Below the pieces are notes generated by a model, which ran no database searches, had not been told where the DNA came from, and saw nothing but the letters and a program-made list of their open reading frames with translations. From a virus, in IMG/VR virus record IMGVR_UViG_3300010158_000116, positions 1-45,656 of that record: DNA of 45,656 bases, one strand, 5' to 3'. Shown piece after piece: positions 1 to 45,656 of this stretch (positions within the stretch are counted from its first letter, which is position 1; the number at the start of each line of letters is the position of its first letter). The translations under genes were made by a program, and so were the position numbers.

Positions 1-2003
1 AACATTCGAGGCGAGACAAAACCTGACGGTTGTGGGTCGGTGGCGGACAAGGGGTGATTCGTCCGCCCTAGAATCTTGTCGGTTGTTTTGTGAGCACCGT
101 ACATATCGAGGCTGTCTCCAATGGTGACGGTTGTTCTGTTCTTGACGGAATCTTTGAGAACAAACTTCACTCCGCCATACATAGTGGGGTCGGCTTCGCT
201 TCCCTTGTGGTCTATGTATCCATAGACGGGGTGCTTACTATCAGGCTCACCCTTCAAACCGAAGAGGACATTTTCGGCTGAATATCTTTGGTATTCACCT
301 TTTTTGCCCCAATATTTGCGTTCCGAAGTTTTAGATTCGTAGCCATTGAGGATTTTTCCGCTTTGGAGTATTTGGTCAAGGTTTTTTTCGGGAACTCGGA
401 TAGAGACGGGGTTCTCGGCAACAAAAGTCTTGATTGCCTTAGCCGCTTCTTTTTGGTAGTCCTCTAGCGACCTGTAGCCGAGTTCGGAAAGTGCCTCTAA
501 CCCATTCTTTTGATTTTCTTCTCTAGCAGTAGCCGTGTATTGGAGGGCGTTCCGTCCTGCTTTGGCTCGCAACTTCTGGTTGGCACTTTCCAATCGAGCA
601 TTTAGGTCAGTTTCGTTTGACCTACTTGACCCCTTGTGCCGACCGGAACCAGGCCCGCCTTTGGAAATAGGGGCGATGACGTTCCAGCGGGGGAAATTCT
701 CCTTCATCAAGTCCACGACGGGCGGGGGCGTGTCGGAGGTCATAATGGCACGGTTCGTTGCCATAGCGTAAGTCTCTGCCACGAACTCGGCGGGGTTTTT
801 TGAGCCGTATTCAGTCATACCCGCTTCTTGAAGCATTTGGCGTTCGATTTGGTTAAATCCGCCCGTGTAATCCCATACGCCCTTGCCAAAATGGTTGCGC
901 TCGGTGTATTGAATTTCACTGAATCGTTCCTTCCAATACGCCTCCGACGTCATTTCGTAATACGAATCCCGTTCTTCTTCCGTCAGGTATTCCTGACGGT
1001 TCCAAAACTCGTTGCCCTCAATGGCGAGTTCTGCCATTCCACTAAGCACGGGAACCAACTTGTCGAGGTTCTTTGTGTCCCAATGGAATCCTTCGTCTCG
1101 TCCGTCCTGCGCTTTGTCGCTGTAAGAAATTTCCATATCCCGCTCGAAGGCGTAGTGTCCGAGTTCGTGGGCAATCGTGTTGAAGGCGACTTCGGCTGAG
1201 TTGGTGCTAATACCGCCGACTTGGTAGTGGGTATAGTCATACTCACGGGTGCTACTAAACGGGGAAAAATGGTCGGGTTGTTCGCCCCCCATAGCCGTTT
1301 CAATGTCGTGTCGGACTACGCCCTTGTAGATACCCTTGTCGGGAATCAAAATCTGGTGCTGATAGCCAGAATCGGGGCGAGTTCCCGCCGCCATTCCGAG
1401 GTTGTTCTCGTAATAGGCGACTGCCGTTCTACCACCAAAGTTGCTATTAGAAAAAAACAGTTGTATTCCGCCCTCTGGGTTCAGTTGGTCGAGCGCACTG
1501 ACGATTTCACTACTTTCTTGGTCAGACGGACTCCACGCCTCGGAATTGCCCTCTGAATCCTTCGACCACTCCACTTGAACTGCGTTGTCCTTGCTGGTCA
1601 AGTAGTTGAGTATGTAATTGTCGGTTGGTTCGCCCGTCGAGCCATTCAGCACTCGGTCACTGCCAACAAATTTCCAATCCTTCGGCGTTTCCCACGAACA
1701 ACCGTCGGGGAGACTGCCTGATTCGGGGTGTCTGCCGGAACCAGGCCCGCCCTTTTTGACCCGTTTTTCCTCTTTCTCCCGTTTTTCCTCTTCACCCAAC
1801 ATCTGAAAAAAATTTACGAACGACTGAATCTTGTATCGGTCAGCACGGAATCGGTGTCCGGCTTCGATTTCTTCTTGGGCGTGGCGTAGTGCCTCTGCCA
1901 TTTGTTGTGAGTTCTTGCGCTCTTTGTCTGATTGACGAGCGGGCTGGGCGGTTTCGTGCCCTTTTACACCACTACCGACTCCACCTTTGGAAACAGGACG
2001 CAT
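1..2003 (-). CDS. Tagged zincin metalloprotease with toxin-like C-terminal domain (partial, 3' end outside window)
   Basis: The frame is open for 667 codons from the ATG at 2003 to the window edge, so the end of the protein is missing. It carries three copies of the KGG(P/V)GSG tag, at about residues 6-12, 84-92 and 448-456. The middle domain holds an HELGH zinc motif at 279-283 and a downstream glutamate pair in AEFVAE (406, 410) that could give the third zinc ligand, as in zincins fused to phage MuF-type proteins. After the third tag comes a domain (about 533-650) with SIRVPEKNLDQIL, YGGVKFVLKD and TTVTIGDS, which resembles the C-terminal toxin-like domains of phage MuF proteins (possibly DUF3626-like; from memory, not searched). 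Start: ATG follows the stop of the upstream gene by 10 bases and a GAGGG stands before it. The first tag region (GSGVKGHETAQPARQSD) is nearly the same as in the gene at 9884-10849. Protease fold likely; substrate unknown. Confidence 0.85.
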   Translation of the reverse strand, partial: MRPVSKGGVGSGVKGHETAQPARQSDKERKNSQQMAEALRHAQEEIEAGHRFRADRYKIQSFVNFFQMLGEEEKREKEEKRVKKGGPGSGRHPESGSLPDGCSWETPKDWKFVGSDRVLNGSTGEPTDNYILNYLTSKDNAVQVEWSKDSEGNSEAWSPSDQESSEIVSALDQLNPEGGIQLFFSNSNFGGRTAVAYYENNLGMAAGTRPDSGYQHQILIPDKGIYKGVVRHDIETAMGGEQPDHFSPFSSTREYDYTHYQVGGISTNSAEVAFNTIAHELGHYAFERDMEISYSDKAQDGRDEGFHWDTKNLDKLVPVLSGMAELAIEGNEFWNRQEYLTEEERDSYYEMTSEAYWKERFSEIQYTERNHFGKGVWDYTGGFNQIERQMLQEAGMTEYGSKNPAEFVAETYAMATNRAIMTSDTPPPVVDLMKENFPRWNVIAPISKGGPGSGRHKGSSRSNETDLNARLESANQKLRAKAGRNALQYTATAREENQKNGLEALSELGYRSLEDYQKEAAKAIKTFVAENPVSIRVPEKNLDQILQSGKILNGYESKTSERKYWGKKGEYQRYSAENVLFGLKGEPDSKHPVYGYIDHKGSEADPTMYGGVKFVLKDSVKNRTTVTIGDSLDMYGAHKTTDKILGRTNHPLSATDPQPSGFVSPRM

Positions 2004-2013
2004 TAACCCTCAC

Positions 2014-3750
2014 TTACGCCGAGGTGGTCTTGAAAATGCCCTTGTCAGACGACCAACCGTATCCTTCGGGAAGCAGGTAGTCACCAATGACGATATTGAA
2101 GTTAGCGTCGTTTGTCCACTCGGAGTCCCGTGCTGTCCGCATAAATTCACGGTCAATCGGTTCTCTAGAAATCTGTCGTGCTGGCTCACCCTGAATCTTG
2201 TCCAAGTTCCTAGCACCCGTGAAGTCAGCACCGACAAGGTTTGCACCTTCAATGTTGGCAAATGCAAGGTCAGCACCGTTGAAGATTGTTTCTGCTTGGT
2301 CACGTCTACCGTCAAGTTTTACTTTTGCAAAGTTGGCATTGGTGAGGTTAGCGTCAATGAATTTGCCACCAATCTCACGACCAGCGAAGTTCACATTGGA
2401 AAGATTTGCACCAGAGAAGTCTGCCTTCAACTCACCACGATAATCTGCCGTGAAGCCCTTGTCATTTACCTTGGGGTCGGCAAATGTTGAGCCACTTAGG
2501 TCAGCCATAGCGAACGACGGTAGTTTCATTCCGTAGGAGTTTGCCTCAAAACCACGCAAGTCGGCATTTCGCAAATCGGCACTTTCAAAGGTGGTGTTCC
2601 TTATGTCGGTTCCACCAATTCCCTTAGCGGAAGCGGCGGTTCGCACCCCTTGAAGATTCGCCCCGTCAAACGAAGCCCTAAAAGGCTTCATTCGTGCAAG
2701 GTTCGCACCGGAGAGGTCAGCGTCTTGGAAGTTTGCCCCCTCCAACTTTGCCCCCGACAAATTGGCATTGACCAAAGTTGCGTTGGAAAAATTGGCTTGT
2801 TCGGCGTTTACCTTCGTCAAGTTTGCGTCGGTAAGGTCTGCGCCTCGGAAACTACCCAATGGGACATACGCCTTAGTGAAATTAGTGCCAATAAGTTTTG
2901 CGCCGCTGAAGTCGCTCTCCTTGCCACGTTGTTCGGTGAAATCCTTGCCGGAAATGTCTTGTCCGGCAAAATCAGCCCTGATGTGCAAATCGCCAGCGAC
3001 CCGTGCGGTGCTGAAGGTGTCGCTCGTCCATTCGACGGGTGCGGTGGGGAAACAGTGGGTGCAAAGCGTTGAGCCACCTTGGGCAACGGCTTCTTCTTCG
3101 GTCAAACCAGAAAAACGAGGCAACCATACAAAAGAAGTAGGGGTTATGCCGTTATTGCAAGAATGGCACTCCATTGACGAGTGAATGTGACCGTCTTGAA
3201 CTCCAAAGTATCGGTTCCAACCCTCATAGTGGGAGTCGGCTTCCTCATAAACGGCACGGGCGGTGTCACGGGCTTCCTTGGTCTTTTCAAGTTCCGCCAT
3301 AGATTTATCAAAATCTTCTTTGTAGTTGCGAGGCGACCCATACTGATTCTTTTCGGGAAACTCACCAAACTTGCCAGCGAGCCGTGCTTCGATAAGTTGG
3401 AACGCCTTTGGGTTCACCATTTGCTCGCCCGTGACGGTGGTGTAGACAGTCCGTTGTTGCTTGCCGTAGCCCTCCTTCTTTACTTCTACGCCTTGCTTTG
3501 CATACATAGCGGCACGTTCCTCGGCAACCATTTTGTCTGCAACCGTTCCCTGAAACTTGTAATACTTCTCGGCAATGTCGGTGTCTATACGCACCATTTC
3601 TTCACGGTCAGTGATTTTGCCGTTGGTGTTCACTCCGGCGGGGTAACGACCTGTCCCCTCAGGGTGACGACCCGAACCAGGCCCACCTTTAGCAACGGGG
3701 TAGTTGCTCAACGGGCGCAACAGTTCTGAGGTTGAGAACGGGGTCTTCAT
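2014..3750 (-). CDS. Tagged zinc-binding pentapeptide-repeat protein
   Basis: 578 residues. The N-terminus has the family leader (PFSTSELLRPLSNYP) followed by KGGPGSGRH at 21-29. A zinc-binding module follows: HIH at 188-190, C195xxC198 and C230xxC233, ending in PTAPVEW, a module I recall from other actinophage proteins. From about residue 255 to 515 the chain is built of A(D/N)LxxA(D/N)L-type pentapeptide repeats, which fold into a right-handed quadrilateral beta-helix; MfpA and Qnr are pentapeptide proteins that mimic DNA and bind gyrase, but whether this one does is unknown. The start is leaderless: TAATCT lies 7 bases before the ATG. It is followed after 10 bases by the tagged metalloprotease, so both are probably co-transcribed. 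Confidence 0.9.
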   Translation of the reverse strand: MKTPFSTSELLRPLSNYPVAKGGPGSGRHPEGTGRYPAGVNTNGKITDREEMVRIDTDIAEKYYKFQGTVADKMVAEERAAMYAKQGVEVKKEGYGKQQRTVYTTVTGEQMVNPKAFQLIEARLAGKFGEFPEKNQYGSPRNYKEDFDKSMAELEKTKEARDTARAVYEEADSHYEGWNRYFGVQDGHIHSSMECHSCNNGITPTSFVWLPRFSGLTEEEAVAQGGSTLCTHCFPTAPVEWTSDTFSTARVAGDLHIRADFAGQDISGKDFTEQRGKESDFSGAKLIGTNFTKAYVPLGSFRGADLTDANLTKVNAEQANFSNATLVNANLSGAKLEGANFQDADLSGANLARMKPFRASFDGANLQGVRTAASAKGIGGTDIRNTTFESADLRNADLRGFEANSYGMKLPSFAMADLSGSTFADPKVNDKGFTADYRGELKADFSGANLSNVNFAGREIGGKFIDANLTNANFAKVKLDGRRDQAETIFNGADLAFANIEGANLVGADFTGARNLDKIQGEPARQISREPIDREFMRTARDSEWTNDANFNIVIGDYLLPEGYGWSSDKGIFKTTSA

Positions 3751-3763
3751 AGCCCCTAGATTA
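3751..3763 (-). promoter_or_regulatory. Leaderless promoter -10 box TAATCT for the pentapeptide gene
   Basis: TAATCT (3758-3763, read on the minus strand) fits the actinobacterial TANNNT -10 consensus and is separated from the ATG at 3750 by 7 bases, which would put the transcript start at or next to the start codon. The same 7-base layout precedes three other tagged genes (4858, 10849, 15564). Confidence 0.6.
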
Positions 3764-3780
3764 CACCAGCGATTTTGAAT

Positions 3781-3909
3781 TTAGTCGCAGCAAGAATCCC
3801 GCCACCCACACTTGCGACACTTGAAGTGGGCGTGTTCGGGGGTGAGTTCAGAACCACAATGCGGGCACTCGGTGAAACAGGCAAGCGAATTATTTGTTCT
3901 TTCGGTCAC
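3781..3909 (-). CDS. Small zinc-ribbon protein
   Basis: 42-residue product with two cysteine pairs: CPHCG near the middle and CRKCGWRDSCC at the C-terminus, a double CxxC zinc ribbon. The GTG start lies inside the end of the upstream membrane-protein gene (about 20-base overlap). Small proteins ending in CGWRDxCC are, as I recall, frequent in actinophages. Function unknown; nucleic-acid or protein binding is likely. It ends just upstream of the leaderless promoter of the next gene. Confidence 0.75.
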   Translation of the reverse strand: MTERTNNSLACFTECPHCGSELTPEHAHFKCRKCGWRDSCCD

Positions 3910-4114
3910 GAAACCACTTCACCAAGTTGCGGGAGTAAACAATACCGTAGAAGAGTCCGAAAAAATCAAAGCCGTATTGGTGGCTAACGACTCCGTAGAT
4001 AAGCCACAAGCACAAATTGAATAATACAACTAGCCAACTCCACCAATACTTACGTCCAATTAGAAACGAACCGCAGACACCGATTCCCTCTAGAACCCAC
4101 GACCACAGTTGCAT
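3890..4114 (-). CDS. Small multi-spanning membrane protein (paralogue of 6920-7153)
   Basis: 74 residues, strongly hydrophobic with about three predicted membrane segments and a basic C-terminus. It is a clear paralogue of the product at 6920-7153: both begin M(Q/K)LWSW(V/I)L, share a GRKYWW/GKRYWW block, an IYGV/VYSV block with QYGF, and a YxRNxVxW ending. The fold is reminiscent of a shortened PnuC-type transporter, but this is weak. The ATG directly follows the stop of the upstream tagged gene (TAAATG), so translation is probably coupled. Confidence 0.75.
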   Translation of the reverse strand: MQLWSWVLEGIGVCGSFLIGRKYWWSWLVVLFNLCLWLIYGVVSHQYGFDFFGLFYGIVYSRNLVKWFRDRKNK

Positions 4115-4858
4115 TTAGTAGTCGTAGTCGTAATCGTCGTAATCGTCGGGTTCCCTAAAGTTGTCGTCTTCTCGACTCTCTTCTGCGTAATCTGTTGCCC
4201 TTCCTTCAATCCAAGAGTCAGAGTAGCCTTTTCCGCCGCCCGTGTAAGCAAAGTGCAACGCTTGTCCAGCCGTGCAGATTGGAACTCGCTCGCCCTTGGT
4301 GTTGTCTCCGAAGACCCAACTGTTAGGGGTAAGTTCCTTTGGTGCGTCTTCTTCCTTGCCCGATTGAGAAAAAGAAAAGTTGGTAAAACCCTTAATCAAC
4401 GACTCGGCTCGAACCGCATAAGCACCTTTGGTTTCGTATTTTCCGTCATTGGCAAGGTCGGTCATAATGCTGTTGATTTTGTCGGGCAAAGAAAACTTGT
4501 AGTCCACCCGTGCTGTGCGCTCGTCGTCTAAGAAAACTTCGTAGTCATCGACCTCCACGTCTCCGGCGGGATACATAGTGTATGCGTCGTAGTTTTCGTC
4601 CTTGTTGGGGTCAAGGTAGCCCCTGCGCTCGTTGCTTGAAAACTCGTAATACTCCACATTGCCGTTGTTTTCCTTGACGGTTTGAACTGCCGGTATGGGC
4701 ATCTTGCGACCAATTGCTTGACGGTAGCGAGACAACTCGCTGTTTGCTTCAATTCTGAAGTCTTCCTTGTGGCGACCACTGCCCGGCCCGCCTTTGACGA
4801 CGGGGTAGGTGCTGGCGTTCGGTAGCAGTGCGTCAGTTGAGAATGGGTTGTTGCTCAT
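4115..4858 (-). CDS. Tagged protein of unknown function with acidic tail
   Basis: 247 residues. It opens with the tag leader NPFSTDALLPNASTYPVV followed by KGGPGSGRH (22-30). The body shows no domain that I recognise. The last 40 residues are very acidic and end in a run of Asp-Tyr repeats (DDYDDYDYDY), a possible nucleic-acid mimic or interaction tail. The start is leaderless with TATTGT 7 bases before the ATG. The tag places it in the same functional set as the metalloprotease, pentapeptide and ParB-like proteins. Confidence 0.85.
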   Translation of the reverse strand: MSNNPFSTDALLPNASTYPVVKGGPGSGRHKEDFRIEANSELSRYRQAIGRKMPIPAVQTVKENNGNVEYYEFSSNERRGYLDPNKDENYDAYTMYPAGDVEVDDYEVFLDDERTARVDYKFSLPDKINSIMTDLANDGKYETKGAYAVRAESLIKGFTNFSFSQSGKEEDAPKELTPNSWVFGDNTKGERVPICTAGQALHFAYTGGGKGYSDSWIEGRATDYAEESREDDNFREPDDYDDYDYDY

Positions 4859-4871
4859 ACCCTAAACAATA
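4859..4871 (-). promoter_or_regulatory. Leaderless promoter -10 box TATTGT
   Basis: TATTGT at 4866-4871 (minus strand), 7 bases before the ATG at 4858. It has the same spacing as the other tagged-gene promoters and there is no good Shine-Dalgarno sequence. Confidence 0.6.
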
Positions 4872-4900
4872 CACCCCACCTGCGACACAGCGGTTGATAG

Positions 4901-5284
4901 TTACTCGTCCTGAAGAATCCTGTCCAACGTGGCGTTGAGTTCGTCCTGTTGCCCCTTTCCATTCTTTACGCCGTCCTGCACCATTTGGTTCAGGCGGTTG
5001 ATGTTGTGCTGGTAGTTGGCTTTGATTACGTCGTAAGCGTCGCTGGTGGTCTGTGAGAGGACGGCTGAAGCCACCGCCATTTCTTCGTCGGTCATTTCGC
5101 CCGCCAGCCATTTCTTCGTAATCTCGCCCGCCCGTAGAGCGTGATTCACGGTCACTTGGTGACGGTCATACTTGGCGTGGTTCTCGAACATTTCCTCGAC
5201 TTGTGCGATGAGGTAGCCCAACTTCTCGGCTTCGTGTTGAATCGAGGCAATGAGCGACGGGTCTGGATACTGAGGCTTATTCAC
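4901..5284 (-). CDS. Hypothetical helical protein
   Basis: 127 residues, polar and predicted mostly alpha-helical (SIQHEAEKLGYLIAQVEEMF; NINRLNQMVQDGV), with no motif that I recognise. The GTG start overlaps the end of the upstream zinc/HTH gene by 8 bases, so it belongs to the same operon. Its stop is 42 bases before the next leaderless gene. Confidence 0.75.
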   Translation of the reverse strand: MNKPQYPDPSLIASIQHEAEKLGYLIAQVEEMFENHAKYDRHQVTVNHALRAGEITKKWLAGEMTDEEMAVASAVLSQTTSDAYDVIKANYQHNINRLNQMVQDGVKNGKGQQDELNATLDRILQDE

Positions 5285-5501
5285 TGCAAATCCGAATCAC
5301 TAACTCTGAGGTGACGTGATACTTCTTCGCCACGTCTGCGGGGTCTTCACCCTTGGTCACAAGCCGACGAATTGCCTCAATTGTCCTGTGTCGTGAGTCC
5401 TGTCCACCACAGCCTCGACACTTGCCTCGATACGGGATTTCACTATCCACCCATTCGGGCGGGCGGGAATCCACAAGGTCGTGGGGGTAAATCAACTTCA
5501 C
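5277..5501 (-). CDS. Small DNA-binding protein with helix-turn-helix and Cys motif
   Basis: 74 residues. CRGCGG (a CxxC half-site) is followed by AIRRLVTKGEDPADVAKKYH, which fits a short helix-turn-helix of the resolvase/transposase kind. It starts at a GTG that overlaps the TGA of a 20-residue upstream peptide gene (GTGA), an arrangement typical of coupled translation. Probably a small regulator or accessory DNA-binding protein; the target is unknown. Confidence 0.75.
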   Translation of the reverse strand: MKLIYPHDLVDSRPPEWVDSEIPYRGKCRGCGGQDSRHRTIEAIRRLVTKGEDPADVAKKYHVTSELVIRICSE

Positions 5502-5560
5502 CGAGCCAACCGATACTCGTTACGGTTCTGGGCGGCTCGGATTGAGCGAACGTCCTGCAT
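5498..5560 (-). CDS. Micro-protein, 20 residues
   Basis: MQDVRSIRAAQNRNEYRLAR, basic and probably helical. It would be easy to miss by length, but its start overlaps the upstream stop (TAATG) and its stop overlaps the downstream GTG (GTGA), so it fills the gap between two genes exactly. This tight packing is the main evidence; function is unknown. The alternative is a translated spacer that only carries ribosomes between neighbours. Confidence 0.55.
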   Translation of the reverse strand: MQDVRSIRAAQNRNEYRLAR

Positions 5561-5781
5561 TAGCGGTTGCGAGCCTTCTCTAAGCGGTTGATTTCGTCGT
5601 TGATGTAGAAGATTGCCTTTTTCAAGTCCTCAATGTGCCTTTGGTCGTCCTTGATACCGGCTCGCCACAAATACTTGATTGCGTTTCCAATGTTGAAATT
5701 CCGGTGACGGGTCACTTCGATACATTCAATCCCCGACGGGTCGCTTGTGTAATGTGCGGGGTGATTTACAAAGTCTTTCAC
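5560..5781 (-). CDS. DUF3310 (SaV-like) phage protein
   Basis: 73 residues that match the family pattern closely: NHPAHYTSDPSGIECIEV, then HRNFNIGNAIKYLWRAG, then a helical C-terminus. DUF3310 proteins are widespread in phages and often annotated as nucleotide-kinase-like, but without an established activity. The GTG start is preceded by GGAGAAAAA. Confidence 0.9.
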   Translation of the reverse strand: MKDFVNHPAHYTSDPSGIECIEVTRHRNFNIGNAIKYLWRAGIKDDQRHIEDLKKAIFYINDEINRLEKARNR

Positions 5782-5836
5782 TTTTTCTCCTTCAGTGTTG
5801 CCAACAATACCGAAATTGGGGTTAGCAAATTGGCGT

Positions 5837-5926
5837 TTACCGCAACTCTTTTAGGGTCGCCATTGTAAGCGGTTCCAAGGGGGTAAAGGTCGCTGGCAAA
5901 CCCCCCACCCAATCGGAAACATTCAT
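5837..5926 (-). CDS. Possible micro-protein, 29 residues
   Basis: MNVSDWVGGLPATFTPLEPL followed by a short basic helix. The ATG overlaps the stop of the upstream gene in an ATGA arrangement, which is the only strong support. No motif. The following 55 bases up to the DUF3310 start hold a leader with a GGAG site. Confidence 0.35.
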   Translation of the reverse strand: MNVSDWVGGLPATFTPLEPLTMATLKELR

Positions 5927-6129
5927 TTGGGGTCTTCGTAAATCAACGGATACAAAATTTCTACGACGGATTCGTGTTCGAAGAACTTTGCGGTCATTAG
6001 TGCCCTTTCCACACCGTCCACCAACTCTTTGATTCGAACCTTCATTTTGGCTTCACGGACGCAGTGTGGGCAATAATCCTCACTCCAACCGTGCGGGCAA
6101 TCAGGAGGGGAGGCGGTTCGCTCGGTCAT
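5923..6129 (-). CDS. Small zinc-finger-like protein
   Basis: 68 residues. The N-terminal part has CPHGWSEDYCPHC, a likely zinc site of Cys and His, followed by a helical C-terminus ending in YPLIYEDPK. Its ATG overlaps the stop of the 25-residue membrane peptide gene upstream (ATGA). Function unknown. Confidence 0.8.
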   Translation of the reverse strand: MTERTASPPDCPHGWSEDYCPHCVREAKMKVRIKELVDGVERALMTAKFFEHESVVEILYPLIYEDPK

Positions 6130-6203
6130 CTGCCAAACTGCCAGCCCGCCATAATGCAGAGCAAACCCGCCAACACAGCAACAACCAACGCTGCCGTGTT
6201 CAC
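6126..6203 (-). CDS. Membrane micro-protein, 25 residues
   Basis: The product is essentially one transmembrane helix (ALVVAVLAGLLCIMAGW) with short polar ends. Its GTG overlaps the stop of the upstream gene (GTGA) and its TGA overlaps the downstream ATG (ATGA), so it sits seamlessly in the operon. Such peptides can modulate membrane proteins or lysis; here the role is unknown. Confidence 0.6.
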   Translation of the reverse strand: MNTAALVVAVLAGLLCIMAGWQFGR

Positions 6204-6436
6204 GGTGCGGGTTTCTCAGCGAGAGCCTCTAGCCCCTTACGGATACAAACGTCTACGCCATCTCCGTAGCGGTGCTGAAAGCGTGTCGTGTAGTCCCAGA
6301 ACGGGGTATCCCCGAAAGCGGTTTCCATTATGACGTAGGTGTTGAGGTCGTCTGCGTCCGTGCCACCCGATTCCCGCCCAATGTGCAAAGACTTGATTGG
6401 AAGGTCGTTTACTCGAACGTCGATGTGAATGGACAT
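6200..6436 (-). CDS. Hypothetical protein
   Basis: 78 residues from the ATG that overlaps the upstream stop (TAATG at 6434-6438), beginning MSIHIDVRVNDLPIKSLHIG. It is predicted alpha/beta with no motif that I recognise. A longer frame reaching 6523 runs back into the membrane-protein gene and is less likely. Confidence 0.75.
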   Translation of the reverse strand: MSIHIDVRVNDLPIKSLHIGRESGGTDADDLNTYVIMETAFGDTPFWDYTTRFQHRYGDGVDVCIRKGLEALAEKPAP

Positions 6437-6633
6437 TACTTGGCGGCGACAACCACGGGTCGAATCGCAACAAGATAAAAAACCGCTGCGAAAATGCCGA
6501 AGAGGAAAATCAGAATCGCCCACAGAGCCTTGCTCTTACCAGCCTTGGCGTAAGCCGTGCTGGGCTGAACGAGCGAGTCAATAAACGAGCCAATTGTCAC
6601 AATGGCAACAAACAAAATAATAAACGAGTCCAT
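6436..6633 (-). CDS. Small membrane protein with PLDc_N-like segment
   Basis: 65 residues with two hydrophobic segments: FIILFVAIVTIGSFI at the N-terminus and ALWAILIFLFGIFAAVFYLV in the second half, similar to the PLDc_N membrane domain. The ATG at 6633 is preceded by a G-rich ribosome site; an in-frame GTG at 6660 overlaps the promoter -10 box and is rejected. Transcribed from the promoter at 6659-6688. Confidence 0.75.
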   Translation of the reverse strand: MDSFIILFVAIVTIGSFIDSLVQPSTAYAKAGKSKALWAILIFLFGIFAAVFYLVAIRPVVVAAK

Positions 6634-6658
6634 AGCCCCCCCCTGATTGGTTGCACCC

Positions 6659-6688
6659 ACTCTACCAGAGTTGATGATTTGTGGTCAA
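6659..6688 (-). promoter_or_regulatory. Promoter: TTGACC - 18 bp - TAGAGT
   Basis: On the minus strand -35 TTGACC (6683-6688) and -10 TAGAGT (6659-6664), with a TGG just before the -10 box. The -10 context CAACTCTGGTAGAGT is close to that at 18059 (CAACTGTGGTAGAGT) and, in part, those at 8411 and 13608, suggesting one recurring phage promoter type. Confidence 0.65.
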
Positions 6689-6691
6689 GTG

Positions 6692-6778
6692 TTATTTGCC
6701 CCTAGCCCAAAATCCAGCAATAAACCCAGTGGTGCTAGAAATGAATGAGGAAAGCACGACGATAGCGGTGTGCGACAT
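6692..6778 (-). CDS. Membrane micro-protein, 28 residues
   Basis: A single hydrophobic stretch (AIVVLSSFISSTTGFIAGFW) with a basic end (ARGK). The ATG overlaps the upstream stop (TAATG). It ends only a few bases before the -35 box of the next promoter. Function unknown. Confidence 0.55.
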   Translation of the reverse strand: MSHTAIVVLSSFISSTTGFIAGFWARGK

Positions 6779-6939
6779 TAGTTCTCCCTTTGTTGAATGT
6801 TGTAAGCGATAAGCAGGGCTTCGGCAAAACCCTGAGCAAAGCCGTTTTCATAGTCACTCTGCTTGGCTAACGCCAACTTGGTGTGGTGACGTGCTTCGTT
6901 TGAGAGAACCTCGACTGCTTCATTTAATTTTTTGCCCAC
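6778..6939 (-). CDS. Hypothetical helical protein
   Basis: 53 residues from a GTG at 6939 that has AAAGGA 6 bases upstream; the body (KLNEAVEVLSNEARHHTKLA, then GFAQGFAEALLIAYNIQQ) is predicted helical. A longer frame from 7002 is open but would overlap the upstream membrane-protein gene extensively, so the GTG is preferred. No motif. Confidence 0.65.
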   Translation of the reverse strand: MGKKLNEAVEVLSNEARHHTKLALAKQSDYENGFAQGFAEALLIAYNIQQREN

Positions 6940-7153
6940 GACCGTCCTTTCGCCATTCGACTGCGTTGCGAAAGTATATAACTTGATAAACGCAAGACGC
7001 AAGCAAAAATCCGTATTGTTTACTTATCACGGAGTAAACAATCCACGTCACGTTGTAAAACGACATTACGACCCACGCCCACCAATAACGTTTGCCCGTC
7101 AGGTAGGTTCCCGTCAAACCCATAATGCTCAAAATCCACGACCACAGTTTCAT
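6920..7153 (-). CDS. Small multi-spanning membrane protein (paralogue of 3890-4114)
   Basis: 77 residues, about three hydrophobic segments, positively charged C-terminus. The ATG (MKLWSWIL) overlaps the stop of the deaminase gene in an ATGA arrangement and aligns with the start of the paralogue at 3890-4114. The conserved block is G(T/S)(Y/F)L(T/I)G(K/R)(R/K)YWW. An in-frame ATG at 7168 is possible but gives an extension that the paralogue lacks. Confidence 0.75.
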   Translation of the reverse strand: MKLWSWILSIMGLTGTYLTGKRYWWAWVVMSFYNVTWIVYSVISKQYGFLLASCVYQVIYFRNAVEWRKDGRGQKIK

Positions 7154-7659
7154 ACGCTTGGTGTCCATAATTCCCCGTTGCGGAGAATCGGCGGAATATC
7201 GTCAATCGGCTGGTCGAGGGTGATGACCCTGATATTTGTTTCTGCAAACATTTGCTCGGCGGACTCGATACTGTCGTCCCAATGCGAGTTGTGGTGTGGC
7301 GAATTGTAGCGCACCACGGTTGTAATGCCCGCTTGAATAATTGCACGGGCGCAGTCGTGGCACGAAGCCCAAACCGCCACCATTGTCGCCCCACGGGTAA
7401 CAAGACCGTTTCGGGCGGCTTGATAAATCACATTGCGCTCGGCGTGTTCGACAAAGTGATACTTGGTTGGGCGTTGCCACCGCTCGGAAGATTTCACTAC
7501 GTCATTTGGAAAATCGTTCACCGCCAAAGCGAACAAATCGTTGCCGCCGTAAGTCAAACAAGCCGCATTTTGCGTCGAGGGGTCAGGGCTTTGCGCCGCC
7601 AAAAGCAGAACATATTTCATTTGCGGGTAAAAACCGCCTAGTTCCTGCGCCGTAGCCAT
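7150..7659 (-). CDS. dCMP-deaminase-like zinc enzyme
   Basis: 169 residues. The cytidine/deoxycytidylate deaminase signature is present: HAE at 72-74 (zinc His and catalytic Glu) and C100-H-D-C103 (zinc cysteines). The family deaminates dCMP to dUMP to supply dTMP synthesis, or acts on other amine-bearing bases; the exact substrate cannot be read here. The start chosen is MATAQELGG at 7659: TACCAT lies 6 bases before it (leaderless layout), and the extra upstream residues of the open frame overlap the neighbouring gene. Confidence 0.8.
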   Translation of the reverse strand: MATAQELGGFYPQMKYVLLLAAQSPDPSTQNAACLTYGGNDLFALAVNDFPNDVVKSSERWQRPTKYHFVEHAERNVIYQAARNGLVTRGATMVAVWASCHDCARAIIQAGITTVVRYNSPHHNSHWDDSIESAEQMFAETNIRVITLDQPIDDIPPILRNGELWTPSV

Positions 7660-7693
7660 TTCCAAATGGTAACAGGGTTGGGTGGTAAAAAAA

Positions 7694-7960
7694 TTATTCA
7701 CCAACGGTGGCGGACAACGAATCTGGGTCGTCCAAATCACAATGTTGAGCGTTGGTGCGAAGGTGCTTCCAAACGCCCTTTGGCATAACGACACAACCAC
7801 CGCAGTTTACGCACGTCTTGGCGTATTTTGCCACCCACGTTCGAATAAAAGCAGAGACAGCCCCAGAAGCGTATTCTTCCACGCTGACGTTTGTTTCCTT
7901 CGCCGCCGTTTCGAGAAATGTGTATTCTTCTTCAGTTAGGTCAATAACAAATGTGCCCAC
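7694..7960 (-). CDS. Small protein with Cys pair, possibly ribbon-helix-helix
   Basis: 88 residues. It begins with a strand and two helices (TFVIDLTEEEYTFLETAAKE) that would fit a ribbon-helix-helix or CopG-like fold, followed by CVNCGGC, a likely metal site. It starts at a GTG with TATTCT 7 bases upstream and no ribosome site. Possible small repressor; uncertain. Confidence 0.7.
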   Translation of the reverse strand: MGTFVIDLTEEEYTFLETAAKETNVSVEEYASGAVSAFIRTWVAKYAKTCVNCGGCVVMPKGVWKHLRTNAQHCDLDDPDSLSATVGE

Positions 7961-7981
7961 GGCTTACAGAATACCCTTTGA

Positions 7982-8404
7982 TTATTTCAAGTCGAGTGTT
8001 GCAAAACGACAGAGCGACAGGGGAATCTCCACAAAATCTTCTTCGCTTGTGTAGATTGTGCGCTTCTTCACAATCTTGGCGGTAGTGAAATCTTCTCCCC
8101 GCACCGCAAGAAAACGGGTTCGCTCGTCATTGAGCATAAGAAAATGATGGTTTGGCAAGGCAAACTTCAGTTTTCGGGCGGCAAAGTGAACGGCAGAGTA
8201 CGGAAATGTATTTCCCTTCCAACTGTGCTTGACTTCGACTTCCCAGCCAAACGTTTTACCACCACGGGTTCCGAGTAGGTCAATGCCGTAATCGTCGGGA
8301 TTTACCCACGCTTCGTAGCCTTTGACTTCGAGCCACGCAATCACTTGGTGCTTTGCCCCGTCATCAGCCTCATACAGCGAAGGACTGAAGGGCTTGGAAA
8401 CCAT
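7982..8404 (-). CDS. PD-(D/E)XK-type nuclease
   Basis: 140 residues. D42 in YGIDLLG and E57-V-K59 in GWEVEVKHSW form the D...ExK catalytic pattern of this nuclease superfamily, with an N-terminal helix (HQVIAWLEVKGYEAWVN) as in Holliday-junction-resolvase or restriction-type folds. Likely a DNA-processing nuclease. Leaderless start: TAGTGT 6 bases before the ATG, preceded by the recurring CAACCGTGG element. Confidence 0.7.
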   Translation of the reverse strand: MVSKPFSPSLYEADDGAKHQVIAWLEVKGYEAWVNPDDYGIDLLGTRGGKTFGWEVEVKHSWKGNTFPYSAVHFAARKLKFALPNHHFLMLNDERTRFLAVRGEDFTTAKIVKKRTIYTSEEDFVEIPLSLCRFATLDLK

Positions 8405-8453
8405 TTTGCCACACTACCACGGTTGGTGACTGCGTGTTGTAATTACGTCGTTG

Positions 8454-9647
8454 TTATTCCGCTACAACCGCAGTAATTGGGATACCGAGACGGTGCAGGG
8501 CTTCGTTGGGCATTTCGACACCCTCGACCCACTCTTCGTAAATGCTCTCTGGGGCGGAAAAACCGTAATCGCCCACCTTGAATTTTACCTTTGGTTGCTT
8601 GGGCGTGGATTCACGACCTTCCAAAACCTCAGTGAAATCTTCGTCGTCAAAGCCCGTGCCCTCCAGCGAATCAAGGCTCTTTAGAACGCTACCGAGTAGG
8701 TCGTTGTCGTAGGTTGCTTTGTCCGCCGTGCGGTTATCCGCTAGAACAATTTTGGCAGCCGCCACTTCGTCCACGTCCACCCAAACCACAGCAATTTCTG
8801 TCCACCCAAGGGCTGAGGCGGCGGCGGCGGTATGGTTGCCCTTCAAAATCTCGTTGGTGCGTCGGTTTACAACTACGGGGCGATACTGCCCCAAAACCCG
8901 CAAAGACTCGCTCACAGCCCCTATATCGCCCTCACGGGGGTTCTTGTGGTATCGGCGTAGTTCCGAGAGGGGGACAAGTTCTGTGGCTTCCAGCGTGTAT
9001 TCAGCGGGTTTAGAGGTCTTTGCTTCCTTGGCTTCCTTGGGCTTTGGCGGGCGAGGTTCCTTGGGAACGTCAAGTCGTGCCCGCAGTTCCTTGTTGATGG
9101 CGGCTTTTTTGTCCCCCACAACCTCGATAATGGAGTTCAACCAGATTTCGTGGAGTTCGTGGTCGAGTTGCGCCCGCCACGCCCCAATGCGAATTGGAAC
9201 ATTGAGGTTCTCGATTTCGTCGGTTTCGTTTTTGGGCTGGGAAACGCCTCCGCCGGACGATTCGGACTCAGATTCCAATTCTTCCAGTATTGACGGGTCG
9301 TAGCCAGTTCCTTCGAGGTCGGGCAGTTCCCGCAAAAGGTCAATCAGGTATTGGTTGTTGTAGGTGGCAATGTCCGAAGTGCGGTTGTCGGTAATAAGTA
9401 CCCGCAGAGCGTCACTTTCCGAGCCTTCGTAGCGAGTAATGGCGACTTCCTTCCAGCCCAACGACTTTGCCGCCTTCCAAGTGTGCGTTCCGGCAATGAT
9501 TATGTCGTTCCACACAACCACGGGTGAGTATTGCCCATTGACGGTGAGTGATTCGGCAATCGCCGCCACGTCGCCCATACGGGGGTTTGAGGGGTGGGGC
9601 TTGATTGAGTCAATGGCGACTTTTTCCGCCCGAACGTTGATAGCCAT
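8454..9647 (-). CDS. Tandem double ParB-like domain protein
   Basis: 397 residues with two ParB-like domains in one chain. The first (about 1-110) has IKPHPSNPR, QYSPVVVW and GTHTWKAAKSLGW; the second (about 215-330) has SELRRYHKNPR, QYRPVVVN and GNHTAAAASALGW. Both are followed by a conserved DNRT(S/A)D..TY(N/D)N segment, so the pair comes from duplication. In phages such domains occur in ParB-type nucleases and in proteins linked to DNA modification; newer work on ParB shows CTP binding. There is no helix-turn-helix, so it is not a full partition protein. Leaderless start: TAGCCT 6 bases before the ATG. Confidence 0.85.
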   Translation of the reverse strand: MAINVRAEKVAIDSIKPHPSNPRMGDVAAIAESLTVNGQYSPVVVWNDIIIAGTHTWKAAKSLGWKEVAITRYEGSESDALRVLITDNRTSDIATYNNQYLIDLLRELPDLEGTGYDPSILEELESESESSGGGVSQPKNETDEIENLNVPIRIGAWRAQLDHELHEIWLNSIIEVVGDKKAAINKELRARLDVPKEPRPPKPKEAKEAKTSKPAEYTLEATELVPLSELRRYHKNPREGDIGAVSESLRVLGQYRPVVVNRRTNEILKGNHTAAAASALGWTEIAVVWVDVDEVAAAKIVLADNRTADKATYDNDLLGSVLKSLDSLEGTGFDDEDFTEVLEGRESTPKQPKVKFKVGDYGFSAPESIYEEWVEGVEMPNEALHRLGIPITAVVAE

Positions 9648-9789
9648 ACAGCAAGGCTACCCCCCTTAGATAAAAAAGAGGGGTGGCACGACAACGAGAT
9701 AGGAGGAACCTATTGCGTGTCTGTTTGCCCCGCTGCCGTGCCGATAACAGTGTATCAGGGTTGAGTACCAACTGCAAGTTATTTATTAG
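9648..9789. other. Non-coding gap between tRNA-Gln and the double ParB gene
   Basis: 142 bases without a gene that I can support. It holds a C-rich/G-rich inverted repeat around 9659-9685, overlapping the leaderless promoter of the ParB gene, and an ATAGG-AGGAA-CCTAT inverted repeat at 9700-9714 on the plus strand that contains a perfect ribosome-binding-like core but leads only to a 15-codon frame. Confidence 0.4.
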
Positions 9790-9861
9790 CACGGGGGCAA
9801 GGACTCGAACCCTGAATGGCAGAGCCAAAATCTGCTGTGTTGCCAATTACACCACCCCCGT
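9790..9861 (-). tRNA. tRNA-Gln (anticodon TTG)
   Basis: 72 bases fold into a full cloverleaf on the minus strand: acceptor ACGGGGG/CCCCCGT, D arm GTGT/ACAC, anticodon stem GCAGA/TCTGC with loop TTTTGGC (anticodon TTG), T arm with TTCGAGT loop, discriminator G. The CCA end is not encoded. Confidence 0.95.
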
Positions 9862-9883
9862 AAGGCTTGTTCAGTGTATCGCC

Positions 9884-10849
9884 TTAGCGACGGGGGTAAT
9901 TGGATAATGAACGAAGAAGGTCGTCGGTAAAAAAGGACTTTTTGGTGTCTTGCGGAACGGTTGTGATTTCCTGCAGTTTCACGCCCTTCTCCTTGTCCCA
10001 CGTCAAGCCCAACTTCACGGCGTTATCCCACGTCGTGTTGATTTCGTAGACCGGCAGACGCATTGAGGGGTTCAAAATGTGCATTGCGATAGCCGCAGCC
10101 CAATTGTGGTGTCCGTCGAGAACGTGACCGTCCGAGGTGACAAGGATTCGCTGGTCGTCGGGGTAGCCACCCTTCTTCAAATACGATTCCAAAATTCCAC
10201 CAGCCTTACGCCCGTTGATTTCTTTCTGAATAGGCTTTAGGTCTTCGGGGTTCACTTCTTTTTTAGTGAAAGTAATGCCGTGCTTGTCGCCCAGCCATTT
10301 CAAAAACTCAGGACGCTCGTTTGATTCAATTTGTGGCATTTTGATTCGGGCAAAGCCCTTGCCATTGTGTCCAATGAGATATGTGCCCATAAGACGCAGT
10401 TCGGTAATGTCGAGCGGTGACTTTCCGCCGAGGTGCGCCATTGCTTTGATAATGTCGGGAAATGACGTGCGTGTAATTTCGGGGTCACGACCACGCCTCA
10501 ATGCACGGGCGATATTGGAAGCCATTTCCTTTATTTCTTCGGGCGTTTTACCAGCCGTTGTGTGTGGGCCGTGTTCCGGTTGCTTGCGATTAGCGGGAGT
10601 TTTGGAATTCGGATTGGTCTTCGGTGCTTTAAGTCCGTTTCTACTAGCGGGGGCAGGCTTGGGCTTTGCCTCCGTTTTCGGTTGAGGCATTTCCTCACGG
10701 GTGGACTGATAACGGTCTTCGGAAACTTGATTACGGGCTGGGTCGGATTGACGCTCAGGTTGAGCCGTGGTGTGCCCCTTGACACCAGACCCCTCGCCAC
10801 CCTTGGCGACGTGCGACAAAAGACTGTCGATAGAGAATGGCGTTTTCAT
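9884..10849 (-). CDS. Tagged ParB-fold protein with tag-like elements at both ends
   Basis: 321 residues. The N-terminus has a PFSIDSLLSHVA leader and KGGEGSGVKGH tag, then a long Pro/Lys/Gln-rich linker (about 25-105). The C-terminal half contains a ParB/sulfiredoxin-like domain with the signature VTSDGHVLDGHHNWAA near residue 255. The last 20 residues (FFTDDLLRSLSNYP) repeat the leader seen in the pentapeptide protein (FSTSELLRPLSNYP), so a tag leader stands at the C-terminus as well. The ATG at 10849 has TATCCT 7 bases upstream. The open frame continues upstream through the tRNA-Ala gene and is not real there. The gene lies between two tRNA genes. Confidence 0.85.
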   Translation of the reverse strand: MKTPFSIDSLLSHVAKGGEGSGVKGHTTAQPERQSDPARNQVSEDRYQSTREEMPQPKTEAKPKPAPASRNGLKAPKTNPNSKTPANRKQPEHGPHTTAGKTPEEIKEMASNIARALRRGRDPEITRTSFPDIIKAMAHLGGKSPLDITELRLMGTYLIGHNGKGFARIKMPQIESNERPEFLKWLGDKHGITFTKKEVNPEDLKPIQKEINGRKAGGILESYLKKGGYPDDQRILVTSDGHVLDGHHNWAAAIAMHILNPSMRLPVYEINTTWDNAVKLGLTWDKEKGVKLQEITTVPQDTKKSFFTDDLLRSLSNYPRR

Positions 10850-10862
10850 ACCCCCAAGGATA
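10850..10862 (-). promoter_or_regulatory. Leaderless promoter -10 box TATCCT
   Basis: TATCCT (10857-10862, minus strand), 7 bases before the ATG at 10849; same layout as the other tagged genes. Confidence 0.55.
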
Positions 10863-10887
10863 CAGAACGATTTTTGAAATCCAATTG

Positions 10888-10960
10888 TGGAGAGTAAGGG
10901 ACTCGAACCCTTGACCCCCTGCTTGCAAAGCAGGTGTTCTACCAACTGAACTAACTCCCC
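10888..10960 (-). tRNA. tRNA-Ala (anticodon TGC)
   Basis: 73 bases form a complete cloverleaf on the minus strand: acceptor GGGGAGT/ACTCTCC (one G-T pair), D arm GTTC/GAAC, anticodon stem CCTGC/GCAGG with loop TTTGCAA (anticodon TGC), T arm AAGGG/CCCTT with TTCGAGT loop. No encoded CCA. Confidence 0.95.
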
Positions 10961-10967
10961 AAATTCG

Positions 10968-11069
10968 TCACATCACTCTAGCAACCCTGTTATTGTTCTT
11001 CTCGCCGTCAAATAACACGGTCTTCGCTGGAAAGTCTGGCGTTGTAATCAAACTGAAGCAATCCGACAC
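10968..11069 (-). CDS. Possible small protein, 33 residues
   Basis: A GTG-started frame beginning MSDCFSLITTPDFPAKTVLF with a mixed, protein-like composition, ending 7 bases before the tRNA-Ala gene. There is no clear ribosome site or leaderless box, and the same stretch may instead give a plus-strand RNA (see 10985-11114). Weak call. Confidence 0.25.
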   Translation of the reverse strand: MSDCFSLITTPDFPAKTVLFDGEKNNNRVARVM

Positions 11070-11114
11070 TGCAAAGGTTTAACGATTTACCCCCACTGCA
11101 AAGTGGGGGTTTTT
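10985..11114 (+). ncRNA. Candidate plus-strand small RNA
   Basis: A plus-strand intrinsic terminator at 11089-11114 has no plus-strand gene before it. An extended -10 element (TG-T-TATTGT, 10988-10996) stands about 95 bases upstream on the plus strand, which would give an RNA of about 110 bases. The -35 region is poor. The RNA would be antisense to the leader of the tRNA-Ala gene. Purely sequence-based. Confidence 0.3.
11089..11114 (+). terminator. Intrinsic terminator, plus-strand polarity
   Basis: Perfect 8-bp stem ACCCCCAC/GTGGGGGT (11089-11096 and 11103-11110) with loop TGCAAA, followed by a T-run on the plus strand (11110-11114). On the minus strand it directly follows the SNF2 gene stop but lacks a T-run, so there it could act only as a tract-less hairpin. 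Confidence 0.65.
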
Positions 11115-11117
11115 CGT

Positions 11118-13601
11118 TTATTGCGCCATTCCTCGCTGAGCAAGCGCAACAAGAAGGTCGCCCAACAATGAGTTGTCTTCTTGCTCGTCGTCGTCCGAGC
11201 CGTCAATGGCACGGTTCACGATTCCCCGCTTGCGCTCGATAAGAGCCGCAATGTCTTCGTCAATCGTGTTCTGCGTGAGCATTAGCCAACCCGTCACGGA
11301 GTCTGTCTGACCGATACGGTGGCAACGGTCTACCGCTTGTTCCATATCGGCGGGAGTCCAACCTTGCTCGATAAACAGCACGTCGCTCGCTGCAGTCAGG
11401 GTCAGACCAACGCCAGCCGCCTTGATTTGGCAGGCGATTACCTTCTGGTCGTCTGACTGTTGAAATGCGTCCACGGCTTCCTGACGCTTCTTCATAGACA
11501 CGCCACCCTGAATCTTGCAATTGCCCGCAAAGTTATCGGCAACCATATCCACGACTTCCGTGTGCCAACCAAAGACAACCAACTTTTTGTCCTGAGCAAG
11601 AAAATCCCGAATCCATTGCTCAGCCGCCTTCATCTTCGCCTTGGCTGCGAGTTGCTTTAACGTCGAAATAGAAACAAGGTGTTCTGCGCCACGGGCACGA
11701 AGGGCACGTTGCCACGCTTCGTTCTGCGCTTCCTTGTCGGACGCACCGGACTCACGGGCAATGCGAAGAGCCTCTTCCGAGAGATACTTCACAATGTCGG
11801 CTTCCGCCTTCTTGTATTCCTTCATAATGTTCTTGTCGCCCTCAACGAGAACTTCAGACCACATCTTCGGGGGCAACTCGGTCAGCACGTCAGCCTTGCG
11901 ACGGCGAACGTAACAGGTCGCACGGAGTTTGCGATTGAGCGAGGCAAGGGTGCGAGCGTTTGAGCGTCCGTAGGCGTTGCGGAATTGCGACGACCCACCG
12001 AAATCGCCCAAGCGGTTCAGCACTTTCAACTGCGTCATTAGTTCAAGGGGTTGGTTTACGATTGCCGTTCCCGATAGGCAGATACGAACGCCGTCGTCCG
12101 TCACTTTCTCGGAAAGCGAGATACACGCCTTGGCACGAATCGTGCTTCCGTTTTTGATGTAGTGGCTCTCGTCCAAGACCAAGCCCCTGATGTTGCCAAA
12201 CTTGGAATACCAATGGTCGAGAATGTCGTAGTTCACGACGTAGATGTCAGCGTCGGGGAGGTTTCCGGACGTGCCCGACAGCACAGCGACCCGAACGCCG
12301 TCAATCCACCTCTCAGCCTCTCGCTTCCAATTTATTTTGAGCGAAGCGGGAACGACCACGACTGCGGGAAAAGCGTTAGCCGCTTTGAGAACGCCCAAGC
12401 CCTGCGGGGTCTTGCCTAATCCCATTTCGTCGCCAATCAGAACGCCCTCATTACCTTCACGAACCTTGGTGAACTTGCCGTCGGCATACTCAAAGCCCAT
12501 AGCCCGCATTGCATAGCGAACGCCCGCACGTTGGTAGGGAAACAGTTGAAGGTTGGGCTTACCAAACCCTTCAATAATCAACTCAGCGTCGCTGGCGGAC
12601 GACGAGGCAATAATGTCTCGAACGTCAGCGGCTTCTTGGAGAAGAGCCATTGCGTCGGGGGTGACGACAGCCTCTTGCAGTGTTACAAAAGCCAGCACTT
12701 CGTCGGCGGCTTCGATTGGAACAAGCCACGCTCGCTTTGACGGATTCCACGACGAACCAGGCATTTGCCTAACGAGCGAAATGGTCTGAGCGTCGTAAGG
12801 GAATGAAAGCGCAAAGTTACGTTCGTGAACGCTGACGACTGAGCCGTTGCCCATATCAACGTCGGGCAAATCCTTCACTTCGTCGGTGAGGGTGATGTTG
12901 TATTCCTCGGCAATCTTGCGGACAAAACCCACACATTCCTTGGAGACAATCCACAACTTTTTTGCGCTATCCCAACGGCGATTGGGAATCGTGCGAACTG
13001 CGTCCACAATGTTCGGGTTGTAGTCGAAGCGAAGGGCGATTGACCCCTCTAAGATGAAGGCGTGACCGGCTGGCTCGGCGGGATTAGCGGACGTGTCTAC
13101 CTCGTTGAGAATCGCCGTTGCACGTTCAGTGATTGGAATGTTGTAGCGACCAGCCCAAGTGACGACTGAGCCATACTTCGCCACGCTGACTTGCCAGCCT
13201 CGAAGGTCACGATTCCAAATCGCACCCAAGCCGGACTTCGGATAGGCAATGTCGCCGTAGGGCAAGAAAACCAGCACCTTGCCACCACGAACGTCAATGC
13301 AACGAATGTCGTCTGCACCACGGGCTTCCGGTGGTTCGGGAATGGCGGTGTAGTCAATTCCGCTCTTAGACAACTGACCCTGATACTTGTGAAGCATTGT
13401 CCACGCCTTGCGCTGAAGGGCTGGTGTCCACACTTCGGGCGGGGTGCTGGCAAGTTTCTTGCCAAACTTCGAATCAGTGCCGTTGAAACCTTGACCGTCG
13501 CTAGACGACGCACCGTCGCAACGGGCGGCTATCGCTTGGATAGCGGAAACGAGAATGGGATTTGGTGTGTGAGCGGTGGTTTGCTCTAGAGTCATAGTCA
13601 T
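11118..13601 (-). CDS. SNF2-family helicase with N-terminal HARP-like repeats
   Basis: 827 residues. The C-terminal two thirds is a SNF2 ATPase: Walker A GDEMGLGKT (about residue 390), DEAH-box variant DESH, motif III LSGTA, and motif VI QAVDRCHRIGQTD. The first 320 residues hold two or three HARP-like repeats (ALRFDYNPNIVDAVRTIP with RRWDSAKKLWIV; NFALSFPYDAQTISLVRQMP with SSWNPSKRAWLV), as in SMARCAL1-type annealing helicases, which rewind DNA and remodel forks. Probably a phage replication or recombination helicase. Start: of three in-frame ATGs, the one at 13601 lies 6 bases after TAAAGT, so it would be the first codon of a leaderless message; the ATG at 13607 touches the -10 box. Confidence 0.9.
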   Translation of the reverse strand: MTMTLEQTTAHTPNPILVSAIQAIAARCDGASSSDGQGFNGTDSKFGKKLASTPPEVWTPALQRKAWTMLHKYQGQLSKSGIDYTAIPEPPEARGADDIRCIDVRGGKVLVFLPYGDIAYPKSGLGAIWNRDLRGWQVSVAKYGSVVTWAGRYNIPITERATAILNEVDTSANPAEPAGHAFILEGSIALRFDYNPNIVDAVRTIPNRRWDSAKKLWIVSKECVGFVRKIAEEYNITLTDEVKDLPDVDMGNGSVVSVHERNFALSFPYDAQTISLVRQMPGSSWNPSKRAWLVPIEAADEVLAFVTLQEAVVTPDAMALLQEAADVRDIIASSSASDAELIIEGFGKPNLQLFPYQRAGVRYAMRAMGFEYADGKFTKVREGNEGVLIGDEMGLGKTPQGLGVLKAANAFPAVVVVPASLKINWKREAERWIDGVRVAVLSGTSGNLPDADIYVVNYDILDHWYSKFGNIRGLVLDESHYIKNGSTIRAKACISLSEKVTDDGVRICLSGTAIVNQPLELMTQLKVLNRLGDFGGSSQFRNAYGRSNARTLASLNRKLRATCYVRRRKADVLTELPPKMWSEVLVEGDKNIMKEYKKAEADIVKYLSEEALRIARESGASDKEAQNEAWQRALRARGAEHLVSISTLKQLAAKAKMKAAEQWIRDFLAQDKKLVVFGWHTEVVDMVADNFAGNCKIQGGVSMKKRQEAVDAFQQSDDQKVIACQIKAAGVGLTLTAASDVLFIEQGWTPADMEQAVDRCHRIGQTDSVTGWLMLTQNTIDEDIAALIERKRGIVNRAIDGSDDDEQEDNSLLGDLLVALAQRGMAQ

Positions 13602-13613
13602 ACCCATACTTTA
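13602..13613 (-). promoter_or_regulatory. Leaderless promoter with recurring CAACCGTGG element
   Basis: TAAAGT at 13608-13613 (minus strand), preceded by CTCAACCGTGG. Spacing to the ATG at 13601 is 6 bases. Confidence 0.55.
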
Positions 13614-13685
13614 CCACGGTTGAGAGGCAGAATCTAGTTATTTTGGGCGGTTACAAGAGATTTCTTATAACCTAGGCGGAATTGC

Positions 13686-13949
13686 CTACTTACCTCGGTT
13701 GTGGTGTTTGAACAAGGCTTGCTCGGTGGTGTTAGCCCACTCCGCAATCGTGCGCCAAGTAATTCCGTGTTCACGGAGACGGGTGACGGTCTGGCGACGG
13801 TCAATTCCCAACTCCACGACCTTCTTCTCGCTATCACGCATTTGCTTGCATACGTCCTGAATGTGTTGTAGCAGTGAAGCGACTTCGGGCGAGTAGTCCT
13901 CGTCAATCGTCTTGCGGGTGGGTAGCGGGGTCATAGGGTCTTTGGGCAT
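13686..13949 (-). CDS. Small helix-turn-helix protein
   Basis: 87 residues. An N-terminal amphipathic helix (VASLLQHIQDVCKQMRDSEK) is followed by RQTVTRLREHGITWRTIAEW, a helix-turn-helix with the WRTIAEWANTTEQAL recognition part. Probable DNA-binding regulator of a phage operon. A Shine-Dalgarno AAAGGA precedes the ATG, and a promoter (TAGACA - 18 bp - TACACT) lies at 13974-14003. Confidence 0.8.
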   Translation of the reverse strand: MPKDPMTPLPTRKTIDEDYSPEVASLLQHIQDVCKQMRDSEKKVVELGIDRRQTVTRLREHGITWRTIAEWANTTEQALFKHHNRGK

Positions 13950-13973
13950 TGGAGTATTCCTTTCGCACGGTTG

Positions 13974-14003
13974 AGTGTAGTCGGGTTTGGAACGGGCTGT
14001 CTA
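13974..14003 (-). promoter_or_regulatory. Promoter: TAGACA - 18 bp - TACACT
   Basis: Minus-strand -35 TAGACA (13998-14003) and -10 TACACT (13974-13979), followed by CAACCGTGCG and the ribosome site of the helix-turn-helix gene. The -35 overlaps the stop of the upstream gene. Confidence 0.45.
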
Positions 14004-14147
14004 GTTGGTTTCAGAAGAATCGCTTTTTACCACTTCAGCGACCTTGCATTGGTTGGCGCAGAACCACTCCCCAGACACAAAAAATGCCCGAAGACGACAA
14101 AATAAGCAGTGACCTGCCTCGACTTCGGTGGGGACTAGATTTTCCAT
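14001..14147 (-). CDS. Small zinc-finger protein, 48 residues
   Basis: Contains HCLFCR and WFCANQCKVAEV, a four-ligand zinc site, in a 48-residue frame that fills the gap between the resolvase and the helix-turn-helix gene. TATAGT stands 6 bases before the ATG (leaderless layout), and GGGG is also close. Function unknown. Confidence 0.7.
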   Translation of the reverse strand: MENLVPTEVEAGHCLFCRLRAFFVSGEWFCANQCKVAEVVKSDSSETN

Positions 14148-14154
14148 AACCCCA

Positions 14155-14529
14155 CTATACCTCAATAATGGTAATTTCTAGTGCGTCCCGTCCGAACTGC
14201 GGTGCTAAAAACGTCAGTTTGGTAACTATGTTGGCGTTATCGTCAATCAACACGCCTGCGTCCACAATTCCGTCAATGGCGGCTTTGACCACAGGGAAAC
14301 AAGCCCCTACGTCTTGACGGTATCGAGCGTTCAGGACATACGGCTGAACCACGACCTCGATTTGTTCCAAATGTGGAACCATTGCGTCTTGCGCCAACTC
14401 GCAGAAAATCTGCCGCCAAGATTTCACTACTTTCGCCCGTGCGTGGTGGTGGACGGTGCGTTCCTTGTTGAGCGTGAAATCGGGGCGTTCTTCGTGAACA
14501 AGAACGTAGGACTTGGTTTTTTTGCTCAC
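14155..14529 (-). CDS. RusA-like Holliday junction resolvase
   Basis: 124 residues. The RusA signature is visible: D73 in RQDVGACFPVVKAAIDGIVD with K82, and the D96-D97 pair in VLIDDNANI. The family dimerises and cuts four-way DNA junctions with metal ions, used in recombination and in resolving branched DNA before packaging. The GTG start overlaps the stop of the HslV-like gene (GTGA). Confidence 0.85.
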   Translation of the reverse strand: MSKKTKSYVLVHEERPDFTLNKERTVHHHARAKVVKSWRQIFCELAQDAMVPHLEQIEVVVQPYVLNARYRQDVGACFPVVKAAIDGIVDAGVLIDDNANIVTKLTFLAPQFGRDALEITIIEV

Positions 14530-15014
14530 AGGCTCAGCACCTTGAAGGGCGCACGGACTTGGGCGGTGTGATACGCCGAGGCTTTGAGTGCGGTGGTAAT
14601 ACGGTCTTTGCCCGTCATAGTGGTTCCTTGCAGGGCGAACATTGCGGACATTGCCGATAAGCCTCCTGCGCCAATAGCCGTATAGTTCTCACGAAGTCGA
14701 ACTACCGAGAAATCATTTCCAATTACCCATACGCCCACAACACTAATTACCAAAATCGTTGTGTCGTTTTCGGCTTGCGACGAAGAATTGGATATCCACC
14801 AACTTTCAAGGTGGTCACGGAGTTTGTGAGGGTCGCCAATAAAAGAATCGTAGGCAATCTCCGCAAGACGGAACCCCCCAGAAGCACCCAGAAGGTAATC
14901 CTCAGCCTTCCAAACCTTGATTTCGGTCAGCGACACGCTGTCTTCGTCAAATGCGCCGGAATCTCCGCCAATCCACGCTTGCTTCTTGTCGTGCCAGCCA
15001 ACGATAACGGTCAT
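14526..15014 (-). CDS. Proteasome/HslV-like Ntn-hydrolase
   Basis: 162 residues that start MTVIVGWHDKKQAWIGGDSG. After removal of Met1 the N-terminal residue is Thr, and the Asp of GGDSG becomes Asp17, exactly as in HslV and proteasome beta subunits; Lys33 (EIKVW) fits the third catalytic residue. A central AIGAGG and a C-terminal RAPFKVL block also fit the family. No HslU-like unfoldase is seen in the window, so it may act alone, use a host ATPase, or have another role. Leaderless start with TATTCT 6 bases upstream, which would preserve an exact N-terminus. It is followed by the RusA gene with a 4-base overlap. Confidence 0.8.
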   Translation of the reverse strand: MTVIVGWHDKKQAWIGGDSGAFDEDSVSLTEIKVWKAEDYLLGASGGFRLAEIAYDSFIGDPHKLRDHLESWWISNSSSQAENDTTILVISVVGVWVIGNDFSVVRLRENYTAIGAGGLSAMSAMFALQGTTMTGKDRITTALKASAYHTAQVRAPFKVLSL

Positions 15015-15045
15015 AGGGCAAGAATACTAGACCCTAGTGAAATAT

Positions 15046-15564
15046 TTAGATTGAGCCTCGCATACTTGTTCCAAAATCGTTGATTTGACGCATTACAGAG
15101 CCCCAAGCACAGTTGTAGTGGCGACCTTCGATACTGCCGTCGGCGTTGCGGGCAAAGTCCTTTTTAGACGGAATCCAAGTGACCTTCACATAGGAGTCAG
15201 GCTTGCTCTCTCCCTCGGCTGGCTCGCTCATCTTTTTTGCACAAACTTTGCAAACAACCTTGTCTATGTCGGGCGAACCCGCTGCCAACTCGACAGTTTG
15301 AGCGTTGCGAAGTCGAAGTTTGGAAAACGCTGTCTTGATAGCGGCGAGCGTGTCGCCAACTTGAATCTTGTGCCACTCCGAGTTGAGGTTGGAACGGAAG
15401 ACACCGTTACGTCCAGCAACGTAGTCGTGGGTGTGAGCGTCGGGCATATGCTTACCCGCAATTTGGCTACTGCCAGCGGGGTAACGCCCCGAACCCGGCC
15501 CACCTTTAGTCAGCGGGAAGAAATGCTCGTTGATGAGATTTTCGGTGGAAAACGGGTTCGTCAT
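15046..15564 (-). CDS. Tagged protein with C-terminal Cys cluster
   Basis: 172 residues. Leader TNPFSTENLINEHFFPL, then KGGPGSGRY (20-28), then a HxH-containing stretch (DAHTHDY) and a C-terminal module with CKVCAKK and a later HYNCAW, likely a zinc site. The role is unknown. Leaderless start: TATCGT 7 bases before the ATG; the open frame upstream of it overlaps the neighbouring gene and lacks the tag leader. It precedes the HslV-like peptidase, which might process it, but that is speculation. Confidence 0.85.
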   Translation of the reverse strand: MTNPFSTENLINEHFFPLTKGGPGSGRYPAGSSQIAGKHMPDAHTHDYVAGRNGVFRSNLNSEWHKIQVGDTLAAIKTAFSKLRLRNAQTVELAAGSPDIDKVVCKVCAKKMSEPAEGESKPDSYVKVTWIPSKKDFARNADGSIEGRHYNCAWGSVMRQINDFGTSMRGSI

Positions 15565-15589
15565 ACTTGTAACGATACAACAGGGTTGG

Positions 15590-15817
15590 TTATTTTCCGT
15601 TCTTGATTTGGAAGATGACCGACGGGTACGGGCGTGGGTCGGCAATGTGTTTTTTCGCCCCTGCCTCCGCCGTGGGCTTGGTGAAAAACCGCTCTAGCCA
15701 CCCGCAAGAACACTTGGCTTCAAACATATTTCCAAACATTTGCGACTTGTAGTCCTCAACGGTTGCTGAGTGGTCATCATTCGCAAAAGCGGGAGCGGTC
15801 TTCTTCTTAGGGGGCAT
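15590..15817 (-). CDS. Hypothetical protein with CxC motif
   Basis: 75 residues from the ATG that overlaps the upstream stop (TAATG). It begins MPPKKKTAPAF and has EAKCSCGWLERFF followed by a helix ending in AGAKKHIAD, a pattern I recall from small actinophage proteins that may bind one metal via Cys and His. No function known. Confidence 0.75.
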   Translation of the reverse strand: MPPKKKTAPAFANDDHSATVEDYKSQMFGNMFEAKCSCGWLERFFTKPTAEAGAKKHIADPRPYPSVIFQIKNGK

Positions 15818-16155
15818 TAGATGTTGCGCTTGAACAATTCCCAGAACCGTGCGCCACGCTTGACGACAACAATCCATTGGTCGTAGCACATACGTCCCTC
15901 ACGATATCCCACACACTCCCAAATGGTTCCAATGGGCGTGTTCCACGAATCGGGCAAGTCGCAGTTGTGCGGGCTGTAAATAATTCGACCCGTGGGCGGT
16001 TGAGGGTGGTGGTGTTCTACCTCAGGAGACGGCTTAGTGAAATGTTTGCGGTAAGCCTCTTCGCTCATCTTGGGCGCAGAAACAACCCGCCACGGCAGGT
16101 TCTTGTTTTCGGCGTTCCATTTGTTTATAAAATTCTTGCGCTCTTCGTCGGACAT
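15817..16155 (-). CDS. Hypothetical protein
   Basis: 112 residues, with an EVEHHHPQPPTGR linker and a C-terminal part containing HNCDLPDSW, GTIWECVGYREG and WELFKRN. It is a compact beta-rich domain of a type frequent in small actinophage proteins, without assigned role. The start overlaps the upstream stop (TAATG). Confidence 0.8.
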   Translation of the reverse strand: MSDEERKNFINKWNAENKNLPWRVVSAPKMSEEAYRKHFTKPSPEVEHHHPQPPTGRIIYSPHNCDLPDSWNTPIGTIWECVGYREGRMCYDQWIVVVKRGARFWELFKRNI

Positions 16156-16298
16156 TACTTCCCCATAGCCTTGTGAGCCTCACGACGCTCTGCGTTTCGC
16201 CTGTGTAGTGAAGCACGGTTTACGGTTTGTATATTAGACCTGTGCTTGCGTAGGCGCAAGCGTGTTTCGAATCGAGCCAACTCACTGAAAAAAAACAT
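16155..16298 (-). CDS. Small basic protein, 47 residues
   Basis: The frame starts MFFFSELARFETRLRLRKHR and is very rich in Arg, Lys and His (about 16 of 47). The ATG has AAAGG 6 bases upstream, and its stop overlaps the next start (TAATG). The poly-Phe start is coded by a run of eight T, a spot prone to slippage or sequencing error. Probably nucleic-acid binding. Confidence 0.65.
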   Translation of the reverse strand: MFFFSELARFETRLRLRKHRSNIQTVNRASLHRRNAERREAHKAMGK

Positions 16299-16307
16299 CG
16301 GAAACCT

Positions 16308-16868
16308 TTAGGACTGAGGACGAATTGCAATCCACAATTGCGTGGGAGTAACAGTATAAATGTCGTCCCAATCAAAGTAGACACCGCCATATCGCAGTGC
16401 TTCCGCTGCAAGGGCTGAACAAATCCACGTTCCATTGCGTCGAACCGACAAAAACCAATCGGGGGTCAAAATGTCCGTGGCGATACACAGGTCGCTCAAA
16501 AGTCCATACGGTTTACCCACCTGAGCGTGAGCAAAGTCAGCCACCCTGTTTGGATTTACTTCCTTTGGCGGGTGAACAATATGAATTGACGCACCTGATT
16601 CAATTAGGTTGTGAAGGTTACTTACCACCACGCCCTTCAGGGTCGCTTGGGCAATCCAAATTTCGTTAGCAAGTTCCCCAACGCTTACCACAACAAAGGT
16701 GTGGTTCCACTCACACTCACGCCACTTTAATTTTTCACCGGCTCTAATCAAGCCACCAAGAACTCCGGTGGTGTGGGCAAATCCAATATCGCCAACTTTG
16801 ATTTCGCCTTCAGTGACGAGGCGGGGCATTTTTAGGGAAGCGGTCACGGGTAAGAGCCTACAAGTCAT
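16308..16868 (-). CDS. Permuted papain-like (NlpC/P60, YiiX-type) cysteine hydrolase
   Basis: 186 residues. The pattern of circularly permuted NlpC/P60 enzymes is present: KVGDIGF, then the histidine H56 in EWNHTFVVV, and later the catalytic cysteine C150 in GTWICSALAAEAL, with GKPYGLLSD between. Such enzymes hydrolyse amide or thioester bonds; some act on cell walls or lipids. This is the only cell-wall-hydrolase-like enzyme in the window, but it sits in the DNA-metabolism block, so a lysin role is uncertain. The ATG at 16868 overlaps the HNH stop (ATGA); a later ATG at 16829 lacks a ribosome site. Confidence 0.7.
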   Translation of the reverse strand: MTCRLLPVTASLKMPRLVTEGEIKVGDIGFAHTTGVLGGLIRAGEKLKWRECEWNHTFVVVSVGELANEIWIAQATLKGVVVSNLHNLIESGASIHIVHPPKEVNPNRVADFAHAQVGKPYGLLSDLCIATDILTPDWFLSVRRNGTWICSALAAEALRYGGVYFDWDDIYTVTPTQLWIAIRPQS

Positions 16869-17344
16869 TCCCAAGAATGTTTGGTAAGCCCTAAAGCGTG
16901 GGCTTCTTCGGGGTTGTCTTCAATCCAAGTGTTGTGGTGGTTGCAGACCAAAATGATTCCCGATACGTCAAGAAGGTTCTCGTCTGTGCGTCCAGCCCGT
17001 GCCCGTGAGAGGATTTCGTGTCCGTTCACTTCGCCCCAGCACATTGTTGGGAGAATGTCTCGAACTGAACATTTCCAATCCTCACGCCTGCCGAAATGCT
17101 CTTCGAGAGCGATACGGCGTTTCTTATTTACTTCTTTGCGTCTGTCGCTTATTGGCTTCAGGGCGGTGCGCTTCATCGTCGAAGTCTTGCGCTCTAACGG
17201 CTTGCGTTGCAGCGTTTTTGTTTGACGCTCAGAAGCCCGACAGGACTTGCACCGTGGCAAATACTTGTCGGGCTTGTCTTTGCGTTGAATGAACTCGGTT
17301 AGTGGCAGTATCTCCCGACACGACCCGCACCGCTTGTTGTCCAT
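16865..17344 (-). CDS. HNH endonuclease
   Basis: 159 residues. An N-terminal zinc site (C6xxC9 and C32xxC35, as in other HNH-linked zinc ribbons) is followed by a basic linker and the HNH fold: C92, C102, the GHEILSRARAG block with H109, the conserved N123 region, and LVCNHHNTWIEDNP with H136/H137. Metal-dependent DNA cutting or nicking; could be a stand-alone homing-type enzyme or serve replication. The start overlaps the stop of the micro-protein gene upstream (TAATG). Confidence 0.88.
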   Translation of the reverse strand: MDNKRCGSCREILPLTEFIQRKDKPDKYLPRCKSCRASERQTKTLQRKPLERKTSTMKRTALKPISDRRKEVNKKRRIALEEHFGRREDWKCSVRDILPTMCWGEVNGHEILSRARAGRTDENLLDVSGIILVCNHHNTWIEDNPEEAHALGLTKHSWE

Positions 17345-17439
17345 TAGTTGTCGTCTTTCAGGCGGAAGCAGTGGTTAATCACAGCGACTATCAGCACCAA
17401 GGCATTTATGCCCAGCCAAAAACAAACGACGTTGAACAA
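17344..17439 (-). CDS. Membrane micro-protein, 31 residues
   Basis: One membrane helix (CFWLGINALVLIVAVI) and a charged end (RLKDDN). It starts at a TTG that directly follows the stop of the upstream gene (TAATTG) and ends with a TAATG overlap into the HNH gene, filling the gap exactly. The TTG start is inferred from this packing. Confidence 0.5.
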   Translation of the reverse strand: MFNVVCFWLGINALVLIVAVINHCFRLKDDN

Positions 17440-18012
17440 TTACTGCAGAGTGTTGTTGGCGTTCGACAAGGCGTTCGACAGGTTCTCAATGTCTTTGCCA
17501 ACCGCCGAACTTGCGTCGATGAAGCCCTGCGTCACGTCGCCACCGTTCTGAATGTTCGAGATTGACGTAATGCCCTCAAACGAAAGCGTCTGAACATCGT
17601 TTGCCAATTGTTGAACTACCTGAGTGGTTGTCACGTCGGGCGAGATTGAGTCAGAGTCCAAGTTCGTAGCGTCCTGCCCCAGCGTTGCGAGGTCAGAGGT
17701 AGCCGCAGAAGCGTCGTTGTTGTTCAGGTCGGCAAGCGTGGTGGTGTAGTCCGAACGGAACTGCGAGAAAAGGGGCTGAAAGTTTGCTTTCCAATCAGAC
17801 CACTGCGACGAGAGGCTCTGCGTCGTAGGGGTGGTGTCCTGAGTCGAGGGCGTGTTGTTGCTATTTCCATTGTTGTTACCACCGCTCGCACCGGCGATAA
17901 TCAAAACCACCACAACGACGGCAACGCCAATAGCAATCTTGGCGTTCTTACTCAGGGTGTTCCAGCCCGACTTCGGTTCAGCCGTCGGGGTGGGGGTTGG
18001 GGTTGCTTCCAT
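17440..18012 (-). CDS. Membrane-anchored protein with Thr/Asn-rich exposed domain
   Basis: 190 residues. A short Pro/Thr-rich head is followed by one strong membrane helix (IAIGVAVVVVVLIIAGA, about 28-45), a low-complexity Gly/Asn/Thr linker, and a helical domain (LSSQWSDWKANFQPLFSQF onward) that would lie outside the membrane. This layout resembles host cell-envelope proteins; a role in superinfection exclusion or envelope modification is possible but not shown. Strong ribosome site AAGGAGGAA, with the promoter at 18059-18088. Confidence 0.75.
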   Translation of the reverse strand: MEATPTPTPTAEPKSGWNTLSKNAKIAIGVAVVVVVLIIAGASGGNNNGNSNNTPSTQDTTPTTQSLSSQWSDWKANFQPLFSQFRSDYTTTLADLNNNDASAATSDLATLGQDATNLDSDSISPDVTTTQVVQQLANDVQTLSFEGITSISNIQNGGDVTQGFIDASSAVGKDIENLSNALSNANNTLQ

Positions 18013-18032
18013 TGTCTGTTCCTCCTTGGGAA

Positions 18033-18569
18033 TCAGTCGCCTTGTGGCGCACTGAGAGACTCTACCACAGTTGATTTGAGAAGCGCAACATTTCCTGATT
18101 CAAGGGCAAATCCCTTGCTTGCGATAATTTGCTGGTCGGACTTGTTTTTGAGTTGTTCATACATTTTGTTGAACTGCGCTCGAACCGTCGTGATGTTATC
18201 CGTCTGGCAGATGTGCCAGTAACCCAATGCCTTGACGGTTTGACGAATCAAATCGTGCGACCAAGGGGGGCGAGCCTCAAACTGATAAACGCCGTAGCGT
18301 TCAGCCACGTCCTGCACTTCAACCCACGCCTCGGCCGGAGACGGGGCAAGAAATCCTTGTAACTCGGCGGACTTTTTGCGGAGAGCCGCCACACTCGGCG
18401 GACGTTCTTCGGTCAAAATCCATTGCGTCGCCGCTTTATGAATTACGGTGGCGGGAATGTCCTGCAGTGCCCTGTGAAATACCAGCACGGTTTCCTTGGG
18501 CGCACTCCACGACGGATATGCGCCTGCGATAATAGCCATCACCTCGGCTGTCTCTTGCGGTGTGGTCAC
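18033..18569 (-). CDS. Putative helicase loader / G39P-like replication protein
   Basis: 178 residues. The N-terminal helical domain (EVMAIIAGAYPSWSAPKETV, then FHRALQDIPATVIHKAATQW and RPPSVAALRKKSAEL) matches the pattern of loader-type proteins such as phage G39P, which deliver the replicative helicase to the origin. It follows the initiator gene with a GTGA overlap, the normal order for initiator and loader. No ATPase motif, which also fits G39P rather than DnaC. No replicative helicase is in the window. Confidence 0.6.
   Translation of the reverse strand: MTTPQETAEVMAIIAGAYPSWSAPKETVLVFHRALQDIPATVIHKAATQWILTEERPPSVAALRKKSAELQGFLAPSPAEAWVEVQDVAERYGVYQFEARPPWSHDLIRQTVKALGYWHICQTDNITTVRAQFNKMYEQLKNKSDQQIIASKGFALESGNVALLKSTVVESLSAPQGD
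18059..18088 (-). promoter_or_regulatory. Promoter: TTGCGC - 18 bp - TAGAGT
   Basis: Minus-strand -35 TTGCGC (18083-18088) and -10 TAGAGT (18059-18064) with CAACTGTGG before the -10 box; same spacing and near-identical -10 context as the promoter at 6659. It lies inside the end of the loader gene and drives the membrane-anchored protein. Confidence 0.65.
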
Positions 18570-19411
18570 TGAACTTCCTCCAAAAATTGTATGATTCCGC
18601 TAAAGCCCTTGGGCTGTGTCTTCTTGAAATCCTTTTCCGCCTGAAGACGAAGGCGGTCATACTGCTTACGCAACTTGGCGGGGCTGAGAATGTTAGCCCG
18701 CCAGAAATCGCTGGCTTGTGCCCAGCGAATCAGAACCTCGACCTCAACGGGGTCACGCTTGTCTATGCGAATGGTCTTCTCAATGTCTCGCACCCACGCC
18801 GCCGTAACCGTTGGGGGCTTACAGCCGTTCTCGACAATCAACGTGGCGAGCAGCGTCGCTAAACGGTGAGGCTCAACCCACTTGCCCGCAGTCAAATCGT
18901 TTGCGGTTAGTTCGTCGTCGTCAGGGTCATAAATCTCAGCCTCGACAACGACGAAAGAATCCGCCCCGAAGGGTGCGGCCTCCATTTCAGTTATTTCTAC
19001 TTCATCAGTATTTACTAATAAATCAGTTCTTACTATGTCTACGGGTTTGCCGTATACGGCTGAACCGTTTACGGTTTTACCGTATACGGTTTTGCCGACT
19101 ACGGTGGAATCGGAAATGTCGTGGACGATTCGTTCCATTTCACTAAACTCGCCACCTTCGCAGCGGGTCTGTTCCTGCGTGATGTAACCAGCCGTCTCTA
19201 GTTCGTTGAGGATTCGATAAACCTTCTCTCGACCAGCGGACGGCGATTCACTGATGAGGTGCTTTACGTTCACCTTCCAATGGTCGGGCTTGGATAGGAG
19301 ATAAACGAGAAGCCCACGGGCTTCCCAAGACAAGCGGGAATCGGTGATTGTCGGATTACTGACGATAGTGAAGTTCCTACGAAGGGCTGAGGGCGAACGA
19401 CGAATAGCCAC
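18566..19411 (-). CDS. Replication initiator protein with internal origin
   Basis: 281 residues. The N-terminal part is a winged helix (SWEARGLLVYLLSKPDHW, then GREKVYRILNELETAGYI), as in O/DnaD-type phage initiators. The middle (about 100-150) is a low-complexity linker whose coding DNA contains five 15-bp repeats, giving GKTVY/GKTVN/GSAVY/GKPVD units in the protein. The C-terminal part (WVRDIEKTIRIDKRDPVEVE, then FWRANILSPAKLRKQYDRLR) resembles the DnaD/replisome-organiser tail. The GTG start has AAAGGAGA upstream. The arrangement of initiator with origin inside and loader downstream mirrors the lambda O/P system. Confidence 0.75.
   Translation of the reverse strand: MAIRRSPSALRRNFTIVSNPTITDSRLSWEARGLLVYLLSKPDHWKVNVKHLISESPSAGREKVYRILNELETAGYITQEQTRCEGGEFSEMERIVHDISDSTVVGKTVYGKTVNGSAVYGKPVDIVRTDLLVNTDEVEITEMEAAPFGADSFVVVEAEIYDPDDDELTANDLTAGKWVEPHRLATLLATLIVENGCKPPTVTAAWVRDIEKTIRIDKRDPVEVEVLIRWAQASDFWRANILSPAKLRKQYDRLRLQAEKDFKKTQPKGFSGIIQFLEEVQ
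18985..19112. other. Predicted replication origin (iterons plus AT-rich region)
   Basis: Five tandem 15-bp units fill 19038-19112, and the neighbouring 18985-19037 is markedly AT-rich (long runs such as CAGTATTTACTAATAAATCA). This is the layout of the lambda origin, where the initiator binds the iterons and melts the adjacent AT-rich DNA. Prediction from sequence only. Confidence 0.6.
19038..19112. repeat. Five 15-bp iterons
   Basis: Units: TCTACGGGTTTGCCG, TATACGGCTGAACCG, TTTACGGTTTTACCG, TATACGGTTTTGCCG, ACTACGGTGGAATCG. TACGG is invariant and every unit ends in CG. Junctions create two CCGTATACGG palindromes. Confidence 0.85.
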
Positions 19412-19477
19412 GGTGTCTCCTTTCTGTGTAAGTGGAGTAGCACTCTACACTCAACTGTCGTCAAATGGGTGTAGACA

Positions 19478-19515
19478 CGAAAAGACCACCCCAGCATTTC
19501 TGCCAAGGCGGTCTT
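19478..19515 (-). terminator. Intrinsic terminator after the recombination ATPase
   Basis: Minus-strand stem AAGACCGCC/GGTGGTCTT (9 bp with one G-T pair), a 16-base loop with a smaller internal CAG/CTG pairing, then TTTTC. It separates the ATPase from the initiator transcription unit. Confidence 0.65.
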
Positions 19516-19533
19516 CTCCACTGCGGGTCTGCC

Positions 19534-20442
19534 CTACGAGGGAATGACCTCTTCGGCTTCGCCGTCCCCACCCTCAATGTAAGTCAGAAGGTCAATGACT
19601 TCCTGATAACGGGTTTCGGTGAGTTGCGCCACCTTCGGCAAGTTTGCCTCCGACCACGCCTTCTTCAACGCCGACTTAGTTTCGGGATTGAGGTTGGCAA
19701 TGCGGTTCTCGACAGCGTTGCGCTTGTTTGAGTCAAGCAACGGCTCGCCAGCGTTGAGCCACGTCGTGAACGTGTCCAATGCTTCCTGCGAGTTAGCCGG
19801 AGTAAAGGTGCGGTCAGCGAGAGCGACGCAACGGGTCTTTGATACGGAAGCACGGTGCTGAGCGTCAATGTCGAAGACGAGGGTGAACTCGTATTCGATA
19901 CCGTCACGCTGTTGCGGGGCGAGTCCGACTTTGCGAATTTCGGTCTTGCCCTTCTCGTTCTTGTCCATAGCCCACTCGGTCTTTGAGCGCATAGTGACGA
20001 CAATGTGCCCGTTGAACGAGAGCAGTGCGTCAATCATCTGCTGTTGAATCGGAGTGCCGACCGCCCACGCACGATACGAATTGTTGAGACGAGCGTTTGC
20101 TTCCTCAACAATTTCGAGAGTACCTCCCTTGCCCGACCAGAAGTGAGTAAGTGAGTCAATGACGACGACCGCATACTCTTCTTGCTCGGCAACACGAAGA
20201 ACCTCGACGAGACGCTGGGGGTTGTAGGGCGGTGAAAACGACAAGGTGTCGAAAGCAAACTTGTCTGCGTAGAGCGAAGCGGAACTGCGCTCGGTGTCTA
20301 TCACGGCAATCTTTCCGCCGTCAGCCAACTCGGTTGCCATTTGCAATGACCAATAGGTTTTGCCGGAACCGGACGGCCCGCTGAAAGCGACCCGTGCCTT
20401 TGCCTGCGACTTCTTTGCCTTGCTAAACAATGAACTACTCAT
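19534..20442 (-). CDS. Sak4/RecA-like phage ATPase (AAA_24)
   Basis: 302 residues. Walker A GPSGSGKT at 22-29, Walker B VVVIDS near 95, DTERS, and the conserved block VVTMRSKTEW place it in the phage nucleotide-binding AAA_24 family, which includes Sak4-type single-strand annealing or RecA-like recombinases. The C-terminal 70 residues are a helical tail. Very strong ribosome site (AGGAGG). It is divergently transcribed from the Gam-like gene, which suggests a joint recombination or end-protection module. Confidence 0.85.
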   Translation of the reverse strand: MSSSLFSKAKKSQAKARVAFSGPSGSGKTYWSLQMATELADGGKIAVIDTERSSASLYADKFAFDTLSFSPPYNPQRLVEVLRVAEQEEYAVVVIDSLTHFWSGKGGTLEIVEEANARLNNSYRAWAVGTPIQQQMIDALLSFNGHIVVTMRSKTEWAMDKNEKGKTEIRKVGLAPQQRDGIEYEFTLVFDIDAQHRASVSKTRCVALADRTFTPANSQEALDTFTTWLNAGEPLLDSNKRNAVENRIANLNPETKSALKKAWSEANLPKVAQLTETRYQEVIDLLTYIEGGDGEAEEVIPS

Positions 20443-20483
20443 TTTGAGCCTCCTGTATCTATCTGTCCTAATGTCCTGCGGTC

Positions 20484-20513
20484 AGTGTAGTGCGTAAACA
20501 CAACCCCCGTCAA
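20484..20513 (-). promoter_or_regulatory. Leftward promoter: TTGACG - 18 bp - TACACT
   Basis: Minus-strand -35 TTGACG (20508-20513) and -10 TACACT (20484-20489), with about 40 bases between the -10 box and the ATPase ATG, including AGGAGG. Close to consensus for a sigma70-type promoter. Confidence 0.7.
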
Positions 20514-20521
20514 GTCAAGAA

Positions 20522-20587
20522 ACCGTGGAACCCCCGTTTAGTAGTTTCCCTTGTACCGTGGAACCCCCGTTTAGTAGTTTCCCTTGT
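20522..20587. repeat. Perfect 33-bp tandem repeat
   Basis: Two identical 33-base units (20522-20554 and 20555-20587) in direct contact, each with GTGGAACCCCCG and TTAGTAGTTTCCC. They lie between two divergent promoters, so operator function is likely. Confidence 0.9.
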
Positions 20588-20598
20588 AATTACAGGGG
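20581..20598. promoter_or_regulatory. Candidate palindromic operator
   Basis: CCCTTGTAATTACAGGGG is an almost perfect 18-base palindrome overlapping the end of the second 33-bp repeat and lying about 24 bases upstream of the rightward -35 box. It could be a site for a dimeric repressor or activator. Confidence 0.45.
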
Positions 20599-20621
20599 TT
20601 TGAAGTTTCTTGTTCAATGAT

Positions 20622-20650
20622 TTGCAATCTTCACTCAACCATAGTAGAGT
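20622..20650 (+). promoter_or_regulatory. Rightward promoter: TTGCAA - 17 bp - TAGAGT
   Basis: -35 TTGCAA (20622-20627) and -10 TAGAGT (20645-20650) with optimal 17-bp spacing. It shares CTCAACC upstream of the -10 box with the minus-strand promoters. Confidence 0.7.
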
Positions 20651-20689
20651 TCACTACGTCACAACGACACGGACGCAAGGAGGAACCAA

Positions 20690-21037
20690 ATGTCCGAAGT
20701 AAAACAAGACACACTTCTCGAAGAAGTAACGCTTCGTGAGAAGGCTCAGTATGAAGGCAAGACGTTTGGCAGTCTTCGCTTGACCAACATCACTTTCGAA
20801 ATCTCGCTGAGCGAGAAAAACGATTGGGTCATCACCGCAAACGAATACAACGGCGAGGGCAGGTTCTTCGTCAGCGGATTCATCAGCGGTGATTCAGCGA
20901 AGTCGGCAATGGACGTGGCGATTGAGGTTATGGCGAATCCCCTGCTTACCAACGTCTACAACGTCGAGGCGCAGTTGCAAATGGGCTACGACCTATTGAG
21001 CGTAATTGCAGTGTCACACGACTCTGCAATCATTTAG
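20690..21037 (+). CDS. Hypothetical protein, first gene of the rightward unit
   Basis: 115 residues, predicted alpha/beta (FGSLRLTNITFEISLSEKND; FFVSGFISGDSAKSAMDVAI). No family recognised. Strong AGGAGG ribosome site; 25 bases separate it from the Gam-like gene, with which it is surely co-transcribed. It may be an accessory DNA-end or single-strand-DNA protein by context only. Confidence 0.8.
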   Translation: MSEVKQDTLLEEVTLREKAQYEGKTFGSLRLTNITFEISLSEKNDWVITANEYNGEGRFFVSGFISGDSAKSAMDVAIEVMANPLLTNVYNVEAQLQMGYDLLSVIAVSHDSAII

Positions 21038-21062
21038 TTTCAACAACAAGGAGAGAAAAACA

Positions 21063-21638
21063 ATGGAAACCACTATTACCGAAATGTCGCTGGAAGACTT
21101 CCTTACCAGCGAGGCAACTCCCGAAGGCTTTGCCTTTGGCGAGGCGTTCACCATCAACAACGACGACGAGGCTCTGTGGGCTATGCGCTCACTGGCTCAG
21201 GCTCAGCGTTGTATTGACGAGGTGGAGCGTCAGGCTCAAATTGAACTTGACCGAATCAACCGTTGGGTCGAAGCGAACGTGGTCGGCAACACGCAGACCG
21301 TTGAATACTTTGACCGTATTCTTGGTGACTACCTAATGCGAGTTCGTGAGAACGACGCTGACGGGCGCAAGTCGCTGTCCTTCCCCGACGGCACAGTGAC
21401 GAGCCGTGTGACCCAGCCCAAGGTTGAAGTCACCGACCTCGAAGCGTTTTTGACGTGGGCGGAGTCCAACGGTCACGCCGAGTGGGTGCGTGTGAAGCGT
21501 GAGGCGAACCTTGCCGAAATCAAGAAGGGCGTGGACTTTGAAGAGTCCGCTGTCCTCGACCCGATTACGGGCTTACCGATTGACGGGCTTGCGCCTGTCG
21601 CTGGCGGTATCAGCACCTCAACCAAGGTGGCTGAGTAG
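21063..21638 (+). CDS. Gam-like host-nuclease inhibitor
   Basis: 191 residues. The central part fits the Mu Gam family: a long helix (QAQIELDRINRWVEANV), a FDRILGDYLMRVREND helix, the SLSFPDGTVTSRVTQPKVEV strand pair and the ALFT-like FLTWAESNGHAEWVRVKREA segment. Mu Gam binds double-strand ends as a Ku-like dimer and blocks exonucleases such as RecBCD; in actinobacteria AdnAB would be the likely target. The ATG at 21063 follows AAGGAG. It stands opposite a Sak4-like ATPase. Confidence 0.85.
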   Translation: METTITEMSLEDFLTSEATPEGFAFGEAFTINNDDEALWAMRSLAQAQRCIDEVERQAQIELDRINRWVEANVVGNTQTVEYFDRILGDYLMRVRENDADGRKSLSFPDGTVTSRVTQPKVEVTDLEAFLTWAESNGHAEWVRVKREANLAEIKKGVDFEESAVLDPITGLPIDGLAPVAGGISTSTKVAE

Positions 21639-21752
21639 CCCACGGTCGTCACGGTGGGTAGGGAAATCACTACCCAATCAGGGTTGCAGTTGTGCTACCC
21701 CTACCTACCGTGTCGTTAGCCGTAGTGTGGACTACAACGCTACGCAAAGCAG

Positions 21753-21790
21753 AAATCCCCACCAGCCCTTATTTGGTTAGGTGGGGATTT
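21753..21790. terminator. Terminator between convergent units
   Basis: Perfect 11-bp stem AAATCCCCACC/GGTGGGGATTT with a 16-base loop, in the 204-bp gap between the Gam-like gene (plus) and the holin-like gene (minus). Short T-runs on both sides allow action in both directions. A smaller GGGTAG/CTACCC hairpin lies at 21656-21675. No gene is seen in the rest of the gap. Confidence 0.7.
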
Positions 21791-21842
21791 CGCCGTTCTA
21801 AGACGGCCACTGTGCTTGCCTATCGCAAAGCCTGTGGCGATA

Positions 21843-22121
21843 CTACTGCTTGTTTAGTGAAGCGGGCTTGGTAGCACCAAGAAGACGGCTGAGGGCGGGA
21901 ACCTTCGCTTCGAGGTAGTGAGAGACGGTGCTGTAGACCGTGCCAACTACGGGTGCAACGATTCCAAACGCCTGTGCAGGCGAGAGGCTGAAGCCAGCCT
22001 TCGCAGCAAGCGATACAAGAACGCCGACCAACGTGGGAACAACGTAACGAATGACTGTGGCTTGAATAGCCTTAGGGTCAATCTTGATTGGGGTGGATTG
22101 TGGGGTAGGTTGGGTAGTCAC
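21843..22121 (-). CDS. Putative holin or lysis-associated membrane protein
   Basis: 92 residues. Two hydrophobic segments (VVPTLVGVLVSLAAKAGF and AFGIVAPVVGTVYSTVSHYL) separated by a short turn, followed by LEAKVPALSRLLG. This matches small actinophage membrane proteins often called holins. GTG start with AAGGAA 8 bases upstream; it overlaps the preceding gene by 44 bases. It is the last gene of the structural block, where lysis genes usually lie, but no lysin is next to it. Confidence 0.65.
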   Translation of the reverse strand: MTTQPTPQSTPIKIDPKAIQATVIRYVVPTLVGVLVSLAAKAGFSLSPAQAFGIVAPVVGTVYSTVSHYLEAKVPALSRLLGATKPASLNKQ

Positions 22122-22446
22122 CTTTGTATTCCTTCTTTAGAGCCGATTCTAGGTCAAAATCACTTTCGGCTTCGGCTCTATGCCAACCGAGGTGACGCTC
22201 TACCTTATCCTCAATCGAGTCGAAGCGTAAGTCCATACGCTCAACCTTGATATCAACTTTTTCGAGGCTTGTCTGCAGAGTTCCAAAACGATTGTCGAGT
22301 TGCAGCAAACGGTCTTGAACGATGGCGTGGTCGGAACTGTTTTCTTTGCGACCACGATGAGAGTTTTTCCAAGCGGCGATAGACGAAACCGTTGCCGGAA
22401 TAGCGGTGATTACCGCTGCAATTACAAATGGTTGCGCTGTCGCCAT
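22078..22446 (-). CDS. Membrane protein with coiled coil, lysis- or tail-associated
   Basis: 122 residues. One N-terminal membrane helix (FVIAAVITAIPATVSSIAAW), a basic stop (KNSHRGRK), then a coiled coil (QDRLLQLDNRFGTLQTSLEK and KVERMDLRFDSIEDKVERHL). Such proteins sit between tail and lysis genes in many actinophages and may assist the holin. TAGGAT lies 6 bases before the ATG, so it may have its own leaderless promoter; AGGA in the same place could also serve as ribosome site. Confidence 0.7.
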   Translation of the reverse strand: MATAQPFVIAAVITAIPATVSSIAAWKNSHRGRKENSSDHAIVQDRLLQLDNRFGTLQTSLEKVDIKVERMDLRFDSIEDKVERHLGWHRAEAESDFDLESALKKEYKGDYPTYPTIHPNQD

Positions 22447-22483
22447 AGCAAAATCCTACATTCAAGTTTTGGAAATAAAGTTT

Positions 22484-23323
22484 CTAGGAGTGAACGCCCA
22501 AGTCGGTAATCATCAACCGCTGGGGGGAACTTGCGCTCATTGTGACCGTCGTGGCTGCGTTGGCAACCCTGAAGGCAACACCCCAAAACCCCTTGTTATT
22601 TGGGTGTCGAGCCGTCCAAGCACCAACGTTGGTGTAGTGCGTGGGGTTGTTATCCCACCACGTCGTTGATGCGCTGACCGTGTAGGTCTGCCCTGCAGTG
22701 GTCGGGCTTTGGAAAACTTGGTGCGGAACCTGCGTGGTCGAAGACGTGGCGGAAAGACCGTCGGGGGTGACTACGCCAACCGAAACACTGCTTGCCGTGC
22801 CACCTACGGTGAAAGAGATGAGCAACTCCGCTTTGTAAATCCGATTTGGAAGAACGTTGTGCGTCACCAGAAATGGCGTAGGGGCTGTCGAGGACGTTAC
22901 GGGGTCTAACTGCTTCCACCAGAAAGGGCTTGTCCAACCAGAAAGAACCGTGGTGCTAGTGAAATCTCCGTGGCTGACCGTGGTTGCCGAGGAACGCTTG
23001 AATCCCACAACGTCACTTGGAATGTCGGATTGGGCGGAGGTCATAGAGCCAAGAACCCACAAGTCTTCGCCACTCATAGTTATCCATACCGTGTCGCCCA
23101 GAACCGGCGTGTAGGTGTCGGCAAAGCGAATTCCGTGAACAACCTGTGAGTCACCGCCGATAGTGACGCTAACAACGGGATAACCGTGGCTTTGATTAGC
23201 AAAGTTGTAGGACGGGTCGTATCCAATTACTCGCCCAAGGCGCAGATTGTCCTGCGGGGGCAAACGAAACTGCCCATTGTTCACAATTGAATTGGAAAGT
23301 GACTTGAAGTCGAAGTTTGCCAT
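22484..23323 (-). CDS. Minor tail protein
   Basis: 279 residues. The first 90 residues (DNLRLGRVIGYDPSYNF; PVLGDTVWITMSGEDLWVLG) form an OB-like barrel of the kind found in tail tip proteins. The rest is beta-rich (about 120-275) and may be a carbohydrate-binding or fibre domain. The ATG at 23323 overlaps the hub stop (TAATG), so both are translated together. Probably the last tail tip component. Confidence 0.75.
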   Translation of the reverse strand: MANFDFKSLSNSIVNNGQFRLPPQDNLRLGRVIGYDPSYNFANQSHGYPVVSVTIGGDSQVVHGIRFADTYTPVLGDTVWITMSGEDLWVLGSMTSAQSDIPSDVVGFKRSSATTVSHGDFTSTTVLSGWTSPFWWKQLDPVTSSTAPTPFLVTHNVLPNRIYKAELLISFTVGGTASSVSVGVVTPDGLSATSSTTQVPHQVFQSPTTAGQTYTVSASTTWWDNNPTHYTNVGAWTARHPNNKGFWGVAFRVANAATTVTMSASSPQRLMITDLGVHS

Positions 23324-24957
23324 TAGTTGTAAACCGCCCACGGGTCGGGAAGGGTGTATTCACCGATACGAATAGCCTCCTGCTTGGTTCCCACTCGACG
23401 CTCACGGGCAACAATTTCCATTGGTTTGTCGAGGTCTAGTGGAATCGTAACGGAGTCCACCATATAGTTTGTTCCACCGTCACCGCCCGTGTTGGGGTCA
23501 ATGAAGTCGGTGTAACGGCGGAAGTTTGTGAGCAACGTCACAGGGTTGATGTGTAAAACCGTGTCGCCCTTATTGGCGTTTGCCGACACGACAACATTTT
23601 GCGTGGCAAACGAGTTGATGAGTTGAAGGGTCGTGCCTGCGCCAATTGGTTTTGCCAGCGGTTGCACACGGATTTCACCAATCGGGCTTGCGTCGTATTG
23701 GCGAAACAAATCCTGTCCTAGCGAGGCAACACTATTACGTTTATTGAAGATTCCAAGACGCTGACGGCGAACTCGAACCACGTCGCCTACGTCCAAAGCG
23801 GGATTTACCACGCCTTCGATAGTTACGGCTTCGTCACCGCCCGTATACCAATTGAGGTAGGTCTTCGCCGCCAAGTCCACCTCGGCTTGGGTTGTAAGTT
23901 TCTTACGGCCTGGTTCCATTGCGGAGACAATGCCAAAATCGCCACCGTAGTAGGTCGGGGAGGACGGGTCATTGTTGATAGCAATCGAGCGCAGCGGTAA
24001 TTGCGTCATTGAACTTTCGCCCGTCGCCCACACATAGTTCACAGCCTTCGAATCGTCCAACTTGCGGGTGGCGGAAATTAACAGACCGCCTTCGCCGTCC
24101 AAAAACTCCCACGTCGGCTGAACCGAGTTGGGGTCTACGATTTCCAAAAGTGTGAACGCACCTTCTGGGTCTACAAAGATTTCAGCACCCATAGACGCAG
24201 CGATACCGGAAATATCAGTCCACGGAGAGGTTGAACTCATTGAGGTCGGGTTGGTTGAACCGAAAACAATGGGTTTGAGTAGTTTCTTGTCCGCTACTGC
24301 GCTGAAATGAAAAACCGGCTGACCAATATGGCTTTTCTTAGGCCACCTATCTCGAACAAGCAGTTCGATTGCTTCCTTGAAATACGAAGCGATAAGCGTC
24401 TGAACGTTGAGAAGAATGGCAGACACTTGCGTCATAACAATTGGCGGAGTGTAATGAGTTGTCCATACGGTAGTCGTGCCCGTCCAATGGTTTTTGGCAA
24501 TGTTTGACGTAATATCCGAGCCGCTTACCTGCAGTTCCAAGGTTCCGTCACCCTTTTCGTCAATGGTGACGGAGTTGATTCGGAAAACACCCACGGGGAC
24601 GAGTTCATATGCAAGATTGGCGGGTCGTAGCATTTCTTCGGAGAGCGGAACGTTGGCAGACCATAATTTCGGGTCAATCTCAGGACGGTTCCAAATCACG
24701 CCTCGATAAGCAAAAATGTGGTTGGCGTAAATGTTGAGCGGGTCGGCATTGTGAAGCGGAACCAGAGTTTCGTCATTGGTAGTGAAATTTATGGTGCGCC
24801 GAGCGTCCTGAGAGGTTCGGTCAATCTTGACCGAGCCACCCGTAATTGGAATGTTCGTCATTGTTCCATCTATCGACAAAACTTTGATGACGACAAAGGG
24901 AACGTGCGGCCCTTTGATTGTGTCCGTCATTCGCTGCGTCATTTTTGCGTAGGGCAT
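23323..24957 (-). CDS. Tail hub-like protein (DUF5047-like)
   Basis: 544 residues. The N-terminal part (VVIKVLSIDG..., TSQDARRTINFTTND, YRGVIWN) fits the DUF5047 type found next to large tail proteins in actinophages. Middle: SGSDITSNIAKNHW and a D-rich TLLEIVD region; later DVGDVVRVRRQRLGIFNKR, which is typical of hub or baseplate proteins. It likely forms the tail tip ring that carries the receptor-binding part. It follows the giant tail gene by 8 bases, with AGGA upstream. Confidence 0.8.
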   Translation of the reverse strand: MPYAKMTQRMTDTIKGPHVPFVVIKVLSIDGTMTNIPITGGSVKIDRTSQDARRTINFTTNDETLVPLHNADPLNIYANHIFAYRGVIWNRPEIDPKLWSANVPLSEEMLRPANLAYELVPVGVFRINSVTIDEKGDGTLELQVSGSDITSNIAKNHWTGTTTVWTTHYTPPIVMTQVSAILLNVQTLIASYFKEAIELLVRDRWPKKSHIGQPVFHFSAVADKKLLKPIVFGSTNPTSMSSTSPWTDISGIAASMGAEIFVDPEGAFTLLEIVDPNSVQPTWEFLDGEGGLLISATRKLDDSKAVNYVWATGESSMTQLPLRSIAINNDPSSPTYYGGDFGIVSAMEPGRKKLTTQAEVDLAAKTYLNWYTGGDEAVTIEGVVNPALDVGDVVRVRRQRLGIFNKRNSVASLGQDLFRQYDASPIGEIRVQPLAKPIGAGTTLQLINSFATQNVVVSANANKGDTVLHINPVTLLTNFRRYTDFIDPNTGGDGGTNYMVDSVTIPLDLDKPMEIVARERRVGTKQEAIRIGEYTLPDPWAVYN

Positions 24958-24965
24958 ATCTATTC

Positions 24966-27900
24966 CTAATTTACATAAGTGTAAGTAGGCGGCGCAGACT
25001 CCACGAACGGAATGGTTATTTCTCGATAAGGGTTCACGGCGGCGTGGTGAACAATTTGAATGTCCTGATTGACGAAGATGTAGCGACGCTCGTTCTCGAC
25101 GGGGTTGAGCAAGATAAAGATTTCACCACGCTTCAAGAACGCCAAGAACGCTTCCCACGTTGTCGGGTCTGTCCACATAACCTTCAGCGAGCCGTCTCGA
25201 CCCGTCACCACCCCAGGCACGGTCAGCGGATACGGAGAGCCAAGCGGGTAGAAGGTTCCCGCAGGGTGACGCTGGCTTTCGTCCATACCGTCCAAAACGT
25301 TGATAGCAAAGCGGATTGAATCGTCCGAGGTGCTGGCAATCCACCACGAATTGTTGGAAATCGTGTTTGCTTGCAGAGAGGCAGAACGAATACCGACCAC
25401 GCCTTTTCCGGCAGGTGTCGTGTAGGTCGGGGTTATGCGGTAAATTGTGGTTTGGTTTGGAATTGCCTCATAGTCAATGAGAGATGTGAACCCGCTGCTA
25501 TTTACTTGCAATTGACTACCACCACGAAGGGACGACCACGTTTGCCCTTGGTCTTCGCTGCGCTCAACCAAAACCTTGTAGGAAGTGTGGGTATTAGCAG
25601 TGTTCACCCAAGCGGCGGTGTTCCAATTGAAGACCGCAACCTGAGTTCCACTGTTTTGATTTTGACGAACCTGACCCGAAATACCGGCAGTCGCAGCATA
25701 AATCTGTGCGCCCTTCTTGTGGCTGAACCACAGGGGCGAAGCAAGCGTCACGGTTGCCGAACCGTTCCACGTCGAAGAAATGTTTACATATTCGACCTGA
25801 GACGAGCCAAAATCCACCGTCAGGGCAGAGTTGGCGGCAAGTCCTTCAACGGAATTCAAAATAATTGAGGTGTCGCCCACGTTTGCTGCGGAGGTCAGCG
25901 ACGACCAAAGGGCGGAGTTTCCACTGCCGTAGTGGATTTCACGGGTTCCAGCGTCGTTGGCGGGGTCAATGACGTAAATCGAGGCTTCACCCAACGTCGG
26001 AGTGCTACTAGGAATGGTCAAAGCATTGTTATTGGGCTGGTTGATAGCCCCTGTGACCACTGAGGACTGTAGGGTCGCCAGAGACGTGTTGAGGGGGCTG
26101 TAATCGCTTGTGGGGGCTGGGGCTTGCATAGCCTTGAACATCACCGCAGAGAGCGAATAGGCGTCCGTGTTGAGAACGTTTACCCATTGGAAGCGAGGAC
26201 AAGCGTAAGAGGCGGAAACGGTGATATTTCCAACAGTCGGCGGAACGGTTCCAGTGGTAAAACGAACTGCCATTGTGGTTGCGCCCTGAGCCGTGGTGGT
26301 CGTGGTAATAACGTTAAACGTGCCATTAAAGGTCAGCGGGGTTCCGGCTGAGATTGAGTGTGCCAGACCAATTGAGAAGTTGAGTTGTGCCGTTGAAGAC
26401 GTTACGCCCGAAGTCGTGGCGGCGTAGGCAAGAACGTAATTTTGCGGGGCGGTGGCGACCATAAACGCAGGACACCAACCCTGACCCCACACGTTTTTTG
26501 TGTCGGTCAAAACCGTCGCTGCGTCTTGAACAGGGTTCAACTTGGTTCCCGCAGTGAAATTGTTGTGAACGTAAATATTTATGTTTGTCAAAGAAGCGGT
26601 GGCATTGGCGGACATAGTGATTGTCGTGCCAGAAATCGAGGAAACCGTTGTGCCAGAGGGAATTCCAATTCCCGAAATCACCTGATTCACGGCGACGTTT
26701 GTAATGGGCGACACGTTGCTCAGTTGGTTGCTACCAGAGGTGATGTTTCCGGTAACAAGGGGCTTTGTCAGGCTTCGAGTGCCATTTGAAGTTGCAATTA
26801 AGTTGCCATAGGAGTCATACCAATCCACATAGGGCGTAAACAACGGATAATCCGGCGTGGAAATACCAGCCGTGCTGGGCACACGGGTTCCCTCAATCAT
26901 CTTCGAGAAGCCACCAAAACCGTAGGTGTTACCGGCATAAACCGGAACCGAGTTCGTAGCCGTCCAACCGTTCCACGACGCAGGGGCTAATGAAATCTCT
27001 GCGGTGAGCGGTGAAGCGTAGGTTCCTGATAGCGAAGGGTCAATCGTGGCGGTGTTCTGTCCAAAAATTGGCGGGTTGGTAATAACAATTGGGCAGTAAG
27101 CGTCGTAGTTGAAGTTGGAGTAGAAGGGCGTAACGGGAATACTCGTTGAACCGGCAGGAATTTTTTTAGCGGCGGGTGAGTAAAGAATTACATCAACCGT
27201 GCCAGAGAGCGTGAACGAGCCGGTAGAACCGTTGTAGCCCGTAGCGGCTTGCTGGCAAGAGTTACTCAGCGTCACCGTAAACGAGCCACCGCTCGACGCA
27301 GTATTAGAAACAACGTATGCGCCCGCAGGCATACCAACGCCTGAAATAATCCAACTTTGATAGGCGTTTGAGGCAACGCTGGTTGTAATCGTCGTCGTCG
27401 TTCCGTTGGCGGTTGCCTTGTTCGAAAGCGTGATTGAGTTGTTGATGTTGTTGATGTAGGTAATGGTGGTGCTTGACGGAATACCCGTTCCCGAAACGTT
27501 CATTCCAATCGTCAAACCACCAAGCAGGCTGGCGGAAATATTAGAAACAGTGGTCGAACCATTCGTGGTATTTCCGGTGAACGACGAGGTTCCAAGCGGA
27601 ATCGAGAGTGTCGTGTAGGGGTCGGACGGAATTACCGCATTTTTATAGGTGGCGTAATACTGCGTCAGACCAACATAGAACGTCTGATAGGTCTTGTTGG
27701 AAACTTGTTTTTGCGGGGTAAACCACTGCCCCTGAGCCGTTGAACCACCAACAACTTTGTTCGTGGTGAACTGCAACTTGTCGTTCTTTCTAACGGTCTG
27801 ACCCGCCCACTGACCTTGATTCAGAGACTTATCAAAAATGACCTTCTTGCGAGAAGCGTGACGGGGTGCGGGAACGTAGTGAACCATATTGCCGACAGGA

Positions 27901-30900
27901 ATTGCCGACATTTTTGTCCCAGGAATCGTATACATTGGGCACGAAGTCGTGGGAACAACGGGAATGTTCCACGTTGAAACACCGCCCGCAAACTGCCCGC
28001 CGGAAAAATTTGAAGCAACTGTAAAAATGGCTGCGACAGTTCGGCTTGTGTCTTGTGTTCCGTCCGCCTTGAAGGGGTGTCCAAAAACTTTGAAAATGTC
28101 GCCCTTGCGCCAACCGTCATCGTAGAGACGAGTGGCATTGGGGGTAGCACTGTTCAAGGGTGATACTGAAATATTTGTGTTTGTAACCGTCACCTTTAGG
28201 TGAGTAATAACTTTGACCTTGCCGGTGTGCTGGTCGGTTCCGCAAGCGTGGTCTTGTGACAAGTATCCAATTCGAACATCGGCTCCACCGGACGTAGTAG
28301 CACCCACAACGCTAATGATTTTTGCAGGTTCGGCTGATTGCGCCGAGGTCGGGGCGGTTTGCGTTGCCTTGGGCTGTATGAAAGTAACCGCTTGGCTGCT
28401 TCCGGCAGAGTTGAAGGTGTAATAACTCTTAGCCGCCGGAACCGTCCACGTCGAGTATTGAATTTGACAGTCGAGGCTTTGACCACTGCCAACGGGCAGG
28501 CTGTCGTTTGGGTCGTCAATGAGGACGTAATTCTTGTGCTGGTCGTTGCCTTCAACAATATTGTAAGAGTTAGTGACTGACTTGGAGTAAGTTCCGCCCG
28601 TTGCCGGTTCAACAATTTTCCAAACCGCCGTGCCGAGAACGGTGGTGTCGTAAGTAAATGACAAAATTCCATTACTGCCGGTGTAAATGGGTTGTTGCAG
28701 ACCATAAACAATTTGCGACCATTTGGAGTGCGTCAGACCCGTGCCGCCCGTGCCCGTTGAGTAGTTGTAGTTGCGGAGAATAATTTTGAACGTGTCCGCC
28801 TTAGTTTTGGAACCGTCCGAGAGGTTTTTCACTAAGATTTGCTCGGCGTTGGTTCCGTCGGCATTTTGGACAGTTACCCAAAATGGCGGGCTGGTCGGGC
28901 TGGTTGAGCCAATCGGAAATCCCGTTGCTTTGACGGTTGCACCATTGAGGCTCGACACGGAGAACGTGCCGGTTCCGGTGGTGGTAGAAAGCGCACCCAC
29001 CGTAGAGACGTATCCAGAAGCACCTACGGGAATTGAACTAATCAACTGACCTTTGGTGAACGAACTGCTTGAGTTGGTGGCGGTCTTGCCAAAATAAAGC
29101 GACGTTCCGGCGGTGTCGTTAGTTCCCTTGTGCCAACCACCCACGCTGGAACCAAAGTCGGCGTTGTTGTCGCCCAAAAGGTTGTCCGACACTTGAATCG
29201 CCAAGTGATTGACTGCGTTGGTGTTGTCTGTGAAAGCGGTCACAAGCGGTTGCTGTGGCTGAGTTACGAGCGTGGCAAAATACGCCGAGTTCCAATCACT
29301 CCACCACGCCTTCTGGTGGAAATCTTTGGAGACACGAACAAAAACCCAATAAAACTCGCCGCTAATGAACCGCTTTGTTCCGGTAAAACCGTCTGAAGTC
29401 AAGAAAACCGACGAAGCGTCGTTGTTGGCGGACTTTTTCCAAATTGGCGTTGAAGAGTTGGGGTCGAAAGCGGAGTTCTGATAAGTGAAATCGTCAAAGA
29501 CTCGAACGTCCCAGCCGGTCTGTGGGTCGTTTTCAACGTCGGAGTAAGTCCACCCAATGTAGGGGTTGGTACTGTCGGATATTTCCAAAATATCCGAAGG
29601 CGAGAGGTAAATACCGGCAACTGACGGGCCGCCTCGGAACGTAATCTGCATTGCGATTGCTCGGAGAGCAACGCTGGTGGACTGAGGAACAACAACCCGT
29701 GCGTTGAGCAAAACGTTTTGCAAAGAACTTGCCGACCATTCGTTACCGTTGGGGTCGGTCGGGCGAACATTACCGACGTTCACCGTGTAACTAGCGGGCG
29801 AGTTGTTCGAGAAACTGTCGGCAGTTCCCACCGCACCCGTCACGGGGTCTACAAGGGTGAAAATTTCTTTGTCTTTGTAGGACGAAGAAACTGCGCCAAG
29901 GACTGAGTAGACATTTTGAACGTTGTGGACACGGGCATAACTCCACCCGTTGCCGTCAAAGATGTAGAAACTGTCCAAATCGGGGCGGTAGGTAACGTCG
30001 CCAATGGCGGGATTTGTGGGGAACTCATACCATTCGAGGGTTGCGCCTGCGCTGTGGTTGTAAACCGTCGGGAAGGCAATTGGAAGGGCAAACGGCGGGG
30101 TTCCGGCGGTGATGTTCGAGGTGGAATACGGCAGAGCCGTGGGGTAGACGGTTTCTTGCACTGCGCCAGAATCCAAAACCAAGGGGTAGAGGTATTGAAT
30201 TTGCGCCGTGTTGTCGTAGGGGTAGTTCGGGTTGAACGGCTTTACGGAGAATGATGTAGACGTTTCAGGCGTGTAAGCGGTGACGGTCAATGTTTGGGTC
30301 GTGGTTCCATCACCGGAAGTAAGCAAAACAACGTCATTTTGATTGAGCGGAATGTTCAACCCGACGGTGATAATGGTGTTGTAGTTGGTAATTACACCAT
30401 TTGAGCCAATTACCGCAGGGAAATTGTGCGGAGGCTTAAAATATTGAATTGGAATTGTGGTTGAACCAGCGGGGGTGTCCTGCGCCACCGTAACAACTGC
30501 CGAGGCGGTTCCGTAAACGAGGTAAAGGTTCAAGCCATTTGTCAAAGCAATCGGCGTAGGTGTTGTCGTCAATGACGTAATGGGGTTTCCAATAACCACA
30601 TTGACCGTGGGGTAAAAGTAGGGGACGGATATTGAAGTAATGGTGCTGGATACGTCCATAACCGCCGTCGAAACGGGCGACAAATCGGGGTAGGTATTTG
30701 TTGTGGGCGAAGTCAGTGTAAAAACGTATGACGAAGTATTGTTCAAAATCGAGGAACACGTCAGCGTGTCTCCGTTGATAACGATTTGGAAGTTTGACGT
30801 TCCCGACAGGGCGATTGGTTGCTGAAAGCCAGAGGTGACGTTGATTGAAATTTGCGTTGAGCCGACGGGGGTGTTCCCAACCACCCGACCCAAAGAGCCA

Positions 30901-33900
30901 ATGGATAGTCCGATGGGGGTCTTTGTGGTGTCGTCATTTTGATTGTAAACCGAGGAATAAGCAGTGGGGAAGTCGTTTGCGTCGTCAATGGTGATAGAGC
31001 CGGAGCCAACGGTTGCCGAGTAAGTCAGCGTGGTGTTGATGTTGGGCTGACCGCTTACGCCAGACTGATACCAAGGCTGAGTGAAATTCATAGACGCATT
31101 TGTGGTGAGTGTCGTTTGACCACTTGGGTTTGAGGCGACAAGTGCGCCAGCGGTTAATACGCCGTTGTTGGCAACGGTTCCATTGTCTGCTCCACTGAGA
31201 ACGGGGGCATTCTTGCCGTGGTTGTTGGCAAAACTGCCAATAACGTTTGGAATGGTAACAGTTTCACCCGCACTGTGATTGTATTGAAACGACTGCCCTT
31301 CGGCAAGCGACCAAATTACCGCCCCAGCGTTGGCTTGTGTAATGTCGCTACCGTCGATTGTTGAATACGAGCCACTAATTACAACGGCTTCTTGCGTTTC
31401 GCCGTCGCCAACAATGACGACGTTGTTGGCGTTGCCGTAGGTCAAGTTTATGAAATTGGTAATGGGTGCAACGGGGCTTCCCGAACGTGCAGGCTTGTAA
31501 GAACTGCCCGAAGTCAGTCCGCCGTTTACAATTAACGCTTGCGAGGACTGAGAAACAATGTCGGAAAAAAGAGTTCCGCTAACGTATGAGCCGAGGAAGG
31601 CGGGGGCGACTGTTTCAATGTCTCCCGTCGTGCTACTGCCAAAATAACGATTGCCGGAAAGCCAACTGCCGACGGCGGTTCCCGCAACGTGCTTCTTGGC
31701 GATGGCGTCCACATACACACAACCAGAACCCGTATTTTGATATCCGGTGTTCGTAATCATTGAGCCGTCGGAATAACCAGCGGAGTTGTATGCAAAAAAC
31801 GAATTTTTGGCGTAGTCGCCGTTGGTGTAGGGGGTGGTAGCCAAGGTGTAAGCGGGGCTTCCCGTGTTAGCGACAAAATACGGTTGAGCAACGTTTACAA
31901 CGCCGCCACTGACGTAAACGTCCGTCTCCGTGCTACTGACGGTAAAGGTGTTTGAGGTTGTTCCCGTGATATTTACACCGACCAAGTTCAACGTCGTTGG
32001 GATAATGCCGGAAATGGTGACGGTCTGAAGCGTTGCAAGATTGTGCGTTGCGGAGGTCGTGTAAGTAACGGCAGAACCCGTGGTCGAAACTCCAATAATT
32101 GTCCACGACTGCGATTTTGTTGTGACCGTGTATAGAGCGTTGCGGAAGAGGTAGGTAGAGTTAATGTTTATATTTGCGGTGGAATCAACAAAGAACGTTG
32201 AGGTTCCGGTCTGTAATGACGTTGATTGAACCAACGTCGCCGCAGGAGTTTTTGCAAAGTTGGTCAAAGACAACGTGACTTTGCCATAGGGTGCAGTAAC
32301 AGAACCAACGTCCTGTGCCCGCCACGGGAAGGTTCGGAACTGACCATAAAAAGATGATTCGCCAATCTGCGAGCCGTCCAGAGTGCAAAAAGGATAAACC
32401 AACGAAGGCGTGAAGGTCGAAGACGAAACAAGCAACCAATTGCCGGAAACCGTGGTGCTTCCGCCGTTGGTGTCTATGGTTGAACTGCCGTCGGCAATAT
32501 TGACAGCCACATTGGAAGAAAGCGTCCCCGTGAAGGCGTTGGAGATAGTGAAATAACTTGTGTCCGCCAAATATGCCGATACAGAGCCGCCCGTTGAAAG
32601 GTGTGAACTACCGTCGGTGGCGAGGCTCCACGTTCCCGTCAGCGTTCCACCAGACGGGTTGGTTGCACGGGTAATGGTGAACTGCGTAGAGGTGGCAGAA
32701 ACAACCTTTTCGCCGGTGGCCACGTTGAAGTTGGTGGTTCCCGTGACCGTGATGTAGTCGCCCGCTTGCAGGTTGTTGCCTGCGGTATAAGTCCAAGTGT
32801 ATAGGCCTCCACCAGCCGCCGAAGAAGAAACGGTAGTGATAGAACCGTAGGCGGTTTTGGAAATGTTGAATGACGTGGACGAGGGAACGCTTGAAATCGT
32901 GTAAGTGCCGTTGATGTAATTTCCACCCGACAACGTAACTTGTTGCCCAACAACAAAGGGGTGCGCCGACGAGGTGGCAACCAAGCACCACGCTTCGTTG
33001 TAAGGGGAAGAATTAGTTACGATTGACGTAACTGCATATGAAGGTAAGGAGACACCCGCACTGCCAACGCTGGGGATTCCGGTAACGGTGGTGCTGGTGG
33101 GGATTCCACTGCCCGTAATCGTTGTACCAATGCTCGGTGAGTATGAACCGCTAGTCAAAGACATTGGGTTCTGAGTAGAAACCGTCGAACCCGTAATCAA
33201 CTTGTTTTGTAACGAAGAAGGGGTGGTAATCGAAAAGGCTTGGCCAGGGCTGGCGTAGGTATATGAACCTTGTGCGCCCGTGTTGATGTAAATTGCGTTG
33301 TTGGCAGCGTCCACGCCTACAACCGTGGACGCTGCAAGGTATCCGCCAATTACCCCAAACGCCATTCCGACTTGGATACCCACTGTGCTATTTACAATCA
33401 AACGGGTAACGGCATTTATCATAATTCCAACCGCCCCAACGCTGGTGGTGGTGCTAGTGCTGGAAAATGTAAGAGTGGTGGAACTATTGACGGTTACAAC
33501 GGTGTAAAAACCCGTGTATGCCGAAATGTTCGCAAACGAAATCAAGTCGCCAACCGAACGTCCGTGGGCGGTTCCCGTTACCAAAACGGCATAATAGTTA
33601 GTAGGTGAACCAGCGGCTGTAATCGAGGTTACGGTGTGTAAGGTAGAGGCATACGAGGCTGTGATATATCCGGTAATGGTCGGGTTTTGAAATTGCGTTG
33701 TAAACGTTGCACCAGAAATGGGTGCGGAAATCGCTTGACCAATTAAGGTTCCACCAGCGTTGGTGGGGTCGTAGAGATTATCTCCGCTAAGAACCGACGG
33801 GCTGGGAATTGGGGTGTTGATGTATCCCGTGTTGTCGAGGTAGTCAAAGAGGATAAAACTCTTTGGGCTTCCAATGGTTGCACCGGCAATTTCGTGATAT

Positions 33901-35483
33901 TGAGCGGTTGCGCTGATACTTGCACCCGACATTGCGCCATAAATGGAAACAATGTAAGCGGTTCCGCCACCGTTGGACGTTCCCGTTGTCGAATTGGTGA
34001 CGGTGAACTGCGAACTGTCTGCGTATGCGATAGTCGCATTAGAGAGGTTGAGCGAGGGCGTATCGGTAAGACCAATAATCGTGACCGCCTGACCCGCCAC
34101 AAAAGAGTTGGGTGCGGTGTAGGTGACTGTCGTTCCATTACCCACAGCCGACGAAATCAAAGCGGTGGTAGAAACCGACACGCTTACATAGTCGGTTGAA
34201 GAAACCGTCGTGGAATAGTTGTAGGAACTAGGCGTTGCGCCAGAAATCGTAATGGGCGTTCCAACGGGCTTTTGAAGGTAACTGTCGTTCCACCCAATTT
34301 GGAAATATCCCAAAGTGGCAACTCCCGTTTGCCCCGTCAAAGTGCCGGAAGCATTGGAACTAACGGTAAATTGCGTCGAGGTTGCGGTGGCAACCGGAAC
34401 GTTCGTCAGGTTAAACGCCGAGTTCGTTAGCCCTAAAACGGTAACTACGTCGCCCACGGAAAAGTTGTTGCTTGCGGTATAGGTGACTGTCGAAATACCA
34501 TCACCACTTGCGCCCGTGATTTGAGCGGCATTTTTCACTGTAGAAAAATTACTTGACGTGGTGGCGTTGGTGCTGGTGTTTGACTGAGTGTCCTGCAAGG
34601 TTAAATAACCTGCCGACACCGCTGTAATTACACCAAGGTAATTCGAGTAAGAGTCTGTAAGCGTTTGCCCAACAACAAAGTTGAGTCCGTCGTTGTTTGG
34701 AAGAAAAACAACGTTATTGGGAATTGTTACTGTTACGGTTCCCGCACCCGTGGTGGGGGCAGAAATGGTAATTTGCTTTGACGAACCAATTGAAACAATG
34801 GTTGCACCGGACGGAATGTTTGTTCCTGATACCGACATACCTACGGCAAGGTTGGCGGTTGAAGAAACGTTGGTCAAAACTGCAGTCGAACCGTCCGTGG
34901 TTGCAGTCAGCGTCCACGGCAAGTTGGTGTAATAACCAGATGAGAGCGTGTAGTCGGAGAAAAGGCGACGCATAACGGCTTGCGGAACGTCTGGTGGAGT
35001 AGAAAAATTCATTGTGATTGGGGTTCCGCCACCAATGGTGTCGGGGTATGGAACCGCAGTCCACGTTGGAACGTTTGTGGTGGGAATCAAACCAACCGAT
35101 TGAATGTTGGCTTGCTCACTGTAAAAATTGTCCGTTGAGGTATTACCACCATAACCTTCGATAACGGCAAGATTTTGACCCTTTTGGAAACCAGCAACCT
35201 CATCTATGAAAAGCCACGATTGGTCAGCACCCTTGGGAAAGTCGTTTGCGTAAATCGCACTGCCGATAAGGGTGCTATTAGTTGTTGTGGAAAAGCCGGT
35301 GAAAAAACGAGTAATGTCCTCAACCTGAATAGAACTGTAAAGCGAAATGCTATCCAAAATGTTGCCAGCGGCAACTTTGGTCAGGGTTGAAAGTGCTGAG
35401 GCTGCGTCGGACGTTTGCGGAACAGACCACCCTTGGTCGGTCTGGGCATTGGCGTAATTGGGGGCTGCAGTCAGAATCCTCAT
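24966..35483 (-). CDS. Giant modular tail protein, 3505 residues
   Basis: The largest gene of the window. The N-terminal 150 residues look like an attachment domain. Residues about 200-1100 and 2650-3000 are chains of small beta modules of two types: GM.VSGTGIPSGT followed by TLS.ATA, and a VTYTA...GD.VTV.GL...STQFTV type. Residues about 1750-2150 have Tyr/Trp-rich segments compatible with fibronectin type III-like folds (GEFYWVFVRVSKDFHQKAWW). The C-terminal 130 residues (HPAGTFYPLGSPYPLTVPG, LKVMWTDPTTWEAFLAFL, GEIFILLNPVENERRYIFV) match the distal-tail-like domain of actinophage minor tail proteins. Position after the tape measure gene supports a distal tail and host-recognition role. The frame is unbroken over 10.5 kb. 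Confidence 0.9.
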   Translation of the reverse strand: MRILTAAPNYANAQTDQGWSVPQTSDAASALSTLTKVAAGNILDSISLYSSIQVEDITRFFTGFSTTTNSTLIGSAIYANDFPKGADQSWLFIDEVAGFQKGQNLAVIEGYGGNTSTDNFYSEQANIQSVGLIPTTNVPTWTAVPYPDTIGGGTPITMNFSTPPDVPQAVMRRLFSDYTLSSGYYTNLPWTLTATTDGSTAVLTNVSSTANLAVGMSVSGTNIPSGATIVSIGSSKQITISAPTTGAGTVTVTIPNNVVFLPNNDGLNFVVGQTLTDSYSNYLGVITAVSAGYLTLQDTQSNTSTNATTSSNFSTVKNAAQITGASGDGISTVTYTASNNFSVGDVVTVLGLTNSAFNLTNVPVATATSTQFTVSSNASGTLTGQTGVATLGYFQIGWNDSYLQKPVGTPITISGATPSSYNYSTTVSSTDYVSVSVSTTALISSAVGNGTTVTYTAPNSFVAGQAVTIIGLTDTPSLNLSNATIAYADSSQFTVTNSTTGTSNGGGTAYIVSIYGAMSGASISATAQYHEIAGATIGSPKSFILFDYLDNTGYINTPIPSPSVLSGDNLYDPTNAGGTLIGQAISAPISGATFTTQFQNPTITGYITASYASTLHTVTSITAAGSPTNYYAVLVTGTAHGRSVGDLISFANISAYTGFYTVVTVNSSTTLTFSSTSTTTSVGAVGIMINAVTRLIVNSTVGIQVGMAFGVIGGYLAASTVVGVDAANNAIYINTGAQGSYTYASPGQAFSITTPSSLQNKLITGSTVSTQNPMSLTSGSYSPSIGTTITGSGIPTSTTVTGIPSVGSAGVSLPSYAVTSIVTNSSPYNEAWCLVATSSAHPFVVGQQVTLSGGNYINGTYTISSVPSSTSFNISKTAYGSITTVSSSAAGGGLYTWTYTAGNNLQAGDYITVTGTTNFNVATGEKVVSATSTQFTITRATNPSGGTLTGTWSLATDGSSHLSTGGSVSAYLADTSYFTISNAFTGTLSSNVAVNIADGSSTIDTNGGSTTVSGNWLLVSSSTFTPSLVYPFCTLDGSQIGESSFYGQFRTFPWRAQDVGSVTAPYGKVTLSLTNFAKTPAATLVQSTSLQTGTSTFFVDSTANININSTYLFRNALYTVTTKSQSWTIIGVSTTGSAVTYTTSATHNLATLQTVTISGIIPTTLNLVGVNITGTTSNTFTVSSTETDVYVSGGVVNVAQPYFVANTGSPAYTLATTPYTNGDYAKNSFFAYNSAGYSDGSMITNTGYQNTGSGCVYVDAIAKKHVAGTAVGSWLSGNRYFGSSTTGDIETVAPAFLGSYVSGTLFSDIVSQSSQALIVNGGLTSGSSYKPARSGSPVAPITNFINLTYGNANNVVIVGDGETQEAVVISGSYSTIDGSDITQANAGAVIWSLAEGQSFQYNHSAGETVTIPNVIGSFANNHGKNAPVLSGADNGTVANNGVLTAGALVASNPSGQTTLTTNASMNFTQPWYQSGVSGQPNINTTLTYSATVGSGSITIDDANDFPTAYSSVYNQNDDTTKTPIGLSIGSLGRVVGNTPVGSTQISINVTSGFQQPIALSGTSNFQIVINGDTLTCSSILNNTSSYVFTLTSPTTNTYPDLSPVSTAVMDVSSTITSISVPYFYPTVNVVIGNPITSLTTTPTPIALTNGLNLYLVYGTASAVVTVAQDTPAGSTTIPIQYFKPPHNFPAVIGSNGVITNYNTIITVGLNIPLNQNDVVLLTSGDGTTTQTLTVTAYTPETSTSFSVKPFNPNYPYDNTAQIQYLYPLVLDSGAVQETVYPTALPYSTSNITAGTPPFALPIAFPTVYNHSAGATLEWYEFPTNPAIGDVTYRPDLDSFYIFDGNGWSYARVHNVQNVYSVLGAVSSSYKDKEIFTLVDPVTGAVGTADSFSNNSPASYTVNVGNVRPTDPNGNEWSASSLQNVLLNARVVVPQSTSVALRAIAMQITFRGGPSVAGIYLSPSDILEISDSTNPYIGWTYSDVENDPQTGWDVRVFDDFTYQNSAFDPNSSTPIWKKSANNDASSVFLTSDGFTGTKRFISGEFYWVFVRVSKDFHQKAWWSDWNSAYFATLVTQPQQPLVTAFTDNTNAVNHLAIQVSDNLLGDNNADFGSSVGGWHKGTNDTAGTSLYFGKTATNSSSSFTKGQLISSIPVGASGYVSTVGALSTTTGTGTFSVSSLNGATVKATGFPIGSTSPTSPPFWVTVQNADGTNAEQILVKNLSDGSKTKADTFKIILRNYNYSTGTGGTGLTHSKWSQIVYGLQQPIYTGSNGILSFTYDTTVLGTAVWKIVEPATGGTYSKSVTNSYNIVEGNDQHKNYVLIDDPNDSLPVGSGQSLDCQIQYSTWTVPAAKSYYTFNSAGSSQAVTFIQPKATQTAPTSAQSAEPAKIISVVGATTSGGADVRIGYLSQDHACGTDQHTGKVKVITHLKVTVTNTNISVSPLNSATPNATRLYDDGWRKGDIFKVFGHPFKADGTQDTSRTVAAIFTVASNFSGGQFAGGVSTWNIPVVPTTSCPMYTIPGTKMSAIPVGNMVHYVPAPRHASRKKVIFDKSLNQGQWAGQTVRKNDKLQFTTNKVVGGSTAQGQWFTPQKQVSNKTYQTFYVGLTQYYATYKNAVIPSDPYTTLSIPLGTSSFTGNTTNGSTTVSNISASLLGGLTIGMNVSGTGIPSSTTITYINNINNSITLSNKATANGTTTTITTSVASNAYQSWIISGVGMPAGAYVVSNTASSGGSFTVTLSNSCQQAATGYNGSTGSFTLSGTVDVILYSPAAKKIPAGSTSIPVTPFYSNFNYDAYCPIVITNPPIFGQNTATIDPSLSGTYASPLTAEISLAPASWNGWTATNSVPVYAGNTYGFGGFSKMIEGTRVPSTAGISTPDYPLFTPYVDWYDSYGNLIATSNGTRSLTKPLVTGNITSGSNQLSNVSPITNVAVNQVISGIGIPSGTTVSSISGTTITMSANATASLTNINIYVHNNFTAGTKLNPVQDAATVLTDTKNVWGQGWCPAFMVATAPQNYVLAYAATTSGVTSSTAQLNFSIGLAHSISAGTPLTFNGTFNVITTTTTAQGATTMAVRFTTGTVPPTVGNITVSASYACPRFQWVNVLNTDAYSLSAVMFKAMQAPAPTSDYSPLNTSLATLQSSVVTGAINQPNNNALTIPSSTPTLGEASIYVIDPANDAGTREIHYGSGNSALWSSLTSAANVGDTSIILNSVEGLAANSALTVDFGSSQVEYVNISSTWNGSATVTLASPLWFSHKKGAQIYAATAGISGQVRQNQNSGTQVAVFNWNTAAWVNTANTHTSYKVLVERSEDQGQTWSSLRGGSQLQVNSSGFTSLIDYEAIPNQTTIYRITPTYTTPAGKGVVGIRSASLQANTISNNSWWIASTSDDSIRFAINVLDGMDESQRHPAGTFYPLGSPYPLTVPGVVTGRDGSLKVMWTDPTTWEAFLAFLKRGEIFILLNPVENERRYIFVNQDIQIVHHAAVNPYREITIPFVESAPPTYTYVN

Positions 35484-35521
35484 AGTCGGCTCTCTACCAC
35501 TCTACTCCGCCTTTGGAAAAA

Positions 35522-38221
35522 CTACCGCCCCATTGCCCGCAACGTGCGGTGAAATTCTTTGAACTGACCTTCGACGTGGTGCTTGATGAGTTCGACAGTG
35601 TGCTGGTCGGCATTGCCATTGACCACAATGTTCACGTTGGGGGCTTGCTGAGCCTGTCCGTTGCCTCGACTGCCACGACTCAGGGCGTGAACCGCCGAAA
35701 TGCTCAATACGGCTTCACCCGCCTGAAGAATGGCGGGAACTTCGGAACCCTTGCGGCCAGGAACCATACCGCCTTGGTGAAACTTGATGACTTTGGCAGT
35801 CTTCGTGTCGTGGACGGTTCGGGTCGGCTTGGGAGGCCCTGAATTTCCAAGACCGAGGAAGTGTCCAATTCCCTTCAGCGCACCGCCAATTTGGTGACGG
35901 AACTGATACGCCAAAAGACCGGCAGCAACCACCTGCCCAATACCAGGAATCAAGTTTGCCAACGCCTCTGCACCTGCCATTTCAGCACCCGTGGCAACTG
36001 CGTCTGCACCGAGGCTTAGACCCAACTTTTTAGCAAGCGAGGTTCCACCCAACTTTGCCAGACCGCCACCAATTTTGGTTGCGCCGAACTTCTCTGCCAT
36101 TGCGCCAAGGCGACCTCCACCCGCTCGAAGAAGACCATTGCGAGCAAATTTGGCAAGACCCTTTTCGCCAAACTTTTTCATTTCGCTTTCAGCCTTGTTT
36201 TTGATTTCTTTTTCAATTGGGTTTGAGCCACTGCCACCCACACCACCGCCACCTTTTTGAATGACTTTGGTGAGGTTGATAATGGCGTTCGTCAGGTTCA
36301 CGGTGGGGTTTTTGGTGTTGGTGGACAACATTCCACCAAGGTCGCCAGTCATTCCGCCAGCCTTGCCCAATAACTTGCCAGCCATTCCACTGAATTTTCC
36401 AATAATGGGAATTTTGGAGAATAACTTGACCGCCAAGCCGGAGTGTTTTTCCACTTCCTTAGCGACGATACCCTCAACCTTTGAGGTTGTTCCGCCACCC
36501 AAACGCTTTAGCATTGGAATAGACGCAATAGCACCTGCTACACCTTCGCCGCCTTCGAGGGCAGTAACGCCCATCTTGGCAACCTTTCCAAGACCAAACA
36601 ACGATTTGACCTTGCCTCCCACCGAACCCATAATTCCGGTAAGACCACCAAGCCCGCCAGCAATTGCCTTGATTCCCGAAAGCATAAAGTCAATCGGGCC
36701 TCCAAACATCTTTTTAGCAAACCACACCGTTGCAAGTATGGCAAAAGCGTCCTTCAAAAGACCCACACCACCGACCAATTTTGCCATTGAAGCAATGACG
36801 AGAAGAAATTGGTTTCCCGCTTTGATGAGAATGGCTAGAAACTTAACAAAATATTCGACCAAAAGGGCAAGATACGGCAACATCTGAATCAACGTCGGCA
36901 AGGCGGCGATAAAAAACTGTGCGAACGTCGTTGCCAACAACGGGAGAAGGGGCGCAATGGCAACAATGGTTTGTTCGAGGGCGTTCAGGAAGACTTGCAT
37001 TTGCCCATTGCTGACCATATCGCTGAACGCCTTAGATACCGCTTCGGCGGCGGGCTGAAGGTTTTTGGCAAACGTGTTTGCCATATCGGTCAAAATGTAA
37101 GCCAGACCCTTGAAATCGCCCTTGCCGTTGATAATGGTGGTCAAAATACCCACCAAGGGCTTAGCCATTTGTGCAATGACGTTGATGACTGATTCTGCAA
37201 TGGTCAGAATGGCTGGCAAAATGCCTTGGGCTAGGGCGTTGAACAAGGGAACTAAAACCGTGAAAATATCACCAAGGCTCTTACCGAGTGCTTCGGTTGT
37301 TGCCTGAATCGCAGTCGCCATAGATTCGAACACGGGCTGTAGCGCATTGAGAAGCGGGGTCAAAGCCTGTGCGAATGATTCAAGAATTGGAAGAAGACCG
37401 ACACCAATAGACTGATAAATCAACATCAAGTCATTTTTCAATCTGTCCATAGGAGAACGGCTTGCCGACGCAATTCCCTGAACGTGCTTGTTGATATCTT
37501 GAAGCAACAAGTCCTGAGCCGCAAGCAGACCAGAGGTCGCTTCGGTAGCCTTAATTCGCTGTTGCTCAGCCTTCGAGAGCGACACACCCGTTCGCACCAT
37601 TGCGCTCATACGCTTGGCGGGGTCGGTCAAAACACGGCTCAGGAGTCGGGCTGAACCAACTACAGAACCACCGCTACCGCCACCCATAACCTCAGCCATA
37701 TTTGCAGCGTTCTGCAATGTAAGTTTCATATCGCTGGCGTGTGCTTGATACAACTTCGCAAGGTCTTGGTTGGGAAGCAGAAGGTTCTGTGCTTGGATAT
37801 ATTGGTTTTTAGCAATACCCGTTTGAACAGACAGGCTGTTTGCCTGATTGTCGAGGATTACCGAGTAGGCACGACCCGACTTAGTAACTTGGTCGTTGGT
37901 TTTTACTATTTTGCCGGATTGGTCTACGATATTGCCCGAAATGTTCTTCAGGCTCACGCCCATTGCGGCTTGGTTGTTGAGAAGGACAGCCTGAATCTTC
38001 TGCAACTTGACTTGCTGTGCGCCGAGTTCAAGACCCTTATCAACGGCTGTGCCAAGGGCAAGCCAACCAACGGCTTTCTTTAGGATTCCACCAAGTTCGT
38101 TGAACTGCTCGCCAACCTTTTTGGAAGTTTCCGAGGCGGCTTTTTCGGTTTCCTTAAACGACTCCTTTACCCCCGAAGCGTCGCCAAGGATTTTATAAAG
38201 GAGTGAGTTTTCGTCTGCCAT
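35522..38221 (-). CDS. Tape measure protein
   Basis: 899 residues. The N-terminal helical coiled part (GVKESFKETEKAASETSKKV) and a central hydrophobic region with several membrane-like helices (TIVAIAPLLPLLATTFAQFF and others, about 420-560) are followed by glycine-rich stretches and a C-terminal helix with HVEGQFKEFHRTLRAMGR. This and the position right after the tail assembly chaperones identify it. By the usual 0.15 nm per residue it predicts a tail of roughly 130 nm (inference). Confidence 0.93.
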   Translation of the reverse strand: MADENSLLYKILGDASGVKESFKETEKAASETSKKVGEQFNELGGILKKAVGWLALGTAVDKGLELGAQQVKLQKIQAVLLNNQAAMGVSLKNISGNIVDQSGKIVKTNDQVTKSGRAYSVILDNQANSLSVQTGIAKNQYIQAQNLLLPNQDLAKLYQAHASDMKLTLQNAANMAEVMGGGSGGSVVGSARLLSRVLTDPAKRMSAMVRTGVSLSKAEQQRIKATEATSGLLAAQDLLLQDINKHVQGIASASRSPMDRLKNDLMLIYQSIGVGLLPILESFAQALTPLLNALQPVFESMATAIQATTEALGKSLGDIFTVLVPLFNALAQGILPAILTIAESVINVIAQMAKPLVGILTTIINGKGDFKGLAYILTDMANTFAKNLQPAAEAVSKAFSDMVSNGQMQVFLNALEQTIVAIAPLLPLLATTFAQFFIAALPTLIQMLPYLALLVEYFVKFLAILIKAGNQFLLVIASMAKLVGGVGLLKDAFAILATVWFAKKMFGGPIDFMLSGIKAIAGGLGGLTGIMGSVGGKVKSLFGLGKVAKMGVTALEGGEGVAGAIASIPMLKRLGGGTTSKVEGIVAKEVEKHSGLAVKLFSKIPIIGKFSGMAGKLLGKAGGMTGDLGGMLSTNTKNPTVNLTNAIINLTKVIQKGGGGVGGSGSNPIEKEIKNKAESEMKKFGEKGLAKFARNGLLRAGGGRLGAMAEKFGATKIGGGLAKLGGTSLAKKLGLSLGADAVATGAEMAGAEALANLIPGIGQVVAAGLLAYQFRHQIGGALKGIGHFLGLGNSGPPKPTRTVHDTKTAKVIKFHQGGMVPGRKGSEVPAILQAGEAVLSISAVHALSRGSRGNGQAQQAPNVNIVVNGNADQHTVELIKHHVEGQFKEFHRTLRAMGR

Positions 38222-38262
38222 AAGGGTTTACCTAGCCCTTAGTCTGCCACAGGATTTTAGAA

Positions 38263-38801
38263 TTACCCATTGCGGGCGGCACGTTCCGCTTCTTCTTGCT
38301 CATAGGCACGAAGATTCCATATAGCCTGCCATTCCACTAACTCTTTTGAAGATAGTGGTCTATGCGCTGGGGAACCTTCGAGAAGTTCGCCAACCGTCCG
38401 ACCCAATTTTTCCGCTAACTCAAAGAGAAAGCGTCGGTCAGGGTTGGCTAAGAGTCTTTTCCCGCAACATCAGCCGCCCCGTCAGCCAAACCCGAAAGTT
38501 CCATTGCGACGGTAGCGATTTGCTCAATGGCAGCGGCACTCTTAGCAAGAAGAGCGTCACGGTCATTTTCGCTAAACACCCTCTCGCCCGTTTCGGGGTC
38601 GTAGGTACAAAGGATAACAATTTCGGGCAGCACGTTGCCGAGGTCAATGTTGCCACCATTTTCAGCGGCCGACGCCAACATCTTGCTACGGTCACGGGCG
38701 GTCATTGACTTGACGACAACGCTCACATTCCACTGCTTGACTTCGACAACCTTCGACTCAATGTCGTCGGAAGCAAAAATCTGTTCTGAAAGGCTAGACA
38801 T
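38263..38801 (-). CDS. Tail assembly chaperone, frameshift product (gpGT type)
   Basis: A -1 shift at GGGAAAA (38457-38463) joins 115 residues of the upstream frame to 64 residues of the next (RLLANPDRRFLFELAEKLGR, TVGELLEG, SSKELVEWQAIWNLRAYE), giving 179 residues. The second part fits the DUF4035/T-domain family and has no start of its own. It ends 41 bases before the tape measure gene. The ratio of the short and long forms governs tube assembly around the tape measure in lambda. Confidence 0.9.
38448..38801 (-). CDS. Tail assembly chaperone (gpG type)
   Basis: 117 residues with a beta-rich N-terminal part (VEVKQWNVSVVVKSMTARDR) and PETGERVFSENDRDALL, the hallmark of G-type chaperones. Terminates six codons... 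the stop follows the slippery site by two codons. The ATG has GGAGT upstream. Confidence 0.9.
   Translation of the reverse strand: MSSLSEQIFASDDIESKVVEVKQWNVSVVVKSMTARDRSKMLASAAENGGNIDLGNVLPEIVILCTYDPETGERVFSENDRDALLAKSAAAIEQIATVAMELSGLADGAADVAGKDS
38457..38463 (-). promoter_or_regulatory. -1 ribosomal frameshift site GGGAAAA
   Basis: Read on the minus strand as G GGA AAA in the chaperone frame, an X XXY YYZ heptamer. Shifting back by one base opens the 64-codon T frame, while the zero frame stops two codons later. Confidence 0.92.
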
Positions 38802-38813
38802 AGCACTCCGTTT

Positions 38814-38831
38814 CTAGGGGTAAACCCCTAG
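38814..38831 (-). terminator. Hairpin between tail tube and chaperone genes
   Basis: CTAGGGG-TAAA-CCCCTAG, a perfect 7-bp stem with a 4-base loop and no T-run. It lies in the 67-base gap after the second tail tube gene. It may reduce transcription into the chaperones or protect the 3' end of the tube mRNA. Confidence 0.45.
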
Positions 38832-38868
38832 TCATAGAGTGTAGTCGCTGTTTTGGAATCGTGCAGGA

Positions 38869-39591
38869 TTACAGAATCGAGCGGGTCACGACACCCGTGA
38901 CCTGCAATTCGCCGTCAAACGAAATCACAGCGTTCACGCCCGACTTCAAGTCATACTTGTTCAGGAGAGCCTGACCGTAGAAGACAACCGAAGGGGTCTG
39001 ACCCGTAAACGCCCCAGGCGTCGAAGGCCCGTAGATGAACGAGATGAACTTGCCAGCGTCCTGAAAAGAAATCAGCGAGTTCATAATTGCGTCAGTTCCA
39101 CCCGTGGTGGTCGAAGAACCGGCGGTGGGGTCATACATACCGGCAAACGTAATCGTGTAGGCCTTCAGACCCACAATGTAGGTCTTTACACCAGCCTGCG
39201 AGAACGTGGTCGTCTCAGGGGTTTCTATTTGCGTCGGGAACGAAACGTCGTTGATGAAGGGCGAGAGGTTCACCATAGGAAGCACGGGGCTTCCTGCAGC
39301 AGCGGAAACCGAAGAGGGTGACACCGAGAGGGTGTAGGACGTCGTGGCGGTGGCAAACGGGGTTGCCGTGCCAACGGGGATACCGTTCACGAACGCACCG
39401 TAGACCGTCGAGGTCGGGGTGGAAATCGCCTTGTCCGCTAGTGAAATACCGCCAGCGAGCAAAGTTCCCGCCGTGGGGGTCACGGTCAGCGAACCACTCG
39501 TAATCGAGCCTGTGTTTATCGTAGCGGCACTTGTTTCGTAGCCAATTGCCAGAAACCCGTTCTTACCGTGTTGGAAAGCAGGAGTAGCCAT
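38869..39591 (-). CDS. Major tail tube protein, copy 2
   Basis: 240 residues. Shares with the gene just upstream the start MA(G/T)P.F.HGKN, the block ETTTF..(S/A)GVKTYI.GLK, the IT.AG.YD motif and NKYDLK..V.AVI.FD.E near the C-terminus, so the two are tandem paralogues. Position before the chaperones supports the tail tube role. Which copy is the tube and which a decorated or minor form cannot be read here. Confidence 0.8.
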   Translation of the reverse strand: MATPAFQHGKNGFLAIGYETSAATINTGSITSGSLTVTPTAGTLLAGGISLADKAISTPTSTVYGAFVNGIPVGTATPFATATTSYTLSVSPSSVSAAAGSPVLPMVNLSPFINDVSFPTQIETPETTTFSQAGVKTYIVGLKAYTITFAGMYDPTAGSSTTTGGTDAIMNSLISFQDAGKFISFIYGPSTPGAFTGQTPSVVFYGQALLNKYDLKSGVNAVISFDGELQVTGVVTRSIL

Positions 39592-39604
39592 TATTTATTC
39601 CTTC

Positions 39605-40561
39605 CTAGAAACGGGCAAACCCGTAGCAGATAGTTGCCGACGGGCTTGTTCCCGAAAGCGTCCAAATGAGTTGTGTGTATTGCAACAGCGGATTCGGCAA
39701 AAACAAGACCACGTTGCCAACCGTCGAAATGGTTGAACCAGAAACCGTCTGGTAGGTCGAGTTGTTAGCCGAGTGCTGAAAACTGAGGCTCAAAGTTCCT
39801 TGCAGTGCAAGAACGTTGATAATCAGAAGACCGCCCCTAGTGGTTTGCAGACCATTGTTTTTGGCAGTGGTGCTACTGCTAGAGGTCGTAGTGAAATATT
39901 GCCCGAAGCCACGCCACACGCCACCGTCGGAGACGATTTCGGTGTCTATAGCCACAACGCCCGAAACGGGAGTCTTCAGGTCATACTTGTTTTCCAATCC
40001 ACGGGCGAGGTGGCACACAGAATTCTGCGCCGTTCCGCCGTCGGGGAACACAAGTACCGCCTCGTCTGCGGAGTTTTTTGTGGCGTTTGCCATAATCTCA
40101 TCTACCGCAGCGTATGAGCCGTCGTAAAAACCGGCGAGGGTGATTGAGCCCTCCTTCAAGCCTGAGATGTAGGTCTTCACACCGCTGTTTTGGAAGGTCG
40201 TTGTCTCAACGGGGTCTAAGGCAGTGGCGACACTTACATCATTGAAGAACTGAGAGAGGTCGAATGAAGCACCATTCGAGAGGGCAAAGGAGATAAGGGT
40301 CGGCGCAGTCAGGCTTGAAGAAGCCGTGGCATTTGCCGAGAGGGTCAAAGTGTATTGAGTAATCGCCGTAACCGTGGTGCTTGACGGGATTCCCGTGCCC
40401 GTGACGGTTGCGCCGAGAGGCAGGGTGGCAGGCAGATTTCCCACAATGGTCACAACGTTGCTACCACTGGCGAGAACGCCTAGGAACGATTGGCTGGTCT
40501 GCGAGGGGTTTGAGAACACAACCCGTGAGTTCTTACCGTGGAGAAATGAAGGGCCAGCCAT
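39605..40561 (-). CDS. Major tail tube protein, copy 1, with inserted beta module and C-terminal extension
   Basis: 318 residues. The same tube core as the downstream paralogue, plus an inserted GATVTGTGIPSSTTV/TLTLSANATA module near residues 45-85 and an extra 90-residue beta-rich C-terminal domain (LLIINVLALQGTLSLSFQHS). Extra domains of this type project from the tail in other siphoviruses. ATG overlaps the upstream stop (TAATG). Confidence 0.8.
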   Translation of the reverse strand: MAGPSFLHGKNSRVVFSNPSQTSQSFLGVLASGSNVVTIVGNLPATLPLGATVTGTGIPSSTTVTAITQYTLTLSANATASSSLTAPTLISFALSNGASFDLSQFFNDVSVATALDPVETTTFQNSGVKTYISGLKEGSITLAGFYDGSYAAVDEIMANATKNSADEAVLVFPDGGTAQNSVCHLARGLENKYDLKTPVSGVVAIDTEIVSDGGVWRGFGQYFTTTSSSSTTAKNNGLQTTRGGLLIINVLALQGTLSLSFQHSANNSTYQTVSGSTISTVGNVVLFLPNPLLQYTQLIWTLSGTSPSATICYGFARF

Positions 40562-40821
40562 TATTGAGCCTCTGTAGTGACCTCAGAGCCGTCGGAAGGA
40601 ACGCTCGAAGGGTTTGGGGTAGGAGATTCATCAGGTGTTACGGGGGTTTCGGCAGGCACGGGGGCAGCGTCAGAGGGGGCAATCCAGCCCAACGCCAAGT
40701 CCGACGTAATGCTGTCGGCTGGGTAGTCGGTCACGATATCGCCCGTCTGCACGAATTTCCCGTTGTAGTAAAGCGGCGTAGGGCTGATGACCACATACGC
40801 AACTTGCTTAGCCTTTGCCAT
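40561..40821 (-). CDS. Small structural-region protein
   Basis: 86 residues. A compact N-terminal part (AYVVISPTPLYYNGKFVQTG) and a disordered Pro/Ser/Thr/Glu-rich C-terminus (TPVTPDESPTPNPSSVPSDG). It is translationally coupled to the tail tube gene (TAATG). Unknown function; may be a head-tail or tail component. Confidence 0.75.
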   Translation of the reverse strand: MAKAKQVAYVVISPTPLYYNGKFVQTGDIVTDYPADSITSDLALGWIAPSDAAPVPAETPVTPDESPTPNPSSVPSDGSEVTTEAQ

Positions 40822-40870
40822 ACGACCTTCCGAGTAGATGACTTCGGGAAAATCGTAGCATTGGAAATAG

Positions 40871-40899
40871 AAAAACCCGTTGGCTCAAAACCAACGGGT
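40871..40899 (-). terminator. Intrinsic terminator
   Basis: Minus-strand stem ACCCGTTGG/CCAACGGGT (9 bp, 40875-40883 and 40891-40899), loop of 7, followed by TTTTT. It ends the unit of the 90-residue gene at 40920. On the plus strand the run after the stem is CTTTC only. Confidence 0.8.
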
Positions 40900-40919
40900 C
40901 TTTCATTGTGGAGGTGGGT

Positions 40920-41192
40920 TTAGTCCTCCGAGGCTGTCCTGCGCTTGCGCTTACGGATTGCCGAGACACGGTGAGGGTAGAAGGCTCGAATGGACTTGTT
41001 CCCATTCGTGCCGCCGTGGACGATTACGTCCGTGACCTCGCCCTGACGAGTGTGAATCTTGATGAACGTGAACTCGCCACGCTCGCCCTGAACCCTCACG
41101 GGGTCATTGGGTTGAATTCCGTTCCACTCCAACTCGACCTGATAGGTCGGCGTGTAGTGAGGCGCAATCTCCATTGTCTTCCTAGTTGCCAT
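40920..41192 (-). CDS. Hypothetical small basic beta protein in its own transcription unit
   Basis: 90 residues. Beta-rich core (YQVELEWNGIQPNDPVRVQG, GEFTFIKIHTRQGEVTDVIV) and a strongly basic C-terminus (IRKRKRRTASED). It resembles small actinophage proteins of a DUF7246-like kind (from memory). It is flanked by a near-consensus promoter upstream, a strong AAAGGAGGAA site, and an intrinsic terminator downstream, so it is probably expressed strongly and independently. Confidence 0.8.
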   Translation of the reverse strand: MATRKTMEIAPHYTPTYQVELEWNGIQPNDPVRVQGERGEFTFIKIHTRQGEVTDVIVHGGTNGNKSIRAFYPHRVSAIRKRKRRTASED

Positions 41193-41222
41193 ATGTGGTT
41201 CCTCCTTTGAAGCAACGAGTGA

Positions 41223-41251
41223 ATCCTAGCATACTTATCAACCCCCATCAA
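41223..41251 (-). promoter_or_regulatory. Promoter: TTGATG - 17 bp - TAGGAT
   Basis: Minus-strand -35 TTGATG (41246-41251) and -10 TAGGAT (41223-41228) with 17-bp spacing, about 30 bases before the ATG at 41192. Confidence 0.7.
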
Positions 41252-41254
41252 GTA

Positions 41255-41491
41255 TTAGGAAACAATTTTTTCTTGATAACCACATTCACAAACTTGAAAC
41301 ACGCCTGCGCCCGTTGAGATTTTCAATGCGTTTTCGTGGGTGCAATCCCCTTCGACAACATCTTCTGTCGCCTCTACGGGCTTCTGAGCGGGTGCGATTA
41401 TCTCCAACACAGCGTCAATCGCCATAATTGAAGCGAGATTGCTTTCACGGGCTGCTTGTAGCGCAAGCACTACGACGTTGGGAGAACTCAC
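41255..41491 (-). CDS. Small protein with likely zinc site
   Basis: 78 residues. The C-terminal part has CTHEN, then VCECGYQEK, giving C, H, C and C as possible zinc ligands; the N-terminus is helical. GTG start overlaps the stop of the terminator gene (GTGA). Unknown role within the head-tail block. Confidence 0.75.
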   Translation of the reverse strand: MSSPNVVVLALQAARESNLASIMAIDAVLEIIAPAQKPVEATEDVVEGDCTHENALKISTGAGVFQVCECGYQEKIVS

Positions 41492-41952
41492 GGCATAGGC
41501 AGACCGTCACTGCCAACGTTCATAGTGAAGGTGAAGTTCATTGTGAACTTGGGACGTTGAATCTCGTCATAACCAATTGGGTTAGGAATACCGAGTGATT
41601 CAATCCTGAGAACATTTGTGAAGTAAGTCGAGTTCGGAAGAATCACTCCGGTCAGCGTGTTGCGAATCAAGCGTGACCACGCATACGCCGTTGGGTAGTC
41701 CTCTCGAAGACCACGCACCTCAATCTGCACCTTGGGATACTCGATTGCGGAGTTGCCACCTGCGCCCATAGTGAACGTCGGGGCTTTGCCCTGATATTGC
41801 TGAATGACGATTGCAGCGTCGGGGGCTTCGGCGGGGTATCGAGCCAAGAACATATTGACTCCACTCACCAATCCCTGAGTCCCGTAAGTTGCGGGAACAA
41901 GCGTCGCTTGTAGGTATGAGGCAATCTCTTCGATTAGTGGCGTGTAGGTCAT
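41488..41952 (-). CDS. Tail terminator-like protein
   Basis: 154 residues, alpha/beta with an N-terminal helix (PLIEEIASYLQATLV), PDAAIVIQQYQG, PKVQIEVRG and a final strand pair (FTMNFTFTMNV), the pattern of lambda gpU-type tail terminators and minor capsid proteins of this position. Overlaps the upstream gp10-like gene by 4 bases. The terminator ring ends tail growth and joins the tail to the head. Confidence 0.75.
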   Translation of the reverse strand: MTYTPLIEEIASYLQATLVPATYGTQGLVSGVNMFLARYPAEAPDAAIVIQQYQGKAPTFTMGAGGNSAIEYPKVQIEVRGLREDYPTAYAWSRLIRNTLTGVILPNSTYFTNVLRIESLGIPNPIGYDEIQRPKFTMNFTFTMNVGSDGLPMP

Positions 41953-42350
41953 AGTTGTCCTAGAAATTGGTTAATTGCTTCCGAGAGTTGTGAGGTTATC
42001 TCAGGCACTTGTTCCTCGAAGGGGATTTCGAGGAACTTTGCTTGACCGCCGTGGGGGTGGTGCATTTGCAGGTCTTCGTGAACCTTGACCGCATAGTCCA
42101 CCAAACCACCGCCATAGGAGATAGACGCATACATTTCTTCGTTACCTTCGGGGTCTTTGGTCAGCACTTCGCCGGAATCCCGCAGCCTACCCGTGAGAAC
42201 CGGAATAAGGGGCTGGCTGTTCTCGTAAATGATTTGAGCGTTGTCCTCGAAGACTTTTTGAACAACCTTGGGAATTCCTCTTTGCGCTTTTTTAAGGTTC
42301 TTTTTGAAATTGGAATCCTCGACCTTGATACTGATTGCCTTGCCCTTCAT
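41949..42350 (-). CDS. HK97 gp10-like head-tail joining protein
   Basis: 133 residues. KVVQKVFEDNAQIIYENSQP, LIPVLTGRLRDSGEV, and a YAVKVHEDLQMHHPHGGQAKFLE block are typical of this family, which lies between the stopper and the tail terminator. It likely functions in tail completion or head-tail joining. Confidence 0.85.
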   Translation of the reverse strand: MKGKAISIKVEDSNFKKNLKKAQRGIPKVVQKVFEDNAQIIYENSQPLIPVLTGRLRDSGEVLTKDPEGNEEMYASISYGGGLVDYAVKVHEDLQMHHPHGGQAKFLEIPFEEQVPEITSQLSEAINQFLGQL

Positions 42351-42352
42351 AA

Positions 42353-42787
42353 CTACTCGAAGTGAATTGTCGTGTTGTATCCAACTATGCCGGTTTCGTC
42401 ATAGTTGTTCTCAATGAACGCAATGACGGGGTGCTGCAGGGCGGGCTGAACTTGTTGTGGAACCGTGAGGCGGGCTTCTGTCGAGATTTGCGGGAAAAAT
42501 CCAGCGAGGTAGGCACGACCAGAACTTTTGCGGTCACGCCCGTCTTTGCTTGGGACGATTTTTACCGAGTATTCCAAACGGCACTGATACGTCACGCCCG
42601 CTTGCCACTCGACGTTGCCGGAGACGGAGGGCGTTCCGGTGCTAGTGGAATCGTGTCGTCCATACAAGTCCAAGACGGGCGTAGGGGTTCCCGAAGCACT
42701 GACGGGCGTGTAGGCAGTGACGGGCGTGGGGTTTTCCACGATAATCGTCTGCGTCATCACCTCTAGAAGTTCGGGGTCAATAGTCAT
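42353..42787 (-). CDS. Head-tail stopper-like protein
   Basis: 144 residues from MTIDPELLEVM, preceded by AGGA. Beta-rich (VEWQAGVTYQCRLEYSVKIV, RAYLAGFFPQISTEARLTVP), with position and length fitting a stopper or connector (Hs1-like). The frame upstream of 42787 is open but overlaps the adaptor gene. Family assignment rests mostly on position. Confidence 0.7.
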   Translation of the reverse strand: MTIDPELLEVMTQTIIVENPTPVTAYTPVSASGTPTPVLDLYGRHDSTSTGTPSVSGNVEWQAGVTYQCRLEYSVKIVPSKDGRDRKSSGRAYLAGFFPQISTEARLTVPQQVQPALQHPVIAFIENNYDETGIVGYNTTIHFE

Positions 42788-42798
42788 TACATTGAGTC

Positions 42799-43272
42799 CT
42801 ATCCGCCACCGTTTTGCGGGTTGTAGCCCGTTCCGTAGGTGGTGGTAACACCCAGCACGGACTCGGACGGCCAATCGTTGGGAGAGGCGTAATAGGGGTC
42901 AAACTTGCCAATAACAAACTCCGCACCAAGGGCGTTGGAGTCTACGTTCACCATTGGTGGGTTCACACGGCGTGAGCGGGCAAGCAAGTCCTTCGAGAGA
43001 CGTTGATACTGTTGCGCCTTGTCGCCAAACGACTTGCTGAGGCTAAGTCCACCAACTGACTTGCTGGTGCTTTGGGCCCCTCCCGTGTAAAAAGCGGCAA
43101 TGCTCTGTGCCACCGTCGAGGCGGCTCGGTAGATTTCACCACCGAACTCAGCGAGGCAAAAAGCGATTTCCTCGTCCTGAATCAACGGCGAGTCAATATC
43201 GGTGTCGCCCACCAACCAGCGAATTGCGTCCTTCTTCGAGGTTGTGGGGTCTGCGCTATAAGTCCAAGACAT
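42799..43272 (-). CDS. Head-tail adaptor (connector) protein
   Basis: 157 residues. It starts MSWTYSADPTTSKKDAIRWL and continues VGDTD..PLIQDEEI.FCLAE, followed by a helix with A..A.SIAAFY and LSKSFGDKAQQYQRLSKDLL, the standard pattern of phage adaptors that bind under the portal. The ATG at 43272 has AGGAG 7 bases upstream; the longer frame to 43302 lacks a ribosome site. Confidence 0.85.
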   Translation of the reverse strand: MSWTYSADPTTSKKDAIRWLVGDTDIDSPLIQDEEIAFCLAEFGGEIYRAASTVAQSIAAFYTGGAQSTSKSVGGLSLSKSFGDKAQQYQRLSKDLLARSRRVNPPMVNVDSNALGAEFVIGKFDPYYASPNDWPSESVLGVTTTYGTGYNPQNGGG

Positions 43273-43282
43273 TTTTACACTC

Positions 43283-43623
43283 CTACATTGGTTGATAATC
43301 AAAGCGCATTGAACCCGTGAGGATTCGCTGTGCGTTATTCGAAATTTGAGTTGCGGTGATTTGGAAATACCAGCGACCAGCGGTCAAACCGGAGAGTTCG
43401 TTGTTTGTCCACGCAACAACGAGATTGCTGTTCCGTTTGCGCCATTACTGCTCGTAAAACCGACGGTCTTAGTGATTTTGGCGGTGTTCGGCGGTTGCCC
43501 AATCTTCATTGAGAACGTCCAGCCGGTAGTGAAATCTACGGGGTTGCCACCTGCGTCGAGCCAGCGAAAGTTTGCTGCGGGAAGGCTGGAGGCGGGGGTG
43601 GGGTATTCAAGCGTGTCGGGCAT
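43283..43623 (-). pseudogene. Ig-like/BppU-like structural protein split by a -1 shift
   Basis: From the ATG at 43623 (TAATG overlap with the upstream gene) the frame stops at 43384 after SSNGANGTAISLLRG. The adjacent frame is open from about 43444 to 43283 and reads NLVVAWTNNELSGLTAGRWY, FQITATQISNNAQRILTG, SMRFDYQPM. Together they make one complete Ig/BppU-type domain (about 113 residues). No start codon serves the second part and no canonical slippery heptamer is present, so a one-base deletion or a sequencing error is the simplest explanation; the likely spot is near 43425-43440. Confidence 0.75.
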
Positions 43624-44456
43624 TAGGAGTTGTTCCACTTTCTCTCGGTAAAGAAGGATACCTCGCCCTCTTGGAAAACCTCGGTGGACTGCGGTTCAAC
43701 AACGGTGGCAAACGTGGCGGTTTCGGCACTTGTGGCAGTGTTGTGGTCGGTTTGAGAACCCGTGGTCAGGAACTCGGTAAAAAGAATCGGGCTGGTGAGA
43801 ATGATTTGAGTGACGTAAGCCCACACGCTCGTCGCTTGGGTGAGCGCAGCCTGCCCGTCCTTGCTAAATACCGCCCGTTTAATTGCGGTGACGGTCTGAG
43901 ACAACGCCGAGGACACGTTTTGAACCCGTCGAACAGCCCTGACGGACGATACGGCTTGCGTCTCCGAAGCAGAACCAACCACTTTATGAACAACCGTTTT
44001 AGCACCCCTTGTGGCTTGTGATTCGGCATTGGCGGAACGACGAACCAGCGTTCTAGCCGCCGTGCCGACAGCCGATTCGGTTTGTGTTTCAATGCCAACC
44101 TGCGTGTGAATGGTTGCACGATTGGAAACGGTTGCTTCCGCAAGTATTTCTGAGCCAAGGCGGATTTTGACGGTGTTGGTATTTCCCAACGCCGATTCCA
44201 AAAGTGGATTCGCCCCAGAACGACCCAGAGCGGTGTTTTTACCACCATTGACCGCTTCGGTTCCCGCCACAGAATTCGAGCGAACCAATACAAGTGTGCG
44301 TGTTCCAATTGCGCTTTGTAGCAAACTTGCTACGCCGACGACGTTGTAAGCGGTTCCCGAAAACGAGATTCCGTAATACAAGCCAGAGAAGGGCGTGTTG
44401 CCTCCGCCGTTGTAGAGGGTGCTAAAAACTCCGTAGGTAGGTTTGGTTATGGGCAT
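43623..44456 (-). CDS. Structural protein with nine 20-residue repeats
   Basis: 277 residues. After a Gly/Tyr-rich head (about 1-44) the chain repeats every 20 residues: Glu or Gln falls at positions 47, 67, 87, 107, 127, 147, 167, 187 and 207, each within a (T/S/L)(E/Q)(A/S) start and followed by Thr/Val-rich strands and Arg/Lys. The C-terminal 70 residues are different (ILFTEFLTTGSQTDHNTATS). The period suggests a beta-solenoid or fibre shaft. Located in the head-accessory/fibre block. No family recognised. Confidence 0.8.
   Translation of the reverse strand: MPITKPTYGVFSTLYNGGGNTPFSGLYYGISFSGTAYNVVGVASLLQSAIGTRTLVLVRSNSVAGTEAVNGGKNTALGRSGANPLLESALGNTNTVKIRLGSEILAEATVSNRATIHTQVGIETQTESAVGTAARTLVRRSANAESQATRGAKTVVHKVVGSASETQAVSSVRAVRRVQNVSSALSQTVTAIKRAVFSKDGQAALTQATSVWAYVTQIILTSPILFTEFLTTGSQTDHNTATSAETATFATVVEPQSTEVFQEGEVSFFTERKWNNS
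43827..44324 (-). repeat. Coding repeat region with 60-bp period
   Basis: DNA of the nine 20-residue repeats. The copies are diverged at DNA level, and the spacing of the key Glu/Gln codon is exactly 60 bases. Confidence 0.75.
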
Positions 44457-44471
44457 AGCCCGTCACCAGCC

Positions 44472-45128
44472 TTAGTTGCTCATCAACCAAGTAGGCGTGA
44501 AGTTCAACGAGTCGTTGGGGGTCAAAACGGGGCTAGAAGCGTCCGCAAAGTTGGCTGCGTAGAGGGCGGTTCCACCCGACAAAGCCGTGGCAATAAAGAA
44601 GCCGTTAGCCGCAGTCCACGTTCCCTGAGCCGAGAAGACCGAGTTCGAGGCAGGAACGGACTTCATACCCGTCACAGCGTCACCAAACGTCACCGTTGCG
44701 CCGTTGGATTGGTTCGAGGCAAGGGGCGACGAGAGAACGACTTGGTTTCCGACAATGGCGGTCACGACCTTGACGGACTCCGTGCCGACCACAATGCTCA
44801 TACCGACGGTCAGCGTTTTACTACTTGGGGCAACGCTGGTAAGGGTCACAACTTGAACGCCAGCGAGGACTGCGCCGTTGAGGGTCGTAGTTCCAAAAGG
44901 CGTGGTGTAAGAGGTGGCGACAGCGGGGGTTCCGTAAGTAACAGTCTGACGAGCGTAGTTCTGACCCGAAACCTCAACAATCGCAGGGGAACCGCCCGCC
45001 GCTGGAACTGTCGTGCCAGAAAGACTCGTAAACAAACCAACATACAACTGCGAGTAGGTCACAGGGGAAGCCGTGATGACCTGATTGAACAGGACTGTAA
45101 GACCGCTATTGAGGAAAACCTGTGCCAC
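44472..45128 (-). CDS. Fibre-like structural protein
   Basis: 218 residues. The N-terminus (FLNSGLTVLFNQVITASPVT, YSQLYVGLFTS) fits the short tail-fibre or decoration proteins of actinophages, and the middle has a beta module (LTVGMSIVVGTESVKVVTAI) related to those in the tail tube and giant tail protein. The end NDSLNFTPTWLMSN is typical. GTG start with AGGAG upstream. Probably virion surface. Confidence 0.75.
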   Translation of the reverse strand: MAQVFLNSGLTVLFNQVITASPVTYSQLYVGLFTSLSGTTVPAAGGSPAIVEVSGQNYARQTVTYGTPAVATSYTTPFGTTTLNGAVLAGVQVVTLTSVAPSSKTLTVGMSIVVGTESVKVVTAIVGNQVVLSSPLASNQSNGATVTFGDAVTGMKSVPASNSVFSAQGTWTAANGFFIATALSGGTALYAANFADASSPVLTPNDSLNFTPTWLMSN

Positions 45129-45184
45129 GCATACTCCTAGGGGACGTTATTCTCCCCCTAGTCTGCCACAAAGTTTGGAAAAAC

Positions 45185-45424
45185 CTACTGTGCGGGCGGG
45201 GTGGCTGGCTCAGGCAAAGCGGCAAGTTCTTCGATGTGAACCTGCAGGGCCTGGTCGAGGTTGGCAATCGAAGCCGTGGCATAATCAACGGCATTGGTAT
45301 CGCCCGTGAGTTCGGCAACCTTCAGGTTCAGGCTGTGCTGGTAAGCCTCAGCCGCAAATTGCTGAATTCGCTGGGTCAGAAGTTCACGCTTCTGGTCGTC
45401 GGTAAGAAGTGCTGAGTAATCCAT
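45185..45424 (-). CDS. Small helical protein
   Basis: 79 residues from MDYSALLTDDQK, largely helical (LLTQRIQQFAAEAYQHSLNL; IANLDQALQVHIEEL). TATGAT lies 7 bases before the ATG, so it appears leaderless; two upstream in-frame ATGs at 45436 and 45433 overlap the -10 box. Unknown role in the structural block. Confidence 0.75.
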   Translation of the reverse strand: MDYSALLTDDQKRELLTQRIQQFAAEAYQHSLNLKVAELTGDTNAVDYATASIANLDQALQVHIEELAALPEPATPPAQ

Positions 45425-45504
45425 AGATTTCATCATAGCGCACTATTCGCTTGGATAAGGGAACTTTTGCCAAGCCATAAAGCGTTGTGAGTGGGGGTAA
45501 ATAC

Positions 45505-45522
45505 GCTAATCATTTGATTAGC
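45505..45522. terminator. Hairpin downstream of the right-edge gene
   Basis: GCTAATC-ATTT-GATTAGC, a perfect 7-bp stem 12 bases after the stop of the partial gene. There is no clear T-run, so it is either a weak terminator or a regulatory palindrome. Confidence 0.4.
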
Positions 45523-45534
45523 CTAAATTATCCT

Positions 45535-45656
45535 TTATTGAAGGCCCAGAACGGTGAACGTAAAATAGTTGTAGGTGGGGGCGGTTGTTGGTGAACCGCT
45601 GTATTCCGTTTGAAAACTTAACGTAGTTGAACCGCTGGTGCTAATGGTAATAGGCC
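45535..45656 (-). CDS. C-terminus of a structural protein (partial, 5' part outside window)
   Basis: Forty codons read SGSTTLSFQTEYSG then TYNYFTFTVLGLQ and stop at 45535. Thr/Ser-rich beta sequence like that of fibre or tube proteins. Identity cannot be decided. Confidence 0.65.
   Translation of the reverse strand, partial: PITISTSGSTTLSFQTEYSGSPTTAPTYNYFTFTVLGLQ

Follow-up and report, generated by a model that had tools for sequence, protein, structure and literature searches.

The DNA analysed here (the window, 45,656 nucleotides) is an IMG/VR virus record. It runs colinearly with part of a longer contig of 113,659 b, from position 5869 to about 51525. Its minus strand carries an initiator gene that contains an array of short repeats and an AT-rich block, together with a loader-like gene and an ATPase gene:

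18033..18569, minus strand: helicase-loader-like gene (G39P-like), with a 4-bp overlap with the end of the initiator gene
18566..19411, minus strand: initiator (replisome-organiser) gene, 281 aa
18982..19035, minus strand: predicted unwinding element, an AT-rich block made of three direct repeats of 18 bp, TAGTAAGAACTGATTTAT, TAGTAAATACTGATGAAG and TAGAAATAACTGAAATGG
19031..19105, minus strand: iteron array with a pitch of exactly 15 bp, made up of four full CCG-N4-CGG dyads followed by a half unit, putatively bound by the initiator
19534..20442, minus strand: RecA/Sak4-like AAA_24 ATPase, upstream of the initiator in the same replication/recombination module

A sequence-only reading of the window had proposed an initiator gene with a loader-like gene downstream, and profile searches bear this out through winged-helix and G39P-like matches. 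The initiator N-terminus (aa 11-90) matches PHROG 4707 'replication initiation protein' (2.8e-19) and the C-terminus (aa 183-268) matches PHROG 2514 'DnaD-like helicase loader' (3e-22). The winged helix is of the HTH_36 type, for which the Pfam match is weak and below the cut-off while the PHROG matches are strong; an NCBIfam search returned no match. AlphaFold lays the protein out as a winged helix (aa 1-100), a disordered linker (aa 102-181, pLDDT 22-33) and a helical DnaD/O-like C-terminal domain (aa 182-264), and a fold search of this low-confidence model against the PDB gave weak matches only, the best being Geobacillus primosomal DnaB (0.011) and RctB domain 1 (0.075). The downstream gene matches PF11417 Inhibitor_G39P just under the curated cut-off (E=1e-3), phrog_2289 'helicase loader' (6e-8) and phrog_9804 (1.7e-24). 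The upstream ATPase matches PF13479 (1.8e-23), phrog_1366 (1e-81) and the Sak4-like phrog_124 (1.1e-8), and a Mu-Gam-like gene also lies upstream of the initiator.

The array had been described as five 15-bp repeats of exact period. The exact 15-bp period holds, yet the units differ from one another, and the array is therefore better described as four full units, ACCGTAGTCGGCAAA (19105-19091), ACCGTATACGGTAAA (19090-19076), ACCGTAAACGGTTCA (19075-19061) and GCCGTATACGGCAAA (19060-19046), and a degenerate fifth, the half unit CCCGTAGACATAGTA (19045-19031), all on the minus strand. Tandem Repeats Finder (TRF) reports 4.4 copies with 76% matches. That the four full units are dyads had been overlooked by the sequence-only reading. 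Two of them contain perfect 12-bp palindromes, ACCGTATACGGT and GCCGTATACGGC; in these the first and last bases change together (ACC..GGT and GCC..GGC). The pentapeptide pattern that it had pointed out in the linker is present as TVVGK TVYGK TVNGS AVYGK PVDIV. The repeat and dyad structure of the array nevertheless exceeds what the protein sequence forces. When synonymous codons were permuted according to the phage genome's own usage in 20,000 shuffles, unit identity reached 76.5+-3.9 against 101 in the real array (0/20,000 as high), with 0.88 CCGN4CGG cores against 4 (P=0.002) and 0.07 perfect palindromes against 2 (P=0.001).

Directly after the iterons, positions 19035-18982 hold three 18-bp repeats of TAGTAArwACTGA. 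The claim of an AT-rich block beside the repeats is confirmed and can be extended: the 50 bp from 18983 have 24% GC, the minimum of the window and of the entire 113,659-b contig. This element recurs in relatives of the initiator, whose linkers contain 87 copies of AAGTACTGA compared with 29.1+-4.9 in shuffles, spaced 15-19 bp apart in most relatives. The copies occur in mixed frames, with AGT ACT GA and AA GTA CTG A inside one gene, and in one clade all three have switched jointly to AAGTACTAT. The codons CTA GTA AGT ACT are retained across distant hosts, including GC-rich Pseudomonas genes. The last CGG and TAGTAA are 14 bp apart in the window and in relatives L061 and L116, and 12 bp apart in relatives with P-type pentapeptides. 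In 47 of 52 clusters the AT region falls within the lowest 2% GC of its own locus, compared with 22% for random regions; among the protein-found clusters, some relatives are without a clear array or AT element.

A sister class of short winged-helix genes (about 90-136 aa; L055, L058, L061, L063, L068, L075, L080, L086, L116, L117, L123) presents another arrangement. In these genes the linker region contains a single CCGN4CGG dyad together with DnaA boxes, of which there are usually three. The AAGTACTGA element comes after them, at or just past the end of the gene, and is non-coding in several members.

Comparison with relatives, asking whether DNA or protein is conserved, had been set beforehand as the test able to refute an origin at this site. 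The idea survives it, with frozen synonymous sites and two reading frames in use. Against a relative with 85% protein identity (L005), the array shows synonymous differences in 0 of 32 codons and the rest of the gene in 54 of 200 (Fisher P=1.7e-4), a test that is not decisive alone because initiator codons 1-55 are also slow, so that conservation near the array could partly come from local recombination. A broader sample of 45 clusters discovered by protein only gives a summed best three-unit dyad score of 370 versus 288.6+-4.8 in synonymous shuffles, the clusters being interrelated and the independent observations therefore fewer than 45.

In these 45 clusters the frame of the dyads differs between clades. 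The clade of the window has them in frame 1 and reads xCC GNN NNC GGx, giving T-V-Y-G-K, whereas other relatives have them in frame 0 and read CCG NNN NCG Gxx, giving P-D-T-A-N. In a Vibrio-like branch CCT-N4-AGG replaces CCG-N4-CGG, a compensatory change (CCTAATCAGG). At least two CCGN4CGG units at 15-bp pitch are carried by 97 of 122 non-redundant winged-helix relatives, a set that takes in loci found via the DNA pattern; 75 of these arrays are in frame 0 (P-type pentapeptides), 22 in frame 1 (G-type) and 0 in frame 2. The tree of relatives requires at least nine frame changes, with forks that are poorly resolved. When viral contigs were scanned by DNA only, for two iterons followed by TAGTAA, the array lay in the sense frame of a winged-helix open reading frame at 72 of 80 loci among the matches listed. 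Since relatives keep the signal in another frame with a different peptide, these comparisons indicate that the conserved entity is the DNA and not the peptide.

Origins within initiator genes are already known from 80alpha, SPP1 and lambda, and by homology the probable window origin appears to join the 80alpha/TP901-1 organisers. Profile comparison places 80alpha ORF20 and TP901-1 Rep as the closest CHARACTERISED relatives of the window initiator. The replisome organiser ORF20 of Staphylococcus phage 80alpha has a homologous winged helix (window-family profile 3.5e-22) and, like the window, palindromic units at 15-bp pitch (TCCAACGTTGGA, ACCGTTAACGGT, ACCAACAATGGA, ACCGTTAATGGT). These units lie in the same frame, TCCAACGTTGGA/ACCGTTAACGGT giving VGKTVNGKTNNGKTVNGK and the four-unit run coding NVGKTVNGKTNNGKTVNGK; as in the window, the lowest-GC stretch is just downstream of the units and a loader gene comes next. 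Genetics embeds the 80alpha origin in this gene, since an ORF20 deletion is not complementable in trans, and ORF20 together with ORF21 drives plasmid replication (PMC5499656). The 80alpha gene differs from the window in its more variable units (CCAAC..GTTGG besides CCG..CGG), in an AT block built of ACTAATAAT repeats rather than AAGTACTGA, in its Phg_2220_C C-terminal domain and in a DnaC-like loader.

Lactococcus phage TP901-1 Rep also has a homologous winged helix (window-family profile 1.7e-20), and its linker carries AAATACTAA/AAACACTGA/AAATACTGA at about 15-bp pitch, matching the AT element of the window family. Unlike the window initiator, it has a C-terminal DnaB_2 domain, and CCGN4CGG dyads were not found in it. 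The repeats of TP901-1 Rep are reportedly essential for replication.

The Bacillus phage SPP1 system (gp38/oriL/gp39), compared by description, likewise has direct repeats and an AT-rich DUE in the initiator gene. SPP1 gp38 binds repeats within its own gene beside the DUE, and gp39 is the loader (PMC6316719); the window loader matches the G39P model. SPP1 differs in having a helicase of its own and, as a second origin, oriR, whereas a second, oriR-like array was looked for across the 113.7-kb contig and not found.

The sequence-only reading had likened the site to the lambda origin. The comparison holds for the way the site appears to work, given its anatomy, its conservation at the DNA level and its homology to 80alpha, but does not extend to the protein family. 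It is exceedingly improbable that the window initiator is truly homologous to lambda O and has an origin of the lambda type, even though the two share a layout of DNA-binding domain, origin in the linker and loader (P in lambda) downstream, the iterons being followed by an AT-rich block that in the lambda O gene too is its lowest-GC stretch, and even though the window C-terminal domain matches PHROG 'O-like' families. Phage_rep_O (PF04492) matches lambda O (5.7e-36) but gives no match to the window initiator up to E=1, and conversely the winged-helix profile of the window family does not match lambda O. The iterons also differ: those of lambda are 18-19 bp long and of the ATCCCTCAAAACGAGGGA type, spaced 20-24 bp, with starts in all three frames, whereas those of the window are 15-bp CCGN4CGG units.

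Bacterial origins built on DnaA boxes, the DnaA-trio and the DRE resemble the window in having a TAGTAA-rich strand beside binding sites, and the sister class sets a window-type AT element beside DnaA boxes, as in such origins. The window site does not fit a DnaA-dependent oriC-type origin, in which DnaA boxes stand beside the unwinding element: the window contains no perfect TTATNCACA, and no one-mismatch copy lies near the site. The window AT element, a 13-mer-like repeat, also differs from the trinucleotide run of DnaA trios. DnaD binds single-stranded DNA opposite DnaA trios, at TnnT-type motifs (PMC10201434). Because the C-terminus of the initiator is DnaD-like, we consider as a lead that the TAGTAA strand may be analogous to the DnaA-trio strand, its complement having TACT motifs of the TnnT type.

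Taken together, the anatomy, the DNA-level conservation in relatives and the homology to the genetically mapped 80alpha origin support the reading that the site is very probably the replication origin of the phage, lying within its own initiator gene where the linker is encoded. The winged helix of the initiator would bind the palindromic 15-bp iterons, probably as dimers, and the assembled nucleoprotein complex would melt the adjoining AT-rich block, which contains the three 13-mer-like repeats. The opened strands would then receive the replicative helicase from the DnaD/O-like C-terminal domain and the G39P-like loader. The pentapeptide repeats of the protein would mostly be a by-product of iterons crossing a disordered linker. 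GC skew, which had been proposed as a check, lends no help here: neither in the window nor in the 113.7-kb contig does it reach a sharp minimum there, and it is confounded by gene strand.

Two other explanations leave the site without a role in initiating replication. The repeats might be a feature of the protein, a flexible linker of pentapeptides that slippage has expanded and whose DNA has no role of its own, as the pentapeptide pattern in most relatives and the long disordered linker in the AlphaFold model would allow; yet synonymous sites are frozen, the same DNA yields unrelated peptides in two frames even inside one gene, palindrome changes are compensatory and the AT element is still conserved where it is non-coding, all of which makes this explanation very improbable. 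Alternatively, the dyads might be operators through which the initiator autoregulates or blocks transcription of its own operon rather than starting replication. Many Rep proteins autoregulate, and palindromic sites within the gene of a winged-helix protein would suit such a role. We regard it as quite unlikely, since the sites are in mid-gene and adjoin, at a spacing of 12-14 bp, a uniquely AT-rich repeat block, and since the same cassette is present in rep-like genes of small plasmids and the homologous 80alpha gene is needed in cis for replication (PMC5499656).

Beyond the window, the iteron/AT cassette in small plasmids is illustrated by a 13-kb Brevibacillus plasmid, in which one gene contains the 10-mer CCGGATACGG twice without a mismatch, first in frame 0 and then, 34 bp further, in frame 1. 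Five further plasmids were inspected, each with at least one CCGN4CGG-type dyad. Winged-helix relatives are found on 228 plasmid records of a plasmid collection, many from Leptospira, Streptomyces and Piscirickettsia, and the cassette may be the replicon of these plasmids. Isolated phages with window-type iterons include Pseudoalteromonas phage PHS3, Burkholderia phage CSP3, which also has three AAGTACTGA copies, and Microbacterium phage Cinna (CCTACGCAGG). Pseudomonas phage JBD68 was considered as a model and rejected: its initiator, which neighbours DnaC, is a different protein, whose repeats (GGGTGCAA) are 22 bp long. This protein (gp54, L249) occupies the same gene position and has its repeats in the linker, so another type of in-gene repeat exists.

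We consider it likely that CCG-N4-CGG dyads at 15-bp pitch, a gap of 12-14 bp and two to three melting repeats of the TAGTAAGTACTGA type form a single portable cassette that is kept at the DNA level in phages and plasmids from many phyla, that shifts frame within winged-helix initiator genes and whose melting element also serves the DnaA-box origins of the sister class. Because the cassette moves between frames, the G-type (TVYGK) and P-type (PDTAN) repeats of 'helix-turn-helix' proteins would be its readable trace, which would explain pentapeptide repeats in so many phage proteins of that name. With this sequence rule, replication origins could be located directly in phages and phage-like plasmids that lack annotation. 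If the melting element does serve both settings, the unwinding element can be separated from the protein responsible for opening it, and the occurrence of common melting repeats in iteron-type and DnaA-box-type origins of related phages makes it testable whether unwinding is governed by the DNA element or by the initiator. Searches of the literature for the motif sequences and for the topic, of limited coverage, found no description of the iteron or of the AT element; within that coverage, a frame-independent, phylum-spanning DNA origin code with a shared melting element is apparently undescribed.

The proposal that the virus is an actinophage is plausible but unproven: among named phages, the major tail protein at 39605-40561 matches Arthrobacter phages only, yet relatives of the initiator span many phyla. 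This gene and its neighbour at 38869-39591 each match major tail protein families, and a 3505-aa open reading frame amid tail-protein genes (24966-35483) matches no PHROG at 1e-5. A ParB-like partition/nuclease gene (8454-9647) lies in the half of the window that also contains the initiator. A 16-bp tandem repeat, CCGATTGACGGGCTTA, lies at 21561-21590 within the Mu-Gam-like gene, outside the origin pattern. The divergent intergenic region 20443-20689 contains a perfect 33-bp tandem duplication (20522-20588) whose unit, ACCGTGGAACCCCCGTTTAGTAGTTTCCCTTGT, has no other occurrence across the 113.7-kb contig and is possibly the operator of both divergent operons.
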